A DNA stretch of 64,000 nucleotides from Metabacillus sp. KUDC1714 (GTDB lineage Bacteria; Bacillota; Bacilli; Bacillales; Bacillaceae). A program made the position numbers and the translations under genes. Below, in pieces: positions 1-64,000 of the stretch (its first letter is position 1; every line of letters begins with the position of its first letter). Location of the stretch: contig NZ_CP055263.1 of assembly GCF_014217835.1 (NCBI RefSeq), forward strand, positions 2,731,501-2,795,500. Reading direction: 5' to 3'. The notes beneath the pieces were generated by a model that did no database searches, was not told the DNA's origin, and worked only from the letters and a program-made list of their open reading frames with translations.

Positions 1-582
1 GGTCCTTCAAAAAATTACAACAAAACAAAAGCATTTATGTATGCAGAGCCAAAAGCTTGGTTTGCGTTAATGGATAAGCTAGCTGAAATGAGCATTACAT
101 ATGTAAAAGCACAAATCAATGCAGGAGCAAAAGCAATTCAAATTTTTGATTCATGGGTTGGTGCACTTAATGTAGCAGATTACCGTTATTATATTAAGCC
201 AACGATGGAACGAATTTTTAGTGAGTTAAAAAATGAAAACGTACCGTTAATTATGTTCGGAGTAGGTGCAAGTCATTTAGCAAAAGAATGGCATGATTTA
301 CCTTTAGATGTTGTTGGACTTGATTGGAGACTTCCTATCCAAGAAGCACGTACGATGGGTCTAACGAAAACTCTTCAAGGTAATCTTGATCCTGCTATTT
401 TACTTTCTCCATGGGAAGTCATTGAAGAAAGAGCGAAAGAGATTTTAGATCAAGGAATGCAGCAGGATGGATACATCTTTAATCTTGGACATGGTGTTTT
501 TCCCCAAGTGAATCCTGAAAATCTTAAGAAATTAACAACTTTTATTCATGACTATTCTAAGAAAGCAAAAGTAAGCATTTAA
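1..582 (+). CDS. hemE: Uroporphyrinogen decarboxylase, 3' part (5' end outside window)
   Basis: The frame is open from base 1, so the gene starts upstream of the window; 193 C-terminal residues are present of a family length near 350. HemE decarboxylates uroporphyrinogen III to coproporphyrinogen III in cytoplasmic haem synthesis. The stretch [15 protein letters not shown] followed by the [12 protein letters not shown] segment, and the late [19 protein letters not shown] segment, are typical of the family's C-terminal half. hemH follows 65 bases downstream on the same strand, the usual Bacillus hemE-hemH arrangement. The partial extent is certain and the identity is strong. Confidence 0.95.
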
Positions 583-647
583 TATTTTTTGTGAAATTAA
601 TAACTTAATGATATGAGGAATAAGAAACAAACTAGAGGTGAATCATT

Positions 648-1586
648 TTGAGTAAGAAAAAAATGGGACTATTAGTTATGGCATATGGAACGCCTTATAA
701 AGAGGAAGACATTGAACGTTATTATACACATATACGACATGGTCGCAAACCTGCGCCTGAAATGCTTCAGGACTTAAAAGATCGTTATGAGGCAATAGGT
801 GGAATTTCTCCGCTAGCAAAAATCACAGTTGAACAAGGAGAAAAGCTAGAGCAGCACTTAAACAACATCCAAGATGAGACTGAATTTAAGCTCTATATTG
901 GCTTAAAACATATCGAACCGTTTATCGAAGACGCTGTAAAGCAAATGCATGAAGATGGGATCACTGAAGCAGTGAGCATCGTCTTGGCTCCACATTTTTC
1001 AACCTTTAGTGTTAAATCATATAATGGGCGTGCGAAAGAAGAAGCAGATAAGCTGGGTATAACAATTACTTCTGTTGAGAGCTGGTATACTGAGCCGAAA
1101 TTCATTACCTATTGGGCAGACAGGGTAAAAGAAACATACGAAAGCATGAAGCCTTCTGAAAGAGAAACAGCTGTACTTGTTGTTTCAGCGCATAGTCTTC
1201 CAGAAAAAATCATTGCTCATGGTGATCCATATCCACAGCAATTACAAGAAACAGCAGACTTAATCGCAGAAGCGGCAGGAGTAAAAGATTATGTCATTGG
1301 CTGGCAAAGTGCTGGTAATACACCAGAGCCATGGTTAGGACCGGACGTTCAAGATTTAACAAGAGATTTATATAAGAATGGTCACAAAACATTTGTGTAT
1401 ATTCCAGTTGGTTTTGTTGCAGATCATCTTGAAGTATTATTTGACAATGATTATGAATGTAAGGTTGTAACAGATGAACTAGGAGCGAGTTATTATCGCC
1501 CGGAAATGCCAAATGCAAGACAAGAATTTATTTCTTGTCTTGGGACTGTTGTTTTGAAACAGTTGAAGCAGAGTACTATTGTTTAA
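648..1586 (+). CDS. hemH: Ferrochelatase (coproporphyrin ferrochelatase, CpfC type)
   Basis: A 312-residue protein of normal family length. It inserts Fe2+ into the porphyrin; in Firmicutes the substrate is coproporphyrin III. The metal-site motif SAHSLPEKI (His182) and the late [14 protein letters not shown] segment with the conserved acidic residue are present. The start is TTG at 648, placed by AGAGGTG seven bases upstream. It forms an operon with hemE. The next gene would normally be hemY (coproporphyrinogen oxidase), but a terminator and then selO follow instead. Confidence 0.96.
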
Positions 1587-1965
1587 ATTAAAAGAATGCC
1601 TTGCTAAGTTAAGTTCGTAAATATTTTAAAGGAAAAAGCAGTAGATTCTATTGAGAATCTATTGCCTTTTCTGTTTATAATTATTTATAGGTGCTGGAGA
1701 TTATTATATTACAACGGTGAAATTGCTTTATAACATGAACTTTAAGTTAACAGTTTATATCTCAATATATTACCTACATACCCAAAATATATAAAGGGGG
1801 CATTCTTTGTAGAAAGGGTATAATAAAGTGGCAGAAGTTGACACTAAAATAAATGCCTTGTTATTAATTAATCGAATGTATAAAAGTTTAAAATGCCAAT
1901 TATTTTTGTTTTATGTAAATGAAAAACTAGGAGACAAAAAAGACAAAAGTAGAAGAGGAGATACG
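1587..1965 (+). other. 379-base gap between hemH and selO
   Basis: Besides the hemH terminator I see no gene. An open frame in phase with selO reaches back to a GTG at 1828, but it has no good ribosome site and its translation does not resemble SelO. A TATAAT lies at 1819-1824 without a convincing -35 partner. This is where hemY would be expected; no recognisable remnant of it was seen. Confidence 0.6.
1638..1672 (+). terminator. Rho-independent terminator of hemEH
   Basis: A 12-bp stem with one G-T pair (GCAGTAGATTCT at 1638-1649 against AGAATCTATTGC at 1654-1665) is followed by a short T-rich tail. It closes the haem operon 50 bases after hemH. Confidence 0.75.
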
Positions 1966-3435
1966 ATGACAAAAGAAATAATTGATACGGGATGGAACTT
2001 AGAGAATAGTTATGCTCGTCTTCCGAAACTATTTTTCACTAGCCATAACCCAACCCCTGTGCAGTCACCGAAGTTGATCATTCTTAATGATCAGTTGGCA
2101 ACATCTCTGGGGTTGAACGTTCAGGCGTTGCGAAGTGAGAATGAAGTAGCGGTGCTTGGTGGAAACCGAATACTAGAAGGTACTTCACCACTTGCTCAAG
2201 CTTACGCGGGGCATCAATTCGGGCATTTTAATATGTTGGGAGACGGCCGGGCTCTGCTGCTTGGCGAACAAATCACTCCGCTAGGTGAGCGTGTTGATAT
2301 TCAACTCAAGGGTTCAGGTAGAACGCCCTATTCCCGCGGGGGTGATGGTCGAGCGGCGCTTGGACCAATGCTACGAGAATACATTATCAGCGAAGCAATG
2401 CATGCACTCGGTATTCCTACCACCCGTAGTCTAGCAGTGGTAACAACAGGTGATAGAGTAATCCGTGAAAGGGAACTCCCTGGGGCAATTCTGACCCGTG
2501 TAGCTTCTAGTCATCTGCGCGTTGGTACTTTTCAATATATTGCACAATGGGGTACAGTCGAGGATCTCCAGATCATGGCTGACTATACACTAAAGCGCCA
2601 TTTTCCAGATGTTGAAGCTGGTGAGAGTCGATACCTTACGCTGCTTCAAGAAGTAATCAAGCGTCAGGCTGAGTTGATTGCCAAGTGGCAACTAGTTGGC
2701 TTTATTCACGGAGTGATGAACACGGACAACATGACTATTAGTGGAGAAACCATTGATTATGGTCCATGCGCTTTCATGGATGCCTATGATCCGGAAACGG
2801 TATTCAGTTCCATTGACACTCAAGGTCGTTATGCTTATGGCAATCAGCCTTATATTGCCGGATGGAATCTCGCACGATTTGCTGAAACCTTATTGCCGTT
2901 GCTGCATGACGATCAGGAGCAGGCAGTCAAAATAGCCCAGGATGCGATTTCAAATTTTACTAAGTTATATCAAACTAATTGGCTCACTGGTATGAGAGCA
3001 AAATTAGGAATATTCAACGAGGATGGGCAGGATGAATCACTTATTGAAGATCTTCTAAGTTTGATGCAGAAATATCGTGCGGACTATACGAATACTTTCC
3101 GCGCATTAACTTTTGATCGTCATGAGGAAACAGACATGTTTGGGAGCCAAGAATTTGCTAGGTGGCATGAGCAGTGGCAGGCGCGACTAAGTAGGCAGCA
3201 GGAATCGAAGGACTCACAGCAGCAGTTGATGCAAAACAGCAATCCGGCACTAATTCCTCGGAATCACCGAGTAGAAGCTGCACTAGAGGCAGCAGAGAAT
3301 AAAGGGGACTACAGCGTTATGGAGAAGCTACTTGATGTTCTATCAAGTCCCTATGCGCACTCCCCCGAACAGGCTGAGTACTCCACACTGCCTGCGCAAA
3401 CAACCACTCCTTACCGAACCTTTTGTGGTACATAA
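1966..3435 (+). CDS. selO: Protein adenylyltransferase SelO (YdiU/UPF0061 family)
   Basis: A 489-residue SelO pseudokinase-fold protein. Family members transfer AMP from ATP to protein hydroxyl groups and are linked to redox stress. Visible signatures are [48 protein letters not shown] and the [12 protein letters not shown] / [13 protein letters not shown] pair that carries the catalytic acidic residues. It ends in YRTFCGT. The start is ATG 1966, after AGAGGAG; the longer frame from 1828 is not family-like. Base composition is odd: two hand-counted 60-base lines (2281 and 2341) are 53% and 52% GC against 40% for a hemH line. It occupies the usual place of hemY and looks transferred. Confidence 0.9.
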
Positions 3436-3470
3436 TATAAGGGGAGTAGGGATGGCACTTTCTGTTTTTT

Positions 3471-3510
3471 AATTAAAATAATGCTACCCATTGGTAGCAT
3501 TATTTTAATT
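3471..3510. terminator. Bidirectional terminator after selO
   Basis: A perfect 18-bp stem (3471-3488 against 3493-3510) with loop CATT. A T-run precedes it and the stem itself ends in AT-rich arms, so it can work in both directions. Confidence 0.85.
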
Positions 3511-3553
3511 CGAAGATATTTCCATCAGCAAACTAATTAGCTACAAGCTCTTG

Positions 3554-3607
3554 AATAACTGTCTCCAACTTAAAAATAAGACTATTTTTAAATTGGAGAC
3601 AGTTATT
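3554..3607. repeat. 54-base perfect hairpin upstream of the TetR gene
   Basis: Outer arms AATAACTGTCTCCAA (3554-3568) and TTGGAGACAGTTATT (3593-3607) are exact complements. A second pair, TAAAAATA (3571-3578) and TATTTTTA (3583-3590), lies inside. It is not followed by a clear T-run, so it resembles a palindromic repeat more than a simple terminator. Confidence 0.6.
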
Positions 3608-3646
3608 GTAAATAAGGTAATATCATGATATATTACTTTTATAAAA

Positions 3647-3671
3647 ATGACTAAAATGTTCATTTGGTCAT
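3647..3671. promoter_or_regulatory. TetR-family operator upstream of the regulator gene
   Basis: A 25-base palindrome with half sites ATGACTAAAAT and ATTTGGTCAT. The same 25-base layout recurs at 4291-4315 in front of yhgE. The two copies differ only in the centre, as expected for a shared repressor site. The binding protein is inferred to be the adjacent TetR product. Confidence 0.8.
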
Positions 3672-3693
3672 TTTATCTATAGGAGTGAATCAT

Positions 3694-4266
3694 TTGAGTA
3701 TAAATCGTAAGCAACTTATTCTTGATGCTGCAACTAAATCGTTTACACAATTTGGTTACAAAGCAACAACAATGGATCATGTCTCGAGGCTAGCTAATGT
3801 AGGAAAAGGAACTATTTATACTTTTTATAAAAACAAGGAAGAATTATTTTCTGAAATTATTGAAGGACTACTCTTTGATATGAAAGAAGTTGCAGAGAGT
3901 GCATTTGATCCACAGTTCCCTTTTTTAGAAAATGTACACCGAGCGTTATATAGTATCTTGGATTTTCGGAAAACGCACCAATTAACAATTAAAATTTTTC
4001 AAGAAAGCAATGAGCTAGGAACACCAACGGTTAATGAGGGTGTCCAAAAGGTGGAAGAGATGGTTTTAAACTATATTAAGCAAAAAATTATCGTTGCTAT
4101 TGAAAATAAGGATATCAAACCATGTGATCCAGAGCTAACAGCATTTATTTTATTAAAGCTTTATGTATCACTAATATTTGATTGGGAAAAACAGCATGAA
4201 CCACTAGAAAAAGAAAAAATTGCTCAAGTTTTTGAACAGTATTTACTGAAAGGATTGTCGATCTGA
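3694..4266 (+). CDS. yhgD: TetR/AcrR-family repressor (YhgD-like)
   Basis: A 190-residue transcriptional repressor. The N-terminal helix-turn-helix reads KQLILDAATKSFTQFGYKATTMDHVS then AnVGKGTIYTFYKNKEELF, a textbook TetR DNA-binding domain; the rest is the ligand/dimer domain. The start is TTG 3694, with AGGAG eight bases upstream; the frame is open a little further but lacks a ribosome site. It lies just upstream of yhgE, the B. subtilis order. Matching operators precede both genes, implying autoregulation and control of yhgE. The ligand is unknown. Confidence 0.88.
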   Translation: MSINRKQLILDAATKSFTQFGYKATTMDHVSRLANVGKGTIYTFYKNKEELFSEIIEGLLFDMKEVAESAFDPQFPFLENVHRALYSILDFRKTHQLTIKIFQESNELGTPTVNEGVQKVEEMVLNYIKQKIIVAIENKDIKPCDPELTAFILLKLYVSLIFDWEKQHEPLEKEKIAQVFEQYLLKGLSI

Positions 4267-4290
4267 TAATCCTATCTTTTTTGAAACTTA

Positions 4291-4315
4291 ATGACTAAAT
4301 GAATGATTTGGTCAT
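4291..4315. promoter_or_regulatory. Second TetR-family operator, upstream of yhgE
   Basis: A 25-base palindrome with half sites ATGACTAAAT and ATTTGGTCAT, 25 bases upstream of the yhgE start. It has the same spacing and half sites as 3647-3671. Confidence 0.8.
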
Positions 4316-4340
4316 TTTGTAATATAGGAGGTTGGTATAA

Positions 4341-6563
4341 ATGTCATTAATTAAACAAGAGTGGAATGCGCTCTTTAAAAATAAAAAGGTTCTTATTGCG
4401 GTAATAGGGGTACTATTTATCCCATTAATGTACAGTGGCGGATATCTTAGTGCTTTCTGGGATCCCTATGGAAAGCTTGATCAGTTACCTGTGGCTGTTG
4501 TAAATAATGATACTGGAACAACATATGAAGGGGAAGAGCTTGATGTTGGGGATGAACTTGTAGAGAACTTAAAGGAAAGTGCTAAGTTTGAATGGCGTTT
4601 TGTTGATAAAGAAGCTGCAGAAAAAGGTCTTAAAAACCATGATTATTATATGACGATTGAAATACCTGAAAACTTCTCTAGCAATGCGACAACATTACAA
4701 GATGAACAACCACAGCATCTAGAGCTTTCTTTCAAAACGAATAAAGGCTATAACTTTATTTCAGGGCAAATTGGTGAAAGTGCTATTGCAAAAATAAAAG
4801 AAGAGGTTGCCTCTTCTATAACAAAAACATATGCCGAAACTATTTTTGACAACATTGAGTTAATGGCAGACGGAATTGATGAAGCAAGTGATGGTGCCAA
4901 TCAAATTAACGAAGGTGTTGGAGAGCTAAAAGAAGGCTCCAGCACGCTTGATGAGAGCCTTCATGAATTAGTGACAAAATCTGTTACCTTTAAGGAAGGA
5001 CTACAAGAAGCATCAAATGGTTCTTCGAAGCTAGCAAATGGTGTAAGTAGCTTAGATAATGGAATGAGTGTGATGAAACAAGGACAAGAGAAGTTATATA
5101 ACGGATCTGTTAAAGCAGAATCTGGGTCATCACAATTAGTAACAGGGTTAAATGATTCTCTATCAGGAATGAAGGAATTACAAGTAGCTCTACCAAATTT
5201 AACAAATGGTACGGAGATTCTAAAGAGTAGTGCGCCTATACTAGCTGAAGGCACAAAACAGCTGGCAGATGGAAGCAATTCTGCAAGTGTCGGTGCTTCT
5301 GCTTTGTCACAAAATTTATCTCTAGTAACAAATGAAGTAAATAATATGCTCAAAGAATTGCAGACAATGACTCTTCCAGAAGAAAAGAAACAAGAATTAG
5401 TAAAGTTAGTAGAATCTCTCAATGCTTTAGATCAAGGCGGGAAAGAACTATCTGCAAATCTAAGTGAATTATCTGCAGGAGCAGATGATCTCAACAAGAA
5501 TGTTGCTCAGTTACCAGCTAGTACTGCAAAGCTTTATGAAGGTACTGCTTCTGTACAGGATGCAGTAAATCAATTAACTGAGGGTCAAGAAAAGCTATAC
5601 AATGGTGCAGTTCAGGTACAAGAGGGGCAATCACAAATCACTGATGGTCTTAGTGTGTTCGGTGATAAAATTACTGAAGCAAAAGCAGGAACAACTCAGC
5701 TGAAAAATGGAGGGGTAGCGCTCGAAAATGGCATTAGTCAGTTAGCTGATGGTTCTGTTGCCTTAGAAGACGGGTCTATGAAACTAGCAGATGGTGCTGA
5801 TCAAGTCGATAAAGGCTTAAAAGAGCTTTCAGACGGAACAAGCGAGCTTTCAACGAAGCTAGGTGAAGCATCTGAAGATACAAAGGATGCTAAAGGCTCT
5901 GACGAATTATATGATATGGTCGCAGATCCAGTTAAGTTGAATACAGAAGAATTAACAGAGGTACCCAACTATGGAACTGGTCTTGCACCGTATTTCTTAT
6001 CGTTAGCATTATTTGTTGGATCACTGCTTTTAACAGTTGTCTTTCCACTACGAAAACCATCAGATGTACCTAAATCTGGATTTTCTTGGTTTATAAGCAA
6101 ATTTAGTATTTTATTTAGTGTGGCAGTGATCCAAGCAATACTTGCCGATCTTATTCTTTTATACGGATTAGGTATTGAGGTGCAAAGTGTTGGATTATTT
6201 ATTCTCTTTAGTATGTTGACAAGTTTAACGTTTATCTCAATCGTTCAATTATTGGTAACATCAATGGCTGATCCAGGACGATTTATTGCAATTATTGTGT
6301 TAATTCTTCAATTAACAACAAGCGCAGGGACATTTCCTTTAGAGTTACTTCCAAATGTATTTCAGAAAATAAATCATTGGTTACCAATGACGTATTCAGT
6401 AGCTGGGTTTAAAGCAATTATTTCTAGTGGTGATTTTGCTTTTATGTGGTCACAGGCTCTTGTTTTAGTCGGATTCTTATTATGTACAATGATAGGAACA
6501 ATCATTTACTTTACTTTGAAACTTAAAAGAACTGATACAAAACTAACAGCAGAAACTAGATAA
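4341..6563 (+). CDS. yhgE: YhgE/Pip-family membrane protein
   Basis: A 740-residue membrane protein with the family's architecture. There is one N-terminal membrane segment (about residues 17-37), then a conserved extracytoplasmic domain with VAVVNNDTGTTYEGEELDVG. A long repetitive helical region follows, built of LxxGxxxLxxG units such as LADGSVALEDG (roughly residues 170-520). A C-terminal block of about five membrane segments of ABC-2-permease type ends the protein. Homologues include the lactococcal phage infection protein; the physiological role is not settled. The start is ATG 4341, after AGGAGG. It is controlled, by inference, by the TetR repressor next door. Confidence 0.9.
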   Translation: MSLIKQEWNALFKNKKVLIAVIGVLFIPLMYSGGYLSAFWDPYGKLDQLPVAVVNNDTGTTYEGEELDVGDELVENLKESAKFEWRFVDKEAAEKGLKNHDYYMTIEIPENFSSNATTLQDEQPQHLELSFKTNKGYNFISGQIGESAIAKIKEEVASSITKTYAETIFDNIELMADGIDEASDGANQINEGVGELKEGSSTLDESLHELVTKSVTFKEGLQEASNGSSKLANGVSSLDNGMSVMKQGQEKLYNGSVKAESGSSQLVTGLNDSLSGMKELQVALPNLTNGTEILKSSAPILAEGTKQLADGSNSASVGASALSQNLSLVTNEVNNMLKELQTMTLPEEKKQELVKLVESLNALDQGGKELSANLSELSAGADDLNKNVAQLPASTAKLYEGTASVQDAVNQLTEGQEKLYNGAVQVQEGQSQITDGLSVFGDKITEAKAGTTQLKNGGVALENGISQLADGSVALEDGSMKLADGADQVDKGLKELSDGTSELSTKLGEASEDTKDAKGSDELYDMVADPVKLNTEELTEVPNYGTGLAPYFLSLALFVGSLLLTVVFPLRKPSDVPKSGFSWFISKFSILFSVAVIQAILADLILLYGLGIEVQSVGLFILFSMLTSLTFISIVQLLVTSMADPGRFIAIIVLILQLTTSAGTFPLELLPNVFQKINHWLPMTYSVAGFKAIISSGDFAFMWSQALVLVGFLLCTMIGTIIYFTLKLKRTDTKLTAETR

Positions 6564-6665
6564 ACAATACAAGTAGAGGTGGTGAATAATAATGATCATC
6601 ACCTCTTTTTTAGGATAAAATTAATAGACTATTAGTAGTAAGTTTAAATTGTCATTAAAAAAGGA

Positions 6666-6694
6666 TTGAAAAATAAATGATATTTTCATATACT
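6666..6694 (+). promoter_or_regulatory. Sigma-A-type promoter of the LacI-family gene
   Basis: TTGAAA (6666-6671) and TATACT (6689-6694) are separated by 17 bases. The expected start of transcription falls at the edge of the palindromic operator at 6701-6714. Confidence 0.6.
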
Positions 6695-6700
6695 TTAATA

Positions 6701-6714
6701 TGAAAACGTTTTCA
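6701..6714. promoter_or_regulatory. LacI/CcpA-type palindromic operator
   Basis: TGAAAACGTTTTCA is a perfect palindrome with the central CG typical of LacI-family sites and fits the catabolite-response consensus at all 14 positions. It lies at the predicted transcription start, so it could be an autoregulatory site or a CcpA site. Confidence 0.75.
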
Positions 6715-6760
6715 GGTGTCGAACAAGGTGGGCAATATAGAGCCATGGGGAGGGAGAAAT

Positions 6761-7780
6761 TTGTCTACCATAGAAGATGTCGCGAAACTAGCAGGGTTAT
6801 CAAGGACGACTGTGTCAAGAGTCTTAAATGATCATCCCTATGTTTCAGTTGAGAAAAAGAGGCTTGTTCAGCAGGCGATGGAACATTTGGGGTATGTACC
6901 AAACTCTGCTGCAAGAAGCTTAAGGAATCAAAAAACAGGCATTATCGCTGTCTTAATTCCGAAAATATCTACACCGTTTTTCAGTCAACTTCTCGAAAGA
7001 CTAGAAATGGCTGCTTCTGCAAAAAGCTATCAACTAATCATTTGTCAAACACAATTCTCAAAACAAAAGGAACGAAACTATTTAAATCTCCTTAAAACAA
7101 AGCAAGTTGATGGTGTTATCATGACTTCATTTGAAAATGACTGGTCAATTATTGAGTCTTATTTAAATTATGGTCCAATCTTGCTTTGCAATGAGATTGT
7201 AGAGAATGCTGAAATTCCAACGGTGTATATGAATCAAGCAAATTGTGGCTATATCGTGGCCAAGCATTTGCTTGAAAGGGGTCATAGACATATTGCTTAT
7301 TGTTCAAATGGAATTGTAAGTGAAGGAATGAAGGCAAGGGAGCAAGGATTTAAACGCGCGTTAGCAGAGGCAAGTTGCTTCTTTGAAGAGAAATTCTACT
7401 TTGAAAATGTTTCTAGTGTTGAGGACGGTAAACGAATTTTTAGAAAGATAGCAAACATGAAGATTATTCCAACAGCAATCTTTACCGGAGGCGATCATGT
7501 TGCGGCAGGAATTATTTCTGAAGCTAAAAAACAAGGATGGAGCATTCCAAAGGAACTAGCTGTTGTTGGTTTTGATGACATGGAAATTACAGAGCTTTTG
7601 GATCCGATGATTACTACAGTTATACAGCCTGTTGAAGAAATGGCATTAAAATCGATGGAGGTAATTTATGAGAAAATACATAAAAAACAATACCGTTCCT
7701 TCGAAAAGTATGAGTTTTTTTCTAAGTTAGCTGTACGTGACTCAACAAGGATGAAAAGAAAGCTAGTTGCGACATTTTAA
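6761..7780 (+). CDS. LacI/GalR-family transcriptional regulator
   Basis: A 339-residue regulator. Residues 1-60 form the LacI helix-turn-helix and hinge: STIEDVAKLAGLSRTTVSRVLN, then VPNSAARSLR. A periplasmic-binding-type effector domain follows (KTGIIAVLIP, TAIFTGGDHVAAG, ELAVVGFDDMEIT). The start is TTG 6761, placed by GGGGAGGGAG; an upstream in-frame GTG at 6716 would put 15 atypical residues in front of the domain. No sugar or catabolic gene adjoins it, so the effector and regulon cannot be read from context. The palindrome at its promoter suggests self-control. Confidence 0.85.
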   Translation: MSTIEDVAKLAGLSRTTVSRVLNDHPYVSVEKKRLVQQAMEHLGYVPNSAARSLRNQKTGIIAVLIPKISTPFFSQLLERLEMAASAKSYQLIICQTQFSKQKERNYLNLLKTKQVDGVIMTSFENDWSIIESYLNYGPILLCNEIVENAEIPTVYMNQANCGYIVAKHLLERGHRHIAYCSNGIVSEGMKAREQGFKRALAEASCFFEEKFYFENVSSVEDGKRIFRKIANMKIIPTAIFTGGDHVAAGIISEAKKQGWSIPKELAVVGFDDMEITELLDPMITTVIQPVEEMALKSMEVIYEKIHKKQYRSFEKYEFFSKLAVRDSTRMKRKLVATF

Positions 7781-7907
7781 AAAGAGGTTGACTCAAAAGG
7801 GTCTGACCCATCCAAACGTAACTTGTATATAGTAACTTTCAACAAATTGAAAGGCTATATACCATGTTGGAGGGGTCAGACCCTTTGTTTTTGAGGCAAT
7901 CTTTTTT
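7781..7907. repeat. Long palindromic element (about 125 bases)
   Basis: The ends are imperfect inverted copies: AAAGAGGTTGACTCAAAAGG on the left against the complement of a TTTGTTTTTGAGGCAATCTT stretch on the right. They are continued by GGGTCTGACCC on both sides, and an inner pair surrounds the loop. It starts at the LacI-gene stop codon and ends in a T-run, so it may also terminate transcription. Confidence 0.65.
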
Positions 7908-7955
7908 CGTGTGTGCTAACTTTTTTTAAAAATTGTATTAGTACAGATCATCTTT

Positions 7956-8090
7956 TTAAAGATCTGTTACATGTAGACATTCATTACATGTGTTACCATA
8001 GCATTCGTGCTGTTCTTCAATTTCATTTCCACACTCTTTGCATTGTTTTTTCGGTAAGTTTCTGAAAAATTCAGTTAATTTCATGATCAT
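7956..8090 (-). CDS. yhfH: YhfH-like small zinc-ribbon protein, 44 aa
   Basis: Read on the minus strand, GGAGGGG is followed six bases later by ATG (8090) and a 44-codon frame. It contains CKECGNEIEEQHECYGNTCNEC, two CxxC knuckles. The length, the EEQHECY core and the position next to yhfI match my memory of Bacillus YhfH, a small protein of unknown function that probably binds zinc. It is convergent with the LacI-family gene and divergent from yhfI. Confidence 0.85.
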   Translation of the reverse strand: MIMKLTEFFRNLPKKQCKECGNEIEEQHECYGNTCNECLHVTDL

Positions 8091-8382
8091 TTGGAATCCC
8101 CTCCGTTGTCATTTGTTACCCTTATTGTATTATAACAGCATTAGTTAGTCAATAACTGTTTTGTAACAATTTTTCGAGGAGAAAGGAACTTTTTCGTGTT
8201 TAAAAAAGGTATTTTGCACTTTATACAATGTGGAACAATTTTCTGCAATAGCTTGATAATATAAACAGCCAGAAAGAACATTACAATAGTTATTTCTAAG
8301 GTCGTTCAAGTGAATTCGTCATAGTCGTTTAGTATAATGGGGATATTGAGGGAAATAGGGAATTTGAAAGGAAGATGAGCAC

Positions 8383-9120
8383 ATGAATCTTAAGGTTATA
8401 GGCTACTGGGGTGGGTTTCCAGGAGTAAATGAAGCAACCTCAGGATATTTAGTTGAATCAAACGGCTTTCGATTATTAGTTGACTGTGGAAGTGCTGTTT
8501 TGTCAAAGCTTCAGGAGACAATTGCAATAGATGATTTAGATGCTGTTATTCTATCTCATTATCACCATGATCATGTTGCAGATATTGGACCATTACAATA
8601 TGCAAGCTATGTTTCATCATTCATTAAGGGATTCCAAAAAAACATACCAATTTATGCTCATACATTAGAGCGGGAGGAATTTGAGAAGCTTACCTATAAG
8701 AATGCAACAACGGGAATAGAATATTACCCTAATCAGTCATTAACAATTGGGCCATTTACGATAACCTTTTTACGTACAATCCATCCGGCTCCTTGTTTTG
8801 CGATGAGGATTACCGATCAGCAATCAACGATTGTATATACGGCTGATTCAAGCTTTCAAGAAGCGTTTATTCCATTTACAAAGGGTGCCGATTTACTGAT
8901 TGCTGAATCGAGCTTTTATGGAAATCAAAATGGAACTAATGCCGGCCATATGAATAGTAAAGAGGCAGCAAGTATTGCAAAAGGTGCTGGAGTTAAGCAA
9001 TTACTATTAACTCATTTGCCACATTTCGGTGAACACGATCAATTAGTAAAAGAAGCAAAAGAACTGTACTCTGGAATTGTTGTACTCGCAAGCTCAGGAT
9101 ATGAGTGGAGCATAAAGTAA
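8383..9120 (+). CDS. yhfI: Metallo-beta-lactamase-fold hydrolase YhfI
   Basis: A 245-residue MBL-fold protein. The metal motif HxHxDH is seen at residues 59-64 (HYHHDH), and later ligands lie in TIHPAP, YTADSS and TH-PHFG. The fold belongs to the RNase Z/phosphodiesterase-like group of small MBL proteins; the substrate is unknown. The start is ATG 8383, after AAAGGAAG. Only 13 bases separate its stop from lplJ, so the two are probably cotranscribed. A TATAAT at 8333-8338 may be its -10 box, with a poor -35. Confidence 0.88.
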   Translation: MNLKVIGYWGGFPGVNEATSGYLVESNGFRLLVDCGSAVLSKLQETIAIDDLDAVILSHYHHDHVADIGPLQYASYVSSFIKGFQKNIPIYAHTLEREEFEKLTYKNATTGIEYYPNQSLTIGPFTITFLRTIHPAPCFAMRITDQQSTIVYTADSSFQEAFIPFTKGADLLIAESSFYGNQNGTNAGHMNSKEAASIAKGAGVKQLLLTHLPHFGEHDQLVKEAKELYSGIVVLASSGYEWSIK

Positions 9121-9133
9121 TGGAGGAATTTAC

Positions 9134-10126
9134 ATGCTTTTTATCGATAATAACGGCATAACAGATCCTAGAATAAATTTAGCAATTGAGGAATATGCAG
9201 TTAAATATTTAAATCCAAATGAAACCTATTTATTATTCTACATAAATGAACCATCTATCATCATTGGAAAAAATCAAAATACGATTGAAGAAATTAATAC
9301 TACTTACGTTGAAGAACAAAAGATCCATGTTGTAAGAAGGCTTTCAGGTGGTGGTGCTGTCTACCATGATAAAGGCAACTTGAATTTTAGTTTTATTACG
9401 AAAGATGATGGTGAAAGCTTTCATAACTTCAAAAAATTTACTGAACCAGTGGTCCTGGCACTTGAAAAGCTTGGTGTGAAAGCTGAAATGAGCGGAAGAA
9501 ACGATATTATTGCAGGGGACGGTCGCAAGATTTCTGGAAATGCGCAATTTTCCACTAGGGGACGAATGTTTTCTCATGGGACGCTATTATTTGATTCAGA
9601 AATAGATAGTGTCGTTTCCGCATTGAAAGTAAAGAAAGACAAAATTGAGTCTAAAGGTATTAAATCAATAAGAAGTCGTGTTGCAAATATAGTTGAGTAT
9701 TTAGATGAGAAAATTACAATTGAACAATTTAGAAAGCTATTACTTCTTAATATATTTGAAGGTGTTGATCAGATACCAACCTATGTTTTAACAGAGGAAG
9801 ATTGGAAGAAAATCAATGAAATTTCTAAAGAACGCTACCAAAACTGGGATTGGAACTATGGGAAATCTCCAAAGTTTAACTATCAACATTCACACCGCTT
9901 CCCTGTTGGACAAATTGATGTTCGACTAGAAGTTCAAAAGGGCATAATCGAAAACTGTAAGATTTATGGTGACTTTTTTGGAGTTGGTGATGTGGATGAG
10001 GTTGAAAAGACGTTGATGGGGACTCGATACGAAAAGGCAGACCTCGAAAAAGCATTAGATGATTTAGATATACAGAAATACTTTGGAAATATCGAAAAAG
10101 CAGATTTTATAAATCTTATTTATTAA
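9134..10126 (+). CDS. lplJ: Lipoate-protein ligase LplJ
   Basis: A 330-residue ligase that attaches free lipoate, via lipoyl-AMP, to lipoyl domains of E2 and GcvH proteins. Typical motifs are RRLSGGGAVYHDKGNLNFSF, GRNDIIAGDGRKISGNAQ (with the catalytic lysine) and the C-terminal accessory domain around FPVGQIDVRLEVQKG. The length agrees with B. subtilis LplJ. The start is ATG 9134, with GGAGG eight bases upstream. It follows yhfI directly, as in B. subtilis. Confidence 0.95.
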   Translation: MLFIDNNGITDPRINLAIEEYAVKYLNPNETYLLFYINEPSIIIGKNQNTIEEINTTYVEEQKIHVVRRLSGGGAVYHDKGNLNFSFITKDDGESFHNFKKFTEPVVLALEKLGVKAEMSGRNDIIAGDGRKISGNAQFSTRGRMFSHGTLLFDSEIDSVVSALKVKKDKIESKGIKSIRSRVANIVEYLDEKITIEQFRKLLLLNIFEGVDQIPTYVLTEEDWKKINEISKERYQNWDWNYGKSPKFNYQHSHRFPVGQIDVRLEVQKGIIENCKIYGDFFGVGDVDEVEKTLMGTRYEKADLEKALDDLDIQKYFGNIEKADFINLIY

Positions 10127-10149
10127 GGTCAGGGCCTACTTTATATAAA

Positions 10150-10176
10150 GGCTCTGTTAAACTTGTCTGTTGATTA
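10150..10176. repeat. Solo end of the GGCTCTGTTAAA MITE-like repeat
   Basis: GGCTCTGTTAAACTTG followed by TCTGTTGATT matches, in inverse orientation, the right terminus of the repeat at 54112-54227. No partner end is visible nearby, so this looks like a remnant. Confidence 0.5.
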
Positions 10177-10268
10177 TCACTGCAAAAGATGCATTAATTA
10201 AGGTATAATATATCCTAGTGAAAAGTAATCTTTAATCTTAGATTCAAAGTAGAAAGAGAGTGTTCATT

Positions 10269-10988
10269 ATGGGCCGTAAGTGGAATAATATTAAGGAAAA
10301 AAAAGCGTCAAAAGATGCAAATACAAGTCGTATCTATGCAAAGTTTGGACGAGAAATATATGTAGCTGCGAAACAAGGTGAACCAGATCCGGAATCAAAT
10401 CAGGCATTGAAAATCGTTCTTGAGCGTGCAAAAACGTATAGTGTACCGAAAACAATCATTGACCGTGCAATTGAAAAGGCAAAAGGCGGATCGGAGGAAA
10501 GCTTTGATGAGTTACGTTATGAAGGCTTCGGTCCTAGTGGTTCAATGATTATCGTGGATGCACTAACTAATAACGTGAACCGAACTGCATCAGATGTGCG
10601 TGCTGCATTTGGTAAAAATGGTGGAAACATGGGTGTAAGTGGTTCTGTAGCATATATGTTTGATGCTACTGCAGTAATTGGAATTGAAGGGAAAACTGAG
10701 GATGAAGTGCTTGAACTATTAATGGAAGCAGATGTAGAGGTCCGTGATATTTTAGAAGAAGATGAACAAGTTATCGTCTACGCTGAACCCGACCAGTTCC
10801 GTGCGGTGCAAGAAGCATTCAAAAATGTTGGCATTACTGAATTTACAGTAGCTGAATTAACAATGCTTGCACAAAATGACGTATCACTTCCAGAAGATGC
10901 TCAAGCACAATTTGAAAAATTAGTAGACGTATTAGAGGATTTAGAAGATGTTCAGCAAGTGTACCACAATGTGGATTTAGGTGAATAA
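10269..10988 (+). CDS. yeeI: YebC/PmpR-family protein, YeeI-like subtype
   Basis: A 239-residue YebC/TACO1-family protein. The opening [20 protein letters not shown], then [20 protein letters not shown] and [21 protein letters not shown], are diagnostic. Members were first called transcription regulators; recent work on TACO1 and bacterial YebC proteins points to a ribosome-associated role at polyproline stretches. The lack of an adjacent ruvC and the [11 protein letters not shown] start favour the YeeI rather than the YrbC paralogue. The start is ATG 10269, placed by AGAAAGAGAG; a GTG three codons earlier has worse spacing. Confidence 0.88.
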
Positions 10989-10989
10989 A

Positions 10990-11050
10990 CAAAAGGGTCA
11001 GCACTCTCCTTCGTATTGTTTTTCTTAATCAACGGGGTGCTGACCCTTTG
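10990..11050. repeat. Inverted repeat with GGGTCAGCAC arms
   Basis: CAAAAGGGTCAGCAC and GTGCTGACCCTTTG flank about 30 bases. The arms resemble those of the palindrome at 7781-7907. It lies between yeeI and lcfB and could stop transcription, although no long T-run follows. Confidence 0.55.
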
Positions 11051-11113
11051 CCTTACTATATAACTATGAAAGAAATACTTAAATGACCTTATAGGTGGAA
11101 TCCTTCTCATAGA

Positions 11114-11142
11114 TTGTATAATCTTTGAACATTCAATATAAT
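11114..11142 (+). promoter_or_regulatory. Sigma-A-type promoter of lcfB
   Basis: TTGTAT (11114-11119) and TATAAT (11137-11142) with a 17-base spacer, 67 bases before the start codon. Confidence 0.65.
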
Positions 11143-11168
11143 AAAGAAAGGATCTTTTTAATAGAAAA

Positions 11169-11188
11169 ATGAATGGCTATTCATTCAT
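11169..11188. promoter_or_regulatory. FadR (YsiA) operator
   Basis: ATGAATGGCTATTCATTCAT differs at one position from the B. subtilis FadR consensus as I remember it, WTGAATGAMTANTCATTCAW. It lies downstream of the promoter and 20 bases before the lcfB start codon, where bound repressor would block elongation. Confidence 0.85.
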
Positions 11189-11208
11189 TTTAACTAAGGG
11201 GTGGGAGA

Positions 11209-12765
11209 ATGAATTTATCTTCACGGCTATCACAAACTGTAAAAGATTTTGGTGACAAACCAGCGTTTATTTTTGAAGGAAAAGAAATGTCCTATCTGCA
11301 ACTTGAAGAAGCAATAAATCAATTTGCAAGCAGCTTACATGACTTAGGAGTTAAAAAAGGGGATCATGTAGCTGTAATATTAGGCAACACTCCGTATTAT
11401 GTAATCTCTTTGTATGGGGCATTAAGAGCTGGAGCAACAGTCATTCCAATAAACCCAATCTACACAATGGATGAGATTGCTTATATTATTAATAATGGTG
11501 ATGTGAAAACCGTTGTAACCTTAGATCTTCTTATCCCATTATTTGATAAGCTTGATGCTCAGCTTACAAAGGTTGAGCAGATTATTATTTGTGAAACACC
11601 TTCTAGCGAAAGCGAAGGGAAAGTGGATATTACAAAGCAATCAATTTACAGAAAAGTGAAACCGTTTGCAACCATGCTTTCAAGAGGATCTGTTTCTTTT
11701 ATAGAACCTGAGCTTGATGAAGAAGATATTGCAGTTATTCTCTATACTTCAGGGACAACAGGAAAACCAAAGGGGGCAATGCTGACACATAAAAATTTAT
11801 ATAGTAATGCAATTGATACAGCGAATTATTTAAAAATTTCAAAGGAAGATATAGTTGTCACAACATTACCTATGTTCCATGTTTTCTGCTTAACTGTTTC
11901 ACTAAATGCACCATTAATGAATGGGGCTACTTTGCTAATTGTCCCAAGATTTAGCCCTGATGCGATTTTTAAATTAACTAAAACACATGGTGCAACAGTG
12001 TTTGCTGGTGTTCCAACCATGTATAACTTCTTGCTTCAGCATGAAGATGCAAATCCAGCTGATTTAAGTACACTAAGGCTATGTATTTCTGGTGGAGCTT
12101 CTATGCCAATCGCTTTACTTAAGGGCTTTGAACAAAAATTCAAAGTTGTAGTCTCTGAGGGCTATGGATTATCTGAAGCGTCACCTGTCACCTGCTTTAA
12201 TCCACTAGATCGCCCAAGAAAGCCAGGTTCTATCGGAACAGAGATTATGAATGTAAAAAATAAAGTAGTAAATGAACTGGGTGAAGAGTTACCTCCGAAC
12301 CAAGTTGGTGAATTAATTGTAAAAGGTCCAAATGTAATGAAGGGCTATTATAAAATGCCAGAGGAAACAGCTCATACGATACGTGATGGCTGGCTTTTTA
12401 CTGGTGATCTTGCGAGAAAAGATGAGGATGGTTATTTTTATATTGTTGACCGCAAGAAGGATATGATTCTTGTAGGTGGTTACAATGTTTATCCACGTGA
12501 AGTGGAAGAGGTTCTTTACGATCATGAAGCTGTTGTTGAGGTCGCTGTATTAGGAGTTCCAGACCCGAATTTTGGTGAGGCTGTAAAGTGCTTTGTGGTG
12601 ATAAGTAATGCTGAAGTGACAGAAAAGATGCTACTTGACTATTGTAAAAAGCATTTAGCGAAGTATAAAGTCCCAAGTTCAATTGAGTTTTTGGAAGAGC
12701 TTCCTAAAAATACTACAGGGAAAATTTTACGAAGAGCGCTTAAAGATCAAGTTTTACAGAAATAG
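11209..12765 (+). CDS. lcfB: Long-chain-fatty-acid CoA ligase
   Basis: A 518-residue ANL-superfamily acyl-CoA synthetase. It adenylates fatty acids and passes them to CoA for beta-oxidation. Motifs: [20 protein letters not shown] (A3), [12 protein letters not shown] (A5), [30 protein letters not shown] (A7-A8), and the C-terminal lysine in [11 protein letters not shown] (A10). The start is ATG 11209, after AAGGGGTGGGAG. A FadR box in front predicts repression in the absence of long-chain acyl-CoA. The position after yhfI-lplJ fits the B. subtilis order. Confidence 0.93.
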
Positions 12766-12825
12766 TATTTTGATAGAATTATTGCATGGATTAAAAACTA
12801 GTAATTAATGAAAATTAATATTTTT

Positions 12826-12862
12826 AAAAAACACAGATACCCTTATTGTATCTGTGTTTTTT
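12826..12862. terminator. Bidirectional terminator after lcfB
   Basis: A perfect 15-bp stem, AAAAAACACAGATAC (12826-12840) against GTATCTGTGTTTTTT (12848-12862). Confidence 0.9.
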
Positions 12863-12927
12863 CGCTATTTAGAAGAAAGGAAAATTTGAATTTGCAGAAA
12901 AATCAGTATTAAAATATTCAAAAAATA

Positions 12928-12955
12928 TTGAACTATTTTCTTGTTCCTGTATAAT
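12928..12955 (+). promoter_or_regulatory. Sigma-A-type promoter of the COG2984 ABC operon
   Basis: TTGAAC (12928-12933) and TATAAT (12950-12955) with a 16-base spacer, 60 bases upstream of the lipoprotein gene. No T-box or riboswitch fold was recognised in the short leader. Confidence 0.6.
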
Positions 12956-13015
12956 TTAATCAATAAAAGCATAAAAGCATAACCGTGAAAAAGTTATTAA
13001 AAGGGGGATTAAGTA

Positions 13016-14020
13016 ATGAAAAAGGGTTGGAAATTAGGAGTTGGCATGATGTTAGCTAGTTTTCTAGCAATTTCAGGCTGTGGTAGTAATGAAAATACAT
13101 CAGATGGTACTGAGGGTTCTAGTTCAGAGAGTGAGAAAACATATACAATCGGGGTAAACCAGATTGTTGAGCATCAATCACTTGATTCTGCATTAGAAGG
13201 CTTCAAAGCTGCGTTAGAAGAAAAGGGCTTAGATGTAGAATATGATGTTCAAATTGCACAAGGTGATCAAAATAATAGTCAAACAATCGCAAATAATTTT
13301 GCTGGAGATAATGTAGATTTAATCTTTGCTAATTCAACGCCAAGTGCCCAAAGTGCATTAAATGCAACTACTGAGATTCCAATTGTCTTTACATCTGTTA
13401 CAGATCCAATTGGAGCAAGCTTAGTGAAAAGCTTTGATGAGCCTGGCGCAAATATTACTGGTACGACTGATACACATCCGGATGCAATTCCTAATACAGT
13501 TAAATTTATAGACGAAAATGTTGAAGGAAATAAAGTAGGGATGATTTATAACTCTGGTGAGCAAAACTCAGTTGCACAAATTGATCTTGTTAAAAAGGCA
13601 ATGGAAGGAACAGAACTAGAAGTTGTTGAAGCATCTGTTTCAACATCAGCTGAAGTTAAACAAGCAACAGAATCATTAGTTGGTAAAGTTGATTCTTTAT
13701 ATGTAATTACAGATAATACAGTTGTTTCTGCACTTGAAAGTGTTATTGGAGTCGCAAGTGATTCTGATATTCCGTTATTTGTTGGAGAATTAGATTCTGT
13801 TAAACGAGGTGGCTTTGCTGCTTACGGTTTTGATTACTATGATATTGGTTTTGAAGCAGGAGAAATGGCTGCTAGCATTTTAACTGGTGAGAAAAAGGCA
13901 AGTGAAATTCCAGTTCAATACCCACAAAAGCTTAAATTGCAAATTAATGCAAAAGCAGCTGAAGCCATGGGAATTGAGATTAAGGAAGAATGGAAAGAAG
14001 CAGCAGAAATTCTTGAATAA
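13016..14020 (+). CDS. ABC transporter substrate-binding lipoprotein (COG2984/TrpX-like)
   Basis: A 334-residue exported lipoprotein. A basic start (MKKGWK), a hydrophobic core and the lipobox ISGC (Cys22) precede a low-complexity Ser/Glu/Thr linker. Then comes the binding domain, with YTIGVNQIVEHQSLDSALEGFKAAL and LIFANSTPSAQSALNATTEIPIVFTSVTDP, characteristic of ABC_sub_bind family PF04392. Some relatives bind tryptophan, but no T-box supports that here, so the ligand is open. The start is ATG 13016, after AAGGGGG. It is the first gene of a three-gene import operon. Confidence 0.9.
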   Translation: MKKGWKLGVGMMLASFLAISGCGSNENTSDGTEGSSSESEKTYTIGVNQIVEHQSLDSALEGFKAALEEKGLDVEYDVQIAQGDQNNSQTIANNFAGDNVDLIFANSTPSAQSALNATTEIPIVFTSVTDPIGASLVKSFDEPGANITGTTDTHPDAIPNTVKFIDENVEGNKVGMIYNSGEQNSVAQIDLVKKAMEGTELEVVEASVSTSAEVKQATESLVGKVDSLYVITDNTVVSALESVIGVASDSDIPLFVGELDSVKRGGFAAYGFDYYDIGFEAGEMAASILTGEKKASEIPVQYPQKLKLQINAKAAEAMGIEIKEEWKEAAEILE

Positions 14021-14032
14021 AGGTGAGAAGCT

Positions 14033-15028
14033 ATGTTTACAGCCCTATTTGGATCAGTAGAGTCAGGTTTAATTTATGCGATTATGGCTCTTGGAGTATA
14101 TTTATCATTTAGAATATTAGACTTCCCAGATTTAACAGTTGACGGTAGCTTTGTAACAGGTGCAGCAGTAAGTGCTGTACTGATTGTTAACGGGGTTAAT
14201 CCTTTTGTAGCCACATTAATTGCATTACTCGTAGGTTTTTTGGCTGGCTGTATGACAGGGTTACTGCATACAAAAGGAAATATTAACCCACTTTTATCAG
14301 GGATCTTAATGATGATTGCCTTGTATTCGATCAATCTTAGAATTATGGGGAAATCAAATGTACCACTATTGCAAGAAGAAACAGTATTTTCGCAGCTTTT
14401 AGAGGGCTGGAATAAGCTGGGTATCGATGCTGCCCTCAAACAGATGTTCATTTCAATAGGTCTTGAAGGATTTGTTCCTAAAACATGGTCTGTTGTGATA
14501 ACTATGTTGATCCTGATTTTCGTTATGAAATATCTATTAGACTATTTCCTAAAAACAGAACTTGGTCTTGCGATTAGAGCTGTTGGGGACAATCAAAATA
14601 TGATCACAAGCTTTTCAGCGAATACAGATATGCTGAAAATTGTTGGTCTAGGCCTTTCAAACGCACTTGTTGCATTTTCTGGTGCTTTTATTGCTCAGTA
14701 CAATGGATTTAGTGATGTTGGAATGGGGATTGGGATGATCGTAATTGGTTTAGCTTCAGTTATTATCGGTGAAGCATTGGTTGGTACAAAAACGATTGTA
14801 CGTGCGACGATAGCTGTTATTATCGGAGCAGTTATTTACCGTTTAATCGTGGCAATGGCGTTGCGAATTAACTTCTTTGAAACCGGTGATATGAAGCTAA
14901 TTACAGCATGTATTGTAATGGGTGCTCTCGTCATTCCACAACTTATTGATAAGCAAAAGGATAAACGTAAAAAAAGCTTACGCAGAAAGAGGGGTGTAGG
15001 CATTGCTACAACTAAAGCAAATTTATAA
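14033..15028 (+). CDS. ABC transporter permease (COG4120)
   Basis: A 331-residue integral membrane protein with about eight hydrophobic segments, related to the branched-chain amino-acid/ribose type permeases. Typical segments are YAIMALGVYLSFRILDFPDLTVDGSF and ELGLAIRAVGDN. The start is ATG 14033, after AAAGGTGAG, 12 bases downstream of the binding-protein gene. Its 3' end overlaps the ATPase gene by 26 bases. It forms the membrane channel of the same importer. Confidence 0.92.
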   Translation: MFTALFGSVESGLIYAIMALGVYLSFRILDFPDLTVDGSFVTGAAVSAVLIVNGVNPFVATLIALLVGFLAGCMTGLLHTKGNINPLLSGILMMIALYSINLRIMGKSNVPLLQEETVFSQLLEGWNKLGIDAALKQMFISIGLEGFVPKTWSVVITMLILIFVMKYLLDYFLKTELGLAIRAVGDNQNMITSFSANTDMLKIVGLGLSNALVAFSGAFIAQYNGFSDVGMGIGMIVIGLASVIIGEALVGTKTIVRATIAVIIGAVIYRLIVAMALRINFFETGDMKLITACIVMGALVIPQLIDKQKDKRKKSLRRKRGVGIATTKANL

Positions 15029-15797
15029 GGTGTTTAATGAAGGCTCTGTTGATGAGAAAGTGGCATTAGGTCATTTGTCATTATCATTAAATGAAGGTGA
15101 TTTTGTTACAGTTATAGGAAGTAATGGTGCGGGAAAATCAACTTTACTCAATGTTATTGCTGGACGAATAACCCCAGATGATGGAGATGTCCTCATCAAG
15201 GATAAATCAATGATTGATGTTCGTGAGTATAAACGTTCAAGATACATCGGCCGTGTTTTTCAAGATCCAATGGCTGGTACGGCACCTACACTTACAATTG
15301 AAGAGAATCTAGCGATTGCTTATTCTCGTGTACACAAACGTACATTAAGGCCTGGTGTTTCATCCAAGCGACGAGTGTTTTTTAAGGAACAGTTAGAACT
15401 ACTTGGTTTAGGTCTTGAAAATCGATTATCAGCAAAGGTTGGTTTACTGTCTGGTGGGGAGCGGCAAGCTCTTTCATTATTAATGGCGACCTTCACCAAG
15501 CCTGATATTTTGCTGTTAGATGAACATACAGCAGCACTTGATCCATCACGAGCTGAGTTGATTACAAACCTAACGAAAAAGCTTGTTGATAATGGAAATC
15601 TAACGACATTAATGATTACCCATAATATGCAGCAAGCAGTTGACCTAGGAAATCGACTAATCATGATGGATAAAGGAAATATTGTTTTTGAAGCAGAGGG
15701 GAAAGAAAAGCAGGGATTAACAGTTAAATCTCTGTTAGAAGAATTCTCTAAAATTAAGACTGATAGCTCTTTATCTGATAAGGCGTTACTCATATAA
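15003..15797 (+). CDS. ABC transporter ATP-binding protein (COG1101)
   Basis: A 264-residue ATPase. Walker A is GSNGAGKST, the signature is LSGGERQALSL, and Walker B reads ILLLDEHTAALDP, where His after DE is the form usual in COG1101. A TTG start at 15003 is favoured because GAGGGGTG lies seven bases upstream and MLQLKQIYKVFNEG is the natural family N-terminus. It overlaps the permease gene, which suggests translational coupling. Confidence 0.92.
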   Translation: MLQLKQIYKVFNEGSVDEKVALGHLSLSLNEGDFVTVIGSNGAGKSTLLNVIAGRITPDDGDVLIKDKSMIDVREYKRSRYIGRVFQDPMAGTAPTLTIEENLAIAYSRVHKRTLRPGVSSKRRVFFKEQLELLGLGLENRLSAKVGLLSGGERQALSLLMATFTKPDILLLDEHTAALDPSRAELITNLTKKLVDNGNLTTLMITHNMQQAVDLGNRLIMMDKGNIVFEAEGKEKQGLTVKSLLEEFSKIKTDSSLSDKALLI

Positions 15798-15850
15798 AAA
15801 AGCCTGCCCCAACATCAACATCAAAGTGATTGGGGGCAGGATTTTTTTTC
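15797..15850 (+). terminator. Rho-independent terminator of the ABC operon
   Basis: CCTGCCCC (15803-15810) pairs with GGGGCAGG (15833-15840), followed by eight T residues. It starts right at the stop codon of the ATPase gene. Confidence 0.88.
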
Positions 15851-15865
15851 GTTTAGAAAATTAAT

Positions 15866-16142
15866 AAAATTCTAGTACTAAGGATAAGCGCTTTGACATC
15901 TAGCTCCAGCGCCCAGCGACTAATGAACTTCACACTCCTTATACGCTAAGTCAACATCGAACGCTCGTGCTCTTCGTGTTTCCTTTGCCACACATTAACG
16001 GGCAGTAAATGAAAATAACTGCCCGTAAAGGTCCGATAAGTCTCACTATCCATCAGATAACCCACTGATGGAAGTCTCGCTTTATCTCATACGGAGTGCT
16101 CTTTTTTCTACGTCGCTAAACGGGCGCTTGCGCTTTTGTACC
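15866..16142 (-). repeat. Repeat family A, copy 1 (3' of nagB)
   Basis: A non-coding repeat marked by TCTAGCTCCAGCGCC near one end and GGCGCTTGCGCTTTT at the other, about 275 bases here with a diverged middle. It abuts the nagB stop codon. Copies 2-5 are at 20897, 31071, 52041 and 51949. It fills the gap between the ABC operon and nagB; no gene was seen in it. Confidence 0.7.
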
Positions 16143-16889
16143 TTACCTAAATAAACTAACATCCTTCACACCAAACAAAGCTTCCTCATCAGCGATTATC
16201 GTTGCATTTGGATGTTGTTTTAATATAGAGGCTGGAAAGCTTTCAGTTACGTCTCCATTTAGAAGCTTAACCATGGCATCTTGTTTCGCTTTACCGGATG
16301 CTAAAAGCAAGATCTCTTTACTTTTATAGATTGATTGAATTCCCATCGTAATAGCTTGTGTTGGAACTTCTTCTATACTTGTAAAGTAACGAGCATTTGC
16401 TTCTCTTGTTGATTGAGTTAAGCCCACAACATGTGTTTTTGATTGAAAGGAGGTTCCAGGCTCATTAAATCCTATATGCCCGTTACTACCAATTCCTAAT
16501 AGCTGTAAATCAATACCGCCATGTTGATGGATCTTGTTTTCATATTCTTCACATTCAGACTGTAAATTAGTGTTCATTCCACTTGGGATATTTATTTGCT
16601 GAAGAGAGATATTGATATGCTTAAACAGATTTTCATACATATAGCGATAATAGCTATTTGGATCATCCTTCGATAAACCAATATATTCATCTAAATTAAA
16701 GCTAGTGACCTGTGCGTATGAAGTACCGTTTTTCTTATAATCTTCAATTAAGTGTTGATAAACTCCTTGTGGTGTACCTCCAGTCGCTAGACCTAATGTT
16801 AATTTGGAAGTATTTTTTAACATATTAATGATATATTGTGCAGCTGCAAGACTCATTTCTTGATAATTTTTAACTTCAATTATTTTCAT
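16143..16889 (-). CDS. nagB: Glucosamine-6-phosphate deaminase
   Basis: A 248-residue isomerase/deaminase that converts glucosamine-6-phosphate to fructose-6-phosphate and ammonia. Diagnostic stretches are LGLATGGTPQGVYQHL, TSFNLDEYIGL, LLGIGSNGHIGFNEPG and ITMGIQSIYKSKEILLLASGKAK. The start is ATG 16889 (minus strand), nine bases after GGAG; an in-frame TTG three codons earlier is less well placed. It follows nagA after 61 bases, in which a small GGGGACAGTCCCC palindrome sits. Confidence 0.95.
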   Translation of the reverse strand: MKIIEVKNYQEMSLAAAQYIINMLKNTSKLTLGLATGGTPQGVYQHLIEDYKKNGTSYAQVTSFNLDEYIGLSKDDPNSYYRYMYENLFKHINISLQQINIPSGMNTNLQSECEEYENKIHQHGGIDLQLLGIGSNGHIGFNEPGTSFQSKTHVVGLTQSTREANARYFTSIEEVPTQAITMGIQSIYKSKEILLLASGKAKQDAMVKLLNGDVTESFPASILKQHPNATIIADEEALFGVKDVSLFR

Positions 16890-16950
16890 TAGTGTCAACT
16901 CCAGTGTAAAAGATAAGGGGACAGTCCCCGGTAAAGGTAAAGTGAAAACA

Positions 16951-18141
16951 TCACATTTGCTTTGAATAGGCGATTTTCCCTTTACACATAGTCATAAAAA
17001 CATCCATTTGATCATCAAGGACAACGATATCCGCATCTTTACCAATCGATATGCTTCCTTTTCGGTCAAAGACCTTTAAATGCTTTGCAGGATTTTCAGA
17101 CGCCATTTTAATGGCGCTTTTAATATCACAGCCTGCATATTCCTGTATGTTTTTAAAGGCATCTTTCATTTTCAATACACTGCCGGCTAGAGTGTTTTCA
17201 TCTAGTAATGCATGGTCATCCTTCACTGTTACCATTTGACCACCTAAATCATATACCCCATTTTTAAGCCATTTTGCTCTCATAGAGTCTGTAATCAAAA
17301 TCATTCGTTCGTCGGTAATTTGATTAAAGGCAAGGTCAACGATTTCAGGACGAACATGAATCCCATCAACAATTATTTCAACCATTAATTCATTTCTTAA
17401 AAATGCAGCACCTACTATTCCAGGATCTCGATGGTGAAGACCTGTCATTTGGTTGAAAAGATGGGTAACATGATTAAGTCCATTTTCGATCGCCTCTAAA
17501 ACTTGATCATATGTTGCTTGAGAATGTGCGATAGAGCCAATAATTCCTTGATTCTTTAAATATTGGAGCACCTCACCACCTCCTGGAAGTTCAGGAGCAA
17601 GCGTAACAAGCTTAATATGGTTATTAGACAATTCTTTCCATAATTTAAAGGTTTCTAAATTAGGATCTAAAATATGGTGTATTGGTTGTGCACCAGCTTT
17701 ATCCTTATGAATAAAAGGTCCTTCCAAGTGAATACCTAAAATTTCTGCATTACCTTCTGATTGAAAAGAGTCGATATATTCTCCAGCATTCCTTAGAGCA
17801 TTCGCAATGGCACTAGGATCTTCAGTCATTGTCGTCGCTAAAAAGCTTGTAGTGCCTTCCCTTGGAAGAGTGGATGACATTATATCAAGAGCCTCTTGCG
17901 TAGCATCCATTGTATCAGCACCATTTGCTCCATGAATATGAATATCGATCATTCCGGGTATAATACTAAAACCATCAGGTATGTTAATTATTTGATAATC
18001 TGATGAATCTGAAAGATCATTCGTAGGTCCAATTTCTGTAATTCTTCCATCATCTATTTTAATATAGCTATTTTTAATTACTTGATTTTCTGCATAAGTT
18101 GTTCCATGTTGAAGCATTACCTTTTTCGAAGATGAATTCAT
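16951..18141 (-). CDS. nagA: N-acetylglucosamine-6-phosphate deacetylase
   Basis: A 396-residue amidohydrolase that removes acetate from GlcNAc-6-phosphate to feed NagB. The metal site is visible as DIHIHGANGADTMD, LEGPFIH, AHSQATYDQ and THLFNQMTGLHHRDPG; the catalytic Asp is in LITDSMRAK. The start is ATG 18141, nine bases after AAGGAG; an ATG two codons upstream has poor spacing. It reads away from the PTS gene, with two regulator sites between them. Confidence 0.95.
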   Translation of the reverse strand: MNSSSKKVMLQHGTTYAENQVIKNSYIKIDDGRITEIGPTNDLSDSSDYQIINIPDGFSIIPGMIDIHIHGANGADTMDATQEALDIMSSTLPREGTTSFLATTMTEDPSAIANALRNAGEYIDSFQSEGNAEILGIHLEGPFIHKDKAGAQPIHHILDPNLETFKLWKELSNNHIKLVTLAPELPGGGEVLQYLKNQGIIGSIAHSQATYDQVLEAIENGLNHVTHLFNQMTGLHHRDPGIVGAAFLRNELMVEIIVDGIHVRPEIVDLAFNQITDERMILITDSMRAKWLKNGVYDLGGQMVTVKDDHALLDENTLAGSVLKMKDAFKNIQEYAGCDIKSAIKMASENPAKHLKVFDRKGSISIGKDADIVVLDDQMDVFMTMCKGKIAYSKQM

Positions 18142-18195
18142 AGCCATGTACTCCTTCTTTTTCTTCTAATTTGATAATTAAAGAATAGCATCAAA

Positions 18196-18217
18196 ATATA
18201 TAGTTGTCTATACCAGT
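18196..18217. promoter_or_regulatory. NagR/YvoA-type operator (dre), nagA side
   Basis: Read on the minus strand, the core is ACTGGTATAGACAACTATA. It matches the second site at 18278-18296 in 16 of 19 positions and resembles the DasR/NagR-responsive element (TGGTnTAGAC core). It is 55 bases upstream of nagA. Confidence 0.75.
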
Positions 18218-18277
18218 TTAGGAAGTGATACGCAATTTTCATAGAAATAGGACTAAAATCTTATATAAAACAAGAAA

Positions 18278-18296
18278 ATTGGTATAGACATCTATA
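18278..18296. promoter_or_regulatory. NagR/YvoA-type operator (dre), PTS side
   Basis: ATTGGTATAGACATCTATA, the second copy in the divergent nagA/PTS region. The GntR regulator encoded at 20113 is the natural ligand; glucosamine-phosphates would release it. I see no gene in the whole 18142-18507 gap. Confidence 0.75.
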
Positions 18297-18507
18297 TTAT
18301 TAAATGTTACTATGATTGTGTTAAACGCTTCCAACTATGAAGGGAGAGATAAGAACACATATTTATTAACAAAGAGTTTAGAGTGATAAATGCTTCATAT
18401 AGCAGTATTTCCTGCACCAACATTTTTACTACGTTTTAAAATATAAAAAAATTCGATTTATATTTAGTCTCATCTAGATTATGCATAATTGATTGGAGGA
18501 AAGGGAA

Positions 18508-19965
18508 ATGATGAAATATTTACAAAAAATTGGTCGCTCATTGATGTTACCAGTAGCAGTATTACCAGCTGCGGCAATTTTGATGGGGATTGGTTATTGG
18601 ATTGATCCAGCAGGTTGGGGCGCAGGTAGTCCTTTAGCAGCATTCTTAATTAAAGCTGGTTCCTCAGTAATTGACAATATGGCAATCTTATTTGCAGTAG
18701 GTGTTGCATTAGGGATGTCTAAGGATAAAGATGGATCAGCAGCATTAAGTGGGTTGGTTGCATTTCTAGTTGTTACAACGCTACTCTCAACAGACTCTGT
18801 AGCGATGCTGCAAGGTATTGATGCAGAAAATGTAAATCCTGCTTTTATAAAAATAGAAAATCAGTTTATTGGAATACTATCTGGGATCATCGCTTCTATT
18901 ATGTACAATCGCTTTAGTCATGTACAATTACCAGCTGCATTGTCCTTCTTTAGTGGTAAACGCCTAGTTCCAATTATGACAGCTATAGCAATGTTACTCG
19001 TTTCCGCAGTATTGTTCTTTGCATGGCCAGTGATTTTTACAGGATTAGTTACATTTGGTACATGGATTAGTCAATTGGAGTTTATAGGTGCTGGGTTATA
19101 TGGATTCTTTAATAGACTATTAATACCAACAGGTTTACATCATGCCCTAAATTCAGTGTTCTGGTTTGATGTTGCAGGAATTAATGACATTGGTAACTTC
19201 TGGGCTGGGACTGGAACAAAGGGAATAACAGGAATGTATCAAGCGGGATTCTTCCCTGTGATGATGTTTGGATTGCCTGCAGCAGCCCTAGCTATGTATC
19301 ATACTGCAAAAACAACTAGAAAAAAACAAGCTGCGTCCTTATTATTAGCTGCTGGTTTTGCTTCATTCTTTACAGGTGTTACTGAACCATTGGAATTTTC
19401 CTTCATGTTTCTAGCACCAGCTCTTTATGTAGTTCACGCGGCATTAACAGGTATTTCTTTAGCGGTTGCAGCATTTTTTCATTGGACTGCAGGTTTCAGC
19501 TTCAGTGCTGGTCTAGTTGACTTTATTTTAAGTTCAAAACTTCCATTGGCGAACCAACCATTTATGCTATTGCTTCAAGGATTAATTTTTGCAGTAATTT
19601 ATTATGTATTATTCCGCTTCTTAATTACGAAGTTTAACTTAGCAACTCCTGGTAGAGAGGCAGATACTGATGAAGATCTTGAGGAAGGCGAATCTACAGG
19701 CTCAGTAACAACAGAGAATAAATTTGCTGTAATGGCTGCAAAGATTTATGATGGCTTAGGCGGAGATGCAAATGTGACGTCTGTTGACAATTGCGTTACA
19801 CGCTTAAGAATTGAAGTAAAAGACATGGATGTAGTTGATCAGAATAAGATTAAATCTACAGGTATTCCTGGTATCAACATTGTTGGACCACAAAGCATTC
19901 AAGTTATTGTAGGAACACAGGTTCAATTTGTAGCAGATGAAATGGAAAAAATCCGTAAAAGTTAA
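18508..19965 (+). CDS. nagE: PTS N-acetylglucosamine transporter, EIICB
   Basis: A 485-residue phosphotransferase permease that imports and phosphorylates GlcNAc. Residues about 1-380 form the EIIC membrane domain (GSSVIDNMAILFAVGVALGM, TGLHHALNS, GVTEPLEFSFMF). Residues about 405-485 form EIIB with the phosphorylated cysteine in VDNCVTRLRIEV. No EIIA domain follows, so a EIIA from another system must serve it. The start is ATG 18508 with GGAGGA seven bases upstream; an in-frame TTG at 18493 overlaps that ribosome site. It is divergent from nagAB and is followed by a terminator and the regulator gene. Confidence 0.92.
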   Translation: MMKYLQKIGRSLMLPVAVLPAAAILMGIGYWIDPAGWGAGSPLAAFLIKAGSSVIDNMAILFAVGVALGMSKDKDGSAALSGLVAFLVVTTLLSTDSVAMLQGIDAENVNPAFIKIENQFIGILSGIIASIMYNRFSHVQLPAALSFFSGKRLVPIMTAIAMLLVSAVLFFAWPVIFTGLVTFGTWISQLEFIGAGLYGFFNRLLIPTGLHHALNSVFWFDVAGINDIGNFWAGTGTKGITGMYQAGFFPVMMFGLPAAALAMYHTAKTTRKKQAASLLLAAGFASFFTGVTEPLEFSFMFLAPALYVVHAALTGISLAVAAFFHWTAGFSFSAGLVDFILSSKLPLANQPFMLLLQGLIFAVIYYVLFRFLITKFNLATPGREADTDEDLEEGESTGSVTTENKFAVMAAKIYDGLGGDANVTSVDNCVTRLRIEVKDMDVVDQNKIKSTGIPGINIVGPQSIQVIVGTQVQFVADEMEKIRKS

Positions 19966-19980
19966 TAGATAAAAAAACAT

Positions 19981-20023
19981 AAAAACTACCTGGTAAGTAT
20001 ATAAATACAGGTAGTTTTTTGTT
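19981..20023 (+). terminator. Terminator after the PTS gene
   Basis: AAAAACTACCTG (19981-19992) pairs with CAGGTAGTTTTT (20009-20020), continued by T residues. Confidence 0.88.
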
Positions 20024-20112
20024 TACGTTCTAGGAGATAATATTGTATAAAAGTAGGACTATTACTATAATGGCATTAGCGAATATTAGCGAAATTGAAA
20101 GGAGATCTATAT

Positions 20113-20838
20113 GTGATTGACAAAAATTCTCCTCTTCCTTTGTACTATCAGTTAGAAGAGCATATAAAACAAACAATTGAATCTGAGGAATTGATGCCCG
20201 GTGATTCGTTGCCCTCAGAACGAGAACTTTCGGAAAGCTATCAAATAAGCCGGATGACAGTCCGACAAGCGATTACAAACTTGGTAAATAAGGGATACCT
20301 CTTTAGAGAAAAAGGGAAAGGAACCTTTGTTTCAAATCAAAAATTTGAACAAAATTTACAAGGACTAACAAGTTTTACTGAAGATATGAAAGCTCGTAAA
20401 TTAGTGCCAGGAAATAAATTATTACATTTTGAAATTTTCCCCGCTGATCAAGATATAAAAGAACGCCTTGATCTCGGAGAAGAAGAGCTTATTTATAAAA
20501 TAAAGAGACTACGTTTAGCCAATGAAGAACCGATTGCTTTAGAGACGAGTTATCTACCAGTTAAATTGATTCCTGGATTAACTCCAGAGATTTTAGAGGA
20601 GTCATTATATACGTATATTGAGGATGAACTACATTTAAACATCGGTCATGCAACTCAAACAGTTGAAGCTGCGCTTGTTAATGATGAGGACATTAAACAT
20701 CTAAAGATTAAAAAGGGTGTTCCAGTTTTACTCATTCAAAGAGAGACATTTTTAGAAAATGGCACACCACTTGAGCTTGTTAGGTCTTCATATCGAGCGG
20801 ATAAATATAAGTTTAAAATTGACATTGAGCGAAAGTAA
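20113..20838 (+). CDS. nagR: GntR-family regulator of GlcNAc use (NagR/YvoA-like)
   Basis: A 241-residue HutC-subfamily GntR repressor. The winged helix reads PLYYQLEEHIKQTIES then LPSERELSESYQISRMTVRQAITNLVNKG and EKGKGTFVS. The UTRA effector domain occupies residues about 95-235. B. subtilis NagR is close in size and represses nagAB and nagP, released by amino-sugar phosphates. GTG 20113 is chosen because AAAGGAGA lies seven bases upstream; the longer frame starts inside that region. The two dre-like sites at 18196 and 18278 fit its regulon. Confidence 0.9.
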   Translation: MIDKNSPLPLYYQLEEHIKQTIESEELMPGDSLPSERELSESYQISRMTVRQAITNLVNKGYLFREKGKGTFVSNQKFEQNLQGLTSFTEDMKARKLVPGNKLLHFEIFPADQDIKERLDLGEEELIYKIKRLRLANEEPIALETSYLPVKLIPGLTPEILEESLYTYIEDELHLNIGHATQTVEAALVNDEDIKHLKIKKGVPVLLIQRETFLENGTPLELVRSSYRADKYKFKIDIERK

Positions 20839-20843
20839 AGGAA

Positions 20844-20878
20844 TCTCCACCTACTATATTTACAGGTGGAGCTTTTTA
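20844..20878 (+). terminator. Terminator after nagR
   Basis: A short stem, TCCACCT against AGGTGGA, is followed by GCTTTTTAT. Confidence 0.7.
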
Positions 20879-20896
20879 TATTATTCAGGAAACTAT

Positions 20897-21053
20897 AAAA
20901 TTCTAGTACTTGGATAAGCGCACGACATCCAGCTCCAGCGCCTAGCCCCTCTAGGGTCTAGCTAATTAAGAATTGAAGGCAAAGAACGCATTCTTTTCTA
21001 TTCTTAATCATCTTATTTGCCTGAGGCTGTCAAGGCGCCCTGAGCTTTTGTTC
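20897..21053 (-). repeat. Repeat family A, copy 2 (3' of the SIS gene)
   Basis: It shares AAAATTCTAGTACT and GGATAAGCG with copy 1, and AGCTCCAGCGCCTAGCCCCT, AATTGAAG-CAAAGAACG and the closing GGCGCCCTGAGCTTTTGTTC with the others. It touches the stop codon of the minus-strand SIS gene. Confidence 0.75.
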
Positions 21054-21803
21054 TTATTCATCAATTCCCATTGTTAATAACTCGATACGTTTACTATACT
21101 TTTGAATTAATAAGTGATTATGTTCATCAGCACCAGCGATATTCCCACTTAAAAAGATAGGTGGTTCAAATCCGTCCTCCACCATCTTTTTAATCGCTTC
21201 TGCTAATATCCCATTTAACATAGCAGCCCCGATGACGGTAGAAGATGATGAAAAAGGAACCCCAACTTTCTCATGAGTAAGAATCGCATCACCCTTTACG
21301 GAAAAATTATTAAGGGCGATATCGACAACTTCAGCGAGGAATTTTCCACTTTTATGTCTGGAGGTCTGGTCTTTTGTATAGTTAAAAGAACAAATCCCCA
21401 CTACAAATGCTCCTTTTTCCTTTGCAAGAAGAGCGACATCAATTGGTACTGGATTTATGCCTGAAGTGGAAATAACAATGACGAGGTCTTTTGGCTTGAT
21501 ATCCTGTTTTTTCATAAATGAAACAGCATAGTTATTTGTTCTTTCCAACTGTGAAGATTTTACTGCACCCTCATGAAGCATTAGCGGTTCAACTAAAATT
21601 GGCTTTATCGGGGCAAGTCCACCTGCTCGAAAAAACACTTCTTCAGTAAGGATGTGTGAGTGACCACATCCAAATAATTGGATAATTCCACCCTGTTGGA
21701 TGCTCTCAGCTATTTTAGCTGCAACCATCTCCATTGATTTGGCCTCATTCTCCATAACTAGCTGCAATTTTTCCTGTAATTTTGTAAAATATGTTGTTAA
21801 CAT
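21054..21803 (-). CDS. SIS-domain phosphosugar-binding protein (UPF0309/COG4821)
   Basis: A 249-residue single SIS-domain protein of the UPF0309 group. Visible are the IIQLFGCGHSHILTEEVFFRAGG segment, the VIVISTSGINPVPIDVALLAKEKGAFVVGI phosphosugar loop, and EDGFEPPIFLSGNIAGADEHN at the end. Relatives are putative sugar-phosphate isomerases or sensors; no reaction is established for this group. The start is ATG 21803, after AGGTG. Its place beside the nag genes and their regulator suggests amino-sugar phosphate handling, but that is inference. Confidence 0.85.
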   Translation of the reverse strand: MLTTYFTKLQEKLQLVMENEAKSMEMVAAKIAESIQQGGIIQLFGCGHSHILTEEVFFRAGGLAPIKPILVEPLMLHEGAVKSSQLERTNNYAVSFMKKQDIKPKDLVIVISTSGINPVPIDVALLAKEKGAFVVGICSFNYTKDQTSRHKSGKFLAEVVDIALNNFSVKGDAILTHEKVGVPFSSSSTVIGAAMLNGILAEAIKKMVEDGFEPPIFLSGNIAGADEHNHLLIQKYSKRIELLTMGIDE

Positions 21804-21903
21804 GTTTTCACCTCAAATCAACAAGATTTCTATAATCAATGTACCTTATGTAGGAATGAAATGAAAGTAGTGAAAAAACGCTGTTGTTAGTTATATAATA
21901 CAA

Positions 21904-21923
21904 ATGTATACTATATTATACAT
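21904..21923. promoter_or_regulatory. Palindrome upstream of the XRE-cupin gene
   Basis: ATGTATACTATATTATACAT is a 20-base near-perfect palindrome (one mismatched pair), 21 bases before the start codon. It is a candidate operator for the regulator itself. Confidence 0.55.
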
Positions 21924-21944
21924 CGTGAGGGAATGGGAGAAATT

Positions 21945-22496
21945 ATGAAATCAATTCAAACGCAAATTGCTGAAAACTTAAAGAATATTCGAAAGCTTAG
22001 AGGTTATAGTTATGATCAGCTTGCTCAGGTAACAGGAGTTAGTAAGGGGATGTTATCGCAAATCGAAAAGGGGGAGTCAAGTCCTACTGTAAATACATTA
22101 TGGAAAATTGCCAACGGCCTTCAAGTTTCTTTTTCATCATTAGTGGAGGAAACAGAACCAACTATATCAGTTGTACGTTTAAATCAGAAGACTGCGGTTT
22201 CAGAAAATAATGAGCTATTTCAAGTATATCCTTATTTTCCATTTGATTCTTCGAAAAAGTTTGAAATTTATTTTATGGAATTTAAGCCAGGCTGTGTCCA
22301 TACGTCTGAGCGACACCACGGAAGTGTTGAAGAATATGTCCTTGTATGCGAAGGTGAAGCAACAATTTCGATCCATGGTGAGGAGTATGTGTTAAAAAAG
22401 GGTGATTCAATGAAGTTTCAGGCAAATCAATCACATACATATGCAAATCATACAGAAGTTACAACAAGCTGTTACTTACTTATTTACTATCCTTAA
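21945..22496 (+). CDS. XRE-family regulator with C-terminal cupin
   Basis: A 183-residue regulator. Residues about 1-65 are an XRE helix-turn-helix (IAENLKNIRKLRGYSYDQLAQVTGVSKGMLSQIEKGESSPT). Residues about 105-183 are a cupin with HHGSVEEYVLVCEGEATI and KKGDSMKFQANQSHTYAN. Such proteins sense small ligands through the cupin and often control an adjacent transporter; azlCD follows by 41 bases. ATG 21945 is chosen over ATG 21933, which has its ribosome site too close. Confidence 0.88.
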   Translation: MKSIQTQIAENLKNIRKLRGYSYDQLAQVTGVSKGMLSQIEKGESSPTVNTLWKIANGLQVSFSSLVEETEPTISVVRLNQKTAVSENNELFQVYPYFPFDSSKKFEIYFMEFKPGCVHTSERHHGSVEEYVLVCEGEATISIHGEEYVLKKGDSMKFQANQSHTYANHTEVTTSCYLLIYYP

Positions 22497-22537
22497 ATAG
22501 TGAGTAGATTTTCAATCATAGTTAAGGAGGAAGGAAG

Positions 22538-23263
22538 TTGGCAACAACAACTCTTGTAAAAAAACAATCTAGTTTTCTCCAAGGAATACAAGGAGGTGCC
22601 AGTATAGCAATTGGCTATTTACCTGTGGCCTTAACATTTGGGCTCCTTTCGAAGTCAACTGGGTTATCCCTTTCAGAAACAGTGCTTATGAGTTTAATTG
22701 TTTTTGCAGGCGCTTCTCAATATATTTCGTTAAGCTTAATAGCTGTAGGAACTGGTGTTATTGAAATCATCTTTACAACGTTTATTGTGAACATACGTCA
22801 TTTTTTAATGTCTGCTTCATTAAGTGAAAAGGTTGAAGACGACTCGCTATGGAAAAAGGCACTTTATTCATTTGGTTTAACAGATGAAACCTTTTCAGTT
22901 GCATCAACGAGAGAGGGAGCGGTAAATTCAGGCTATTTATTTGGGTTAATGTTTATTTCATACGCTAGTTGGGTTGTGAATTCAGGAATTGGCTTTGTTA
23001 TTGGTGCCAGTCTCCCAACCACTGTGCAAGAAAGTATGGGAATCGCGTTATACGCAATGTTTATTGGATTATTAATTCCATCGTTGAAAAAACATCGAAA
23101 GGTGCTTTTTTTAGCAGTATTGGCCGCAATAATTAATTCACTTTGCTATATAACAGGGATGATCTCAACTGGTTGGTCGATTGTTTTATCAACATTGGTG
23201 TCTGCAGTCATTGTTGAACTTATCTATTCGAAATTTACAAAAGAGGTGGATCAGCATGGATAA
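22538..23263 (+). CDS. azlC: AzlC-family branched-chain amino-acid exporter, large subunit
   Basis: A 241-residue membrane protein with about six membrane segments. The family segments GGASIAIGYLPVALTFGLLSKSTGLS and FAGASQYISLSLI are clear. With AzlD it forms an exporter for branched-chain amino acids or their analogues such as azaleucine. The start is TTG 22538, after AAGGAGGAAGG. The regulator directly upstream probably controls it. It overlaps azlD by eight bases. Confidence 0.93.
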   Translation: MATTTLVKKQSSFLQGIQGGASIAIGYLPVALTFGLLSKSTGLSLSETVLMSLIVFAGASQYISLSLIAVGTGVIEIIFTTFIVNIRHFLMSASLSEKVEDDSLWKKALYSFGLTDETFSVASTREGAVNSGYLFGLMFISYASWVVNSGIGFVIGASLPTTVQESMGIALYAMFIGLLIPSLKKHRKVLFLAVLAAIINSLCYITGMISTGWSIVLSTLVSAVIVELIYSKFTKEVDQHG

Positions 23264-23558
23264 AACCATTTTGTTTATGATAATTGGAATGGGACTTGTT
23301 ACATATATACCGCGGATGATTCCACTTGTTGCACTAAGTCAATTAAAACTGCCGGTCTTTGTACAGAATGTATTAAAGAATGTTCCTTTTGCCACTTTAG
23401 GAGCATTGATCGTACCAGGTGTTTTTCTTATTAGTGAGGATCTTATGTTTGGTATAATCGGAGCTATTGCCGCAACCTTAATTGCATTTACCGGAGCAAA
23501 TGTTATTGTCGTTGTAATGGGGGCAATTGGTACGCTTGTTCTATATAGTATGTTGTAG
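23256..23558 (+). CDS. azlD: AzlD-family exporter, small subunit
   Basis: A 100-residue, four-segment membrane protein; YIPRMIPLVALSQLKLPVFVQNVLKNVPFA is the family's signature region. The start is ATG 23256, with GAGGTG eight bases upstream, inside the end of azlC; the open frame extends further back but only as an overlap of azlC. Its partner is AzlC. Confidence 0.92.
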   Translation: MDKTILFMIIGMGLVTYIPRMIPLVALSQLKLPVFVQNVLKNVPFATLGALIVPGVFLISEDLMFGIIGAIAATLIAFTGANVIVVVMGAIGTLVLYSML

Positions 23559-23683
23559 GTGTTAGAATTAAACAGTGTGAGTCTATTTAATGGTGATAAG
23601 AAAAGCCTTTCCTTTTCATGTTCTATTTAAAAGGGCTCGAAACTACACTAGAAGTAAGAGCTTGTTCAAGGAGGGATGGCTAG

Positions 23684-24955
23684 TTGAGGAAATGGTTAAC
23701 AGGATCAATTTTTCTTTATTTTTTATATGGTTTATTAGTATATTGGTATCTATTCATTTTTTCGGGGACAGGTGTTCCTGCTCCATATGAGGGCTCTTCT
23801 GCAGATCCATCCACTTTTATGTCCGGTAGGGAACTGCTGCTATCTCAGGAATATTCAACAATAAAAAATTTCCTTTTTTTTGTAACAGTACCATTTGAAT
23901 GGTTTTTACTATTTGTCATTCTTATCACTGGGATTTCACGAAAAATGCAAGAATGGTCTAATGTGACGTCAAGGTTTTTTAGCTTACAATCAGCTGTCTA
24001 CTTTTTTTGGTTATCGCTATTAATATCTGTCATTTCTTTTCCAGTAGAGTTGCTAGGATTTCGAATTTCGAAATCGTATAATATCACAACACAAACATTT
24101 TCTGCGTGGATGAAGGATCAATTAATTGATTTTTGGGTGAATTATGCCTTGATGACAGTAATAGTCATTGTACTGTATTGGCTTATCAAGAGGTTTGAAA
24201 AAAGATGGTGGCTGTACGCATGGTTACTGTCAATCCCATTTTCAATGTTTTTAATGTTTGTTCAACCAGTTTTGATTGACCCTTTATATAATGATTTTTA
24301 TCCGTTACAAAACAAGGAATTGGAAGAAAAAATTTTAGCCATCGCTAATGAGGCAGATATACCTGCTGAACATGTATATGAAGTGAATATGTCTGAAAAG
24401 ACAAATGCACTAAATGCGTACGTAACCGGAATAGGATCAAATTCTAGAATTGTTCTTTGGGATACTACGTTAAATAGACTCAGTGAAGAGGAAATTTTGT
24501 TTATCATGGCCCATGAAATGGGGCATTACGTGATGAATCATATTTATGTCGGGATCGCAGGCTATTTATTCTTAAGCCTATTCGGATTATTCATCATTCA
24601 TCTTTTAATGAAACTCATGATTAAGCAGTTTGGATCTTTGCTGAAAATTAATTCAATTAGAGAGTTAACTGCATTTCCATTATTTTTAATCTTGCTAGGG
24701 GTGCTGACATTTGCCTCTAGTCCATTAGCAAATACTGTTGCACGCTATCAAGAAAAGTCTGCTGATATGTATGCAATTGAAATGACAAATAACAACGAAG
24801 CGGCAATAAGCTCGTTCCAAGAGTTATCAAGAGCTGGGTTAAGTGAGGTAAATCCACCTGCTTTAGTAAAAATATTTCGCTATACTCATCCTACAATGTT
24901 TGAGCGAATTCTTTACTTGGAAGAGCATGGGGAAAAAGAATCGGGTAGTGAATAA
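23684..24955 (+). CDS. yhfN: M48-family membrane zinc metalloprotease (YhfN-like)
   Basis: A 423-residue Ste24/CAAX-prenyl-protease-like enzyme. There are several N-terminal membrane segments, a zinc site HEMGH at residues 277-281, two further membrane segments, and the third ligand region EKSADMYAIEMT. The start is TTG 23684, after AAGGAGGGATGG. In B. subtilis yhfN lies in the same neighbourhood. Substrates of the bacterial members are poorly known. A bidirectional terminator follows. Confidence 0.88.
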   Translation: MRKWLTGSIFLYFLYGLLVYWYLFIFSGTGVPAPYEGSSADPSTFMSGRELLLSQEYSTIKNFLFFVTVPFEWFLLFVILITGISRKMQEWSNVTSRFFSLQSAVYFFWLSLLISVISFPVELLGFRISKSYNITTQTFSAWMKDQLIDFWVNYALMTVIVIVLYWLIKRFEKRWWLYAWLLSIPFSMFLMFVQPVLIDPLYNDFYPLQNKELEEKILAIANEADIPAEHVYEVNMSEKTNALNAYVTGIGSNSRIVLWDTTLNRLSEEEILFIMAHEMGHYVMNHIYVGIAGYLFLSLFGLFIIHLLMKLMIKQFGSLLKINSIRELTAFPLFLILLGVLTFASSPLANTVARYQEKSADMYAIEMTNNNEAAISSFQELSRAGLSEVNPPALVKIFRYTHPTMFERILYLEEHGEKESGSE

Positions 24956-25035
24956 ATGTTCTAATTAAAAGCATGAGGGAATTGCAAGTAAATATTTTTA
25001 TAACTAGTCATTACTTTATTAGTATTCATATTTTT

Positions 25036-25070
25036 AAAAGGACCCTGCATAGTATTCGCAGAGTCCTTTT
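25036..25070. terminator. Bidirectional terminator between convergent genes
   Basis: AAAAGGAC (25036-25043) pairs with GTCCTTTT (25063-25070), with an inner CTGC/GCAG pair. It separates yhfN from the minus-strand DUF2269-like gene. Confidence 0.8.
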
Positions 25071-25078
25071 TATATGGA

Positions 25079-25531
25079 CTAAAAAGGCTTTAGCACCATT
25101 AGTATAATTAAGACGATGGCAGCTAAATGAGTAAAACCATTGTAAGGAGCCATTTGCTTACTAATCTGAAAATATGAATCTGGCAATTTATCTTCTTTAA
25201 TACTATTTAATAATTTCTCTAGTTCAGCTAGTTTCTTTGGAAGAATGACAGCAACTACAGGTTGAACCATTATAAATATAACAATAGAAACAATATACCA
25301 TATTTGGGTAAATAGACTTGGGTTCAGTGCACCCAAAATTAGACCTGTAACTAAAAGAGTAATACTGCCAATCTTAACGATCTTTTCAATTCCCGCATTT
25401 ACCTTGAAAGCGAATTTGGCTTGGGTTACTGTTTCAGGCTTTTTCATTAAGACTGGCAATGCAAATGCTGCGCCCAATCCACATACTGCTGAAATGATAT
25501 GTATTAGTACAATAAAACCATAAATACTCAT
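25079..25531 (-). CDS. DUF2269-like membrane protein
   Basis: A 150-residue protein with four hydrophobic segments and no catalytic motif. The opening YGFIVLIHIISAVCGLGAAFALPVLM with a membrane histidine is typical of DUF2269-like proteins. Function unknown. The start is ATG 25531 (minus strand), with AGGAGG upstream. It stands alone between yhfN (convergent) and aceB (divergent). Confidence 0.75.
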   Translation of the reverse strand: MSIYGFIVLIHIISAVCGLGAAFALPVLMKKPETVTQAKFAFKVNAGIEKIVKIGSITLLVTGLILGALNPSLFTQIWYIVSIVIFIMVQPVVAVILPKKLAELEKLLNSIKEDKLPDSYFQISKQMAPYNGFTHLAAIVLIILMVLKPF

Positions 25532-25802
25532 AATACTTTCCTCCTATAAATTTATGAGTTAATAGTAACAGATATTACAAAGTGAAGGTAACCCTTTTAG
25601 TAAGAAAATCTATAATTTTTGACTTTTATATTATGGTGGCTTATGCCTCATAGGGATGCCTATCACCATAGTAAAAAGCTTGTCAAAACTTTTTTTGAAA
25701 TTTATTAAAGAAAATTGTTCCATTTTTAATCACTCTGTTATATATTAGTTTTAGTAATAACAAACTGTGTTATAACAATAAAAGTGGGGTGTTCTTTCAA
25801 AC

Positions 25803-27392
25803 ATGGCAACACAAATGACAGGTTGTAAAATAGTTGGGGAAATGAAGCATGAATTTCAACAAGTGTTAACACCAGAAGCGTTGCAATTTATTGAAAAGCT
25901 TGAAAGAAATTTTGGCACACGTAGGCGAGAATTGTTACAGAAAAGGGTGGAAAGACAGCAGGATATCGATTTAGGTAAGTTACCTGGTTTTTTACCTGAA
26001 ACAGAACACATACGTAATGGAGATTGGACAGTAGAGCCAATTCCTGAAGATCTTCAAGATCGTCGTGTTGAAATCACCGGCCCAGTTGATCGAAAAATGG
26101 TGATCAATGCACTAAACTCAGGTGCAAAAGTGTTTATGGCTGATTTCGAGGATGCGACTTCACCAAGCTGGCACAATATAATAGGTGGTCAAGTTAACCT
26201 GAGAGATGCTGTTCGCAAAACGATTTCATATCAAAATGAAAGTGGTAAAGCGTATCAGCTAAATGAAGAAATTGCTATCTTAAAGGTAAGACCAAGAGGC
26301 TGGCATCTTGAAGAAAAACATATTGAGCTAGATGGAAAAAGAATGTCTGCCAGTTTAGTAGACTTTGGATTATTCTTTTTTCACAATGCCAAGGAGCTGA
26401 TTAAACGAGGAAGCGGACCATACTTTTATTTACCTAAGATGGAAAGTTATCTTGAAGCAAGACTTTGGAATGAGGTATTTTGCTTTGCACAAGACGAATT
26501 AAATATTCCACAAGGGACGGTTAAAGCAACTGTTCTAATTGAAACAATAATGGCGGCATTTGAAATGGATGAAATTTTATATGAATTAAAAGAGCATTCT
26601 GCAGGCTTAAACTGTGGGCGTTGGGATTATATTTTCAGTTATTTAAAGAAGCTTAGAAACTGTGAATCTGTCATTCTACCTGATCGCGCACAGGTCACGA
26701 TGACTGTTGGGTTTATGAGATCTTATTCATTGCTTGCAATCAAAACTTGTCACAAGCGAAATGCTCATGCAATGGGAGGAATGGCTGCGCAAATTCCTGT
26801 CAAAAACAATCCTGAAAAAAATGAAAGAGCATACGAGAAGGTGCGAGCTGATAAAGAAAGAGAAGCAACAGAAGGTCATGACGGTACATGGGTTGCACAT
26901 CCTGCACTCATAAAGGTAGCAATGGATGTATTTGATGAGCATATGAAAACACCTAATCAACTTTATCGCAAACGGAAAGATGTTGAAGTTACAGCTGAAG
27001 ATTTATTAGAAGTACCAGACGGGACAATTACAGAGGAGGGAGTAAGAACAAATATCGATGTTGGCATCCGTTATCTTGCATCATGGCTAAGTGGCCGGGG
27101 CGCTGCACCAATCCATAACTTAATGGAGGATGCTGCAACAGCGGAAATATCAAGAGCACAGTTATGGCAATGGATTCGCCATCCACGTGGCATACTTGAG
27201 GATGGTCGTAAGCTCACATTTGGACTTTATGACCAAATGAGAGAGGAAGAGGTTAGAAATATACGTGAAGCAGTTGGTGAAGTAGCCTTTCAAAAGGGGA
27301 ATTTTGAAAAGGCAATTGAAGTATTTGATGAGCTAGTAAAGCGTAATGAATTTATTGATTTCTTAACAATTCCGAGCTATGAAAAGCTTTGA
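25803..27392 (+). CDS. aceB: Malate synthase A
   Basis: A 529-residue malate synthase: glyoxylate plus acetyl-CoA gives malate. Family stretches are VFMADFEDATSPSWHN, LKVRPRGWHLEEKH, NCGRWDYIFSYLKK and GAAPIHNLMEDAATAEISRAQLWQW. The length matches isoform A. The start is ATG 25803. A putative promoter with TTGTTC at 25715-25720 and TTATAT at 25738-25743 precedes it. aceA follows in the same direction, giving a complete glyoxylate shunt, which B. subtilis lacks. Confidence 0.96.
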   Translation: MATQMTGCKIVGEMKHEFQQVLTPEALQFIEKLERNFGTRRRELLQKRVERQQDIDLGKLPGFLPETEHIRNGDWTVEPIPEDLQDRRVEITGPVDRKMVINALNSGAKVFMADFEDATSPSWHNIIGGQVNLRDAVRKTISYQNESGKAYQLNEEIAILKVRPRGWHLEEKHIELDGKRMSASLVDFGLFFFHNAKELIKRGSGPYFYLPKMESYLEARLWNEVFCFAQDELNIPQGTVKATVLIETIMAAFEMDEILYELKEHSAGLNCGRWDYIFSYLKKLRNCESVILPDRAQVTMTVGFMRSYSLLAIKTCHKRNAHAMGGMAAQIPVKNNPEKNERAYEKVRADKEREATEGHDGTWVAHPALIKVAMDVFDEHMKTPNQLYRKRKDVEVTAEDLLEVPDGTITEEGVRTNIDVGIRYLASWLSGRGAAPIHNLMEDAATAEISRAQLWQWIRHPRGILEDGRKLTFGLYDQMREEEVRNIREAVGEVAFQKGNFEKAIEVFDELVKRNEFIDFLTIPSYEKL

Positions 27393-27501
27393 CTATTTTA
27401 GGAATAATGGGAGCGGTTTATCTTAGGTTCGAACAATTATAATATCCGACTTTTCGCATTGATAAAGTACATTTAAAATTGTAAACATGGGGGACTGGGA
27501 A

Positions 27502-28782
27502 ATGAACGGTCAAAGAATTAAAGCATTACAGGAAAGCTGGGAGCTAGATAAGCGTTGGGAAGGGATTACTCGTCCATATTCTTCAGAAGAGGTAATCAGA
27601 TTGAGGGGTTCAATCGATATAGAATATACGTTAGCAAGAAGAGGGGCTGAAAAGCTTTGGAACAGTCTTCAAACAGAGGATTACATCCATGCACTAGGTG
27701 CCTTAACTGGAAATCAAGCTATGCAACAAATTAAAGCTGGCTTAAAGGCCATTTACTTAAGTGGCTGGCAGGTTGCTGCAGATGCAAACCTTTCAGGAAA
27801 TATGTACCCTGACCAAAGTTTATACCCTGCAAACAGTGTTCCTAATGTTGTTAAACGAATTAATCAAGCGCTTCAACGAGCAGATCAAATTCAACATCTT
27901 GAAGGGGAGGAAATTATTGATTGGTTTGCACCGATTATTGCAGATGCAGAAGCGGGCTTTGGTGGGCAGTTAAATGTATTCGAACTGATGAAATCAATGA
28001 TTGAATCAGGAGCGTCGGGGGTTCATTTTGAAGATCAATTATCCTCTGAGAAAAAATGTGGCCACCTAGGTGGGAAAGTTTTATTACCAACACAAACAGC
28101 TGTAAAAAATCTTATCTCAGCACGTTTAGCAGCAGATGTAATGGGAACACCAACGATCATTATTGCTCGTACAGATGCTGATGCAGCTGATTTGATTACA
28201 AGTGATGTTGATCCTGCTGATCATGAATTTTTAACAGGAGAACGAACTGTAGAAGGATTCTTCCGTACAAAAGCTGGCATTGACCAAGCGATTAGCAGAG
28301 GACTATCCTATGCACCATATGCTGATTTAATTTGGTGTGAAACATCAGAACCAAATCTTGAGCAAGCGCAAAAATTTGCAGATGCAATTCATGAAAGCTT
28401 CCCTGGAAAATTATTAGCCTATAACTGCTCACCATCATTTAACTGGAAGAAGAAACTAGACGATGAAATAATTGCTAAGTTCCAAAAAGAAATTGCTAAA
28501 ATGGGTTATAAGTTTCAATTTGTAACACTTGCAGGATTCCATGCACTTAATCACAGTATGTTTGAGCTTGCACGTGGCTACCGCGACCATGGTATGGCAG
28601 CCTATTCTGAGCTTCAACAACGAGAATTTGCAAGTGAGGTTTATGGATACACGGCAACTAGACATCAACGTGAGGTTGGTACCGGGTATTTTGATGAAGT
28701 GGCGCAAACAATCTCCGGGGGAACATCCTCGACCACTGCTTTAAAAGGATCTACTGAGGCGGCTCAGTTTACCGAGGCTTAA
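27502..28782 (+). CDS. aceA: Isocitrate lyase
   Basis: A 426-residue lyase that splits isocitrate into succinate and glyoxylate. The active-site KKCGHLGGK is seen about residue 185, with [15 protein letters not shown] and [13 protein letters not shown] elsewhere. ATG 27502 is preferred over ATG 27487, because GGGGGA lies at normal distance only from the former. It follows aceB after 109 bases and ends in a strong terminator. Confidence 0.96.
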
Positions 28783-28795
28783 TAGTATTCAAAAA

Positions 28796-28835
28796 ATAGA
28801 AGCTTGGATGACTGTAATCCAAGCTTCTATTCATT
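28796..28835. terminator. Terminator after aceA
   Basis: A perfect 14-bp stem, ATAGAAGCTTGGAT (28796-28809) against ATCCAAGCTTCTAT (28817-28830), A-rich before and T-rich after. Confidence 0.88.
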
Positions 28836-28962
28836 TATTTTGGACATATTAACTTCGAAGTAATTATTAATATGTAGCATGAGCCCCTAAAATCTAAGGA
28901 CTCATGTCATATAATATATTAAGCTGCACATGCAAAATTATGACCAATTTTGTTGGTGTTAA

Positions 28963-29571
28963 TTACCAGTTCCTGTTAGTATTGGTCCCGGTGTTCACTT
29001 TATGATTGTTATCGGTTAAAGAAGGATCTCGATCTTTATAATTATTGTAGTCATTTTCACGTACGCTACTACCTTCAATTGGTGTTGTATCCAGCTCTGG
29101 AGGAATGTTTTGCTCTCTGTCAATGAAATCATCTTTCTTATCAACAAGAACTAAGATCTTACCATCTTTTACAGATTCATCGTAATGCTTTGCCTCATCT
29201 TCTGGAATGCCCATCCCTATGAGCGCTCCTGATAATCCACCTACTCCTGCACCTGCTGCAGCACCAGTCAATGCAGCTACAATTGGTCCTGCTGCTATAA
29301 TCGGTCCAATGCCTGGGATAGCTAATGCCCCTACTCCAGCTAATAATCCAGTTACCCCACCGAGTGTACCACCCGCTGCAGCACCTGTAGCAGCCCCTTT
29401 GCCTGCTTTTGTACCGGTTTCTTCTGAGATATAATCTACATCTTCACGATTTCTACTGATGACGGAGATGTCTTCGGTGTTATATCCTTGATTTTTAAGA
29501 TCCTCTACAGCTAGAATAGCTTCCTGTTCTGTATCATAAATACCTACAATCTTTTTCTTATGGTTGTCCAC
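28963..29571 (-). CDS. General stress protein, YflT/GSP17M family
   Basis: A 202-residue protein. The N-terminal 17M domain (KKIVGIYDTEQEAILAVEDLKNQGYNTEDISVIS) is followed by a Gly/Ala-rich glycine-zipper segment that could enter membranes, an acidic stretch and a polar, Asn-rich tail. B. subtilis relatives are sigma-B-dependent with unknown function. The start is GTG 29571 (minus strand), after GAGGAGG. A good sigma-B-like promoter lies 50-75 bases upstream. Confidence 0.85.
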   Translation of the reverse strand: MDNHKKKIVGIYDTEQEAILAVEDLKNQGYNTEDISVISRNREDVDYISEETGTKAGKGAATGAAAGGTLGGVTGLLAGVGALAIPGIGPIIAAGPIVAALTGAAAGAGVGGLSGALIGMGIPEDEAKHYDESVKDGKILVLVDKKDDFIDREQNIPPELDTTPIEGSSVRENDYNNYKDRDPSLTDNNHKVNTGTNTNRNW

Positions 29572-29619
29572 TTTTTAACTCCTCCTCATCTTATTCGTAT
29601 TGATGTTTCTATTAATTAA

Positions 29620-29644
29620 GTACCCGAAGTGCAGATCTATAAAC
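29620..29644 (-). promoter_or_regulatory. Sigma-B-like promoter of the stress protein gene
   Basis: On the minus strand GTTTAT and GGGTAC are separated by 13 bases, one mismatch each from the GTTTAA / GGGTAT consensus. Confidence 0.7.
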
Positions 29645-29748
29645 TCATATTTTTTGTTCAATATTTTAGAAGTAGAAAAATTCTGCACGTTTGTTATCGA
29701 AAGACAAATAGCATTAATGTTTAAGAAAAGAGTTAAAATGAAAAAAAT

Positions 29749-29770
29749 AAAGACCGCCAATTGGCAGTCT
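29749..29770 (-). terminator. Terminator of the IDEAL-domain gene
   Basis: On the minus strand AGACTGCC-AATT-GGCGGTCT (29770-29751) is followed by TTATTTTTTT. The hairpin begins at the stop codon. Confidence 0.85.
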
Positions 29771-30004
29771 CTATCCTAACAAACGTAAAACCTTGTATTC
29801 TTTTGATAATGTCATAAATAATGTTTTGTTCTTTGTGTCAAGTGCATCATTAATACGTTCTTCTAGCAAATCTCTTTTCCTGTTAAACAACGCTTCGTCT
29901 AGAACCATTTGAATATACATGTCTAATACAGGATGCTCAGATGGAACGTTTTTTGTGTTACGGGACTTCATGATCTCAGTGTAAGACGACTTTTTATTTT
30001 TCAT
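29771..30004 (-). CDS. IDEAL-domain protein, 77 aa
   Basis: A small, charged protein whose C-terminal half, LDEALFNRKRDLLEERINDALDTKNKTLFMTLSKEYKVL, carries the IDEAL motif (here INDAL). The domain is common in Bacillales and its role is unclear. The start is ATG 30004 (minus strand). Its place close to comK recalls yhzC of B. subtilis, but I cannot confirm that orthology. Confidence 0.75.
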   Translation of the reverse strand: MKNKKSSYTEIMKSRNTKNVPSEHPVLDMYIQMVLDEALFNRKRDLLEERINDALDTKNKTLFMTLSKEYKVLRLLG

Positions 30005-30159
30005 TTAAGATCACCCCTGATGCCTTTTTTATATTGTATGGAATTAACAACTGAAAATCAACCGAATAGTTAAAATTTTTAAAAAATTTAACAGGAATAT
30101 TTTTAGTAAGTATGAAATACAACAAGTTGGAAAAGCTATGGCAAAAGGGTGTGATTTGA

Positions 30160-30279
30160 ATGAATAAAGACAAAGAACTAGAGCTATTACCAACTGCTTT
30201 AAATCCTCTTGTTGGAATTGACAGCTACAATGAAAAAATTGAGACTGAGACAATAACTGAACAAATGAACGAGGAGTGA
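30160..30279 (+). CDS. Small ORF upstream of comK, 39 aa
   Basis: ATG 30160 with AAAGGGTGTG upstream opens a 39-codon frame that begins MNKDKELELLPTALNPLVGI. It is very acidic at the end and has no recognised domain. A strong terminator begins at its stop codon, which favours a real transcription unit. Codon use is like its neighbours. I do not recognise a family. Confidence 0.5.
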   Translation: MNKDKELELLPTALNPLVGIDSYNEKIETETITEQMNEE

Positions 30280-30316
30280 CTTCTTTACAGAAATGTTAAG
30301 GAAGTCACTTTTTTTG
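30275..30316 (+). terminator. Terminator after the 39-aa ORF
   Basis: AGTGACTTC (30275-30283) pairs with GAAGTCACT (30301-30309), followed by seven T residues. Confidence 0.88.
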
Positions 30317-30408
30317 TGTGTTTTTTGTAAATTTATAGAAATTCATTTTTGTACATGCTAGATTTGGTATGGGATATATTACCTAATAATTAGAAGAGGT
30401 GAATGATG

Positions 30409-30981
30409 ATGATTGCAACGAAAAAGACTGTAGAGGATTACATTATCAATCGTTTTACAATGGCTATTTTACCTGATTCAAACAAGATGAGTACTAGAAT
30501 CCTTGAGTATGAGGAAGAGTTTGTTGTCGAAAAACGTCCAATGGAAGTAATTGATCAAAGCTGTCGATATTTCGGAAGCAGTTACTCTGGAAGAAAGGAT
30601 GGGACCAAAAACCTAATGGGAATTACCCATAAATCACCTATCGTTATTGACCCAGCAAATTCGATTTACTTTTTCCCGACTACATCCTCAACGAGACCAC
30701 AATGTGCATGGCTTTCACATTATTTTATAAAAAATAGCGCAAAAGTAGAACATGATAATACGATTGTAACCTTTTCAAATGATAAACAAATCACTCTACC
30801 AATGTCTATTGGATCATTTAAAAACCAATACTATCGCACAGCACAGCTTCGCACAATGATATCATCACGAATTGAATTAGAGCAACGAAAATTGAACATG
30901 TTTCTCATTCCAAAAGATGAGAAAGAGAAGAATGCTATTTATGAACAGATGATAAGGGAATTGGATCGTTTCTCTTGGTGA
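30409..30981 (+). CDS. comK: Competence transcription factor ComK
   Basis: A 190-residue ComK, master activator of DNA-uptake genes. The core SCRYFGSSYSGRKDGT, THKSPIVIDP, FFPTTSSTRPQCAWLSH and FKNQYYRTAQLRT aligns well with B. subtilis ComK from memory. Three ATG codons occur in a row at 30403, 30406 and 30409; the last has the best distance from AGAGGTG. It stands as a single gene with its own terminator, as expected for an autoregulated regulator. Confidence 0.94.
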   Translation: MIATKKTVEDYIINRFTMAILPDSNKMSTRILEYEEEFVVEKRPMEVIDQSCRYFGSSYSGRKDGTKNLMGITHKSPIVIDPANSIYFFPTTSSTRPQCAWLSHYFIKNSAKVEHDNTIVTFSNDKQITLPMSIGSFKNQYYRTAQLRTMISSRIELEQRKLNMFLIPKDEKEKNAIYEQMIRELDRFSW

Positions 30982-31005
30982 GATTGAATGATTATTTATT
31001 CAGAA

Positions 31006-31036
31006 CAAAGGCTATCCAGTTGTTGGATAGCCTTTG
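31006..31036 (+). terminator. Terminator after comK
   Basis: A perfect 13-bp stem, CAAAGGCTATCCA (31006-31018) against TGGATAGCCTTTG (31024-31036), loop GTTGT. Confidence 0.85.
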
Positions 31037-31070
31037 TCTCGTATTAGAATTAATAATTTTTCTTACTCAG

Positions 31071-31201
31071 TTTCGGTGTCTAGCTCCAGCTCCTAGCCCC
31101 TCGAGGTCATAAGCCACAAATGAATTGAAGACAAAGAACGTCTTCTATTCATTTGCGTCTTATGCTTGTCGGGGCTGAACAAGGCGCTTACGCTTTTCTT
31201 A
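31071..31201 (-). repeat. Repeat family A, copy 3 (3' of tcyC)
   Basis: About 130 bases, from GGTGTCTAGCTCCAGCTCC to GGCGCTTACGCTTTTCTTA, ending at the tcyC stop codon. The inner palindrome GAAGACAAAGAACGTCTTC is shared with copy 4. Confidence 0.8.
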
Positions 31202-31948
31202 TTACCTAGCATTGACTTTGTTCAAAAATTGCAATGTGCGCGGGTTTTGTGTGTTACCGAACACTTTATCAGGAGTGCCCTTTTCGACGACAACTCCATT
31301 GTCCATAAAAATGACTTGATCAGCTACATCTCGTGCGAATTGCATTTCATGAGTGACAACGACCATCGTCATCCCTTCTTCTGATAACTCCTTCATTACC
31401 TTAAGGACTTCTCCAACTAGCTCTGGGTCGAGAGCGGATGTAGGTTCGTCGAAGAGTAGCACATTTGGATCCATTGCCATGGCTCTAGCAATACCAACAC
31501 GTTGTTGCTGTCCTCCCGATAATTGGTGTGGATACATATCAGATCGGTCTTTGAGCCCAACTTTCTCTAAAAGTTGAAGTGATTTTTTTCGAGCCTCGTC
31601 TTTTGATCTTTTTAATACTGTGATTTGCCCTTCCATGACATTTTCCAGAGCCGTAAAATGCGGAAAGAGGTTATAATTTTGAAAGACCATGCCAGTTTGT
31701 TTTCGAAAGGAAGTAATCTGTGAAGAGGAAAGTCGCTTCTTTTCGTTAAACTCGATTTCTTTTTCTCCTAAGGATATTGAGCCTTTTTCAGGCAGTTCAA
31801 GGAGGTTTAAGCACCGAAGGAAAGTTGTTTTTCCAGAGCCTGATGGGCCGATAATAACTGCTGTGTTACCTTTTTCTACTGTTAAATCAATTCCTTTTAA
31901 CACTTCTAAATCATTGAATTTTTTGAAAAGATTTTGTATGTGAATCAT
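31202..31948 (-). CDS. tcyC: Polar amino-acid ABC transporter ATPase (cystine type)
   Basis: A 248-residue ATPase with Walker [10 protein letters not shown], signature [19 protein letters not shown] and Walker [15 protein letters not shown], plus the [21 protein letters not shown] region of the HisP/GlnQ group. The start is ATG 31948 (minus strand). It is the last gene of a three-gene minus-strand operon with the permease and a TcyA-like binding protein, which suggests cystine import. Confidence 0.88.
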
Positions 31949-31960
31949 TGTAAACCTCCA

Positions 31961-32644
31961 TTACTTAGCAACTGTTCGATCATAGCGATGTTCAAGTTTT
32001 GATTGCGCATATGAGAGAACCGTACTGAACATTAAATAAATAAAGGCTACTTCTATATAAAGCCATAACGGTTCATACGTGACAGCTGCAATTTGCTGGC
32101 CTTTTTGAAAAAGCTCTGTAACAGTAATTGTTGCTGCAAGTGATGTATCCTTCACAAGACTAATAAAGGAATTCCCAAGTGGTGGTATGCTTACCCGGAC
32201 AGCTTGTGGAAGGATGACTCTTCTCATTGCTTGTGACTTTGTCATTCCAATTGAGAAGGCTGCTTCCCATTGGCCTTTTTGAATTGAAAGAATGGCTGCT
32301 CGGATAATTTCAGAGCTGTAAGCACCCTTATTTAAAGTAAAGCCAATGACAGCAGCAGGAAAAGGATCCAGTGTTATTCCAAGACTCGGCAATCCGTAAA
32401 ACAGAATAAATAATTGAACTAGCAAAGGCGTTCCCCTAAATATCCATACATATAATTTTGCTAGAACCACCAAAGGCTTAAATCCTGAAAGACGAGCAAG
32501 AGCTGTTAGAAATGCCAGTATAAGACCTAATACAAATGCAATTAATGTTAATGGAATGGTAAAATATAAACCGGCCTTTAAAATAGGAAAAAAGGAATCA
32601 CTGAGGATTCCTATAATTCTTTCTGTTCGTTCATCTGCAAACAT
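31961..32644 (-). CDS. tcyB: Polar amino-acid ABC transporter permease (cystine type)
   Basis: A 227-residue HisM-type permease with about five membrane segments. The coupling loop EAAFSIGMTKSQAMRRVILPQAVRVSIPPLGN, which contacts the ATPase, is seen near residues 128-160. The start is ATG 32644 (minus strand), 15 bases after the binding-protein gene. Its partners are its two neighbours. Confidence 0.9.
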   Translation of the reverse strand: MFADERTERIIGILSDSFFPILKAGLYFTIPLTLIAFVLGLILAFLTALARLSGFKPLVVLAKLYVWIFRGTPLLVQLFILFYGLPSLGITLDPFPAAVIGFTLNKGAYSSEIIRAAILSIQKGQWEAAFSIGMTKSQAMRRVILPQAVRVSIPPLGNSFISLVKDTSLAATITVTELFQKGQQIAAVTYEPLWLYIEVAFIYLMFSTVLSYAQSKLEHRYDRTVAK

Positions 32645-32659
32645 TACACATCAATTCCT

Positions 32660-33460
32660 TTACTTAGATACATCAGTTCCGAACCATTTTTCGGAAATCT
32701 TTAAGTACGTACCATCTTCTTTCATATCTGCAAGTGCCCCATTGACTGCCTCAACTAATTCATCACTACCTTTGCGGAAAAGGAAAGCATTACTAGTTGC
32801 ATCTGGCTCCTCATATACTGTTTTAATAGGAAGATCAGGTCGTTGCTTTTTTAAATCAAGGTAAGAAAGGCTGTCATTAATTGTTCCATCAATACGCTTT
32901 GAAACAATTAGATCGATTGCTTGGTTAAAGCCAACTACAACTGTATTTGTTGCACCGTGCTCTTCTGCAATTTTTCGGTAGTTGCTATCAAGAGATTGTC
33001 CAACTTTTTTCCCGTTTAAATCCTCTAAGCTTTTAATCTCGTTGTTTTCTTCATGAACAACTAGTACTGCTTTTGACACAATATATGGCTCAGACATATC
33101 ATATTTTTCTAAACGTTCCGGACGAATGGCTACCTGGTTAGCAACAAGGTCATAACGTTTAGCATCAAGACCAGCAATCATCCCGTCCCATTTTGTTTCA
33201 ATAAAAGTAGGTTTTATCTCAAGTCGCTTGAATACTTCTTCAGCTATTTCGATATCAAAGCCGGTTAATTTATCTGATTTGTCATGGAATGTAAATGGTG
33301 CATATGTTCCTTCTGTTCCGATTGTAATCTCACCTTTTTCCTTTATTTGATCGTAAAGGGAAGCGGTATCCCCAGTGGTATTCTCATCTTTTTGAGCACC
33401 ACATGCGGATAGAACGAGAACAAATAGAATTGTCAGGAATGAAATGTATGTTTTTTTCAT
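32660..33460 (-). CDS. tcyA: Cystine-type ABC substrate-binding lipoprotein
   Basis: A 266-residue exported lipoprotein. The signal peptide ends in the lipobox LSAC (about Cys20). The binding domain (IGTEGTYAPFTFHDKSDKLTGFDIEIAEEVFKRL, then DLVANQVAIRPER and EDGTYLKISEKWFGTDVSK) resembles B. subtilis TcyA closely from memory. The start is ATG 33460, after TGGGGGAT; the frame continues 26 codons upstream but without signal-peptide features. No S-box or other riboswitch was recognised in the roughly 250 bases upstream. Confidence 0.88.
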   Translation of the reverse strand: MKKTYISFLTILFVLVLSACGAQKDENTTGDTASLYDQIKEKGEITIGTEGTYAPFTFHDKSDKLTGFDIEIAEEVFKRLEIKPTFIETKWDGMIAGLDAKRYDLVANQVAIRPERLEKYDMSEPYIVSKAVLVVHEENNEIKSLEDLNGKKVGQSLDSNYRKIAEEHGATNTVVVGFNQAIDLIVSKRIDGTINDSLSYLDLKKQRPDLPIKTVYEEPDATSNAFLFRKGSDELVEAVNGALADMKEDGTYLKISEKWFGTDVSK

Positions 33461-33713
33461 GCTGTTATCCCCCAGTAAGTTTATAGGTTTTATTAAAAAT
33501 AACTTTTCTAGAATAATCAACAAAAGGAGCGTTGTCAATTAAGTTGTTTCTCATAGTTGAAAATCAAAATGCCTTAATACATTAGAAAGATAATAATGAA
33601 ACAAAATATTTAAGTGATTCGTATAAATATTAAATTAGAATGCTTTTTTATTTTTTGCAGAATGTTAAAGATTATGCAGGGTTAGAAAAAGATACGAAGG
33701 GAGAAGGCAAATC

Positions 33714-33899
33714 ATGTCTTTTCATAAACGGAGAGAGAAATATAAACAGAAAAGAAAGATAAAAAAGAAGGATGGGAGGTTTACGTTTACTGATTTTCTC
33801 ACAGAAGCGTTATTTTACTTTCCTGAAATTATTTTGTTTCCGTTTAGGCTGCTTTGGTACTCCATCAGGTTCATTATAAGAGTTTTTGATTGGACATAA
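33714..33899 (+). CDS. Small basic membrane-associated protein, 61 aa
   Basis: ATG 33714 follows AAGGGAGAAGG. The first 25 residues are very rich in Lys and Arg. The remainder (FLTEALFYFPEIILFPFRLLWYSIRFIIRVF) is one hydrophobic, aromatic helix that probably enters the membrane. A terminator follows at once, supporting a real monocistronic gene. No family is recognised. Confidence 0.65.
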   Translation: MSFHKRREKYKQKRKIKKKDGRFTFTDFLTEALFYFPEIILFPFRLLWYSIRFIIRVFDWT

Positions 33900-33911
33900 G
33901 AAAGTAAGGGG

Positions 33912-33947
33912 GAGACACCTGCTAAAATTAGTGAGGTGTCTCTTTTA
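33912..33947 (+). terminator. Terminator of the 61-aa gene
   Basis: GAGACACCT (33912-33920) pairs with AGGTGTCTC (33934-33942), then TTTTATTT. Confidence 0.88.
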
Positions 33948-34030
33948 TTTCCATTGCATAGACAAGTAGCAATTAAATAATCGATTTCTTCTTTTAAATC
34001 CCTGATAAAGTGGGAATGGATGAAGTAGGG

Positions 34031-34390
34031 CTATTTTTGTGGCTTAAATAAATATATTTCTATTAGTTCACATACTTTGTTACGTATTCTTGGATTAAAA
34101 TAATTGTGTTTTTCTTCATAGCCATTATAGAGGAAGGAGTAAAGTGTAAAAGCCTCATCTCGTTCAACTTCATGTACTTTTATATTTCGTCTATGAAGCT
34201 CTTGTCTAATCACAGCCAAATCTTTTTGTGCAAGTTTTAGGGATTCCTCAACCAGTGCTAAATATGGCCGATGTAGTTTGAACGGACTTTTTTCGATCAC
34301 TGTTAGGTCACGATTTAAGATCGAAACAACCATCGGTATATAGATGGATTGTTCGATTGTAGCTCGAATGTCTTTCGGTATTCTGGTCAC
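34031..34390 (-). CDS. yhjD: YhjD-like protein, 119 aa
   Basis: A 119-residue soluble protein without a known catalytic motif. The start MTRIPKDIRATIEQSIYIPMVVSIL and the NYFNPRIRNKVCELIE end agree with my memory of B. subtilis YhjD. So does the divergent position next to a YhjE-like gene. The start is ATG 34390 (minus strand). A LexA-type box lies 23 bases upstream, so it is probably SOS-controlled. Function unknown. Confidence 0.8.
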   Translation of the reverse strand: MTRIPKDIRATIEQSIYIPMVVSILNRDLTVIEKSPFKLHRPYLALVEESLKLAQKDLAVIRQELHRRNIKVHEVERDEAFTLYSFLYNGYEEKHNYFNPRIRNKVCELIEIYLFKPQK

Positions 34391-34412
34391 AGAAATGCTC
34401 CTTTCTTAAACA

Positions 34413-34424
34413 GAACATTTGTTC
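34413..34424. promoter_or_regulatory. LexA (DinR) box between yhjD and yhjE
   Basis: GAACATTTGTTC fits the Bacillus SOS box, GAAC-N4-GTTC; with flanks it is AGAACATTTGTTCG, one base from the CGAAC-N4-GTTCG form. It lies in the divergent yhjD/yhjE gap, where one repressor could serve both sides. Confidence 0.8.
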
Positions 34425-34533
34425 GTAATTATCATACACGATTAAATTAAACTTCGCAAGTGCACCTTGATCTTTCAAGTTTTGACATAAATGTGTAAAA
34501 TAGATACCAAAGGATTTATCAGAGGAGTATAAT

Positions 34534-35151
34534 ATGAGCCCGGAGACACTACAGGATTTTTTTTCTTTAAAACAATTAATGGAGCTATTTGAAACGTATC
34601 GGTCGTTCGGTCCGTTTTTTGCGATATTATTACCAATGTTAGAGGCTTTTTTTCCGTTTTTACCGCTTGTTGTATTCATTGTTGCAAACGTTAATTCGTT
34701 TGGTCTTTGGATGGGATTTTTTTTATCTTGGATTGGAGCTTGTTCTGGTGCTATTATAGTATTTATTATGATGAGAAAGCTTGGCGAGTGGAGATTTTTT
34801 AAACGCTTACAAGAGAAAAAGGCGATAAAAAAATTGTTAACTTGGATTGAACGGAGAGGTTTTAGTCCGTTATTTCTCATTTTGTGTTTTCCATTTACGC
34901 CATCTGCGGCAATTAATGTTGTTGCAGGGCTTTCGCGAATAAGTCATTGGCAATTTATTTTAGCGGTTTTATCTGGAAAGTTTGTCATGATTTTTATGGT
35001 GAGTTTTATCGGTCAGGATTTACATGCACTTATTACACAGCCAACAAGATCCATTATTGTAGCAATTGTCATTTTTTTATTATGGTTTATTGGTAAAAGA
35101 GTCGAAAGGCGCTTAAATGTATCGATGACAGTAAAAAAAAGAGGCGATTAA
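34534..35151 (+). CDS. yhjE: TVP38/DedA-type membrane protein YhjE
   Basis: A 205-residue protein with about five membrane segments of the VTT/DedA fold: FFAILLPMLEAFFPFLPLVVFIVANVNSFG, then FPFTPSAAINVVAGLSRI. Proteins of this fold move lipids such as undecaprenyl phosphate across membranes; the substrate here is not known. The start is ATG 34534. The sipV start lies 18 bases after its stop, matching the B. subtilis yhjE-sipV pair. Confidence 0.88.
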   Translation: MSPETLQDFFSLKQLMELFETYRSFGPFFAILLPMLEAFFPFLPLVVFIVANVNSFGLWMGFFLSWIGACSGAIIVFIMMRKLGEWRFFKRLQEKKAIKKLLTWIERRGFSPLFLILCFPFTPSAAINVVAGLSRISHWQFILAVLSGKFVMIFMVSFIGQDLHALITQPTRSIIVAIVIFLLWFIGKRVERRLNVSMTVKKRGD

Positions 35152-35169
35152 TCGTTGTAGGGGGTTATC

Positions 35170-35676
35170 ATGAAAAAGCGGGGAATAGCTTTTACAACAG
35201 TAGGAATTTGTTTAATGGCTATTATATTAAAGAACCTTATCTTTGTGGAATATAAAGTAGAGGGAGTTTCAATGCAACCGACGTATGAGGAAGGAAGGTT
35301 GCTTTCAATAAATAAGTTGGGAATTTATTTTAATTCACTTGATCGGTTTGATGTTGTTGTTTTTCATCCACCTAATAGTGAAAAAATTTATGTTAAAAGG
35401 GTGATCGGCTTACCTGGTGATGAACTTTATTACAAGGACGATCAGCTTTATGTAAATGGAAAGGCGGTTAATGAGCCTTTTTTACCAACGAAGGAGAATC
35501 CCGAAGTAACGAAGCAAACAGGAAACTTTACGCTTGAAGAAATTACAGATAAAACAAGAATTCCTAAAGGGTATATGTTTGTTATTGGAGATAATCGCCT
35601 TCAAAGTCGAGATAGTCGTCATTTTGGTTTAGTGGAAATGGATAATTTGATCGGGACAGTTGGAGATCGAAAATAG
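35170..35676 (+). CDS. sipV: Type I signal peptidase
   Basis: A 168-residue SPase I with one N-terminal membrane anchor. The catalytic Ser34 lies in GVSMQPTY and Lys75 in YVKRVIGLPGDEL; the GDNRLQSRDSR box closes the catalytic core. It removes signal peptides from exported proteins at the outer face of the membrane. The start is ATG 35170. The yhjE-sipV synteny and size support SipV. Confidence 0.93.
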   Translation: MKKRGIAFTTVGICLMAIILKNLIFVEYKVEGVSMQPTYEEGRLLSINKLGIYFNSLDRFDVVVFHPPNSEKIYVKRVIGLPGDELYYKDDQLYVNGKAVNEPFLPTKENPEVTKQTGNFTLEEITDKTRIPKGYMFVIGDNRLQSRDSRHFGLVEMDNLIGTVGDRK

Positions 35677-35746
35677 GTGCTAACTCGCAATAGGGCTAAC
35701 TTCTGGAATTTGGAGAAGTTTTCACTCTTTGGGTTAGCGCTTTTTT
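35677..35746 (+). terminator. Compound terminator after sipV
   Basis: GTGCTAAC (35677-35684) pairs with GTTAGCGC (35733-35740), followed by six T residues. A second hairpin (AACTTCT/AGAAGTT) lies inside. Confidence 0.65.
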
Positions 35747-35790
35747 GAGTGATTATTTTGTCGAATTACGTCTAATAGTTGATAAAAGTG

Positions 35791-35850
35791 AAAAATCGAA
35801 GATAAATTTCAAAAATCGAAGATAAATTCCAGGAATCGAAGATAAGTCCC
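35791..35850 (+). repeat. Three tandem 20-base units upstream of the thiolase gene
   Basis: Units AAAAATCGAAGATAAATTTC, AAAAATCGAAGATAAATTCC and AGGAATCGAAGATAAGTCCC lie head to tail with no gap, all containing AATCGAAGATAA. They end about 40 bases before a TATAAT at 35893-35898, i.e. upstream of the presumed thiolase promoter. Confidence 0.8.
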
Positions 35851-35949
35851 CGAAATAAAGCTAATTTTTGCAATAATTTCAAATAATTATACTATAATGA
35901 AATTACGAGCTCTTATGATTAATAGTGAGTTTAATAAGGGGGATGGGAA

Positions 35950-37122
35950 ATGCGTGAGGTTGTCATAACGGCTGCGGTAAGGACACCTATCGGTTTATTT
36001 GGTGGCGCTTTCAAGGAGTTGTTGCCTTCTCAATTAGTGGTACCTGTATTAGATGAGGTTGTTAAAAGAAGTAAGCTAAAAAAGCAAGAGGTAGAGGAAG
36101 TTATTCTAGGTCATTGTATTCAACGAACAGATGAACCAAATACTGCACGTACGTCAGCGCTTTTAGCGGATTTTCCTGACAAAACAACAGGTTACACCAT
36201 CCAAAGACAATGTGCATCAGGACTACAAGCAATCATATCTGCTGCAATGCAAATTCAAACTGGCCACTCCAATATCGTGATCGCGGGTGGAGTGGAAGCA
36301 ATGAGTTCAAGTCCTTATTTACTTAAGCAGCACCGTTTTGGCTCTCGGCTTCAGCATGGACAGGTAACTGATAGTGTATGGGAGATATTGGAAGATCCGA
36401 TCCATCATATTATGATGGGTGAAACAGCGGAAAATGTTGCAGAGGAATTTACGATTTCGAGAGAAGAGCAAGATGAACTTGCTTTAACAAGTCAAAATCG
36501 TGCGTTAGCTGCAATTAATAATGGAAACTTTACAGAAGAAATTCTCCCGATTACAGTAAGATCTAGAAAGGGAGAGGTAATTGTTTCTCAAGATGAAGGT
36601 CCTAGAAAGGTAACGAGTGAAAAGCTTGCATCATTACCTACTATTTTTAAAGAAAATGGAACCGTTACAGCAGGAAATGCTTCATCTCTAAATGACGGGG
36701 CAGCAGCGCTAGTGTTAATGGCGAGAGAAGAGGCTGAAAATAGAGGATTGCCTATTTTAGCGAAGATTTCAAATTATTCAGTTGCTGGAGTCGATCCAAA
36801 GGTTATGGGGATTGGCCCTGTTCCTGCAATTCAAAAGGGGCTAAATTCGTTAAATTGGACGATTGATGATTTGGACGTAATTGAAATCAATGAGGCCTTT
36901 GCCGCACAGTATTTAGCTGTTGAAAAACAGTTGAATTTAAATCGAGAAAAGGTCAATGTGAATGGTAGTGGTATCAGTCTAGGGCATCCAATTGGTTGTA
37001 CAGGATCCCGAATTGTTGTAAGTCTTTTACATGAAATGAAACGACAAAATGTGAAAAAAGGCCTTGCTTCCCTTTGTGTTGGTGGAGGGATTGGTGTCGC
37101 TTTGTTTGTTGAAAGAGGGTAG
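35950..37122 (+). CDS. yhfS: Acetyl-CoA acetyltransferase (thiolase)
   Basis: A 390-residue thiolase. The nucleophile Cys88 is in QRQCASGLQAI, the NEAFAAQ box and GHPIGCTGSRI histidine follow, and the second cysteine lies in SLCVGGGIG. It condenses or cleaves acyl-CoA. YhfS of the B. subtilis yhf region is the likely counterpart, though its order relative to sipV differs. The start is ATG 35950, after AAGGGGGATGGG. It is a single gene with a terminator shared with the convergent MFS gene. Confidence 0.88.
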   Translation: MREVVITAAVRTPIGLFGGAFKELLPSQLVVPVLDEVVKRSKLKKQEVEEVILGHCIQRTDEPNTARTSALLADFPDKTTGYTIQRQCASGLQAIISAAMQIQTGHSNIVIAGGVEAMSSSPYLLKQHRFGSRLQHGQVTDSVWEILEDPIHHIMMGETAENVAEEFTISREEQDELALTSQNRALAAINNGNFTEEILPITVRSRKGEVIVSQDEGPRKVTSEKLASLPTIFKENGTVTAGNASSLNDGAAALVLMAREEAENRGLPILAKISNYSVAGVDPKVMGIGPVPAIQKGLNSLNWTIDDLDVIEINEAFAAQYLAVEKQLNLNREKVNVNGSGISLGHPIGCTGSRIVVSLLHEMKRQNVKKGLASLCVGGGIGVALFVERG

Positions 37123-37130
37123 GAAACATA

Positions 37131-37150
37131 AGGCTGGCGTTCATGTCAGC
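37131..37150. terminator. Hairpin between convergent yhfS and the MFS gene
   Basis: GGCTG(A/G)-type arms: GGCTG at 37131-37135 and CAGCC at 37146-37150, followed by TCTTTGTAT. The stop codon of the minus-strand gene lies inside the right arm. Confidence 0.6.
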
Positions 37151-38282
37151 CTCTTTGTATTAGATGATTTTTAGTAAATAAAAGTAAGATAAAAGCCAAT
37201 CCAAATAAAATGGAAAATAAAGAAATGACGCTTTGGAAGGATAAAACATTTGCAACGATTGGCCCGAGACTTGCCCCTATTAGTAATGTAAAGGAGTATA
37301 GAGAGATTGCAGCCGCTCGTTTTTTAGCAGCCGCTTCTCCAATAAATGTAATAAGAGAAGGGATGAAGACAGCGATTGCCGATACATATAAGGTAGACAG
37401 TAAAGTGATCATAACAAGATTATTTGTTAGTAACATCAATAAAAGTGAAATGATAATAATAGACAAGCAGATAAGAAGCATCTTTTTAGCTTTATGCTTT
37501 TTTAGCCAGTTTCCGCATAATAAGGATAGGGGTGTCCCAACCAAACCTATACATCTACTATAAAAAAGTGCTTCTTCTTCCCCAGTATAGTGCTGGGCTA
37601 ATTCATCATAAAAAGCAACAAAGGACATTAAAGTAACAAAGGTGATGGATAATCCTAAAATAATGGAGGGCTGTAGCAGTTTGCTAGAAAAAATAGACGT
37701 TTCTTTTGAAGAGCTCTTGGTAAAAGAGTGGGGAACCGAAGGAAGTGTAAATAATGTGCTAAAAGCTAGAAGAATATAAATACAACCAAGAAAATAAAAA
37801 ATCCCTCTCCAATCATAAGCAGCTACCAAAGAAGAACTGATTAGCTGACCAAGGATACCCGCCATTAAAAATCCCATGTTGATAACTGCAATGACAAAGG
37901 ATCTGCGGTTTGCATGAAATACATCAAAGCAATATGCATAGGCAACGGGTGCAAAACTACCTAATACATAGCCTTGGAAACTTCTTATAAGATAAAAGCT
38001 TAATAATGAATTGGAAAAAGTAATAACAAATGTTAAGAGGCTAGAAGCAAGCATTCCGAAAAATAACACTCTCTTCTTTGAGAAGTATTCAGAAATAGGA
38101 CCAAAGCTTAAAAGACCTAGAGCGTAACAAAATGTAAATAATGTACTTGAAAATATAACCTCTTCATATGTAATTGATAATCCTTCTGCAACAGCTGAGT
38201 AAATTGGAATGAGCAAATAAATATTGCTTGCCACACTAGTCGCTGCAATCCACATAAACAAGTCAATGGCTCGATTTTTCAT
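37146..38282 (-). CDS. MFS transporter
   Basis: A 378-residue major facilitator with about twelve hydrophobic segments and no long soluble domain. The cytoplasmic loop GPISEYFSKKRVLFFGM between segments 2 and 3 is the MFS motif. The start is ATG 38282 (minus strand), with AGGAGGTG eight bases upstream; the open frame continues 24 codons further without a ribosome site. The substrate is unknown; the general form resembles drug or metabolite exporters. Confidence 0.88.
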   Translation of the reverse strand: MKNRAIDLFMWIAATSVASNIYLLIPIYSAVAEGLSITYEEVIFSSTLFTFCYALGLLSFGPISEYFSKKRVLFFGMLASSLLTFVITFSNSLLSFYLIRSFQGYVLGSFAPVAYAYCFDVFHANRRSFVIAVINMGFLMAGILGQLISSSLVAAYDWRGIFYFLGCIYILLAFSTLFTLPSVPHSFTKSSSKETSIFSSKLLQPSIILGLSITFVTLMSFVAFYDELAQHYTGEEEALFYSRCIGLVGTPLSLLCGNWLKKHKAKKMLLICLSIIIISLLLMLLTNNLVMITLLSTLYVSAIAVFIPSLITFIGEAAAKKRAAAISLYSFTLLIGASLGPIVANVLSFQSVISLFSILFGLAFILLLFTKNHLIQRG

Positions 38283-38467
38283 GAAACTCACCTCCTCATA
38301 TATCATTATGTTTATTTTAAAGAATCTGTGTTTTATCCATACAAAACTTGGCATGTCCTATAAATAGAATTTCGCTTAAAAGTAAAGTAAAATATAAATA
38401 AAGATGTAGAAATAAATCACACATTGTTGCCACACTATTTTAGTTGTGGTATTTCTTTTTTAATATA

Positions 38468-38647
38468 GGTTCTGTTAAAGCGCACTGTTGATTTTTGCAC
38501 TTGTTGATTGGAACGGATACGTGAGACTCCTGCTTAGAGTGCGAGTCCAAGGGATACCCTGCAGGTGCAAAGCACCGAGGAGGCTCCCGGACCGCCCGCA
38601 AAAAGCGAACGCCAAAGCGTATATCAACAACCAAGTTTAACAGCGCC
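38468..38647. repeat. MITE-like repeat B, full-length copy, upstream of addB
   Basis: 180 bases bounded by GGTTCTGTTAAA and the inverted TTTAACAGCGCC. The interior, with GTTGATTGGAACGGATACG and AAGCGAACGCCAAAGCGT, is non-coding and relatively GC-rich. The copy at 54112 is the same element with an internal deletion. It ends 28 bases before the addB start. The rest of the 38283-38675 gap shows no gene. Confidence 0.75.
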
Positions 38648-38675
38648 TAAATAAAAACGTTAGTGGGGAATAAAC

Positions 38676-41600
38676 GTGAGCATTCAATTTATTCTAGGGC
38701 GTTCAGGGAGCGGGAAAACTGAAGCCATCTTAAATGAAATAAGAAACAAGCTATTTGAAGAACCAATCGGCCGTCCAATCATTTACCTTGTACCAGATCA
38801 AATGACGTTTGGGGCAGAGTATGAATTAATAAAGACACCGAATTTAGGTGGAATGATCCGTGCGCAAACGTTTAGTTTTAGTAGGTTAGCATGGAGAATT
38901 CTCCAGGAAACAGGTGGGATGACTCGTCATCATCTTTCAAGCACAGGCATTCAGATGATGTTACGAAAGCTAGTTGAACAATATAAGCAGGAATTTAAAG
39001 TGTTCACGAAGGCTAGTGATAAGAACGGTTTTATCCAGCAACTTGAAGCTATGCTGACTGAATTTAAACGTTATTGTTTATCACCACAAGAGTTAGATGA
39101 ATACTTGGCAGGTGCTACAACGGAATTAGATAAAAAGTCATTAACAGACAAGCTTCATGATATGGCATTACTTTATAAACAGTTAGAAATTGAACTTAGT
39201 AATCAATATGTAGACTCAGAGGATTATTTACACTTGCTTGCTGAAAAGGTACAGGAGTCAGACTATTTGCGATCAGCGGATATTTATATTGATGGTTTTC
39301 ATAGCTTTACTCCTCAGGAATACGAGGTTGTTGCAGCTTTAATGAAAAATGCAGCAAATGTGAAAATAGCCCTTACAGCTGATAAGCCATATGAAGAGCA
39401 TTTACCTCATGAGTTACATTTATTTCATATGACTGGAAAAACTTACAATAAAATTCTAAAAGCTGCTTTAGAAGCGGGGAAAGAAGTTGACGAGCCAATC
39501 GTATTGCGAGAGCAGCATCGATTTACTGGTAATCTCTCTCTCGGGCATTTAGAGAAATTTTATGATACTAGACCAACTAGTGTTTATGAGAAAAAAACTA
39601 GCTTGACAATCTTTCAAGCGGCAAATCGTCGTTCAGAAGTAGAAGGAATTGCACGACAAATTCATACACTCATCAGACAGGGAAGCTATCGTTATCGTGA
39701 TCTAGCATTACTTATCCGCAATGCAAACGATTATCGTGACGTGATTGAACAAGTGTTTCGTGATTATGAGATACCGTTTTTTATCGATCAAAAGCAATCT
39801 ATGCTTAACCATCCATTAGTTGAATTCATTCGTTCTACTTTAGAGATCATTAATGGGCATTGGCGTCATGAGGCGGTTTTCCGAGCTGTAAAAACAGAGT
39901 TGCTATTTCCATTTGAGATGAAAAGGCAAGTAATGCGTGAGGAAATGGACTTATTAGAAAACTATTGTTTATCATATGGTATTCAAGGTTCTAAGTGGAC
40001 AAAGGATGAAAAATGGCACTATCGACGATTTTATTCACTTGACGATGACTTTGTTGTGACAGATGAAGAAAAGCAGATGGAGGACAAGCTTAACCAACTT
40101 CGTTCTATTGTTGTTAAGCCGATCTTAGCTTTACAAAAAAGAATAAAACGCAGCAAAACAGGAAGGGATCTTGCTCAAAGTTTGTATCTTTATTTAGAAG
40201 AATTACAAATACCTGAAAAAATAGAGAGTCTTCGTATTAACGCTGAAGAAAAGGGCCTTTTATTAGAGGCGAGGGAGCATGATCAAGTATGGCAGGCAGT
40301 GATCAACTTATTAGATGAATTTGTTGAAATGCTTTCAGATGAAAATGTTTCCTTGAAATTGTTTGCTGAAATTCTTGAAACAGGGCTTGAATCTATGAAG
40401 TTTTCATTAGTCCCACCAGCAATTGATCAAGTATTAATTGCTGATCTTGAAAAATCTAGATTCTTCCATGTGAAGTGCTCATTTATCGTAGGAGTAAATG
40501 ACGGTGTGATTCCGGCAAGACCGAAAGAGGAAGGGATTTTAACAGAGGATGACCGTGAAGCACTGCATTTTCAAGGCATAAATCTTGCGCCAACAGCAAG
40601 ACAGCAGCTTCTTGATGAGAACTTTACAATTTATATGGCTTTGTCTAGTCCATCTGAACATCTTTATTTATCTTACCCAATGGCAGATGATGAGGGTAAA
40701 GCATTGCTTCCTTCTGTTATTGTTAAACGGATTGAAGAGATGTTTCCAAAGGTTGAAAAACAACGACTTTTAAATGAGCCTGAACAGCTATCTTTAGAAG
40801 AGCAGCTTTCATTTATTGTGAATAAGAATGTAACCTTATCCTATATTACGTCACAGCTACAATCATGGAAGCGCGGGTATCCAGTTCATCCAATTTGGTG
40901 GGATGCCTATAATCACTTTATAACATCGGAATATCAACTGCTAACCAAAAGGGTATTAAGCAGTCTATCCTATCAAAATAAGCCAGAGCAATTAGAAACA
41001 TCCGTAAGCCGTGAGCTATATGGTGAGCATATTCAAGGAAGTGTCTCGCGAATGGAGCAATTTAATAGCTGCGCATTCTCACACTTTGCCTCACACGGCT
41101 TAAAGCTGAAAGAGAGAAAATTTTTCAAGCTAGAAGCACCTGATATCGGGCAAATGTTCCACTCAGCGTTAAAGCTAATATCTGATCGATTACAGCAGTT
41201 AAACCTAGACTGGAAGGAGCTAACGAAGGATCAATGTGAGCGGTTATCAAATGATGCAGTTGAAAAACTTGCCCCGCGCTTGCAAAGAGAGATCCTACTT
41301 AGTTCAAATCGATTTCATTATATTAAACATAAGCTGCAAAAAATTCTTGCTCGCGCTTCAGCTATTTTAAGTGAACACGCAAAGGCTAGTGGCTTTACAC
41401 CTGTTGGCTTAGAGCTTGCCTTTGGGAAGGGGGGCGAGCTTCCACCAATTCGTTTTACTCTTCCAAATGGCTGTACGATGGAGGTAGCTGGTAGGATTGA
41501 CCGAGTGGACAAAGCAACAGGATCAAACGGTGTCCTGCTGCGTATCGTTGACTACAAATCTAGTGATAAAAATGTTCAACTAACTGAGGTGTATTACGGA

Positions 41601-42167
41601 TTAGCCCTACAAATGCTTACTTATTTAGACGTCATTATCTCTAATTCAAGTATGTGGCTTGGAGAAAAAGCGACCCCTGCTGGTGTTTTATATTTCCATG
41701 TGCATGATCCGATGATTCAGGCAAATACAATGTTGTCAGAGGACAAGCTTGATGATGAGATTTTTAAAAAGTTTAAAATGAAGGGGTTATTGCTTGGAGA
41801 CGAGGAAGCAGTCCGTTTAATGGACAACAGTCTAAGTGAAGGAAGTACATCAAATATTATCGCAGCAGGCTTGAAAAAAGAAGGTGGATTCCGGGCAAAT
41901 TCGAGTGTAGCCAGTGAAGATGAATTCGATTTGTTAAGAAATCATGTCCGCTCTTCTTTTGAAAGAATCGGCACGAATATCACGGACGGAATCATTGATA
42001 TTAGTCCGTATAAGCTAAAGGACAAAATGCCATGCACGTTCTGTGAATATAAATCGGTTTGCCAATTTGATGAATCACTACAAGAAAATAATTTTAGAGT
42101 ATTAAAAAGTGAAAAAAATGAAGAGGTGTTAAAACGTATGAGAGAGGAGGTAAGAGGTGATGAGTGA
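38676..42167 (+). CDS. addB: ATP-dependent helicase/deoxyribonuclease subunit B
   Basis: A 1163-residue AddB, near the B. subtilis length. It works with AddA to resect double-strand breaks up to Chi. The N-terminal GRSGSGKTEAI nucleotide site, the C-terminal RecB-like nuclease core (LLRIVDYKSSDKNVQL) and the cysteines of the Fe-S staple (Cys804-type FNSCAFSHF and C-terminal CTFCEYKSVC) are visible. The start is GTG 38676, after GTGGGGA. It overlaps addA by eight bases. A repeat lies directly upstream. Confidence 0.96.
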   Translation: MSIQFILGRSGSGKTEAILNEIRNKLFEEPIGRPIIYLVPDQMTFGAEYELIKTPNLGGMIRAQTFSFSRLAWRILQETGGMTRHHLSSTGIQMMLRKLVEQYKQEFKVFTKASDKNGFIQQLEAMLTEFKRYCLSPQELDEYLAGATTELDKKSLTDKLHDMALLYKQLEIELSNQYVDSEDYLHLLAEKVQESDYLRSADIYIDGFHSFTPQEYEVVAALMKNAANVKIALTADKPYEEHLPHELHLFHMTGKTYNKILKAALEAGKEVDEPIVLREQHRFTGNLSLGHLEKFYDTRPTSVYEKKTSLTIFQAANRRSEVEGIARQIHTLIRQGSYRYRDLALLIRNANDYRDVIEQVFRDYEIPFFIDQKQSMLNHPLVEFIRSTLEIINGHWRHEAVFRAVKTELLFPFEMKRQVMREEMDLLENYCLSYGIQGSKWTKDEKWHYRRFYSLDDDFVVTDEEKQMEDKLNQLRSIVVKPILALQKRIKRSKTGRDLAQSLYLYLEELQIPEKIESLRINAEEKGLLLEAREHDQVWQAVINLLDEFVEMLSDENVSLKLFAEILETGLESMKFSLVPPAIDQVLIADLEKSRFFHVKCSFIVGVNDGVIPARPKEEGILTEDDREALHFQGINLAPTARQQLLDENFTIYMALSSPSEHLYLSYPMADDEGKALLPSVIVKRIEEMFPKVEKQRLLNEPEQLSLEEQLSFIVNKNVTLSYITSQLQSWKRGYPVHPIWWDAYNHFITSEYQLLTKRVLSSLSYQNKPEQLETSVSRELYGEHIQGSVSRMEQFNSCAFSHFASHGLKLKERKFFKLEAPDIGQMFHSALKLISDRLQQLNLDWKELTKDQCERLSNDAVEKLAPRLQREILLSSNRFHYIKHKLQKILARASAILSEHAKASGFTPVGLELAFGKGGELPPIRFTLPNGCTMEVAGRIDRVDKATGSNGVLLRIVDYKSSDKNVQLTEVYYGLALQMLTYLDVIISNSSMWLGEKATPAGVLYFHVHDPMIQANTMLSEDKLDDEIFKKFKMKGLLLGDEEAVRLMDNSLSEGSTSNIIAAGLKKEGGFRANSSVASEDEFDLLRNHVRSSFERIGTNITDGIIDISPYKLKDKMPCTFCEYKSVCQFDESLQENNFRVLKSEKNEEVLKRMREEVRGDE

Positions 42168-45100
42168 GATCATTTCAAAGCCTGAAAATAGTCAATGGAC
42201 AGATGATCAGTGGAAGGCGATTGTTGCAAGTGGACAGGACATTTTAGTCGCTGCAGCTGCGGGTTCTGGGAAAACGGCCGTTTTAGTTGAGCGGATCATT
42301 AGAAAAATACTTTCAAAAGAAAATCCCGTAGATGTCGATGCTTTACTCGTTGTGACGTTTACAAATGCGTCTGCAGCTGAAATGAGAAGCCGTATCGGAG
42401 AAGCGTTAGAAAAAGCATTAAAGGAAAATCCATCCTCTCTCCATTTACGTAGACAGCTAACATTATTAAACAAGGCATCGATCTCGACGTTGCATTCCTT
42501 CTGTTTGCAGGTAGTAAGGAAGTATTATTATTTAATCAATATTGATCCTAGCTTTCGAATAGCTGATCAAACCGAAGGCCAATTACTGATTGATGAAGTT
42601 CTTGATGAGATGTTTGAGGAGGAGTATAGTCGTGAGGACAATGTAGAGTTTTTTGACCTTGTTGATCGTTATACATCTGATCGAAATGATATTGAGCTAC
42701 AAACATTAATTCGAGAGCTTTACTTTTTTTCTAGATCGCATCCGACACCAAGTTTGTGGCTAGATCAGCTCACATCTATGTTTGATCTTGAAAATGCAGA
42801 GGATATTGAGTCATTACCCTTTGTTCAATATTTGCTGCAGGATATTGAAATGCAGCTATTAGGTGCAATGGATCAGCTTGAACAGGCAATGGAGCTAACA
42901 AAACGTCCGGCAGGTCCCGCACCTCGTGCAGAAAACCTAGTTGATGATTTAAAACAAGTTTCAGAGTTGTTGAGATTGAAAAATTCATGGGATGAACTTA
43001 GTGAGCAAATTAAGACGTTTAAATTATCTCGTGCAAAAACGGTTAAAGGTGATCAATATGATAAAGCCTTAACAGATCAAGTGACATCGTTACGAAATGC
43101 TGCAAAGAAACAAATTGAGCAGCTGCGCGATGAAATGTTTTCACGAACACTTAAGAATTACTTACAAGACTTTGATCAATTAAAGCCGGTTGTCACAAAG
43201 CTTGTTTCTCTTGTGAAACAATTCGCTGACCTTTATGAAGGCATGAAAAAAGAAAAAGGTATTGTAGATTTTGCAGATTTAGAGCATTATTGCCTACAAA
43301 TTTTACAAACAGAAGAAAATGGGCCAAGTGAAGCGGCATTATTTTATAAACAACAGTTTGTTGAAGTATTAGTGGATGAATATCAGGATACAAACCTTGT
43401 TCAAGAATCGATTTTAAAGTTAGTAACAAAGGATGAAGAAGCAACAGGGAATTTATTTATGGTTGGCGATGTAAAGCAATCAATCTATCGCTTCCGCCTA
43501 GCTGAGCCGTTTTTATTTTTAAGCAAGTACAAGCGATTTACACAAACAGCAGAACAAACAGGGATGCGGATTGATTTATCGAAAAATTTCCGAAGCAGAA
43601 CAGAAGTACTTGATGGAACAAACTATTTATTTAAACAAATCATGGGTGAGAAGGTTGGAGAGATTGTTTACGATCATGATGCAGAGTTAAAACTAGGCGC
43701 GACATATCCTGAAAGTGAACTTATGAAAACAGAGCTTTTGTTAATTGAACGAGGAAATGGTGAAGATGCTGAACAAGATGAAGAAACAGGAGTTTTTGAC
43801 GAACAAGAACTAGAAACCGTTCAGCTTGAAGCAAGACTTATGGCAAAAAAAACAAAGTCACTTATCGATCAACAGTTCCAAATTTATGATCGTGGTATCG
43901 ATGGTACTCGTGCTGTAACATATCGCGACATTGTAATTCTTCTTCGCTCGATGCCATGGGCACCGCAAATTATGGAAGAGTTTAAACAGGCGGGAATACC
44001 TGTCTATGCGAATCTTTCAAATGGCTATTTTGAAGCGACAGAGGTAGCGATTATGCTATCGTTGTTAAAAGTAATTGATAATCCTTTCCAGGACATTCCA
44101 TTAGCATCAGTGTTGCGATCTCCAGTTGTTGGTTTAGATGCAAACGAGCTAGCACACATACGTACTTTTGATAAAAAAGGAACGTATTTTGATGCTGTTA
44201 AAGCTTTATTAGAAAAAGGTTCAATAGAGAATCAAAACCTTTTCATTAAACTAAGCTCGTTTGTAGAGCTTTTACAAGGCTGGCGTGAGCAAGCAAGACA
44301 AGGATCTGTATCAGACTTAATATGGCAGCTATATCGTGATACAAAGTTTTTTGATTTTGTTGGTGGAATGCCTGGTGGTAAACAGCGTCAAGCAAATTTA
44401 CGTGCGCTATATGATCGTGCACGTCAATATGAAGCAACATCGTTTAGAGGCTTATTCAGGTTTTTACGCTTTATTGAACGAATGCAAGAGCGTGGTGATG
44501 ACCTTGGTGCAGCCCGTGCCCTTGGCGAGCAGGAGGATGTTGTCAGGTTAATGACAATTCATAGCAGTAAAGGTCTAGAGTTCCCTATCGTCTTTATTGC
44601 AGGGCTCTCGAAGCAGTTTAATATGATGGATCTTAATAAAAAATACTTGCTTGATAAGGAACTAGGATTTGGCACAAAATTGATCAATTCAAAATTACGT
44701 GTAAGCTACCCAACATTGCCTTATATCGCCCTTAAAAAGAAAATGCGAATGGAACTTCTCGCAGAAGAAATGCGTGTGCTATATGTTGCTTTGACGAGGG
44801 CAAAAGAGAAGCTTTATTTACTTGGAACATTGAAGGATCCTGATAAATCGATTGCTAATTGGCGAAATCACCTCTCTCATTCAGAGTGGTTATTACCAGA
44901 CTTCGAACGTGCGAAAGCGAAAACCTACTTAGACTGGATCGGACCTGCATTAATTCGTCATCAAGATTGTGTAATCCTTAGTGATGGGCAAATGTCTATA
45001 AGTGACGAAATCACAAAGCATCCTTCAAAATGGACAATTGAATCCGTGAAAAGTGAGGAGCTTCAAGAAACCTTTGAGGCTGAGCAGAAGTTTAATCAAG

Positions 45101-45879
45101 ATATTCTAGCGGCAATTAGTGAAGGTGAAACAGTAGCAATCGAAAGTGAACAAAAGCAACAGGTGAATGATCAATTAACATGGGTCTATCCTTACAAATC
45201 TGCCACACGAAATCGATCAAAGCAATCAGTATCCGAATTAAAAAGACAAAGAGAAATTCAAGATGAATATAGTGATCAGCAGCTGATTAGGAAGCAGGCA
45301 TCGCAAGCCCTTTTATATAATCGACCAAGCTTTATGCAAAGCAAGTCAATTTCAGCAGCTGAACGCGGAACAGCAATGCACACAGTTATGCAGCATTTGA
45401 CGCTTAGTGAGCCGATTAGGAAAGATGATGTGATAGATAAAGTTCAAGAGCTAGTTAGTAAAGAAGTTCTTACAAAGGAATTAGCTGAGGTTATTAATAT
45501 TTCTCAAATTGTTGAGTTTTTCTCTTCACCTATTGGAGCAAGACTCCTTCATGCTAAAAAGGTCTATCGCGAAGTACCATTTAGTTACGCGCTCGAAGCG
45601 GAGCAGCTGTATGATGATATGGAAAATGAGCCTGTCTTAGTACAAGGTGTGATTGATTGTTTATTTGAGGATGAGGAAGGTACTGTACTTTTGGATTATA
45701 AGACAGATACAATCAAAGGTCTTTTTCCTAACGGTATTGCTGATGCAGAACAGGTACTAAAAGATCGTTATCGTGTTCAAATTGATTTATATACAAAAGC
45801 AATTGAGGACATTATTCACCGACCTCTTACTGAAAAATATTTATTTTTCTTTGATGGCGGATATGTAATCGAGATGTAA
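42160..45879 (+). CDS. addA: ATP-dependent helicase/nuclease subunit A
   Basis: A 1239-residue UvrD-type helicase with a C-terminal nuclease. Walker A is AAAGSGKTAVLVERI, motif II VLVDEYQDTN, motif III GDVKQSIYRFRLAEP, late motifs MTIHSSKGLEFPIVF and VLYVALTRAKEKLYLLG, and the nuclease VLLDYKTDTI. The start is ATG 42160, after GAGGAGG; the GTG directly before it is an alternative. It is translationally coupled to addB. Confidence 0.96.
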   Translation: MSEIISKPENSQWTDDQWKAIVASGQDILVAAAAGSGKTAVLVERIIRKILSKENPVDVDALLVVTFTNASAAEMRSRIGEALEKALKENPSSLHLRRQLTLLNKASISTLHSFCLQVVRKYYYLINIDPSFRIADQTEGQLLIDEVLDEMFEEEYSREDNVEFFDLVDRYTSDRNDIELQTLIRELYFFSRSHPTPSLWLDQLTSMFDLENAEDIESLPFVQYLLQDIEMQLLGAMDQLEQAMELTKRPAGPAPRAENLVDDLKQVSELLRLKNSWDELSEQIKTFKLSRAKTVKGDQYDKALTDQVTSLRNAAKKQIEQLRDEMFSRTLKNYLQDFDQLKPVVTKLVSLVKQFADLYEGMKKEKGIVDFADLEHYCLQILQTEENGPSEAALFYKQQFVEVLVDEYQDTNLVQESILKLVTKDEEATGNLFMVGDVKQSIYRFRLAEPFLFLSKYKRFTQTAEQTGMRIDLSKNFRSRTEVLDGTNYLFKQIMGEKVGEIVYDHDAELKLGATYPESELMKTELLLIERGNGEDAEQDEETGVFDEQELETVQLEARLMAKKTKSLIDQQFQIYDRGIDGTRAVTYRDIVILLRSMPWAPQIMEEFKQAGIPVYANLSNGYFEATEVAIMLSLLKVIDNPFQDIPLASVLRSPVVGLDANELAHIRTFDKKGTYFDAVKALLEKGSIENQNLFIKLSSFVELLQGWREQARQGSVSDLIWQLYRDTKFFDFVGGMPGGKQRQANLRALYDRARQYEATSFRGLFRFLRFIERMQERGDDLGAARALGEQEDVVRLMTIHSSKGLEFPIVFIAGLSKQFNMMDLNKKYLLDKELGFGTKLINSKLRVSYPTLPYIALKKKMRMELLAEEMRVLYVALTRAKEKLYLLGTLKDPDKSIANWRNHLSHSEWLLPDFERAKAKTYLDWIGPALIRHQDCVILSDGQMSISDEITKHPSKWTIESVKSEELQETFEAEQKFNQDILAAISEGETVAIESEQKQQVNDQLTWVYPYKSATRNRSKQSVSELKRQREIQDEYSDQQLIRKQASQALLYNRPSFMQSKSISAAERGTAMHTVMQHLTLSEPIRKDDVIDKVQELVSKEVLTKELAEVINISQIVEFFSSPIGARLLHAKKVYREVPFSYALEAEQLYDDMENEPVLVQGVIDCLFEDEEGTVLLDYKTDTIKGLFPNGIADAEQVLKDRYRVQIDLYTKAIEDIIHRPLTEKYLFFFDGGYVIEM

Positions 45880-45903
45880 AAACGTTATTAGGAAGATTAG
45901 ATA

Positions 45904-45933
45904 AAAATAGAAGGCATAAAAGCCTTCTATTTT
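45904..45933. terminator. Terminator after addA
   Basis: A perfect 12-bp stem, AAAATAGAAGGC (45904-45915) against GCCTTCTATTTT (45922-45933). Confidence 0.85.
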
Positions 45934-45999
45934 GAAGTGTATAATTTCCTGAGGGTAGTCAAGTGCTTGCACATTTCAATTTGAAAGGATGTAGAACGA

Positions 46000-47181
46000 A
46001 TGCGAATATTGCATACAGCAGATTGGCACCTAGGTCGGTCACTAGAAGGTCGCAGTCGCTTAGCAGAGCAAGCACAATTTATCGATGAGCTTGTTAAGAT
46101 TGTCGAAGAGGAAAAAGTGGATGCTATTTTAATGGCTGGTGATGCGTTCGATACAGTTAATCCACCAGCCGCAGCGGAGCAACTGTTTTACGATGGACTA
46201 TCACGATTATCTGATTACGGAAAACGTCCGATCATTGTAATTGCTGGAAATCATGATAATCCTGATCGCCTATCAGCTGCATCGCCATTAGCAGGTAATC
46301 ATTCAATCCATTTAATCGGATATCCAAGTCACGAGGTTCTAAAAATTGATGTGCCACGTGTGCAACAACAAATGATGGTTGCTGCATTAGCGTATCCATC
46401 TGAAGCGAGACTTGAGCAAGTACTTTCAGAAGCACATGATGAAGTGCTGTTAAGAAATAAATATGATGAAAGAATTAGAGAGCTTTTTTCGATTATGAGC
46501 AAACAATTCCAGCCAGATACGGTAAATATGGCAATGAGTCACATTCATGTTGCTGGAGGGAGCTCATCTGATTCTGAACGTCCGATCGAGGTTGGTGGAG
46601 CGTATACAGTTGCAGCAACAAGTATGCCTGAAGCAGCACAATATGTTGCGTTAGGGCATTTGCATCGTCCCCAAAACATAAACCGAGCGAGTACATTAAC
46701 GAGATATTCAGGTTCACCGCTTGCCTATAGTTTTTCAGAAATAGGCTATGCGAAGTCAGTAACAATTTTAGATGCTGAACCAAATCAGCCGGTTGTCATG
46801 AAGGAAATTCCGTTATCCTCTGGAAAATCGCTTGTGAAATGGAAAGCGAATGAAGGGATAAATCAGGTTCACAGCTGGTTAGAGGAAGGTCGTGATTCTT
46901 CGGCATGGATTGATTTAGAAATTCATCTAACTACAACTCTATCGATCGAAGAGATTCATCGTTTGCGAAAATGGCATCCAGGCTTTATTCATATTCGCCC
47001 TGTTTTTCAGCAAGAGTTGGAGGTTGCTACGACAAGGCAAGCCAATTTACCGATTGATCAATTATTTTCACAGTTTTATGAAAAGCAAACAGGCGGAGCA
47101 AAGCCAGAGCAGGAGTTAGTCAAACTATTCTTAGAGCTAGTCCAACAGGATGATGATCTTGAGGAAGGTGATGAAGAATGA
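46000..47181 (+). CDS. sbcD: Exonuclease subunit SbcD (Mre11-like)
   Basis: A 393-residue Mre11-family nuclease with motifs TADWHLGR, LMAGDAFD, VIAGNHDNPDR, MAMSHIHVAGG and ALGHLHRPQ, which supply the two-metal site. With SbcC it processes DNA hairpins and protein-blocked ends. The start is ATG 46000. It overlaps sbcC by four bases (ATGA), so the pair is coupled. Confidence 0.95.
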   Translation: MRILHTADWHLGRSLEGRSRLAEQAQFIDELVKIVEEEKVDAILMAGDAFDTVNPPAAAEQLFYDGLSRLSDYGKRPIIVIAGNHDNPDRLSAASPLAGNHSIHLIGYPSHEVLKIDVPRVQQQMMVAALAYPSEARLEQVLSEAHDEVLLRNKYDERIRELFSIMSKQFQPDTVNMAMSHIHVAGGSSSDSERPIEVGGAYTVAATSMPEAAQYVALGHLHRPQNINRASTLTRYSGSPLAYSFSEIGYAKSVTILDAEPNQPVVMKEIPLSSGKSLVKWKANEGINQVHSWLEEGRDSSAWIDLEIHLTTTLSIEEIHRLRKWHPGFIHIRPVFQQELEVATTRQANLPIDQLFSQFYEKQTGGAKPEQELVKLFLELVQQDDDLEEGDEE

Positions 47182-50100
47182 GGCCGTTACAGCTAACTGT
47201 TTCTGGGTTGCATAGTTTCAGAGAAAAACAGATTATTAATTTTGATTCGTTATGTGATGGAGGAATCTTCGGGATTTTTGGTCCGACAGGAAGTGGAAAA
47301 TCTTCCATTTTAGATGCGATGACATTAGCGTTATACGGAAAAGTGGAACGAGCGATGAATAATACGCATGGGATATTAAACCATGCAGAAGATCAGCTTA
47401 CTGTTTCCTTCACCTTCGAACTTGAGAACGCCTCTGCTAAGAAACAATATACAGTGGAACGTGTATTTAAACGAACAGATGAAATAAGGGTGAAAACTGC
47501 GATTTGCCGTTTAATTGAAGCTGGTGAAGAGAAAATTGTCCTTGCCGATAAGGCGGTAGATGTGAATGAACAAGTATATGGATTACTTGGTTTAACAATT
47601 GATGATTTTACTCGTGCCGTTGTTCTTCCACAAGGTAAATTTGCTGAGTTCCTGTCATTAAAGGGTGCAGAAAGAAGACAAATGCTTCAACGCTTATTTC
47701 ATCTAGAGCAATATGGCGATCAGTTAATGAAAAAATTGAAAAAGAGATTAACAACAACGAAAATAAAACGCAATGAGCTAGAAGCAGAGAAGACAGGCTT
47801 AGGGGATGCCTCATCCGAAGCAGTGAAAGAGGCTGAAGAACGACTTAAAGCAGCCGAATTGCTTTTGCAAAAACGAAGTACAGAATTAGAAATTGTCATG
47901 AAAGACTATGAGGAAAAGCAAGGGATTTGGCAGCTTCAACAGCAAAGGGCTGATATTGAAAAAGAAAAAATAAGAATAGAAGCAGAAGAAGATTCTATTA
48001 AAAACTTGCAAGATCAGTTGAAAGAGGCCGAAGAGGCTAAAGAATTACAACCTTATGCAGAGTCTTTACAAGCACTTAAGCAAGAGAAACAAGAGGCTGA
48101 AATCAATCTTGCTACAGCAAAAAAACAGTTTCTTGAAATAAAGGAACAGTATGAAACCATCAGTCGTTCCTATGAAGAAATTCGTAAGAACAAAGCAGAT
48201 CAGGAGCCACGTTTAGTTACTAAACGTGAAAAACTTCTTCATTTGCAAAAAGTAGAAGAAGATATGAAGCATGATCAAAAGCTATTAAGGGAGTTTCAAC
48301 ATAAAAAGAGTGAACTTCAGGAACAACGTGAAATAAGCAATGCTCTATTAAAGAAAGCACAGCATTTTGTTGAAAAGGCTATGGCTAAGCAGCAGGTATT
48401 AAAAGAAGAACAAAAAACAAAAACAATTACAGCAAAAGAACGAGAACATGTTCGGGGAGCCCTAGAAGCAAAACATAAAGTCAAGCAATCACAGCAGATC
48501 TTAATGGAAACGATGGAACTAGTAAACAACAAACTAACAGCGATCGATCAGGAAAAGCAAAAGCTCAACCTTATTACCGAACAGGTAACCAATAGCAAAA
48601 CACAGCTTCAAGAGCAATTTGTCAGCTTAAACCAGCTATATTTTCTCGTTTCTGAGAGAGAAAGAGAGCATGCAACATATATTCATTCTGTAAAAGAACA
48701 ATTTGATGCTTTGTTAGCTAAGGAGGAAAAAGCGAAGAGTCAAAAGCTGGCCCAAGAGCTTGTTAAGCAGTTGAGTGATGGCGAGCCATGTCCAGTATGT
48801 GGATCAAGTAGCCACCCAAGTCCTGTTCATCTTGATGAAGTGAATCCTGCTGAAGTTGAAAAACAATCAGATTTGATAAGGGACCAGCTTGATCGTTTAC
48901 AAAGTCTAAGTCAGGAGAGTCATGCACTAAAGATCAAGCTCGAAAGTTTATCACAACAAGTAGTCTCAGATTTTCCGTTTCTTCGTGAGCTCAAGCAAAT
49001 AGACGAAACTAATATAGATAGAGTCATAACGATCGGTCAAGAGCTGACTCATGAACAAGGATACAGTAGATTCCATGCTGGGTTTAAAGCGATCGATCAG
49101 GATTATTTACAAATAAAAAATACTTTAGATAAGCTAATGAAACAGGTACGCGAGCTACAGCAGGAAGAGATTAGACGGTCTGATTTTATATCATCAGCAA
49201 CACAGGATGCAAATGAATGGTCCCGCAAACAACAAGCATATCAACAAAAGTATGATCAGGAGTTATCATCTTATTCTGAACGTTTCTCCTCAATGCCTTT
49301 AGATAAGCTAGAACAGCTTCAAAAAGAAATAGTAGATAAAGACGAAGCTTTTGAGCAATTAAATGAACGTATTCAAAAAAGTATTTCATTTATTGAAGAG
49401 CAAGAAGAGATGGTAAAAGAGCAGGAGAGACAAAATCAAAAACTAACAGAGCAAGAAATAGAATTACTTGCTGAGATAAAAAATCGTGAGCAGCTAATCG
49501 CTGAAAAACAAGAAAAACTAAAAGAAGTTGATCAAAATCAACAAATTAGTCAGCAAATTGAAGAAACAGAGACACAATTAAAGCTGTTAATTGAAAGAGA
49601 GAATGAGTTGTATCAGTCATGGCAGCAGAAGTCTAATCAACTTCACCAGCTTCAAAGTCAGCTTGTGGCTATTGAAAAGTCATATGATCAAACAAACCTT
49701 AAGCTTGCAGAAGCAGAGCAAAAATGGATTACAGCCAGTGAAGAAACTTCCTTTAAGACAATTGAAGAAACGCTCGCTGCTGTATTACCAGCTGATAAAA
49801 AACAGCAAATGAAGGCGAAAATAGAGTTCTATACGGATAAAATCAAGCAGCTTTACACAGACTTACATCGTATTGAAGAAAAGCTTTCGGGTAAACAGTT
49901 AACATTAGCTGAGTGGGAGCAAATCCAACAAATAAAGGCTGAAATGAAAGACCAGGTTGACGAAGCTGTTGCTAGCAAGGGGGCTGCTAATAATACACTA
50001 CAAATGCTAGTGGAGAAACATGAGCGTTTCATGGTAATTGAAAATGAACAAAAAGGGCTTGATGACATGCTACAAAAGCTTGAAAAGCTCCAATCTGTAT

Positions 50101-50579
50101 TTAAGGGAAATACCTTTGTTGAATATGTAGCCGAAGAACAGCTTCAGCAAGTAAGCCGTGATGCCTCTGAACGATTAAGGCAGCTAACACGTGGCAGATA
50201 TGCAATTGAAGTAGACTCTCAAGGTGGATTTATTATGAGAGATGATGCAAATGGAGGCGTTAGAAGGCCTGTATCAACACTTTCTGGTGGGGAAACCTTT
50301 TTAACATCACTTGCATTAGCTCTATCATTATCGACGCAAATTCAACTACGAGGTGAATATCCGTTGCAATTCTTCTTCCTTGACGAAGGTTTCGGAACTT
50401 TAGATGTAGATCTTCTCGATACGGTTGTGACGGCGCTTGAAAAACTCCAAGCTCAAAACCTATCCGTCGGAGTCATTAGCCATGTTGGAGAACTTCGGGC
50501 AAGATTACCAAGAAAGCTCATTGTAGAACCTGCTGAACCATCAGGGAAAGGGTCAACTGTCTATTTAGAATCTTTATAG
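47178..50579 (+). CDS. sbcC: Exonuclease subunit SbcC (Rad50-like)
   Basis: A 1133-residue SMC-like ATPase. The N-terminal half site is GPTGSGKSS; two long coiled coils (about 180-550 and 600-960) flank the zinc hook CPVCGSSSHP near residue 540. The C-terminal half carries the signature LSGGETFLTSLALALSLS and Walker B FFLDEGFGTLD. It is the ATPase partner of SbcD. The start is ATG 47178. Confidence 0.95.
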   Translation: MRPLQLTVSGLHSFREKQIINFDSLCDGGIFGIFGPTGSGKSSILDAMTLALYGKVERAMNNTHGILNHAEDQLTVSFTFELENASAKKQYTVERVFKRTDEIRVKTAICRLIEAGEEKIVLADKAVDVNEQVYGLLGLTIDDFTRAVVLPQGKFAEFLSLKGAERRQMLQRLFHLEQYGDQLMKKLKKRLTTTKIKRNELEAEKTGLGDASSEAVKEAEERLKAAELLLQKRSTELEIVMKDYEEKQGIWQLQQQRADIEKEKIRIEAEEDSIKNLQDQLKEAEEAKELQPYAESLQALKQEKQEAEINLATAKKQFLEIKEQYETISRSYEEIRKNKADQEPRLVTKREKLLHLQKVEEDMKHDQKLLREFQHKKSELQEQREISNALLKKAQHFVEKAMAKQQVLKEEQKTKTITAKEREHVRGALEAKHKVKQSQQILMETMELVNNKLTAIDQEKQKLNLITEQVTNSKTQLQEQFVSLNQLYFLVSEREREHATYIHSVKEQFDALLAKEEKAKSQKLAQELVKQLSDGEPCPVCGSSSHPSPVHLDEVNPAEVEKQSDLIRDQLDRLQSLSQESHALKIKLESLSQQVVSDFPFLRELKQIDETNIDRVITIGQELTHEQGYSRFHAGFKAIDQDYLQIKNTLDKLMKQVRELQQEEIRRSDFISSATQDANEWSRKQQAYQQKYDQELSSYSERFSSMPLDKLEQLQKEIVDKDEAFEQLNERIQKSISFIEEQEEMVKEQERQNQKLTEQEIELLAEIKNREQLIAEKQEKLKEVDQNQQISQQIEETETQLKLLIERENELYQSWQQKSNQLHQLQSQLVAIEKSYDQTNLKLAEAEQKWITASEETSFKTIEETLAAVLPADKKQQMKAKIEFYTDKIKQLYTDLHRIEEKLSGKQLTLAEWEQIQQIKAEMKDQVDEAVASKGAANNTLQMLVEKHERFMVIENEQKGLDDMLQKLEKLQSVFKGNTFVEYVAEEQLQQVSRDASERLRQLTRGRYAIEVDSQGGFIMRDDANGGVRRPVSTLSGGETFLTSLALALSLSTQIQLRGEYPLQFFFLDEGFGTLDVDLLDTVVTALEKLQAQNLSVGVISHVGELRARLPRKLIVEPAEPSGKGSTVYLESL

Positions 50580-50594
50580 GTAAGGGTAGAGACC

Positions 50595-50906
50595 GTGGCG
50601 AAAAAAGAAATTGGAACATGTGAATTATGTAGCAGAAAAGAAGTTGAAACAACGATCCATCATTTAACCCCAAAAGAAATGGGTGGCACATTCCTCCCAA
50701 CAGCAAAGTTGTGCATTCCATGTCATAAGCAAATACATGCAGTTTACACAAATGAAGAACTAGCAGCAAGGTTATCCACGATAGAAGAGTTAAAGCAGAA
50801 TGAAAAACTAAAAAGCTATGTAAAATGGATTAGAAAACAGGCAGCAAGCAAATTAGTTAAGACGAAAAAATCAAATGAACGAAAGCGAAAAGGTCGTTAC
50901 TTGTAA
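50595..50906 (+). CDS. yisB: HNH-type protein YisB
   Basis: A 103-residue protein with a compact HNH/zinc layout: CELCSRKEV, TTIHHLTPKEMGG, then LCIPCHKQIHAVY, giving two CxxC pairs and the His-His catalytic core. The C-terminal half is Lys-rich. The start is GTG 50595, 15 bases after sbcC. The same gene follows sbcC in B. subtilis. Substrate unproven. Confidence 0.9.
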   Translation: MAKKEIGTCELCSRKEVETTIHHLTPKEMGGTFLPTAKLCIPCHKQIHAVYTNEELAARLSTIEELKQNEKLKSYVKWIRKQAASKLVKTKKSNERKRKGRYL

Positions 50907-50909
50907 GGA

Positions 50910-50940
50910 AAGGTCTAGCATATGAATGCTAGATCTTTTC
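50910..50940 (+). terminator. Terminator after yisB
   Basis: AAGGTCTAGCAT (50910-50921) pairs, with one G-T, with ATGCTAGATCTT (50926-50937), then TTTC. Confidence 0.75.
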
Positions 50941-50984
50941 TTATTCTGAAGAAAAAGACAATGAGTTAATTGGGGAATTTTAAA

Positions 50985-51016
50985 TACAAAAAGCAGGAGA
51001 ATATCACTCCTGCTTT
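50985..51016 (-). terminator. Terminator of the gerP operon
   Basis: AAAGCAGGAG (50990-50999) pairs with CTCCTGCTTT (51007-51016); on the minus strand a T-rich tail follows. Confidence 0.82.
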
Positions 51017-51028
51017 CATGTTATTCAC

Positions 51029-51247
51029 TTAATTATTTGCTACCATATTTTGATCTGTAACATCAGGATCAATCATATTTGTTGCACTTATACCGTTGTT
51101 AATAATATGAAAATCTCCTGTGCTTCCTCCTCCAGAGCCAGAGGCACTTTTTGACTGGCTTTTTGGAGATAGATAAAAGGAATCTCCGAAGTTGACAACT
51201 CCGCCACCTACACTATTAATCTTTATTGGTCCTACGATTGCGGGCAT
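51029..51247 (-). CDS. gerPF: Spore germination protein GerPF
   Basis: A 72-residue GerPA/PF-type protein: MPAIVGPIKINSVGGGVVNFG, SFYLSPKSQSKSASGSG and TGDFHIINNGISATNMIDPDVTDQN. GerP proteins are made in the mother cell and let germinants pass the spore coat. The start is ATG 51247 at the conserved MPAIV; the open frame runs 15 codons further upstream without a ribosome site. Last gene of the operon. Confidence 0.93.
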   Translation of the reverse strand: MPAIVGPIKINSVGGGVVNFGDSFYLSPKSQSKSASGSGGGSTGDFHIINNGISATNMIDPDVTDQNMVANN

Positions 51248-51373
51248 ATAAAAACATCCTTTTCGTTTTCGATGGTACTTTACTTTATGCATATATTTTC
51301 ATGTTTGTTCGTGATCTAACTGAAAAGGAGAAGATAACTTGATAAAGCGGGTTCCTTGCCTTTAGCCTTCTAA

Positions 51374-51739
51374 TCAATCTTTAAAATGACGAATATGTTT
51401 TGTACGAGTTTCACACACAATATCTTTTGTTGAGCCGATCTGAAAAACTGCTGAGCTTGAGATGGCGGTAATATTTATTGTGTGTACTGTGATTTTAGGG
51501 TTTTTATGGAAAAAATTCGTTGTCACTTGCTCATATAAGATAGGCTGAGGGAATTCTTCTTCAAAAATTTCATATTGGGAAAGGTCGCCTTCTGACCCGT
51601 AATACCGCTCTTCTTCCCGTTGAACAGCCAATACTTTAACAGAAGGAGTTATTTCCATAGAATCTCCTATATTAATAACAGAGCTAATTCCAACTGAATT
51701 AACATACGCTGTATTTACGTTAGAGTACCGACTAATCAT
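51374..51739 (-). CDS. gerPE: Spore germination protein GerPE
   Basis: A 121-residue protein with the GerPE features VNSVGISSVINIGDSMEITP in the N-terminal half and TVHTINITAISSSAVFQIGST near the end, each a GerP-type half repeat. It starts at ATG 51739 (minus strand), overlapping the gerPD stop in ATGA, so the two are coupled. Confidence 0.9.
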   Translation of the reverse strand: MISRYSNVNTAYVNSVGISSVINIGDSMEITPSVKVLAVQREEERYYGSEGDLSQYEIFEEEFPQPILYEQVTTNFFHKNPKITVHTINITAISSSAVFQIGSTKDIVCETRTKHIRHFKD

Positions 51740-51912
51740 TGTGGAGCCAGTGGCACATAAGCACCAATAATCATTGATTCAGGCGGTGTATCAAATACTG
51801 ATGAAAGCGAAATTGTGTTTGTATCACCTATTAAAAAAACTGAAGAACTTGAGACACCGACTATTTTAACTGCACCAACCTGCAAATTGTGATTAACAAC
51901 TGTGAAATTCAT
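51736..51912 (-). CDS. gerPD: Spore germination protein GerPD, 58 aa
   Basis: A 58-codon frame read on the minus strand from ATG 51912, with AAGGATGTG upstream. It begins MNFTVVNHNLQVGAVKIVG and contains SSSSVFLIGDTNTISLSSVFDTPPE, as GerPD does; 58 residues is also the length I recall for B. subtilis GerPD. It overlaps gerPE by four bases. About 260 bases of repeat sequence separate it from gerPC. Confidence 0.9.
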   Translation of the reverse strand: MNFTVVNHNLQVGAVKIVGVSSSSVFLIGDTNTISLSSVFDTPPESMIIGAYVPLAPQ

Positions 51913-51948
51913 ATGTGATTCACATCCTTAACGTAAACTAATCTTAAA

Positions 51949-52005
51949 CTCATACAGAGTGCTTTTTTTTCTTTGGCGCTAAACGGGCGCTTGCGCTTTT
52001 GTTCT
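51949..52005 (-). repeat. Repeat family A, partial copy 5
   Basis: CATACAGAGTGC, then CGCTAAACGGGCGCTTGCGC and TTTTGTTC nearly repeat the last 60 bases of copy 1. It lies just upstream of gerPD, within the operon. Confidence 0.7.
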
Positions 52006-52040
52006 TAGTTAAGAAAGTTTAAGTTTAAAACTTTGTACTT

Positions 52041-52175
52041 AGTTTTGGTGTCTAGCTCCAGCGCCTAGACCCTCTCAGGTCTACAGCCACTCAGGAATTG
52101 AAGACAAAGAACGTCTTCTATTCCTAAGCGTCTTATGCCTGCCTTAGTCTGATCAAGGCGCTTACGCTTTTCTTA
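52041..52175 (-). repeat. Repeat family A, copy 4 (3' of gerPC)
   Basis: From TTTTGGTGTCTAGCTCCAGC to GGCGCTTACGCTTTTCTTA, close in sequence to copy 3, including GAAGACAAAGAACGTCTTC. It ends at the gerPC stop codon. Confidence 0.8.
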
Positions 52176-52778
52176 TTATGAATCTTTTGGTAAATGATTT
52201 AAAAAGTGATTAATTGAGTTTTCTACATCTTTTTTAACTTGTATCAGGATTTCTTGTTTTTTATCTAAGAGGGAATCATGTTCTGTTAATGGTTGACCAT
52301 TAATATAATATTGAATTCGGCTATCGATTTGTTTTCGTATATCCTCAATGATATGTCTACGGTGAGGATCATCTATACGTAGATCATATTGTTTCTCGGC
52401 TAGCTCGATAAGGCTGACACAATCCGTATTTAAAAACTGATTTATTTCTTCACTACATTGCTGAAGAAGTTGTTCTCGTAATTGTTGTTGAACCCCGTTT
52501 ACATTCATCCCTTTTTGCTGAACGTCGAAGTTATCAATTTGCTCAGGGTTCGTCGGATTTAAACCGATATTCAACGTTCCATCAAGATGTTCCACCTTTA
52601 GTTGGTCAAACTTATATTCTATTTTTTCAATATTTGTGAATGGTTGATTTTTAATTTGGTCAATCTCTGACCTAATATTTTCTAGCAATTCATTTAATTG
52701 TTGAATTCTATTATCCTGATGTTGGATATATTGATGAAGTTGCTGTAAGTATTTCATAGTGTCGTAATACAAACTCAT
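52176..52778 (-). CDS. gerPC: Spore germination protein GerPC
   Basis: A 200-residue protein, the only large GerP member. The N-terminus is a predicted coiled coil (YLQQLHQYIQHQDNRIQQLNELLENIRSEIDQIKNQ). The middle part has NIEKIEYKFDQLKVEHLDGTLNIGLNP, typical of GerPC, and the C-terminal half is helical and charged. The start is ATG 52778 (minus strand), after AGAGGTGG; an ATG seven codons later is possible. It lies between gerPB and the repeat block. Confidence 0.9.
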   Translation of the reverse strand: MSLYYDTMKYLQQLHQYIQHQDNRIQQLNELLENIRSEIDQIKNQPFTNIEKIEYKFDQLKVEHLDGTLNIGLNPTNPEQIDNFDVQQKGMNVNGVQQQLREQLLQQCSEEINQFLNTDCVSLIELAEKQYDLRIDDPHRRHIIEDIRKQIDSRIQYYINGQPLTEHDSLLDKKQEILIQVKKDVENSINHFLNHLPKDS

Positions 52779-52961
52779 CACCCACCTCTAGTTCTTCGCA
52801 CAATAGTTGATAATTAATGTATATGCAAGGTACAAGAGATAGGTGAATGCCTATTTATTCCACACAAACTAAGAAGTCACCCCCCTTGCCTTTAGCTTAA
52901 GTGGGTCAAGGAAGCGAAGGTGGGTGGAAACTGCCGTAAATATTCGATTTGTCTCGATTTA

Positions 52962-53192
52962 TTAAGCTGTCGGTGACGTCAGAGGAACAACGAATGATCC
53001 TTCCTCTTCAGATACTCCTGTAGGCGCTGCTGTCTCAATCTGTGGTGCTGCTTCTGTAAAGCTACCTGTATTATAGAGGTTTGATAGGGGTTTAATGATT
53101 CCCGCACTCCCTATTTGTAGGACAGAAGAATTGCTTACAGCATCGACCCGCAAATAATTAATACAAATTGTTTGATTTATATAGAAATTCAT
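52962..53192 (-). CDS. gerPB: Spore germination protein GerPB
   Basis: A 76-residue protein: MNFYINQTICINYLRVDAVSNSSVLQIGSAG, then a Pro/Thr-rich tail. The hydrophobic SSVLQIG half repeat is common to GerP proteins. ATG 53192 is chosen over upstream GTG/TTG codons because AGGGAG lies nine bases before it. It starts 12 bases after gerPA. Confidence 0.9.
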   Translation of the reverse strand: MNFYINQTICINYLRVDAVSNSSVLQIGSAGIIKPLSNLYNTGSFTEAAPQIETAAPTGVSEEEGSFVVPLTSPTA

Positions 53193-53204
53193 CGTCAACA
53201 CTCC

Positions 53205-53426
53205 CTATAGATTTCCTGCAATTGGTTGATCGATTACATCATTGTCATACGTATTTGTAACTGAGTTTTGATTGTAAATGTTAAGTCCATCACCGGTGTT
53301 AAAGGAGCCAGCACCAGCAAAGGTTTTAACTTCACTATATGGAGAAATAGTAATTACATCTCCAATATGAACAATACTACTTGTTCCTACACTATTTACT
53401 TTAATGGCACCTACAATTGCTGGCAT
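53205..53426 (-). CDS. gerPA: Spore germination protein GerPA
   Basis: A 73-residue protein that begins [22 protein letters not shown] and continues with [30 protein letters not shown], the GerPA form. First gene of the operon; ATG 53426 is at the conserved MPAIV, after AAAGGG. A sigma-K promoter is seen 70 bases upstream. Confidence 0.93.
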
Positions 53427-53495
53427 TTTGAACATCCCTTTTGTCAAGTTTGGCAAAACACGGTAAAAATTTAATGTGTTTGAACTGATGTTATA

Positions 53496-53522
53496 TACCT
53501 TATGAATAATAGAAAAATGTGT
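53496..53522 (-). promoter_or_regulatory. Sigma-K-type promoter of gerPABCDEF
   Basis: On the minus strand AC is followed after 16 bases by CATAAGGTA, fitting the AC-N16-CATAnnnTA consensus. This is the expected mother-cell promoter of gerP. Confidence 0.8.
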
Positions 53523-53663
53523 GATAAATGCGGAATAATCAGATCACGGTAAGAAGATTCAAATGAGTAGAAGAGCATTCGTAAAGGTTAAGTTAGAAAA
53601 TATGAATTATCAAGTTGTATTAACTTTATTTTACTTTAAAGTAGCTTCTACCATGGTGAAAAA

Positions 53664-53834
53664 TTAGTTAGTAACTTGTTTTTGTTTTGTTATATCTTTG
53701 CTCCATTTAATTTCCTGTAGCAGTAAGATATCAAGTTCTTGACTGCATTCAATTGTTTTATTAGAGTTCAAGCCATACTGCATTGCTGTTTTAATTAATG
53801 CTTTTCTTTTTAATTCAATTTCATTAATAACCAT
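53664..53834 (-). CDS. yisI: Spo0E-like aspartyl-phosphate phosphatase YisI, 56 aa
   Basis: A 56-codon frame from ATG 53834 (minus strand), with GGAGA ten bases upstream. It has the Spo0E signature: IELKRKALIKTAMQYGLNSNKTIECSQELD, including the catalytic SQELD. Such proteins dephosphorylate Spo0A-P and delay sporulation. The 56-residue length and the position between gerPA and yisK agree with B. subtilis yisI. Confidence 0.9.
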   Translation of the reverse strand: MVINEIELKRKALIKTAMQYGLNSNKTIECSQELDILLLQEIKWSKDITKQKQVTN

Positions 53835-54111
53835 TAACTTTCTCCATCTCTATTCAATATTTAAATTTTTTAACGTCCTCGAAGTAATGAAAACCCTTAT
53901 TTATAGGGACAAGCTTATTATACAATGGATTTTTTAGAAAATATCATATTCGCTAAAATAACAAAAAAAGATACAAAATTCTACAGGAATTACACGAAAA
54001 CTTTTGCTTAACTAGTAAAAAATATTAGTAAAAAATTCTAAAATTAGGTAAATGGTGTTATTTGTAACTTGTTATTAACTTAACGGATTAGTTGTTAGAT
54101 CTTAAAAACTG

Positions 54112-54227
54112 GGCTCTGTTAAAGCTCACTAGTGATTTTGGAACCTTGTTGATTGGAGCGGAAGGCGTGAGACTGCCACGGAAAGCGAACGCCAAAGCGT
54201 AAATCAACAATCAAGTTTAACAGAGCC
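54112..54227. repeat. MITE-like repeat B, internally deleted copy
   Basis: 116 bases with perfect termini GGCTCTGTTAAA and TTTAACAGAGCC. AAAAACT occurs on both sides (54104-54110 and 54228-54234), a possible target duplication with one extra G on the left. It shares GTTGATTGGA-CGGA and GCGAACGCCAAAGCGTA with the copy at 38468. Confidence 0.8.
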
Positions 54228-54311
54228 AAAAACTAAAAGCTAACACATTATATGAAGCTTTTGATTTACTATATAATATTCTTAGCAAGTAAATAAGGAG
54301 GAACATAGAAG

Positions 54312-54434
54312 ATTGATGCCTATATCCACCTTGACCAATATAATCATGTTTTACTAAAGGAAATAAGCGAGTGCTTATCGAATATTCTTACTATCCCTAA
54401 TGATCAGCTAAATGCAAAATTAACCAGTAATTGA
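54312..54434 (+). pseudogene. Possible remnant of a TatD-like hydrolase gene
   Basis: A 40-codon frame without a normal start (it opens at ATT 54312, ten bases after AAGGAGG) translates IDAYIHLDQYNHVLLKEISECLSN and stops shortly after. The IDAxIHLDQY opening is like the metal-binding N-terminus of TatD-family hydrolases, with Tyr in the place of the first His. The remainder of such a gene is missing. The rest of the 53835-54460 gap holds only the MITE-like repeat. Confidence 0.35.
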
Positions 54435-54460
54435 AATAATCTTTATAATGGAGGCTTTTT

Positions 54461-55360
54461 ATGAAATTTGTAACAGCTACAATACATAATGACCAGTTTA
54501 TTGGCCTTGTACACGGTGATAAAATCATTGATTTGAAAAAAGCAGAGAAAGACATTTTTGAGTTAACATCCTTTCCGAAGTCCCTTTTTGATTGTATCCC
54601 CTTAGGTGATAAGTTTGTTCAGGATGTTAAGCAGATTGTTGATAAAATAAATGTTGAAGAGGGATCAGAAAGCTATCTATACCAAATAACCGATGTGAAA
54701 CTACATTCACCTATCCCGAGACCAACTAAAAATATCTTTTGTGTAGGAAAAAACTATCGTGACCATGCAATTGAAATGGGAAGCGAGTCAGATGTACCAG
54801 AACACGTCATGCTATTCTCTAAAGCCCCGACTGCGGTTATAGGACATGAGGATAAAATTGATCCGCATTTACATCTTACAAAAGAGCTTGATTATGAAGG
54901 TGAGCTTGCAGTTGTGATTGGAAAAAAGGGTAAACAAATAACCGAAGAAGCTGCAATGGATTACGTATTTGGCTACACAATTGTTAATGATATTACAGCT
55001 AGAAATCTCCAAAATCAGCACAAGCAATTTTTACTAGGGAAAAGCTTAGATACTTCATGTCCAATTGGTCCTTATATCGTTCATAAATCTGCAATCGAAG
55101 ACCCTTATGATTTAACTGTTACAACTAGAGTCAATGATGAAGTAAGACAAAATGGACATACAAAGGATATGATTTTTTCAATCGAACATATCATTTCAAC
55201 ACTATCCCAAGGAACAACTCTAGAACCTGGCGATATTATTGCAACTGGTACTCCTGCAGGGGTTGGGAAAGGATTTAATCCGCCTAAGTTTTTGAAACCA
55301 GGTGATACAGTTGAGGTTGAGATTGAAGGGATTGGGAAGTTAAGGAATCGAATAATGTAG
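54461..55360 (+). CDS. yisK: Fumarylacetoacetate-hydrolase-family protein YisK
   Basis: A 299-residue FAH-fold enzyme. The C-terminal catalytic domain (about 85-299) shows FCVGKNYRDHAIEMGS, the metal-binding ELDYEGELAVVIGKKGK, VFGYTIVNDITARNLQ, and GTPAGVGKGFNPPKFLKPGDTVEVEIEGIG. B. subtilis YisK has been reported as an oxaloacetate decarboxylase that affects cell shape. The start is ATG 54461, after GGAGG. The gene follows yisI as in B. subtilis. Confidence 0.9.
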   Translation: MKFVTATIHNDQFIGLVHGDKIIDLKKAEKDIFELTSFPKSLFDCIPLGDKFVQDVKQIVDKINVEEGSESYLYQITDVKLHSPIPRPTKNIFCVGKNYRDHAIEMGSESDVPEHVMLFSKAPTAVIGHEDKIDPHLHLTKELDYEGELAVVIGKKGKQITEEAAMDYVFGYTIVNDITARNLQNQHKQFLLGKSLDTSCPIGPYIVHKSAIEDPYDLTVTTRVNDEVRQNGHTKDMIFSIEHIISTLSQGTTLEPGDIIATGTPAGVGKGFNPPKFLKPGDTVEVEIEGIGKLRNRIM

Positions 55361-55374
55361 AGGTCGTTTATTGG

Positions 55375-55404
55375 AAGAAGCTATATTGATGGCTTCTTTT
55401 TTTT
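55375..55404 (+). terminator. Terminator after yisK
   Basis: AAGAAGC (55375-55381) pairs with GCTTCTT (55392-55398), followed by a run of T residues. Confidence 0.82.
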
Positions 55405-56210
55405 GAATCTTTTCACAATAAATGGTATTTTTCAAGCTTAAATATTACTAGTTATATCCGCTTCACTTCTGTAAGAAAATAGTACAAGAATAATTGCCTA
55501 ATGAATTAAAACCCTTATAAGATAGAGAAAATTCTGACTGTGTCTTTTGGTCTATATGTAAAGAAAATAGATAAGTGAAATAAACTTTTTTTAAATACTG
55601 ATTTTATAGCTTCTCAATTAGGATGGAATAGTGCACTTTCGTATGTAATATATAAAACAAGTATGTACTTTCTAAATAAAAACACACTAGTTAAGAAATA
55701 TAATGAAATAGTAAAATCCACATAAAAAACAATTAAATTTATTATTCTTAAAAAATAGGAATAATTGCTTGTTTTTCAAATTTCGGCAAAAGTTTTTACA
55801 AAATATTACTCATTTATGTTAATTTTGTAAGTGACAAAGAGAAAAAAATCAGAAAATTAAACAATTAATTCATTTCCAACACAATTTTGTAGGAAAATTA
55901 CCTCATGAAGTTTGTCATCAATCATTGTGTCACACTTAAGACATACCTCCTTGAATGATTAATATAGGTCACTACCATTGTTAACTTAGTTTAATCGTTT
56001 ATCAATGCATCAGAAAAACCATCATCAAGAGTACATACATTTTTCTATATCCATACACATTCAGTTTAATAAGGACGAAAAACCCTCAACTATTATAAAA
56101 AAATGATTATAAAACAGTAATATTTTAAGGTTTTATAACCAAGTATACACATGTGAATAGTTTATTTAATTATGTTTAATAAGTCATAAAGTAAACAACT
56201 AAAGGAGGTG
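55405..56210. other. About 800-base AT-rich gap before the biosynthetic cluster
   Basis: Very AT-rich DNA with many stop codons in all frames. I see no gene, repeat copy or convincing promoter here. A minus-strand AAGGAGG at about 55945 is followed only by very short frames. It marks the border between the conserved yis region and the cluster. Confidence 0.6.
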
Positions 56211-56214
56211 TTGC

Positions 56215-56244
56215 TTGCCATTATTCGATTATTTAGTGCGTTAA
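56215..56244 (+). CDS. Possible 9-codon leader peptide before the cluster
   Basis: AAAGGAGGTG (56201-56210), a near-perfect ribosome site, is followed by TTG 56215 and the frame MPLFDYLVR-stop. An alternative frame from TTG 56211 runs 21 codons (MLAIIRLFSALTDKTNLLNR R) and stops at 56274-56276, inside the ribosome site of the aldolase gene. Either would be a translated leader; neither matches a known family. Confidence 0.35.
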   Translation: MPLFDYLVR

Positions 56245-56280
56245 CGGACAAAACAAATCTATTAAATCGGAGGTAATTCA

Positions 56281-57111
56281 ATGAATTGTAAAACATTACG
56301 TATTCACCGACTTTTCCATCCTAGTTCAAAGCGATCACTATTACTTCCAATAGATCATGGAACAACGATGGGACCGTTAACTGGTCTACTTAACATTCCT
56401 GATTTGATTAGACAAGCTAAGGATAGTGGGTATCAAGCAGTCATTGCCCATAAAGGCATCATTCATTGGGCGATGTCCGAAAATCAAGATTTATCTGGTA
56501 TGGACTATATTTTACATTTGAGTGCATCAACATCAATGGGACCTGACACTGCATTTAAGCAACAGGTTACTAGTGTAGAGCACGCTTTGCGATTAGGAGT
56601 AACAGGAATTTCTGTTCATACTAATCTTGGTGTTTTACATGAGCCTGAAATGTTAAAAGAATTAGGAGAATTATGTGATCAAGCTTATCATTGGGGACTA
56701 CCATTATTAGTCATGATGAATGTAACAAAAGCTGAACGCACAACCAACTTATTAGACCATGGGAAACGAATTGCTCATGCAGTTAGAGTGGCAGGGGAGT
56801 TAGGTGCTGACATGGTTAAAGTAGAGTGCCCTGACCATCTAGAAGTGCTACCTGAAATAATGTCTGCCTTTAAGATTCCTGTGTTAATTGCAGGAGGGAT
56901 TAAATCAAGTTCAAAATTAGATTGGCTTCAATCTCTTGATGATTGTTTAGAGGCTGGTGCAAAAGGCTTATGTATTGGTAGAAATGTATTTGAAGATGAA
57001 AATCCACTAGCGATGGGACTAGCACTAAATGCACTAGTTCATGAGCGTCAATCAGGCAGTGAAGCATATGAAATATACAGGGGACATCAAGTTTTACCGC
57101 TTTTTAATTAA
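56281..57111 (+). CDS. DhnA/GriI-type class I aldolase (3,4-AHBA pathway)
   Basis: A 276-residue Schiff-base aldolase of the DhnA/LsrF group. Visible are LLPIDHGTTMGP (residues 21-32), VMMNVTK (144-150), ADMVKVECP with the likely Schiff-base Lys180, VLIAGGIKSS (201-210) and GAKGLCIGRNVFEDENP (phosphate site). GriI, of similar size, joins aspartate semialdehyde to dihydroxyacetone phosphate on the way to 3,4-AHBA. The archaeal ADH synthase for dehydroquinate is the main alternative, but the ligases and exporter argue for secondary metabolism. ATG 56281, with GGAGG seven bases upstream. Confidence 0.85.
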   Translation: MNCKTLRIHRLFHPSSKRSLLLPIDHGTTMGPLTGLLNIPDLIRQAKDSGYQAVIAHKGIIHWAMSENQDLSGMDYILHLSASTSMGPDTAFKQQVTSVEHALRLGVTGISVHTNLGVLHEPEMLKELGELCDQAYHWGLPLLVMMNVTKAERTTNLLDHGKRIAHAVRVAGELGADMVKVECPDHLEVLPEIMSAFKIPVLIAGGIKSSSKLDWLQSLDDCLEAGAKGLCIGRNVFEDENPLAMGLALNALVHERQSGSEAYEIYRGHQVLPLFN

Positions 57112-57138
57112 AATTAATAAACAGGGGTGAATAGGAAT

Positions 57139-58500
57139 ATGGAAATGACGAAATTCAAGATAAGACCAAGAAAAATGACGACTCTTGTTGAGGGACATCA
57201 ATCACATTTAGAGGAACTTATTCCTTTTTTCGAACAATTGGATAATCAACAGCAAACAATCGAGACTTTGCCGCGTGAGGTAATTGATTCATTTCATGTA
57301 AAAGCAATTAATTTAACGCTGAACCATGCTTGGAACAAGAATGACTTTTATAGAGAAAAAATGCAGCAAGCTGGAATGGTTACTCCTCATATAAATGATT
57401 TATCAGAATTAGCAAATGTACCTTTTTTAAAGAAGGCGGAAATTGCAGGTGACCGGACGAAGCTACTTTGCTGTCCCACTAGTGAGATTGGACAAGTCCA
57501 CTCGACTTCAGGGACGACAGGGAAACCGATGTACTTATCCTATACTTTAGCAGATCAATTTAAATATGATGTGATACCGAAGTATCCTGTCTTATTTCCA
57601 GATAGTGATGAAGATGTTGTAGCTGTTGCTTTGCCATATGAGGTGGCCCAGCCAGGATTAGGATTTCAGCGCGTCTATCAATTTGTATTTGGAGCGACGG
57701 TTATATCGATTGGAAAAGGTGGCTACATGGCCCCAGTAGAAAAATCTTTAGAACTAATGAAAGAATATCAAACGACTATTTTAGCAACAACACCATCATA
57801 TGCGGCCTTACTTGCAGAAGAGAGTGAAAAATTAGGTTATAAATTAGGACAGGATATAAAATTGCGTCGTTTGATTTTAACAGGCGAAGGGTGTTCCCCA
57901 CAATTTAGAACTCGTCTTGAAGAGCTTTATGGTTGCCAAGCCACCTTCTTCTATGGTTCTACAGAATGCGGGATGATTGGTGTCGAGTGCTCAGAACAAC
58001 ATGGTTACCATGTAGTACCTGGTCATGTGAAAGTAGAAATCATTAATCCACTGACAGAAGACGTTTTAGAATATGGTGAAATTGGTGAGATTGTTGTTAC
58101 CACACTTATGAGAGAAGGAATGCCGATCATTCGTTACAGAACAGGCGATATGGGCTACCTAATGAAATCCTCGTGTGGAAATGAGATAACTTCAGATATT
58201 CTCCATTTACGCGGTAGAAAAGAAAATCAAATTCGCCTTTATGGTGAGGACTATTCACCATTTTTATTAGAAAATATTCTGTTAGAAATACCTGAAGTAG
58301 GCATGTGGTTCAAGTTCATCGTATCCAATGAAGAGTTAACAGTTGAAGTTGAACCGTTCAAAACTGAACTTACAGATGAACAATTAATAGATAAAGTGAC
58401 TTCACATCTTTACAACACTCTTGAATTTAATTGCAAGGTTATCATCAATCATCATATCGAGCGTACGTTTGAAAAAGCAAAAAGAGTCTTTTTTGAATAA
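57139..58500 (+). CDS. PaaK-like (phenylacetate-CoA ligase family) adenylating enzyme 1
   Basis: A 453-residue ANL enzyme of the PaaK/F390-synthetase group. Core motifs are intact: STSGTTGKP (122-130), FYGSTECG (271-278), YRTGD (333-337), RGRKENQIRLYGEDYSP, and a C-terminal FEKAKRV with the expected catalytic lysine (446 or 448). It should activate an aryl carboxylate, most simply 3,4-AHBA, as adenylate and perhaps CoA ester. ATG 57139 is chosen over GTG 57127 because GGGGTG lies at normal distance only from the former. It follows the aldolase gene after 27 bases. Confidence 0.85.
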   Translation: MEMTKFKIRPRKMTTLVEGHQSHLEELIPFFEQLDNQQQTIETLPREVIDSFHVKAINLTLNHAWNKNDFYREKMQQAGMVTPHINDLSELANVPFLKKAEIAGDRTKLLCCPTSEIGQVHSTSGTTGKPMYLSYTLADQFKYDVIPKYPVLFPDSDEDVVAVALPYEVAQPGLGFQRVYQFVFGATVISIGKGGYMAPVEKSLELMKEYQTTILATTPSYAALLAEESEKLGYKLGQDIKLRRLILTGEGCSPQFRTRLEELYGCQATFFYGSTECGMIGVECSEQHGYHVVPGHVKVEIINPLTEDVLEYGEIGEIVVTTLMREGMPIIRYRTGDMGYLMKSSCGNEITSDILHLRGRKENQIRLYGEDYSPFLLENILLEIPEVGMWFKFIVSNEELTVEVEPFKTELTDEQLIDKVTSHLYNTLEFNCKVIINHHIERTFEKAKRVFFE

Positions 58501-58550
58501 ATAAAAATCATATTTTAATATCAATTTTTTAGAAACAGGTGAATATTCAT

Positions 58551-59336
58551 ATGATCATTGATTCTCATGCACATATTTCAAAGCGAACAGCTGCAAAACC
58601 AGAAATACTAATCCAAGATATGGATCTTGCCGGTATAGACAAAGCTGTCCTAGTACCAGGTGGTATGCTCGATATTCGGAAGATGTCAGAATATACAACC
58701 TTGAGAGAGAGACCTGAGCCAGTTCAACCAGATAACGAATATGTGGAACACTGTGTTGCCTTATACCCAGAAAGATTTATTGGATTTTATTGTATAAATC
58801 CATTGCCAGATGCTCGTGATATCGAAAGCGAAGTGAAACTCGCTATTCAAAAGGGGTTTAAAGGAATAAAACTTGCACCTCTTGTCCACCCAATGTCATT
58901 CCTAGAGGGCAATGTCAATTGGATCGCTGAATTATGTAGTACTTATGATATTCCTTTATACACGCATGTCACTGTCAATGAAGAGACTAACACATTTGCA
59001 CTAGAATCATTAGTTGCAAAACATCCTAACACGACGATCATAATCGGTCATATGGGGATAGGGGATGTTGATCAACACGCAATTAATTTGGCAAGTGAGT
59101 TTCCGAATGTTTACTTAGAAACATCTTTAGCACCAATCCTCGCGCTTAAATTGGCGATCAAACAGGCAGGGGTAAAAAAACTATTGTTTGGGACTGAGTT
59201 TCCACTTTCAGATGCAATAGTTGAACGTGAAAAGATTAATCGCCTTTCACTTTCTGACGAAGAGAAACAAATGATTTTAGGTGGGAACTTTGCAAGACTT
59301 TTAACATTAACTATACCAATTGAACAAAGGACGTGA
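58551..59336 (+). CDS. Amidohydrolase-2-family (COG2159) metal enzyme
   Basis: A 261-residue TIM-barrel amidohydrolase. Metal ligands are seen as DSHAH (His6, His8), THV (His139) and GHMG (His167). The position of the usual catalytic Asp (GSDYP/GTDYP) reads GTEFP, with Glu216. In nataxazole biosynthesis a related amidohydrolase, NatAM, closes the benzoxazole ring by dehydration; this is the likely parallel, by inference from context. A decarboxylase or simple hydrolase is the alternative. ATG 58551 with CAGGTG upstream; the GTG 58539 overlaps that site. Five bases separate its stop from the next start. Confidence 0.82.
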   Translation: MIIDSHAHISKRTAAKPEILIQDMDLAGIDKAVLVPGGMLDIRKMSEYTTLRERPEPVQPDNEYVEHCVALYPERFIGFYCINPLPDARDIESEVKLAIQKGFKGIKLAPLVHPMSFLEGNVNWIAELCSTYDIPLYTHVTVNEETNTFALESLVAKHPNTTIIIGHMGIGDVDQHAINLASEFPNVYLETSLAPILALKLAIKQAGVKKLLFGTEFPLSDAIVEREKINRLSLSDEEKQMILGGNFARLLTLTIPIEQRT

Positions 59337-59341
59337 CGGAT

Positions 59342-60457
59342 ATGAATATTAAGAAGGCCTTATTTGATGCAAGAAATATAACTGAAGAACAGATAGAATC
59401 GACTCTATTGACTGTAAACCAAAGTATTTCTTTCCGTGGGATCCTATTAACATATGACCAGGTTGAACATTTACCTATTTCACCTCGTTTGGAAAAACAT
59501 ATCGTTGTTGACAATATGGACCAATGTAGAATGTTTGGCTCTGAGGAAGCATTAACGACAATTGTTTCAACCAACTTGAGAGTGCTCCAGCTTGCAAGAG
59601 AAGAGGGGTACAAAACGTGTTGGTATATTCGAGTAATCGACCAAGAAACAATGCTTGAAGCTGTTGAGTATGGAATGGAAAACCCGATTTTGATTGTAGA
59701 TTTTAAAGATGAAACAAATATTCCGTTAGAACTAGTCATTGCGAAACTACAAAACTATGAAATTGAGATTATTAAGCGTGTTGTGAGTACGGAGGATGGA
59801 AGGGTATCTTCAGATGTAATGGAAGTGGGAGCAGATGGAATCCTGCTTACCACAACGAACATGGAGGAAATTTTGGATATGAATAAATTCATGCAGCAAT
59901 CGCGCAATACTCAGTTAGATATTGTGAGCGCAACAGTAACCAAAGTAGAGCATTTGGATGCCGGTGAACGAGCATGTATTGATACTACAAGTTTATTAAC
60001 AAAGGAAGAAGCAATGATAATTGGGTCGACCTCATCAGGCGGCTTAATGGTATGTAGTGAAACACATTACCTTCCTTATATGAATACTCGTCCATTCCGT
60101 GTCAATGCTGGTGCTGTCCATTCCTATGTGTGGTGTCCGAATGATACAACAGAATATATAACTGATTTACGAGTAGGAAACCAAGTCACAGTCGTTGACC
60201 TAAATGGTAATTGCCGGTCGGTTAATGTGGGACGAATGAAAATAGAGGTTAGACCACTGTTACTTATCGAATGTGAATACGAAGGCATGAAAATAAACGC
60301 AATTGTTCAGGATGACTGGCATATTAGAATATTTGATGGTGATGGAAATCCAAAAAGTGCTACAACCTTTAAACCGGGAGACAAAATTATGGCTTATATG
60401 TGTGAGCCTGGTCGACACATGGGCGTTAAGATTTTAGAAACAATAACGGAACAGTAA
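59342..60457 (+). CDS. Class II 3-dehydroquinate synthase homologue (GriH-type 3,4-AHBA synthase)
   Basis: A 371-residue homologue of archaeal DHQ synthase II. Family stretches: EVGADGILLTT, GGLMVCSETHYLPYMNTRPFRVNAGAVHSYV, VGNQVTVVDLNGNCRSVNVGRMKIEVRPLLLIECEYEG, and FKPGDKIMAYMCEPGRHMGVKI. GriH of the grixazone cluster has this fold and turns the aldol product into 3-amino-4-hydroxybenzoate. Bacteria use AroB for shikimate, so this class in a Bacillus cluster points to 3,4-AHBA. ATG 59342 is preferred (AAAGGA ten bases upstream); GTG 59333 overlaps the amidohydrolase stop. Confidence 0.87.
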   Translation: MNIKKALFDARNITEEQIESTLLTVNQSISFRGILLTYDQVEHLPISPRLEKHIVVDNMDQCRMFGSEEALTTIVSTNLRVLQLAREEGYKTCWYIRVIDQETMLEAVEYGMENPILIVDFKDETNIPLELVIAKLQNYEIEIIKRVVSTEDGRVSSDVMEVGADGILLTTTNMEEILDMNKFMQQSRNTQLDIVSATVTKVEHLDAGERACIDTTSLLTKEEAMIIGSTSSGGLMVCSETHYLPYMNTRPFRVNAGAVHSYVWCPNDTTEYITDLRVGNQVTVVDLNGNCRSVNVGRMKIEVRPLLLIECEYEGMKINAIVQDDWHIRIFDGDGNPKSATTFKPGDKIMAYMCEPGRHMGVKILETITEQ

Positions 60458-60482
60458 ACAATATGCCAAGGAGGTTGTGATC

Positions 60483-61754
60483 GTGACAGAACTTTCTAAA
60501 GTAAGGGAACAAAAATTTGCACGTTTGCTTGAGTCAAAGAATCAGTCCCTTTTTTATAGAAACAAACTTGAAACTTACAATCTAAACAATGTATCCCTTT
60601 ATGATCTACCTTCACTTCCATTAACGACAAAAGAGGATTTAAGATTAGCAGAACCCTATGATTTAGTAGGTGTGGCGGTATCAAAAATCGCTCATTATCA
60701 TGAATCATCAGGCACAACTGGAATAAGTAGTTCATCCTGGTTTACACTTGAAGATTTACAGACAGCTGGAAATCAGTTGAATCAAATGGGGGTAAACCTT
60801 AGTAATGAAGATTTGGTATTAATTCGATTTCCCTTTGCTTTATCCTGTACAGCATTTTTAATGCAACAGGCATGTATGCAAGCTTCTGCAGGAATGGTTC
60901 CAGCAAGTAGCCGTACTACAATCACACCATATGTAAAAGTGTTAGAGCTCATGCAAAAACTAAATGTTTCAGTATTTGCGGGTTTGGCAAGAGAATTGGA
61001 ATATTTAATAGAAACAGCGAAAATGATGGGATTGAGTATGCAGGAGGCTTTTCCGAATTTAAGAGCCGCTTGTGTAGCAGGAGAGTTACTTGGAGATCAT
61101 AGGAAGAAATATTTAGAAAGTAAACTAGGGGTGCCTGTGTACGGATTTTATGGATCTACCGAAACAGCAAATATTGCTTCAATGTGTGAATATGGAAACA
61201 TGCACATTTCGGAAGAAGATTTCGTGATCGAAGTGCTTAATGAACAGACGAAGCAGCCAGAAAAGATAGGTGAAAAAGGTCTACTAGCTGTAACAACATT
61301 ATCACATCAAGGGTCACCTATGCTCAGGTATGTAAATGAGGATATCGTAACAGTAAAAGAAACGAAGTGTCGATGTGGACATAGTGGAAGGCAAATCATT
61401 GTCCATGGTCGTGCAAAAGAGAGAATTGTAAATTCTAAAGGAACTATTTTAGAAGGTTTAGATATTCACGAAGCTATTTATCGTTTACCAAAAGTCCCAT
61501 TGATTTGGAAGATTGTTGAATCAGATGAATATTTAACTGCAATCGTTGATTTTGGAGACGACTCTTTATCAGTAACAGAGATACGTAACATGGAGCAACA
61601 TTTAACAGAATTTTTAGATCTACCTGTAATCGTAAGGTTGGCTAATAAAGGTGAATTAATAAACCGACAATTATTTACTGAAAATACAATTAGCCTAAAA
61701 CCAGTATACATAAAACTGCAGGAAAAAAATTCGAAAGTTGAGCTATCTCTATGA
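60483..61754 (+). CDS. PaaK-like adenylating enzyme 2, degenerate motifs
   Basis: A 423-residue ANL protein of the PaaK/F390-synthetase group that departs from ligase 1. The phosphate loop SSGTTG (75-80) is followed by ISSSSW instead of KP. YGSTET (223-228) is kept, but YRTGD is replaced by YVNED (283-287), and no lysine motif of KAKR type is seen at the C-terminus. A CRCG pair (Cys296, Cys298) is present, as in some PaaK relatives. It may activate a second substrate or catalyse condensation without CoA transfer. GTG 60483 lies eight bases after AAGGAGG; the GTG 60477 is too close. Its stop overlaps the next start (ATGA). Confidence 0.8.
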   Translation: MTELSKVREQKFARLLESKNQSLFYRNKLETYNLNNVSLYDLPSLPLTTKEDLRLAEPYDLVGVAVSKIAHYHESSGTTGISSSSWFTLEDLQTAGNQLNQMGVNLSNEDLVLIRFPFALSCTAFLMQQACMQASAGMVPASSRTTITPYVKVLELMQKLNVSVFAGLARELEYLIETAKMMGLSMQEAFPNLRAACVAGELLGDHRKKYLESKLGVPVYGFYGSTETANIASMCEYGNMHISEEDFVIEVLNEQTKQPEKIGEKGLLAVTTLSHQGSPMLRYVNEDIVTVKETKCRCGHSGRQIIVHGRAKERIVNSKGTILEGLDIHEAIYRLPKVPLIWKIVESDEYLTAIVDFGDDSLSVTEIRNMEQHLTEFLDLPVIVRLANKGELINRQLFTENTISLKPVYIKLQEKNSKVELSL

Positions 61755-62692
61755 GTATGATTACATGTGAAAAAGTAAATAAACGCTATGGTGAACGTCA
61801 TGTTGTGAAGGATTTGAATTTAATCATAGAAAAAGGAGAGGTATTTGGATTATTAGGTCCAAATGGTGCAGGAAAAACAACTTCAATCTCTATGATGACA
61901 TCACAATCTCTTCCAAGTGATGGAAATATTATAGTTAATGATCTTAATGCTCAACAGAAACAAAAACAAGTCAAAAAAATAGTTGGAATCGTTCCTCAAG
62001 ATATTGCTCTTTATCCGATGCTAAGTGCCATTGATAATTTAAAGTTCTTTGGAGAGTTATATGGCATAAAAGGGAAGCCACTTAAAGAAAAGGTATCTGA
62101 ATTACTAGAGTTAGTTGGTCTGACAGATCGTGCTAAGGAACCGATAAAAAATTACTCTGGTGGGATGAAACGTAGAATTAATATCGCAGCTGCATTAATT
62201 CATAATCCTTTGGTCGTATTTATGGATGAACCAACTGTCGGAATTGATCCACAGTCCCGAAATCAAATATTTGATTTGATTAGGTTATTAAAAAGTCAAG
62301 GTATTACAGTTGTCTACACTACTCATTATATGGAAGAAGCAACAGTGTTATGTGACCGGGTAGCGATCGTTGATGGTGGTCAAATCATTGCTTTGGGAAC
62401 TGTAGAAGAGTTAGTGGCTCAAGTTTATGGAGGCGTAATAGAGCTCACTTGTGAAAATGATGAAGAAGCTATTGGTTTATCAGAAAACTTAAGTGATATC
62501 TCATTTGTGAAAAATGTTCGGATATCGGAAAAAAGGCTCGAATTAGTTGTTGAGGATATTAATCAAAACGTTGCAGTGTTACTTGAAAAGTTGAATCGTA
62601 AAGAGAGTAGTGCACGCGTTACAAATATTATGCATCCCTCTTTAGAGACATTATTTTTATATAAGACTGGGAAAAAATTAAGAGATTCATAG
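61751..62692 (+). CDS. ABC-2-type exporter ATP-binding protein
   Basis: A 313-residue ATPase of the DrrA/CcmA-like group: Walker A GPNGAGKT (36-43), signature YSGGMKRRINIA, Walker B LVVFMDEPTVGIDPQ, and a C-terminal domain of about 90 residues typical of drug and natural-product exporters. ATG 61751 overlaps the ligase-2 stop by four bases, so translation is coupled. With the next gene it probably exports the cluster's product, and may confer self-resistance. Confidence 0.92.
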   Translation: MSMITCEKVNKRYGERHVVKDLNLIIEKGEVFGLLGPNGAGKTTSISMMTSQSLPSDGNIIVNDLNAQQKQKQVKKIVGIVPQDIALYPMLSAIDNLKFFGELYGIKGKPLKEKVSELLELVGLTDRAKEPIKNYSGGMKRRINIAAALIHNPLVVFMDEPTVGIDPQSRNQIFDLIRLLKSQGITVVYTTHYMEEATVLCDRVAIVDGGQIIALGTVEELVAQVYGGVIELTCENDEEAIGLSENLSDISFVKNVRISEKRLELVVEDINQNVAVLLEKLNRKESSARVTNIMHPSLETLFLYKTGKKLRDS

Positions 62693-62724
62693 AAGTCATT
62701 TAGCTGAAAAAGGAGAATTTTACT

Positions 62725-64000
62725 ATGCAATGGTGGGCAATTGCTAAAAAAGATTTAAGGATCATGTTAAAAGATCCTGGAGCAATCGTTGTTTTGTTCA
62801 TGCTTCCATTAATGCTCATGACCATTATGAGTTTTGCTTTAATGCCAGTATTTCAAGGAGGAGAGGGTGAAGAAATCACTCTTCCTATTGTAAATCTAGA
62901 TCAAACGAACGATTCTGACAAATTAATTGAATTATTGGATGCTACCGAAGGTGTAAAGTTAACTTTTGCTAAAGAAGATGGTACCGAATATACCGAGGGA
63001 AATGCGAAACAAGCAGTAAAGGATGGAGAATTTCCTTTTGCATTAATTATTCCAGAGGGTTTTGGTAGTAAGATTAAAAACGGTGAAAAACTAGAGTTAG
63101 TATCGTATGAAGACCCAGCACAAGCCAATATCACCTCAATTATCGGAAGAGCGATAGAAGGGGTAGCACAAGCATTTGAGGTAGAGTATATCGTTAGTCG
63201 AATGGTTGATAATCAGGTTGCAGACATCAATCAAATGGTTACTGATGAAATTGAGCAAGTAGAACTTGCGTATCAGGATCAAATTGAAGCATTGACAACT
63301 CAATTAAATCAATTGACAAACAATGCAGCTGTACCAGCTTCAGTGGAGGTAGACTCACAAGAAGAAACGGCGCCAGACCTTACTGGAATGAAGGAAGATT
63401 TAGTAAATACTGCGAGCGAATCTCTTAGTAACCCAAGTATTACTATAGGAACCTACTCCGCTACAGAGGGTGAGGTAATCGAACGACCCGATGCCTTTCA
63501 GCAAAATGTACCGGGTTATACGGTCATGTATGCGTTTTTCATTATTATGTATGCGGGTCGCTCATTTTTAAATGAAAGAAATGACGGTACGTTTAGAAGA
63601 ATTTTAGCGGCACCAGTTGATCGTTGGCAATTATTTATGGGGAAAATGATTCCAAATTATTTAATCGGTATTGTTCAAGTAGTCGTTCTCTTTGCTTTCG
63701 GACATTTTGTCTTTGATATGTCACTTGGTTCATCCTTTACTGGTTTAATCGTTGTGACACTTTCGCTTGTATGGGCAAGCTCTTGCTTAGGTATGTTAAT
63801 TGCTGCCGTTTTTAAGACAGATTCGCAAATATCAGGATGGTCTGTTTTGCTCGCCTTAACATTGGCTGCATTAGGTGGAACGATGGTCCCTTTATTCATC
63901 ATGCCAGATATCATGCAAAATATCGCATTAATTACACCACATGCATGGGCTCTAACAGGATATCAGGATATTTTAGTAAGAGGACTTGGATTCGAACACG
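62725..64000 (+). CDS. ABC-2-type exporter permease, 3' end outside window
   Basis: ATG 62725 follows AAGGAG; the frame stays open to the window end (425 complete codons). One N-terminal membrane segment (VVLFMLPLMLMTIMSFALMPV) is followed by a large extracytoplasmic domain of about 220 residues. The C-terminal membrane block begins near GYTVMYAFFIIMYAGRSFLNERNDGTFRRILAAP, the ABC-2 signature region. It is the membrane partner of the ATPase upstream. Confidence 0.9.
   Translation, partial: MQWWAIAKKDLRIMLKDPGAIVVLFMLPLMLMTIMSFALMPVFQGGEGEEITLPIVNLDQTNDSDKLIELLDATEGVKLTFAKEDGTEYTEGNAKQAVKDGEFPFALIIPEGFGSKIKNGEKLELVSYEDPAQANITSIIGRAIEGVAQAFEVEYIVSRMVDNQVADINQMVTDEIEQVELAYQDQIEALTTQLNQLTNNAAVPASVEVDSQEETAPDLTGMKEDLVNTASESLSNPSITIGTYSATEGEVIERPDAFQQNVPGYTVMYAFFIIMYAGRSFLNERNDGTFRRILAAPVDRWQLFMGKMIPNYLIGIVQVVVLFAFGHFVFDMSLGSSFTGLIVVTLSLVWASSCLGMLIAAVFKTDSQISGWSVLLALTLAALGGTMVPLFIMPDIMQNIALITPHAWALTGYQDILVRGLGFEH

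Follow-up and report, generated by a model that had tools for sequence, protein, structure and literature searches.

A closoxazole-type benzoxazole pathway has already been described (PMC12118335), and the same text reports that the Pfx core is sufficient for closoxazole A, that PfxB closes the oxazole ring in vitro, and that homologs of ClxD occur in several phyla, Bacillota among them. Benzoxazoles serve as scaffolds for drugs, and trials of the closoxazole enzymes as biocatalysts are under way (PMC12118335, PMC12519233). Here we analyze a related operon of Metabacillus sp. KUDC1714, located at the end of the window, i.e. of the whole 64,000-nt stretch of DNA that was studied (NZ_CP055263.1, positions 2,731,501 to 2,795,500). 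It is not a new kind of cluster, because such clusters are already in print. What appears to be new is the separate branch it represents, the Asn residue of its aldolase, a chorismate-lyase-like gene beside the ligases, and a second cluster in the host genome.

Operon layout and the five core enzymes

The original prediction placed an aldolase, a class II dehydroquinate synthase (DHQS II) homolog, two ligases, an amidohydrolase and an ABC-2 exporter in one tight operon, and this was borne out by the coordinates, Pfam matches and gene spacing: all these genes are present and intact on the + strand from 56281 onward (Table 1). The end coordinate 64000 is only that of the window; the operon runs on to approximately position 67469 and comprises ten genes spaced by -4 to +38 bp, followed by a 248-bp gap that contains a 16-pair hairpin. 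The Pfam scores of the aldolase, the amidohydrolase, the DHQS homolog and the ABC proteins are far above the cut-off, and those of the two ligases in the window are 58 and 35.7 bits for AMP-binding (cut-off 29.9). The identical ten-gene order, with protein identity of 91–99%, was found in another Metabacillus genome (M. bambusae, L034). The G+C content gives no hint that the operon was acquired recently (0.369 vs 0.367 for the window).

Table 1. Genes of the Metabacillus operon in window coordinates (position in the extended locus L003 = window position minus 56000)
Gene product	Position	Strand	Evidence or remark
DhnA-type aldolase (ClxE/PfxE/GriI type)	56281..57111	+	PF01791 118.7 bits
PaaK-like adenylate ligase 1 (ClxC/PfxA type), predicted adder of last unit	57127..58500	+	AMP-binding; PfxA best match
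Amidohydro_2 protein (ClxD/PfxB type), predicted oxazole-closing condensing amidohydrolase	58539..59336	+	PF04909 103.7 bits
DHQ synthase II homolog (ClxB/PfxD/GriH type), predicted 3,4-AHBA synthase	59333..60457	+	PF01959 330 bits
Adenylate ligase 2, lig2 (ClxA/PfxC type), predicted first coupling	60477..61754	+	245 bits to PDB 9s3l
ABC exporter ATPase, DrrA-like	61751..62692	+	PF00005 106 bits; drrA model 286 bits vs cut-off 312
ABC-2 permease	62725..64083 (window part to 64000)	+	PF12698 122 bits
Chorismate-lyase-like protein, 194 aa	64080-64664		beyond window end
Racemase-like/TPR fusion	64661-65953		beyond window end
Acyl-AMP ligase (third ligase)	65967-67469		beyond window end

All five enzyme types of the closoxazole pathway (Clx/Pfx) are present in this one cluster, and each of the five core proteins pairs with a different closoxazole protein of P. 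fallax as its best match. Because of this correspondence the label 'benzoxazole-forming' is well supported by sequence comparison, and the predicted combination of a 3,4-AHBA-type module with ligases, an amidohydrolase and an exporter, most likely for a benzoxazole, holds. Ligase 1 matches PfxA best (35% over 432 aa), and the DHQS homolog shows 38% identity to PfxD. The amidohydrolase, whose predicted structure has a pLDDT of 92.9, exhibits the metal-site residues of the ClxD/PfxB type (H10, H12, H143, H171 and E220 conserved; ClxD itself was outside the comparison). The PDB counterpart of lig2 in Table 1, 9s3l, is a structure which we take to be ClxA. At the key positions of the ClxA ligase (taken from PMC12519233), lig2 retains the equivalents of T222, N226 (acyl-donor), D281 and K393, and differs in having Ser-Arg for K140-A141, Leu for M198, Phe for Y218 and Val for H301. 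Since PfxC of P. fallax has Pro in place of N226, this residue marks the ClxA kind only.

Relatives of the operon and the second cluster of the host

A genome scan with two peptide patterns identified 72 loci, a lower bound from which Clostridium cavendishii is absent; they were sorted into branches by hand, with 'type B' (48 of the 72) comprising everything unplaced otherwise. For the trees, loci judged to be duplicates or near-duplicates were left out. The operon and 12 of the 72 loci form a clade separate from Pfx in the amidohydrolase tree (74 rows of 85, support 98/98), a separate clade in the aldolase tree (52 rows, 100/100) and, once Mesobacillus is left outside, also in the lig2 tree (62 rows, 91/97). 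The deepest fork of the synthase tree, which had 56 rows, each trimmed to the last 400 residues, and contained neither archaeal rows nor GriH, reached 64/76. The view of the operon as a putative separate branch of the closoxazole-type pathway, a branch with no known product, is supported.

Elsewhere in the host genome lies a second cluster, which is P. fallax-like and has TPR genes, so that two parallel clusters can be compared directly in one genome. A conserved block precedes the cluster of this second type, and a sporulation promoter was considered there as a candidate. 'Ligase-less' clusters in four Metabacillus genomes were also considered as a new pathway and rejected, as both ligases are located elsewhere in each genome (three of the four ligase loci were read).

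Proposed pathway and alternative explanations

We consider it fairly probable that the operon encodes a closoxazole-type pathway of the separate branch, which makes and exports a mixed benzoxazole of 4-hydroxybenzoate and 3,4-AHBA. Judging from homology and context, the aldolase and the DHQS-like enzyme would provide 3-amino-4-hydroxybenzoate, and the chorismate-lyase-like protein would provide 4-hydroxybenzoate. The ClxA-type ligase would then adenylate an aryl acid bearing a para-hydroxyl and esterify it with 3,4-AHBA, and the ester would be closed to the benzoxazole ring by the ClxD-type amidohydrolase. Another aryl unit could be attached by the ClxC-type ligase, and the finished compound would leave the cell through the ABC-2 exporter. 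This compound would most likely be a carboxylate of 2-(4-hydroxyphenyl)benzoxazole, which may or may not carry a third unit. The support for this proposal comes from the genes, the operon layout, the best-match relations, the active-site residues and the recurring neighborhoods; the points against it are the score of the lyase-like protein, its patchy presence, the aldolase lacking the usual Tyr, the differences between lig2 and ClxA, and the model scores of the DHQS homolog. The latter scores best with the DHQ-synthase model (282.6, cut-off 485) and 213 with the AHBA-synthase model; such NCBIfam scores alone do not decide between AHBA and DHQ activity. A PDB search with this protein returned only designed TIM barrels (E 0.14 and 0.25).

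The 194-aa protein resembles the Rv2949c-like chorismate pyruvate-lyases (PF01947, DUF98) in its fold and by a remote profile match, but scores below the Pfam cut-off (15.8 bits vs 22). Three of its 30 relatives are listed as 4-hydroxybenzoate synthetase, and the fold is also common to GntR effector-binding domains. It likely works like a chorismate pyruvate-lyase, as judged from the fold and the remote profile. Its gene lies beside these ligases in 11 of the 11 genomes of the family with a strong match; in four genomes of the family it accompanies the ligases and a DAHP-synthase-like gene, with no DHQS-type synthase. Seven more genomes have weak lyase matches, with no ligases nearby in the one that was read. 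In the separate branch the gene was detected in 5 of the 12 named loci (in M. malikii it is outside the locus, and the Neobacillus contig is cut). The recurrence with the ligases suggests 4-hydroxybenzoate as a co-substrate.

Or perhaps the operon encodes the plain closoxazole pathway, in which 3,4-AHBA alone yields closoxazole A or a close isomer, and the lyase-like gene serves something else, e.g. the third ligase? The sufficiency of the Pfx core is in line with this, as are five Paenibacillus loci of the branch that possess the core with no lyase-like gene detected in their 19–21 kb; yet in Metabacillus the gene overlaps each of its operon neighbors by 4 bp and it turns up together with the ligases in differently arranged loci, and we regard this explanation as unlikely. 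It is improbable that the product is a linear, bagremycin-like compound in which 3,4-AHBA and 4-hydroxybenzoate are joined as an ester or amide, and that the amidohydrolase decarboxylates or hydrolyzes instead of closing an oxazole. The fold neighbors of the amidohydrolase include aromatic-acid decarboxylases (e.g. ACMSD and dihydroxybenzoate decarboxylases), and the best NCBIfam-type model for lig2 is BagE/FevW, albeit with 174 bits, far below the cut-off of 800; on the other hand, the amidohydrolase is 41% identical to PfxB and shares its invariant residues.

The aldolase (PRK07226 236 bits, just below the cut-off of 241) exhibits Asn at the position equivalent to 153 in MJ0400, where the compared relatives from outside the branch have Tyr, a residue which we take to be catalytic. 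All 13 distinct rows of the branch have Asn, and so do the 19 highest-scoring entries among the 120 matches listed (of 423), the remaining 101 having Tyr; the residue of the P. fallax aldolase, a sequence outside the tree, was read from the alignment by eye. The enzyme might consequently make a different precursor and the ring be formed from a variant of 3,4-AHBA, but this is a rather remote prospect: D33 and the Schiff-base K184 are invariant in all 120 matches listed of the 423 (query included), and the pairing of a branch-type aldolase with a Streptomyces-like synthase in the P. chitinolyticus group (tree 100/99) suggests the same intermediate. As the aldolase is conserved in other respects, its change from Tyr to Asn poses a clean mechanistic question. 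Finally, although the synthase and the aldolase score best with the DHQS II and ADH-synthase models, a role in archaeal-type aromatic amino-acid supply or in aromatic catabolism has a negligible probability, as the operon also contains the ligases, the amidohydrolase and the exporter, and the former was dropped because a canonical aroB is present in the genome (PF01761, 158 bits). The original prediction had named as evidence against itself a placement of both enzymes with archaeal ones in a genome lacking aroA/aroB; the points checked, aroB and the aldolase tree, give no such evidence, archaeal MJ0400 being placed apart from the aldolase.

Returning to the mixed benzoxazole of 4-hydroxybenzoate and 3,4-AHBA, a broader reading is plausible, if slightly short of probable: the loci may constitute a third benzoxazole branch of Bacillota, which combines chorismate-derived 4-hydroxybenzoate with 3,4-AHBA, uses the Asn aldolase, re-uses its ligases for 4-hydroxybenzoate esters and has TPR partners. 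The ester part refers to ligases that have a DAHP synthase and the lyase as neighbors, with no DHQS-type synthase or clear ClxD-type amidohydrolase, and the TPR part to TPR proteins that occur alone or fused either to a racemase-like domain or to a ligase. The racemase-like domain itself was rejected as a real racemase and no role is assigned to it, because its first motif, in which Cys is usual, reads ANT in six of six rows (two from one species). A separate branch whose enzymes include a supply of the second acid could offer a concrete route to mixed 2-(4-hydroxyphenyl)benzoxazoles, and one that is easy to test.

Comparison with known systems

Among the titles and abstract openings listed by full-text literature searches, none describes this Metabacillus cluster; a 2022 closoxazole paper may describe relatives. 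In the nataxazole system, NatL2 and NatAM would act alike, with a ligase forming the ester and an amidohydrolase closing the ring, and lig2 scores 140 bits to PDB 6siw and its group, which includes the NatL2 entries 6six and 6siy (identified as such in PMC12519233). The predicted relation of the amidohydrolase to NatAM did not emerge: NatAM is absent from its five PDB sequence matches (it is not listed in the fold re-alignment either, which proves nothing), and we treat the protein as one of the ClxD/PfxB type. The grixazone, bagremycin and ferroverdin systems (GriI-GriH, BagB-BagC) likewise combine a DhnA-type aldolase with a DHQS II homolog in one operon, and D33 and K184 of the GriI-type aldolases are retained in Metabacillus. 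The scores in this comparison, made with models, are low (BagB/FevI model 154, BagC/FevH model 213), and, unlike in these systems, there is no o-aminophenol oxidase among the ten Metabacillus genes according to Pfam, and the aldolase has Asn at position 153. The closest counterparts are pfxA-E of Pyxidicoccus fallax and clxA-E of Clostridium cavendishii, whose five enzyme types the Metabacillus operon shares; it differs from P. fallax in gene order, and from the closoxazole clusters in the replacement of the aldolase Tyr by Asn and in the addition of exporter, chorismate-lyase-like, racemase-like/TPR and third-ligase genes.

Extent and composition of the operon

All genes listed in the original prediction were found, intact and with the expected Pfam families. 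The operon proposed there was confirmed in its genes, while its end at 64000 turned out to be only the edge of the window, as the third ligase ends further downstream (Table). In the host genome (5.76 Mb, one contig, with the window at 2731501–2795500), the ten operon genes are separated by gaps of -4 to +38 bp and followed by a gap of 248 bp, which contains a 16-pair hairpin, a weak signal (10 terminator-like sites vs 7.2 expected from shuffles). An operon with these ten genes in unchanged order is found in the M. bambusae genome (protein identity 91–99%). In the racemase-like/TPR fusion the first motif is ANT in 6/6 rows, and the Cys of the second motif is kept.

Table. Features of the operon (L003) and of the second cluster in the host genome (G000)
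Feature	Position	Strand	Remarks
Whole operon	aldolase start 56281 to third-ligase end ~67469 (window numbering)		ten genes
194-aa chorismate-lyase-like protein	beyond window end		no Pfam match at 0.001
Asp/Glu-racemase-like domain fused to TPR repeats	L003:8661-9953 = window 64661-65953
Acyl-AMP ligase (third ligase)	beyond window, end ~67469
Second benzoxazole cluster	G000 5505071-5513063 = L004:9071-17063	minus	TPR-TPR-lig1-amidohydrolase-lig2-DHQS-aldolase

The window's branch and its aldolase

Searching public genomes for matches to a profile of the amidohydrolase identified 72 loci, a lower bound. The window's branch (its own operon and 12 named loci from Metabacillus, Paenibacillus, Sporosarcina, Mesobacillus and Neobacillus) is split in the trees, whose midpoint roots serve drawing purposes only, from both the clx-like anaerobes and the group containing P. 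fallax. It is supported in the trees of the amidohydrolase (98/98, 13 rows), the aldolase (100/100, 13 rows) and the ClxA/PfxC-type ligase, lig2 (91/97, 16 rows, four of these from clusters without the DHQ synthase homologue, DHQS), although the lig2 of Mesobacillus falls outside on a long branch. In the synthase tree, the base of which is weak (64/76), 8 rows of the branch group together (99/96), and the P. chitinolyticus group has a Streptomyces-like synthase in place of the branch synthase (100/99). In Paenibacillus loci L036-L038, L040 and L041 of this branch the Streptomyces-like synthase, a swapped gene, adjoins a branch-typical aldolase. The label clx-like rests on the position of ClxA within this group in the lig2 tree (98/97), C. 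cavendishii being represented in the trees by ClxA residues 15–397 only, and on the gene order lig2-synthase-lig1-amidohydrolase-aldolase, taken as clxA to clxE in order and present in 3/4 loci (no synthase was seen in L066).

The position corresponding to 153 of MJ0400, whose Tyr we take to be catalytic, is Asn in 13/13 distinct aldolase rows of the window's branch (16 rows including duplicates). It is Tyr in four reference aldolases (MJ0400, two from Streptomyces and one from a Klebsiella plasmid), in P. fallax, and in 4/4 clx-like and 49/49 other rows. Among the best 120 of 423 database matches, Asn occupies this position in the 19 with the highest scores and Tyr in the remaining 101, while D33 and K184, described as the proton acceptor and the Schiff base residue in PMC4162585, are invariant in all 120. 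The branch aldolase is expected to yield the same intermediate, and hence 3,4-AHBA, because the P. chitinolyticus group pairs it with a Streptomyces-like synthase.

Ligase residues, the second cluster and related loci

The lig2 sequence matches PDB entry 9s3l (labelled phenylacetate-CoA ligase, 245 bits), which is taken to be ClxA because 11/11 checked residues agree with those given for ClxA in PMC12519233. lig2 retains the counterparts of ClxA T222, D281, K393 and N226, but has Ser-Arg for K140-A141, Leu for M198, Phe for Y218 and Val for H301. N226 touches the para-hydroxyl of the donor acid. Asn is found here in 21/22 rows best matching the window lig2 (duplicates counted; the exception, L044, has Gly), in all four clx-like anaerobe rows and in the spirochaete row L078; second-type rows have Thr, Pro, Ala or Ser with a single Asn (L077), and P. 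fallax has Pro.

The proteins of the second host cluster show 39–49% identity to the window copies and are nearer to P. fallax (51–64% for lig2, the amidohydrolase and lig1). DHQS genes were found in 15/21 genomes of the genus and in 0/59 other genomes of the family sample. TPR genes like those of the second cluster accompany 44/48 loci assigned to the second type and were found in none of the 4 clx-like, 4 myxobacterial, 4 other and 12 window's-branch loci; TPRs of the racemase-fusion kind occur in 6/12 loci of the latter. The second-type operon is preceded in 14 Metabacillus loci (L004, L021-L033), upstream of the first TPR gene, by a block of strong conservation whose spacing appears to resemble that of mother-cell sporulation promoters.

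Four loci (L150, L171, L172 and L173) from genomes without DHQS combine lig1, lig2, DAHP-synthase-like, chorismate-lyase-like and TPR genes, and are candidates for a 4-hydroxybenzoate ester pathway; L150 additionally encodes a ligase-TPR fusion (Pfam). In M. malikii (L020, L170) the cluster runs on into ketosynthase, ACP-, FabG-, FabD- and FabZ-like and thioesterase genes, then a chorismate-lyase-like gene, an extension resembling an aryl-polyene set (ketosynthase and thioesterase named by Pfam, the others by inspection of the sequence).

Proposed product and relationship to the closoxazole pathways

The following counts against the favoured reading, in which the predicted product is an exported mixed 4-hydroxybenzoate/3,4-AHBA benzoxazole. 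The lyase-like gene was detected in only 5/12 named loci of the window's branch within the stretch of DNA compared for each locus; M. malikii has one farther along, outside that stretch. Moreover, the window synthase scores highest with the DHQ-synthase model (282.6), ahead of the general-subfamily model (276.3) and the AHBA model (213), none of these scores reaching its cut-off. Such scores do not separate AHBA- from DHQ-synthase activity well, because PfxD of P. fallax (general subfamily: 283.9) obtains 242.1 with both specific models.

The core proteins pair one-to-one as best matches with the P. fallax closoxazole locus (L091), with identities of 35% (lig1-PfxA), 41% (amidohydrolase-PfxB), 35% (lig2-PfxC), 38% (DHQS-PfxD) and 32% (aldolase vs the PfxE region), the Pfx names being placed on the L091 genes from gene order and similarity, following PMC12118335. 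There, closoxazole A is reported to be formed in vitro from 3,4-AHBA by PfxA, B and C, with an ester as the likely substrate of ring closure. Closoxazole-type clusters are already in print and the operon is ordinary in kind; it is a distinct branch of these clusters, with new parts.
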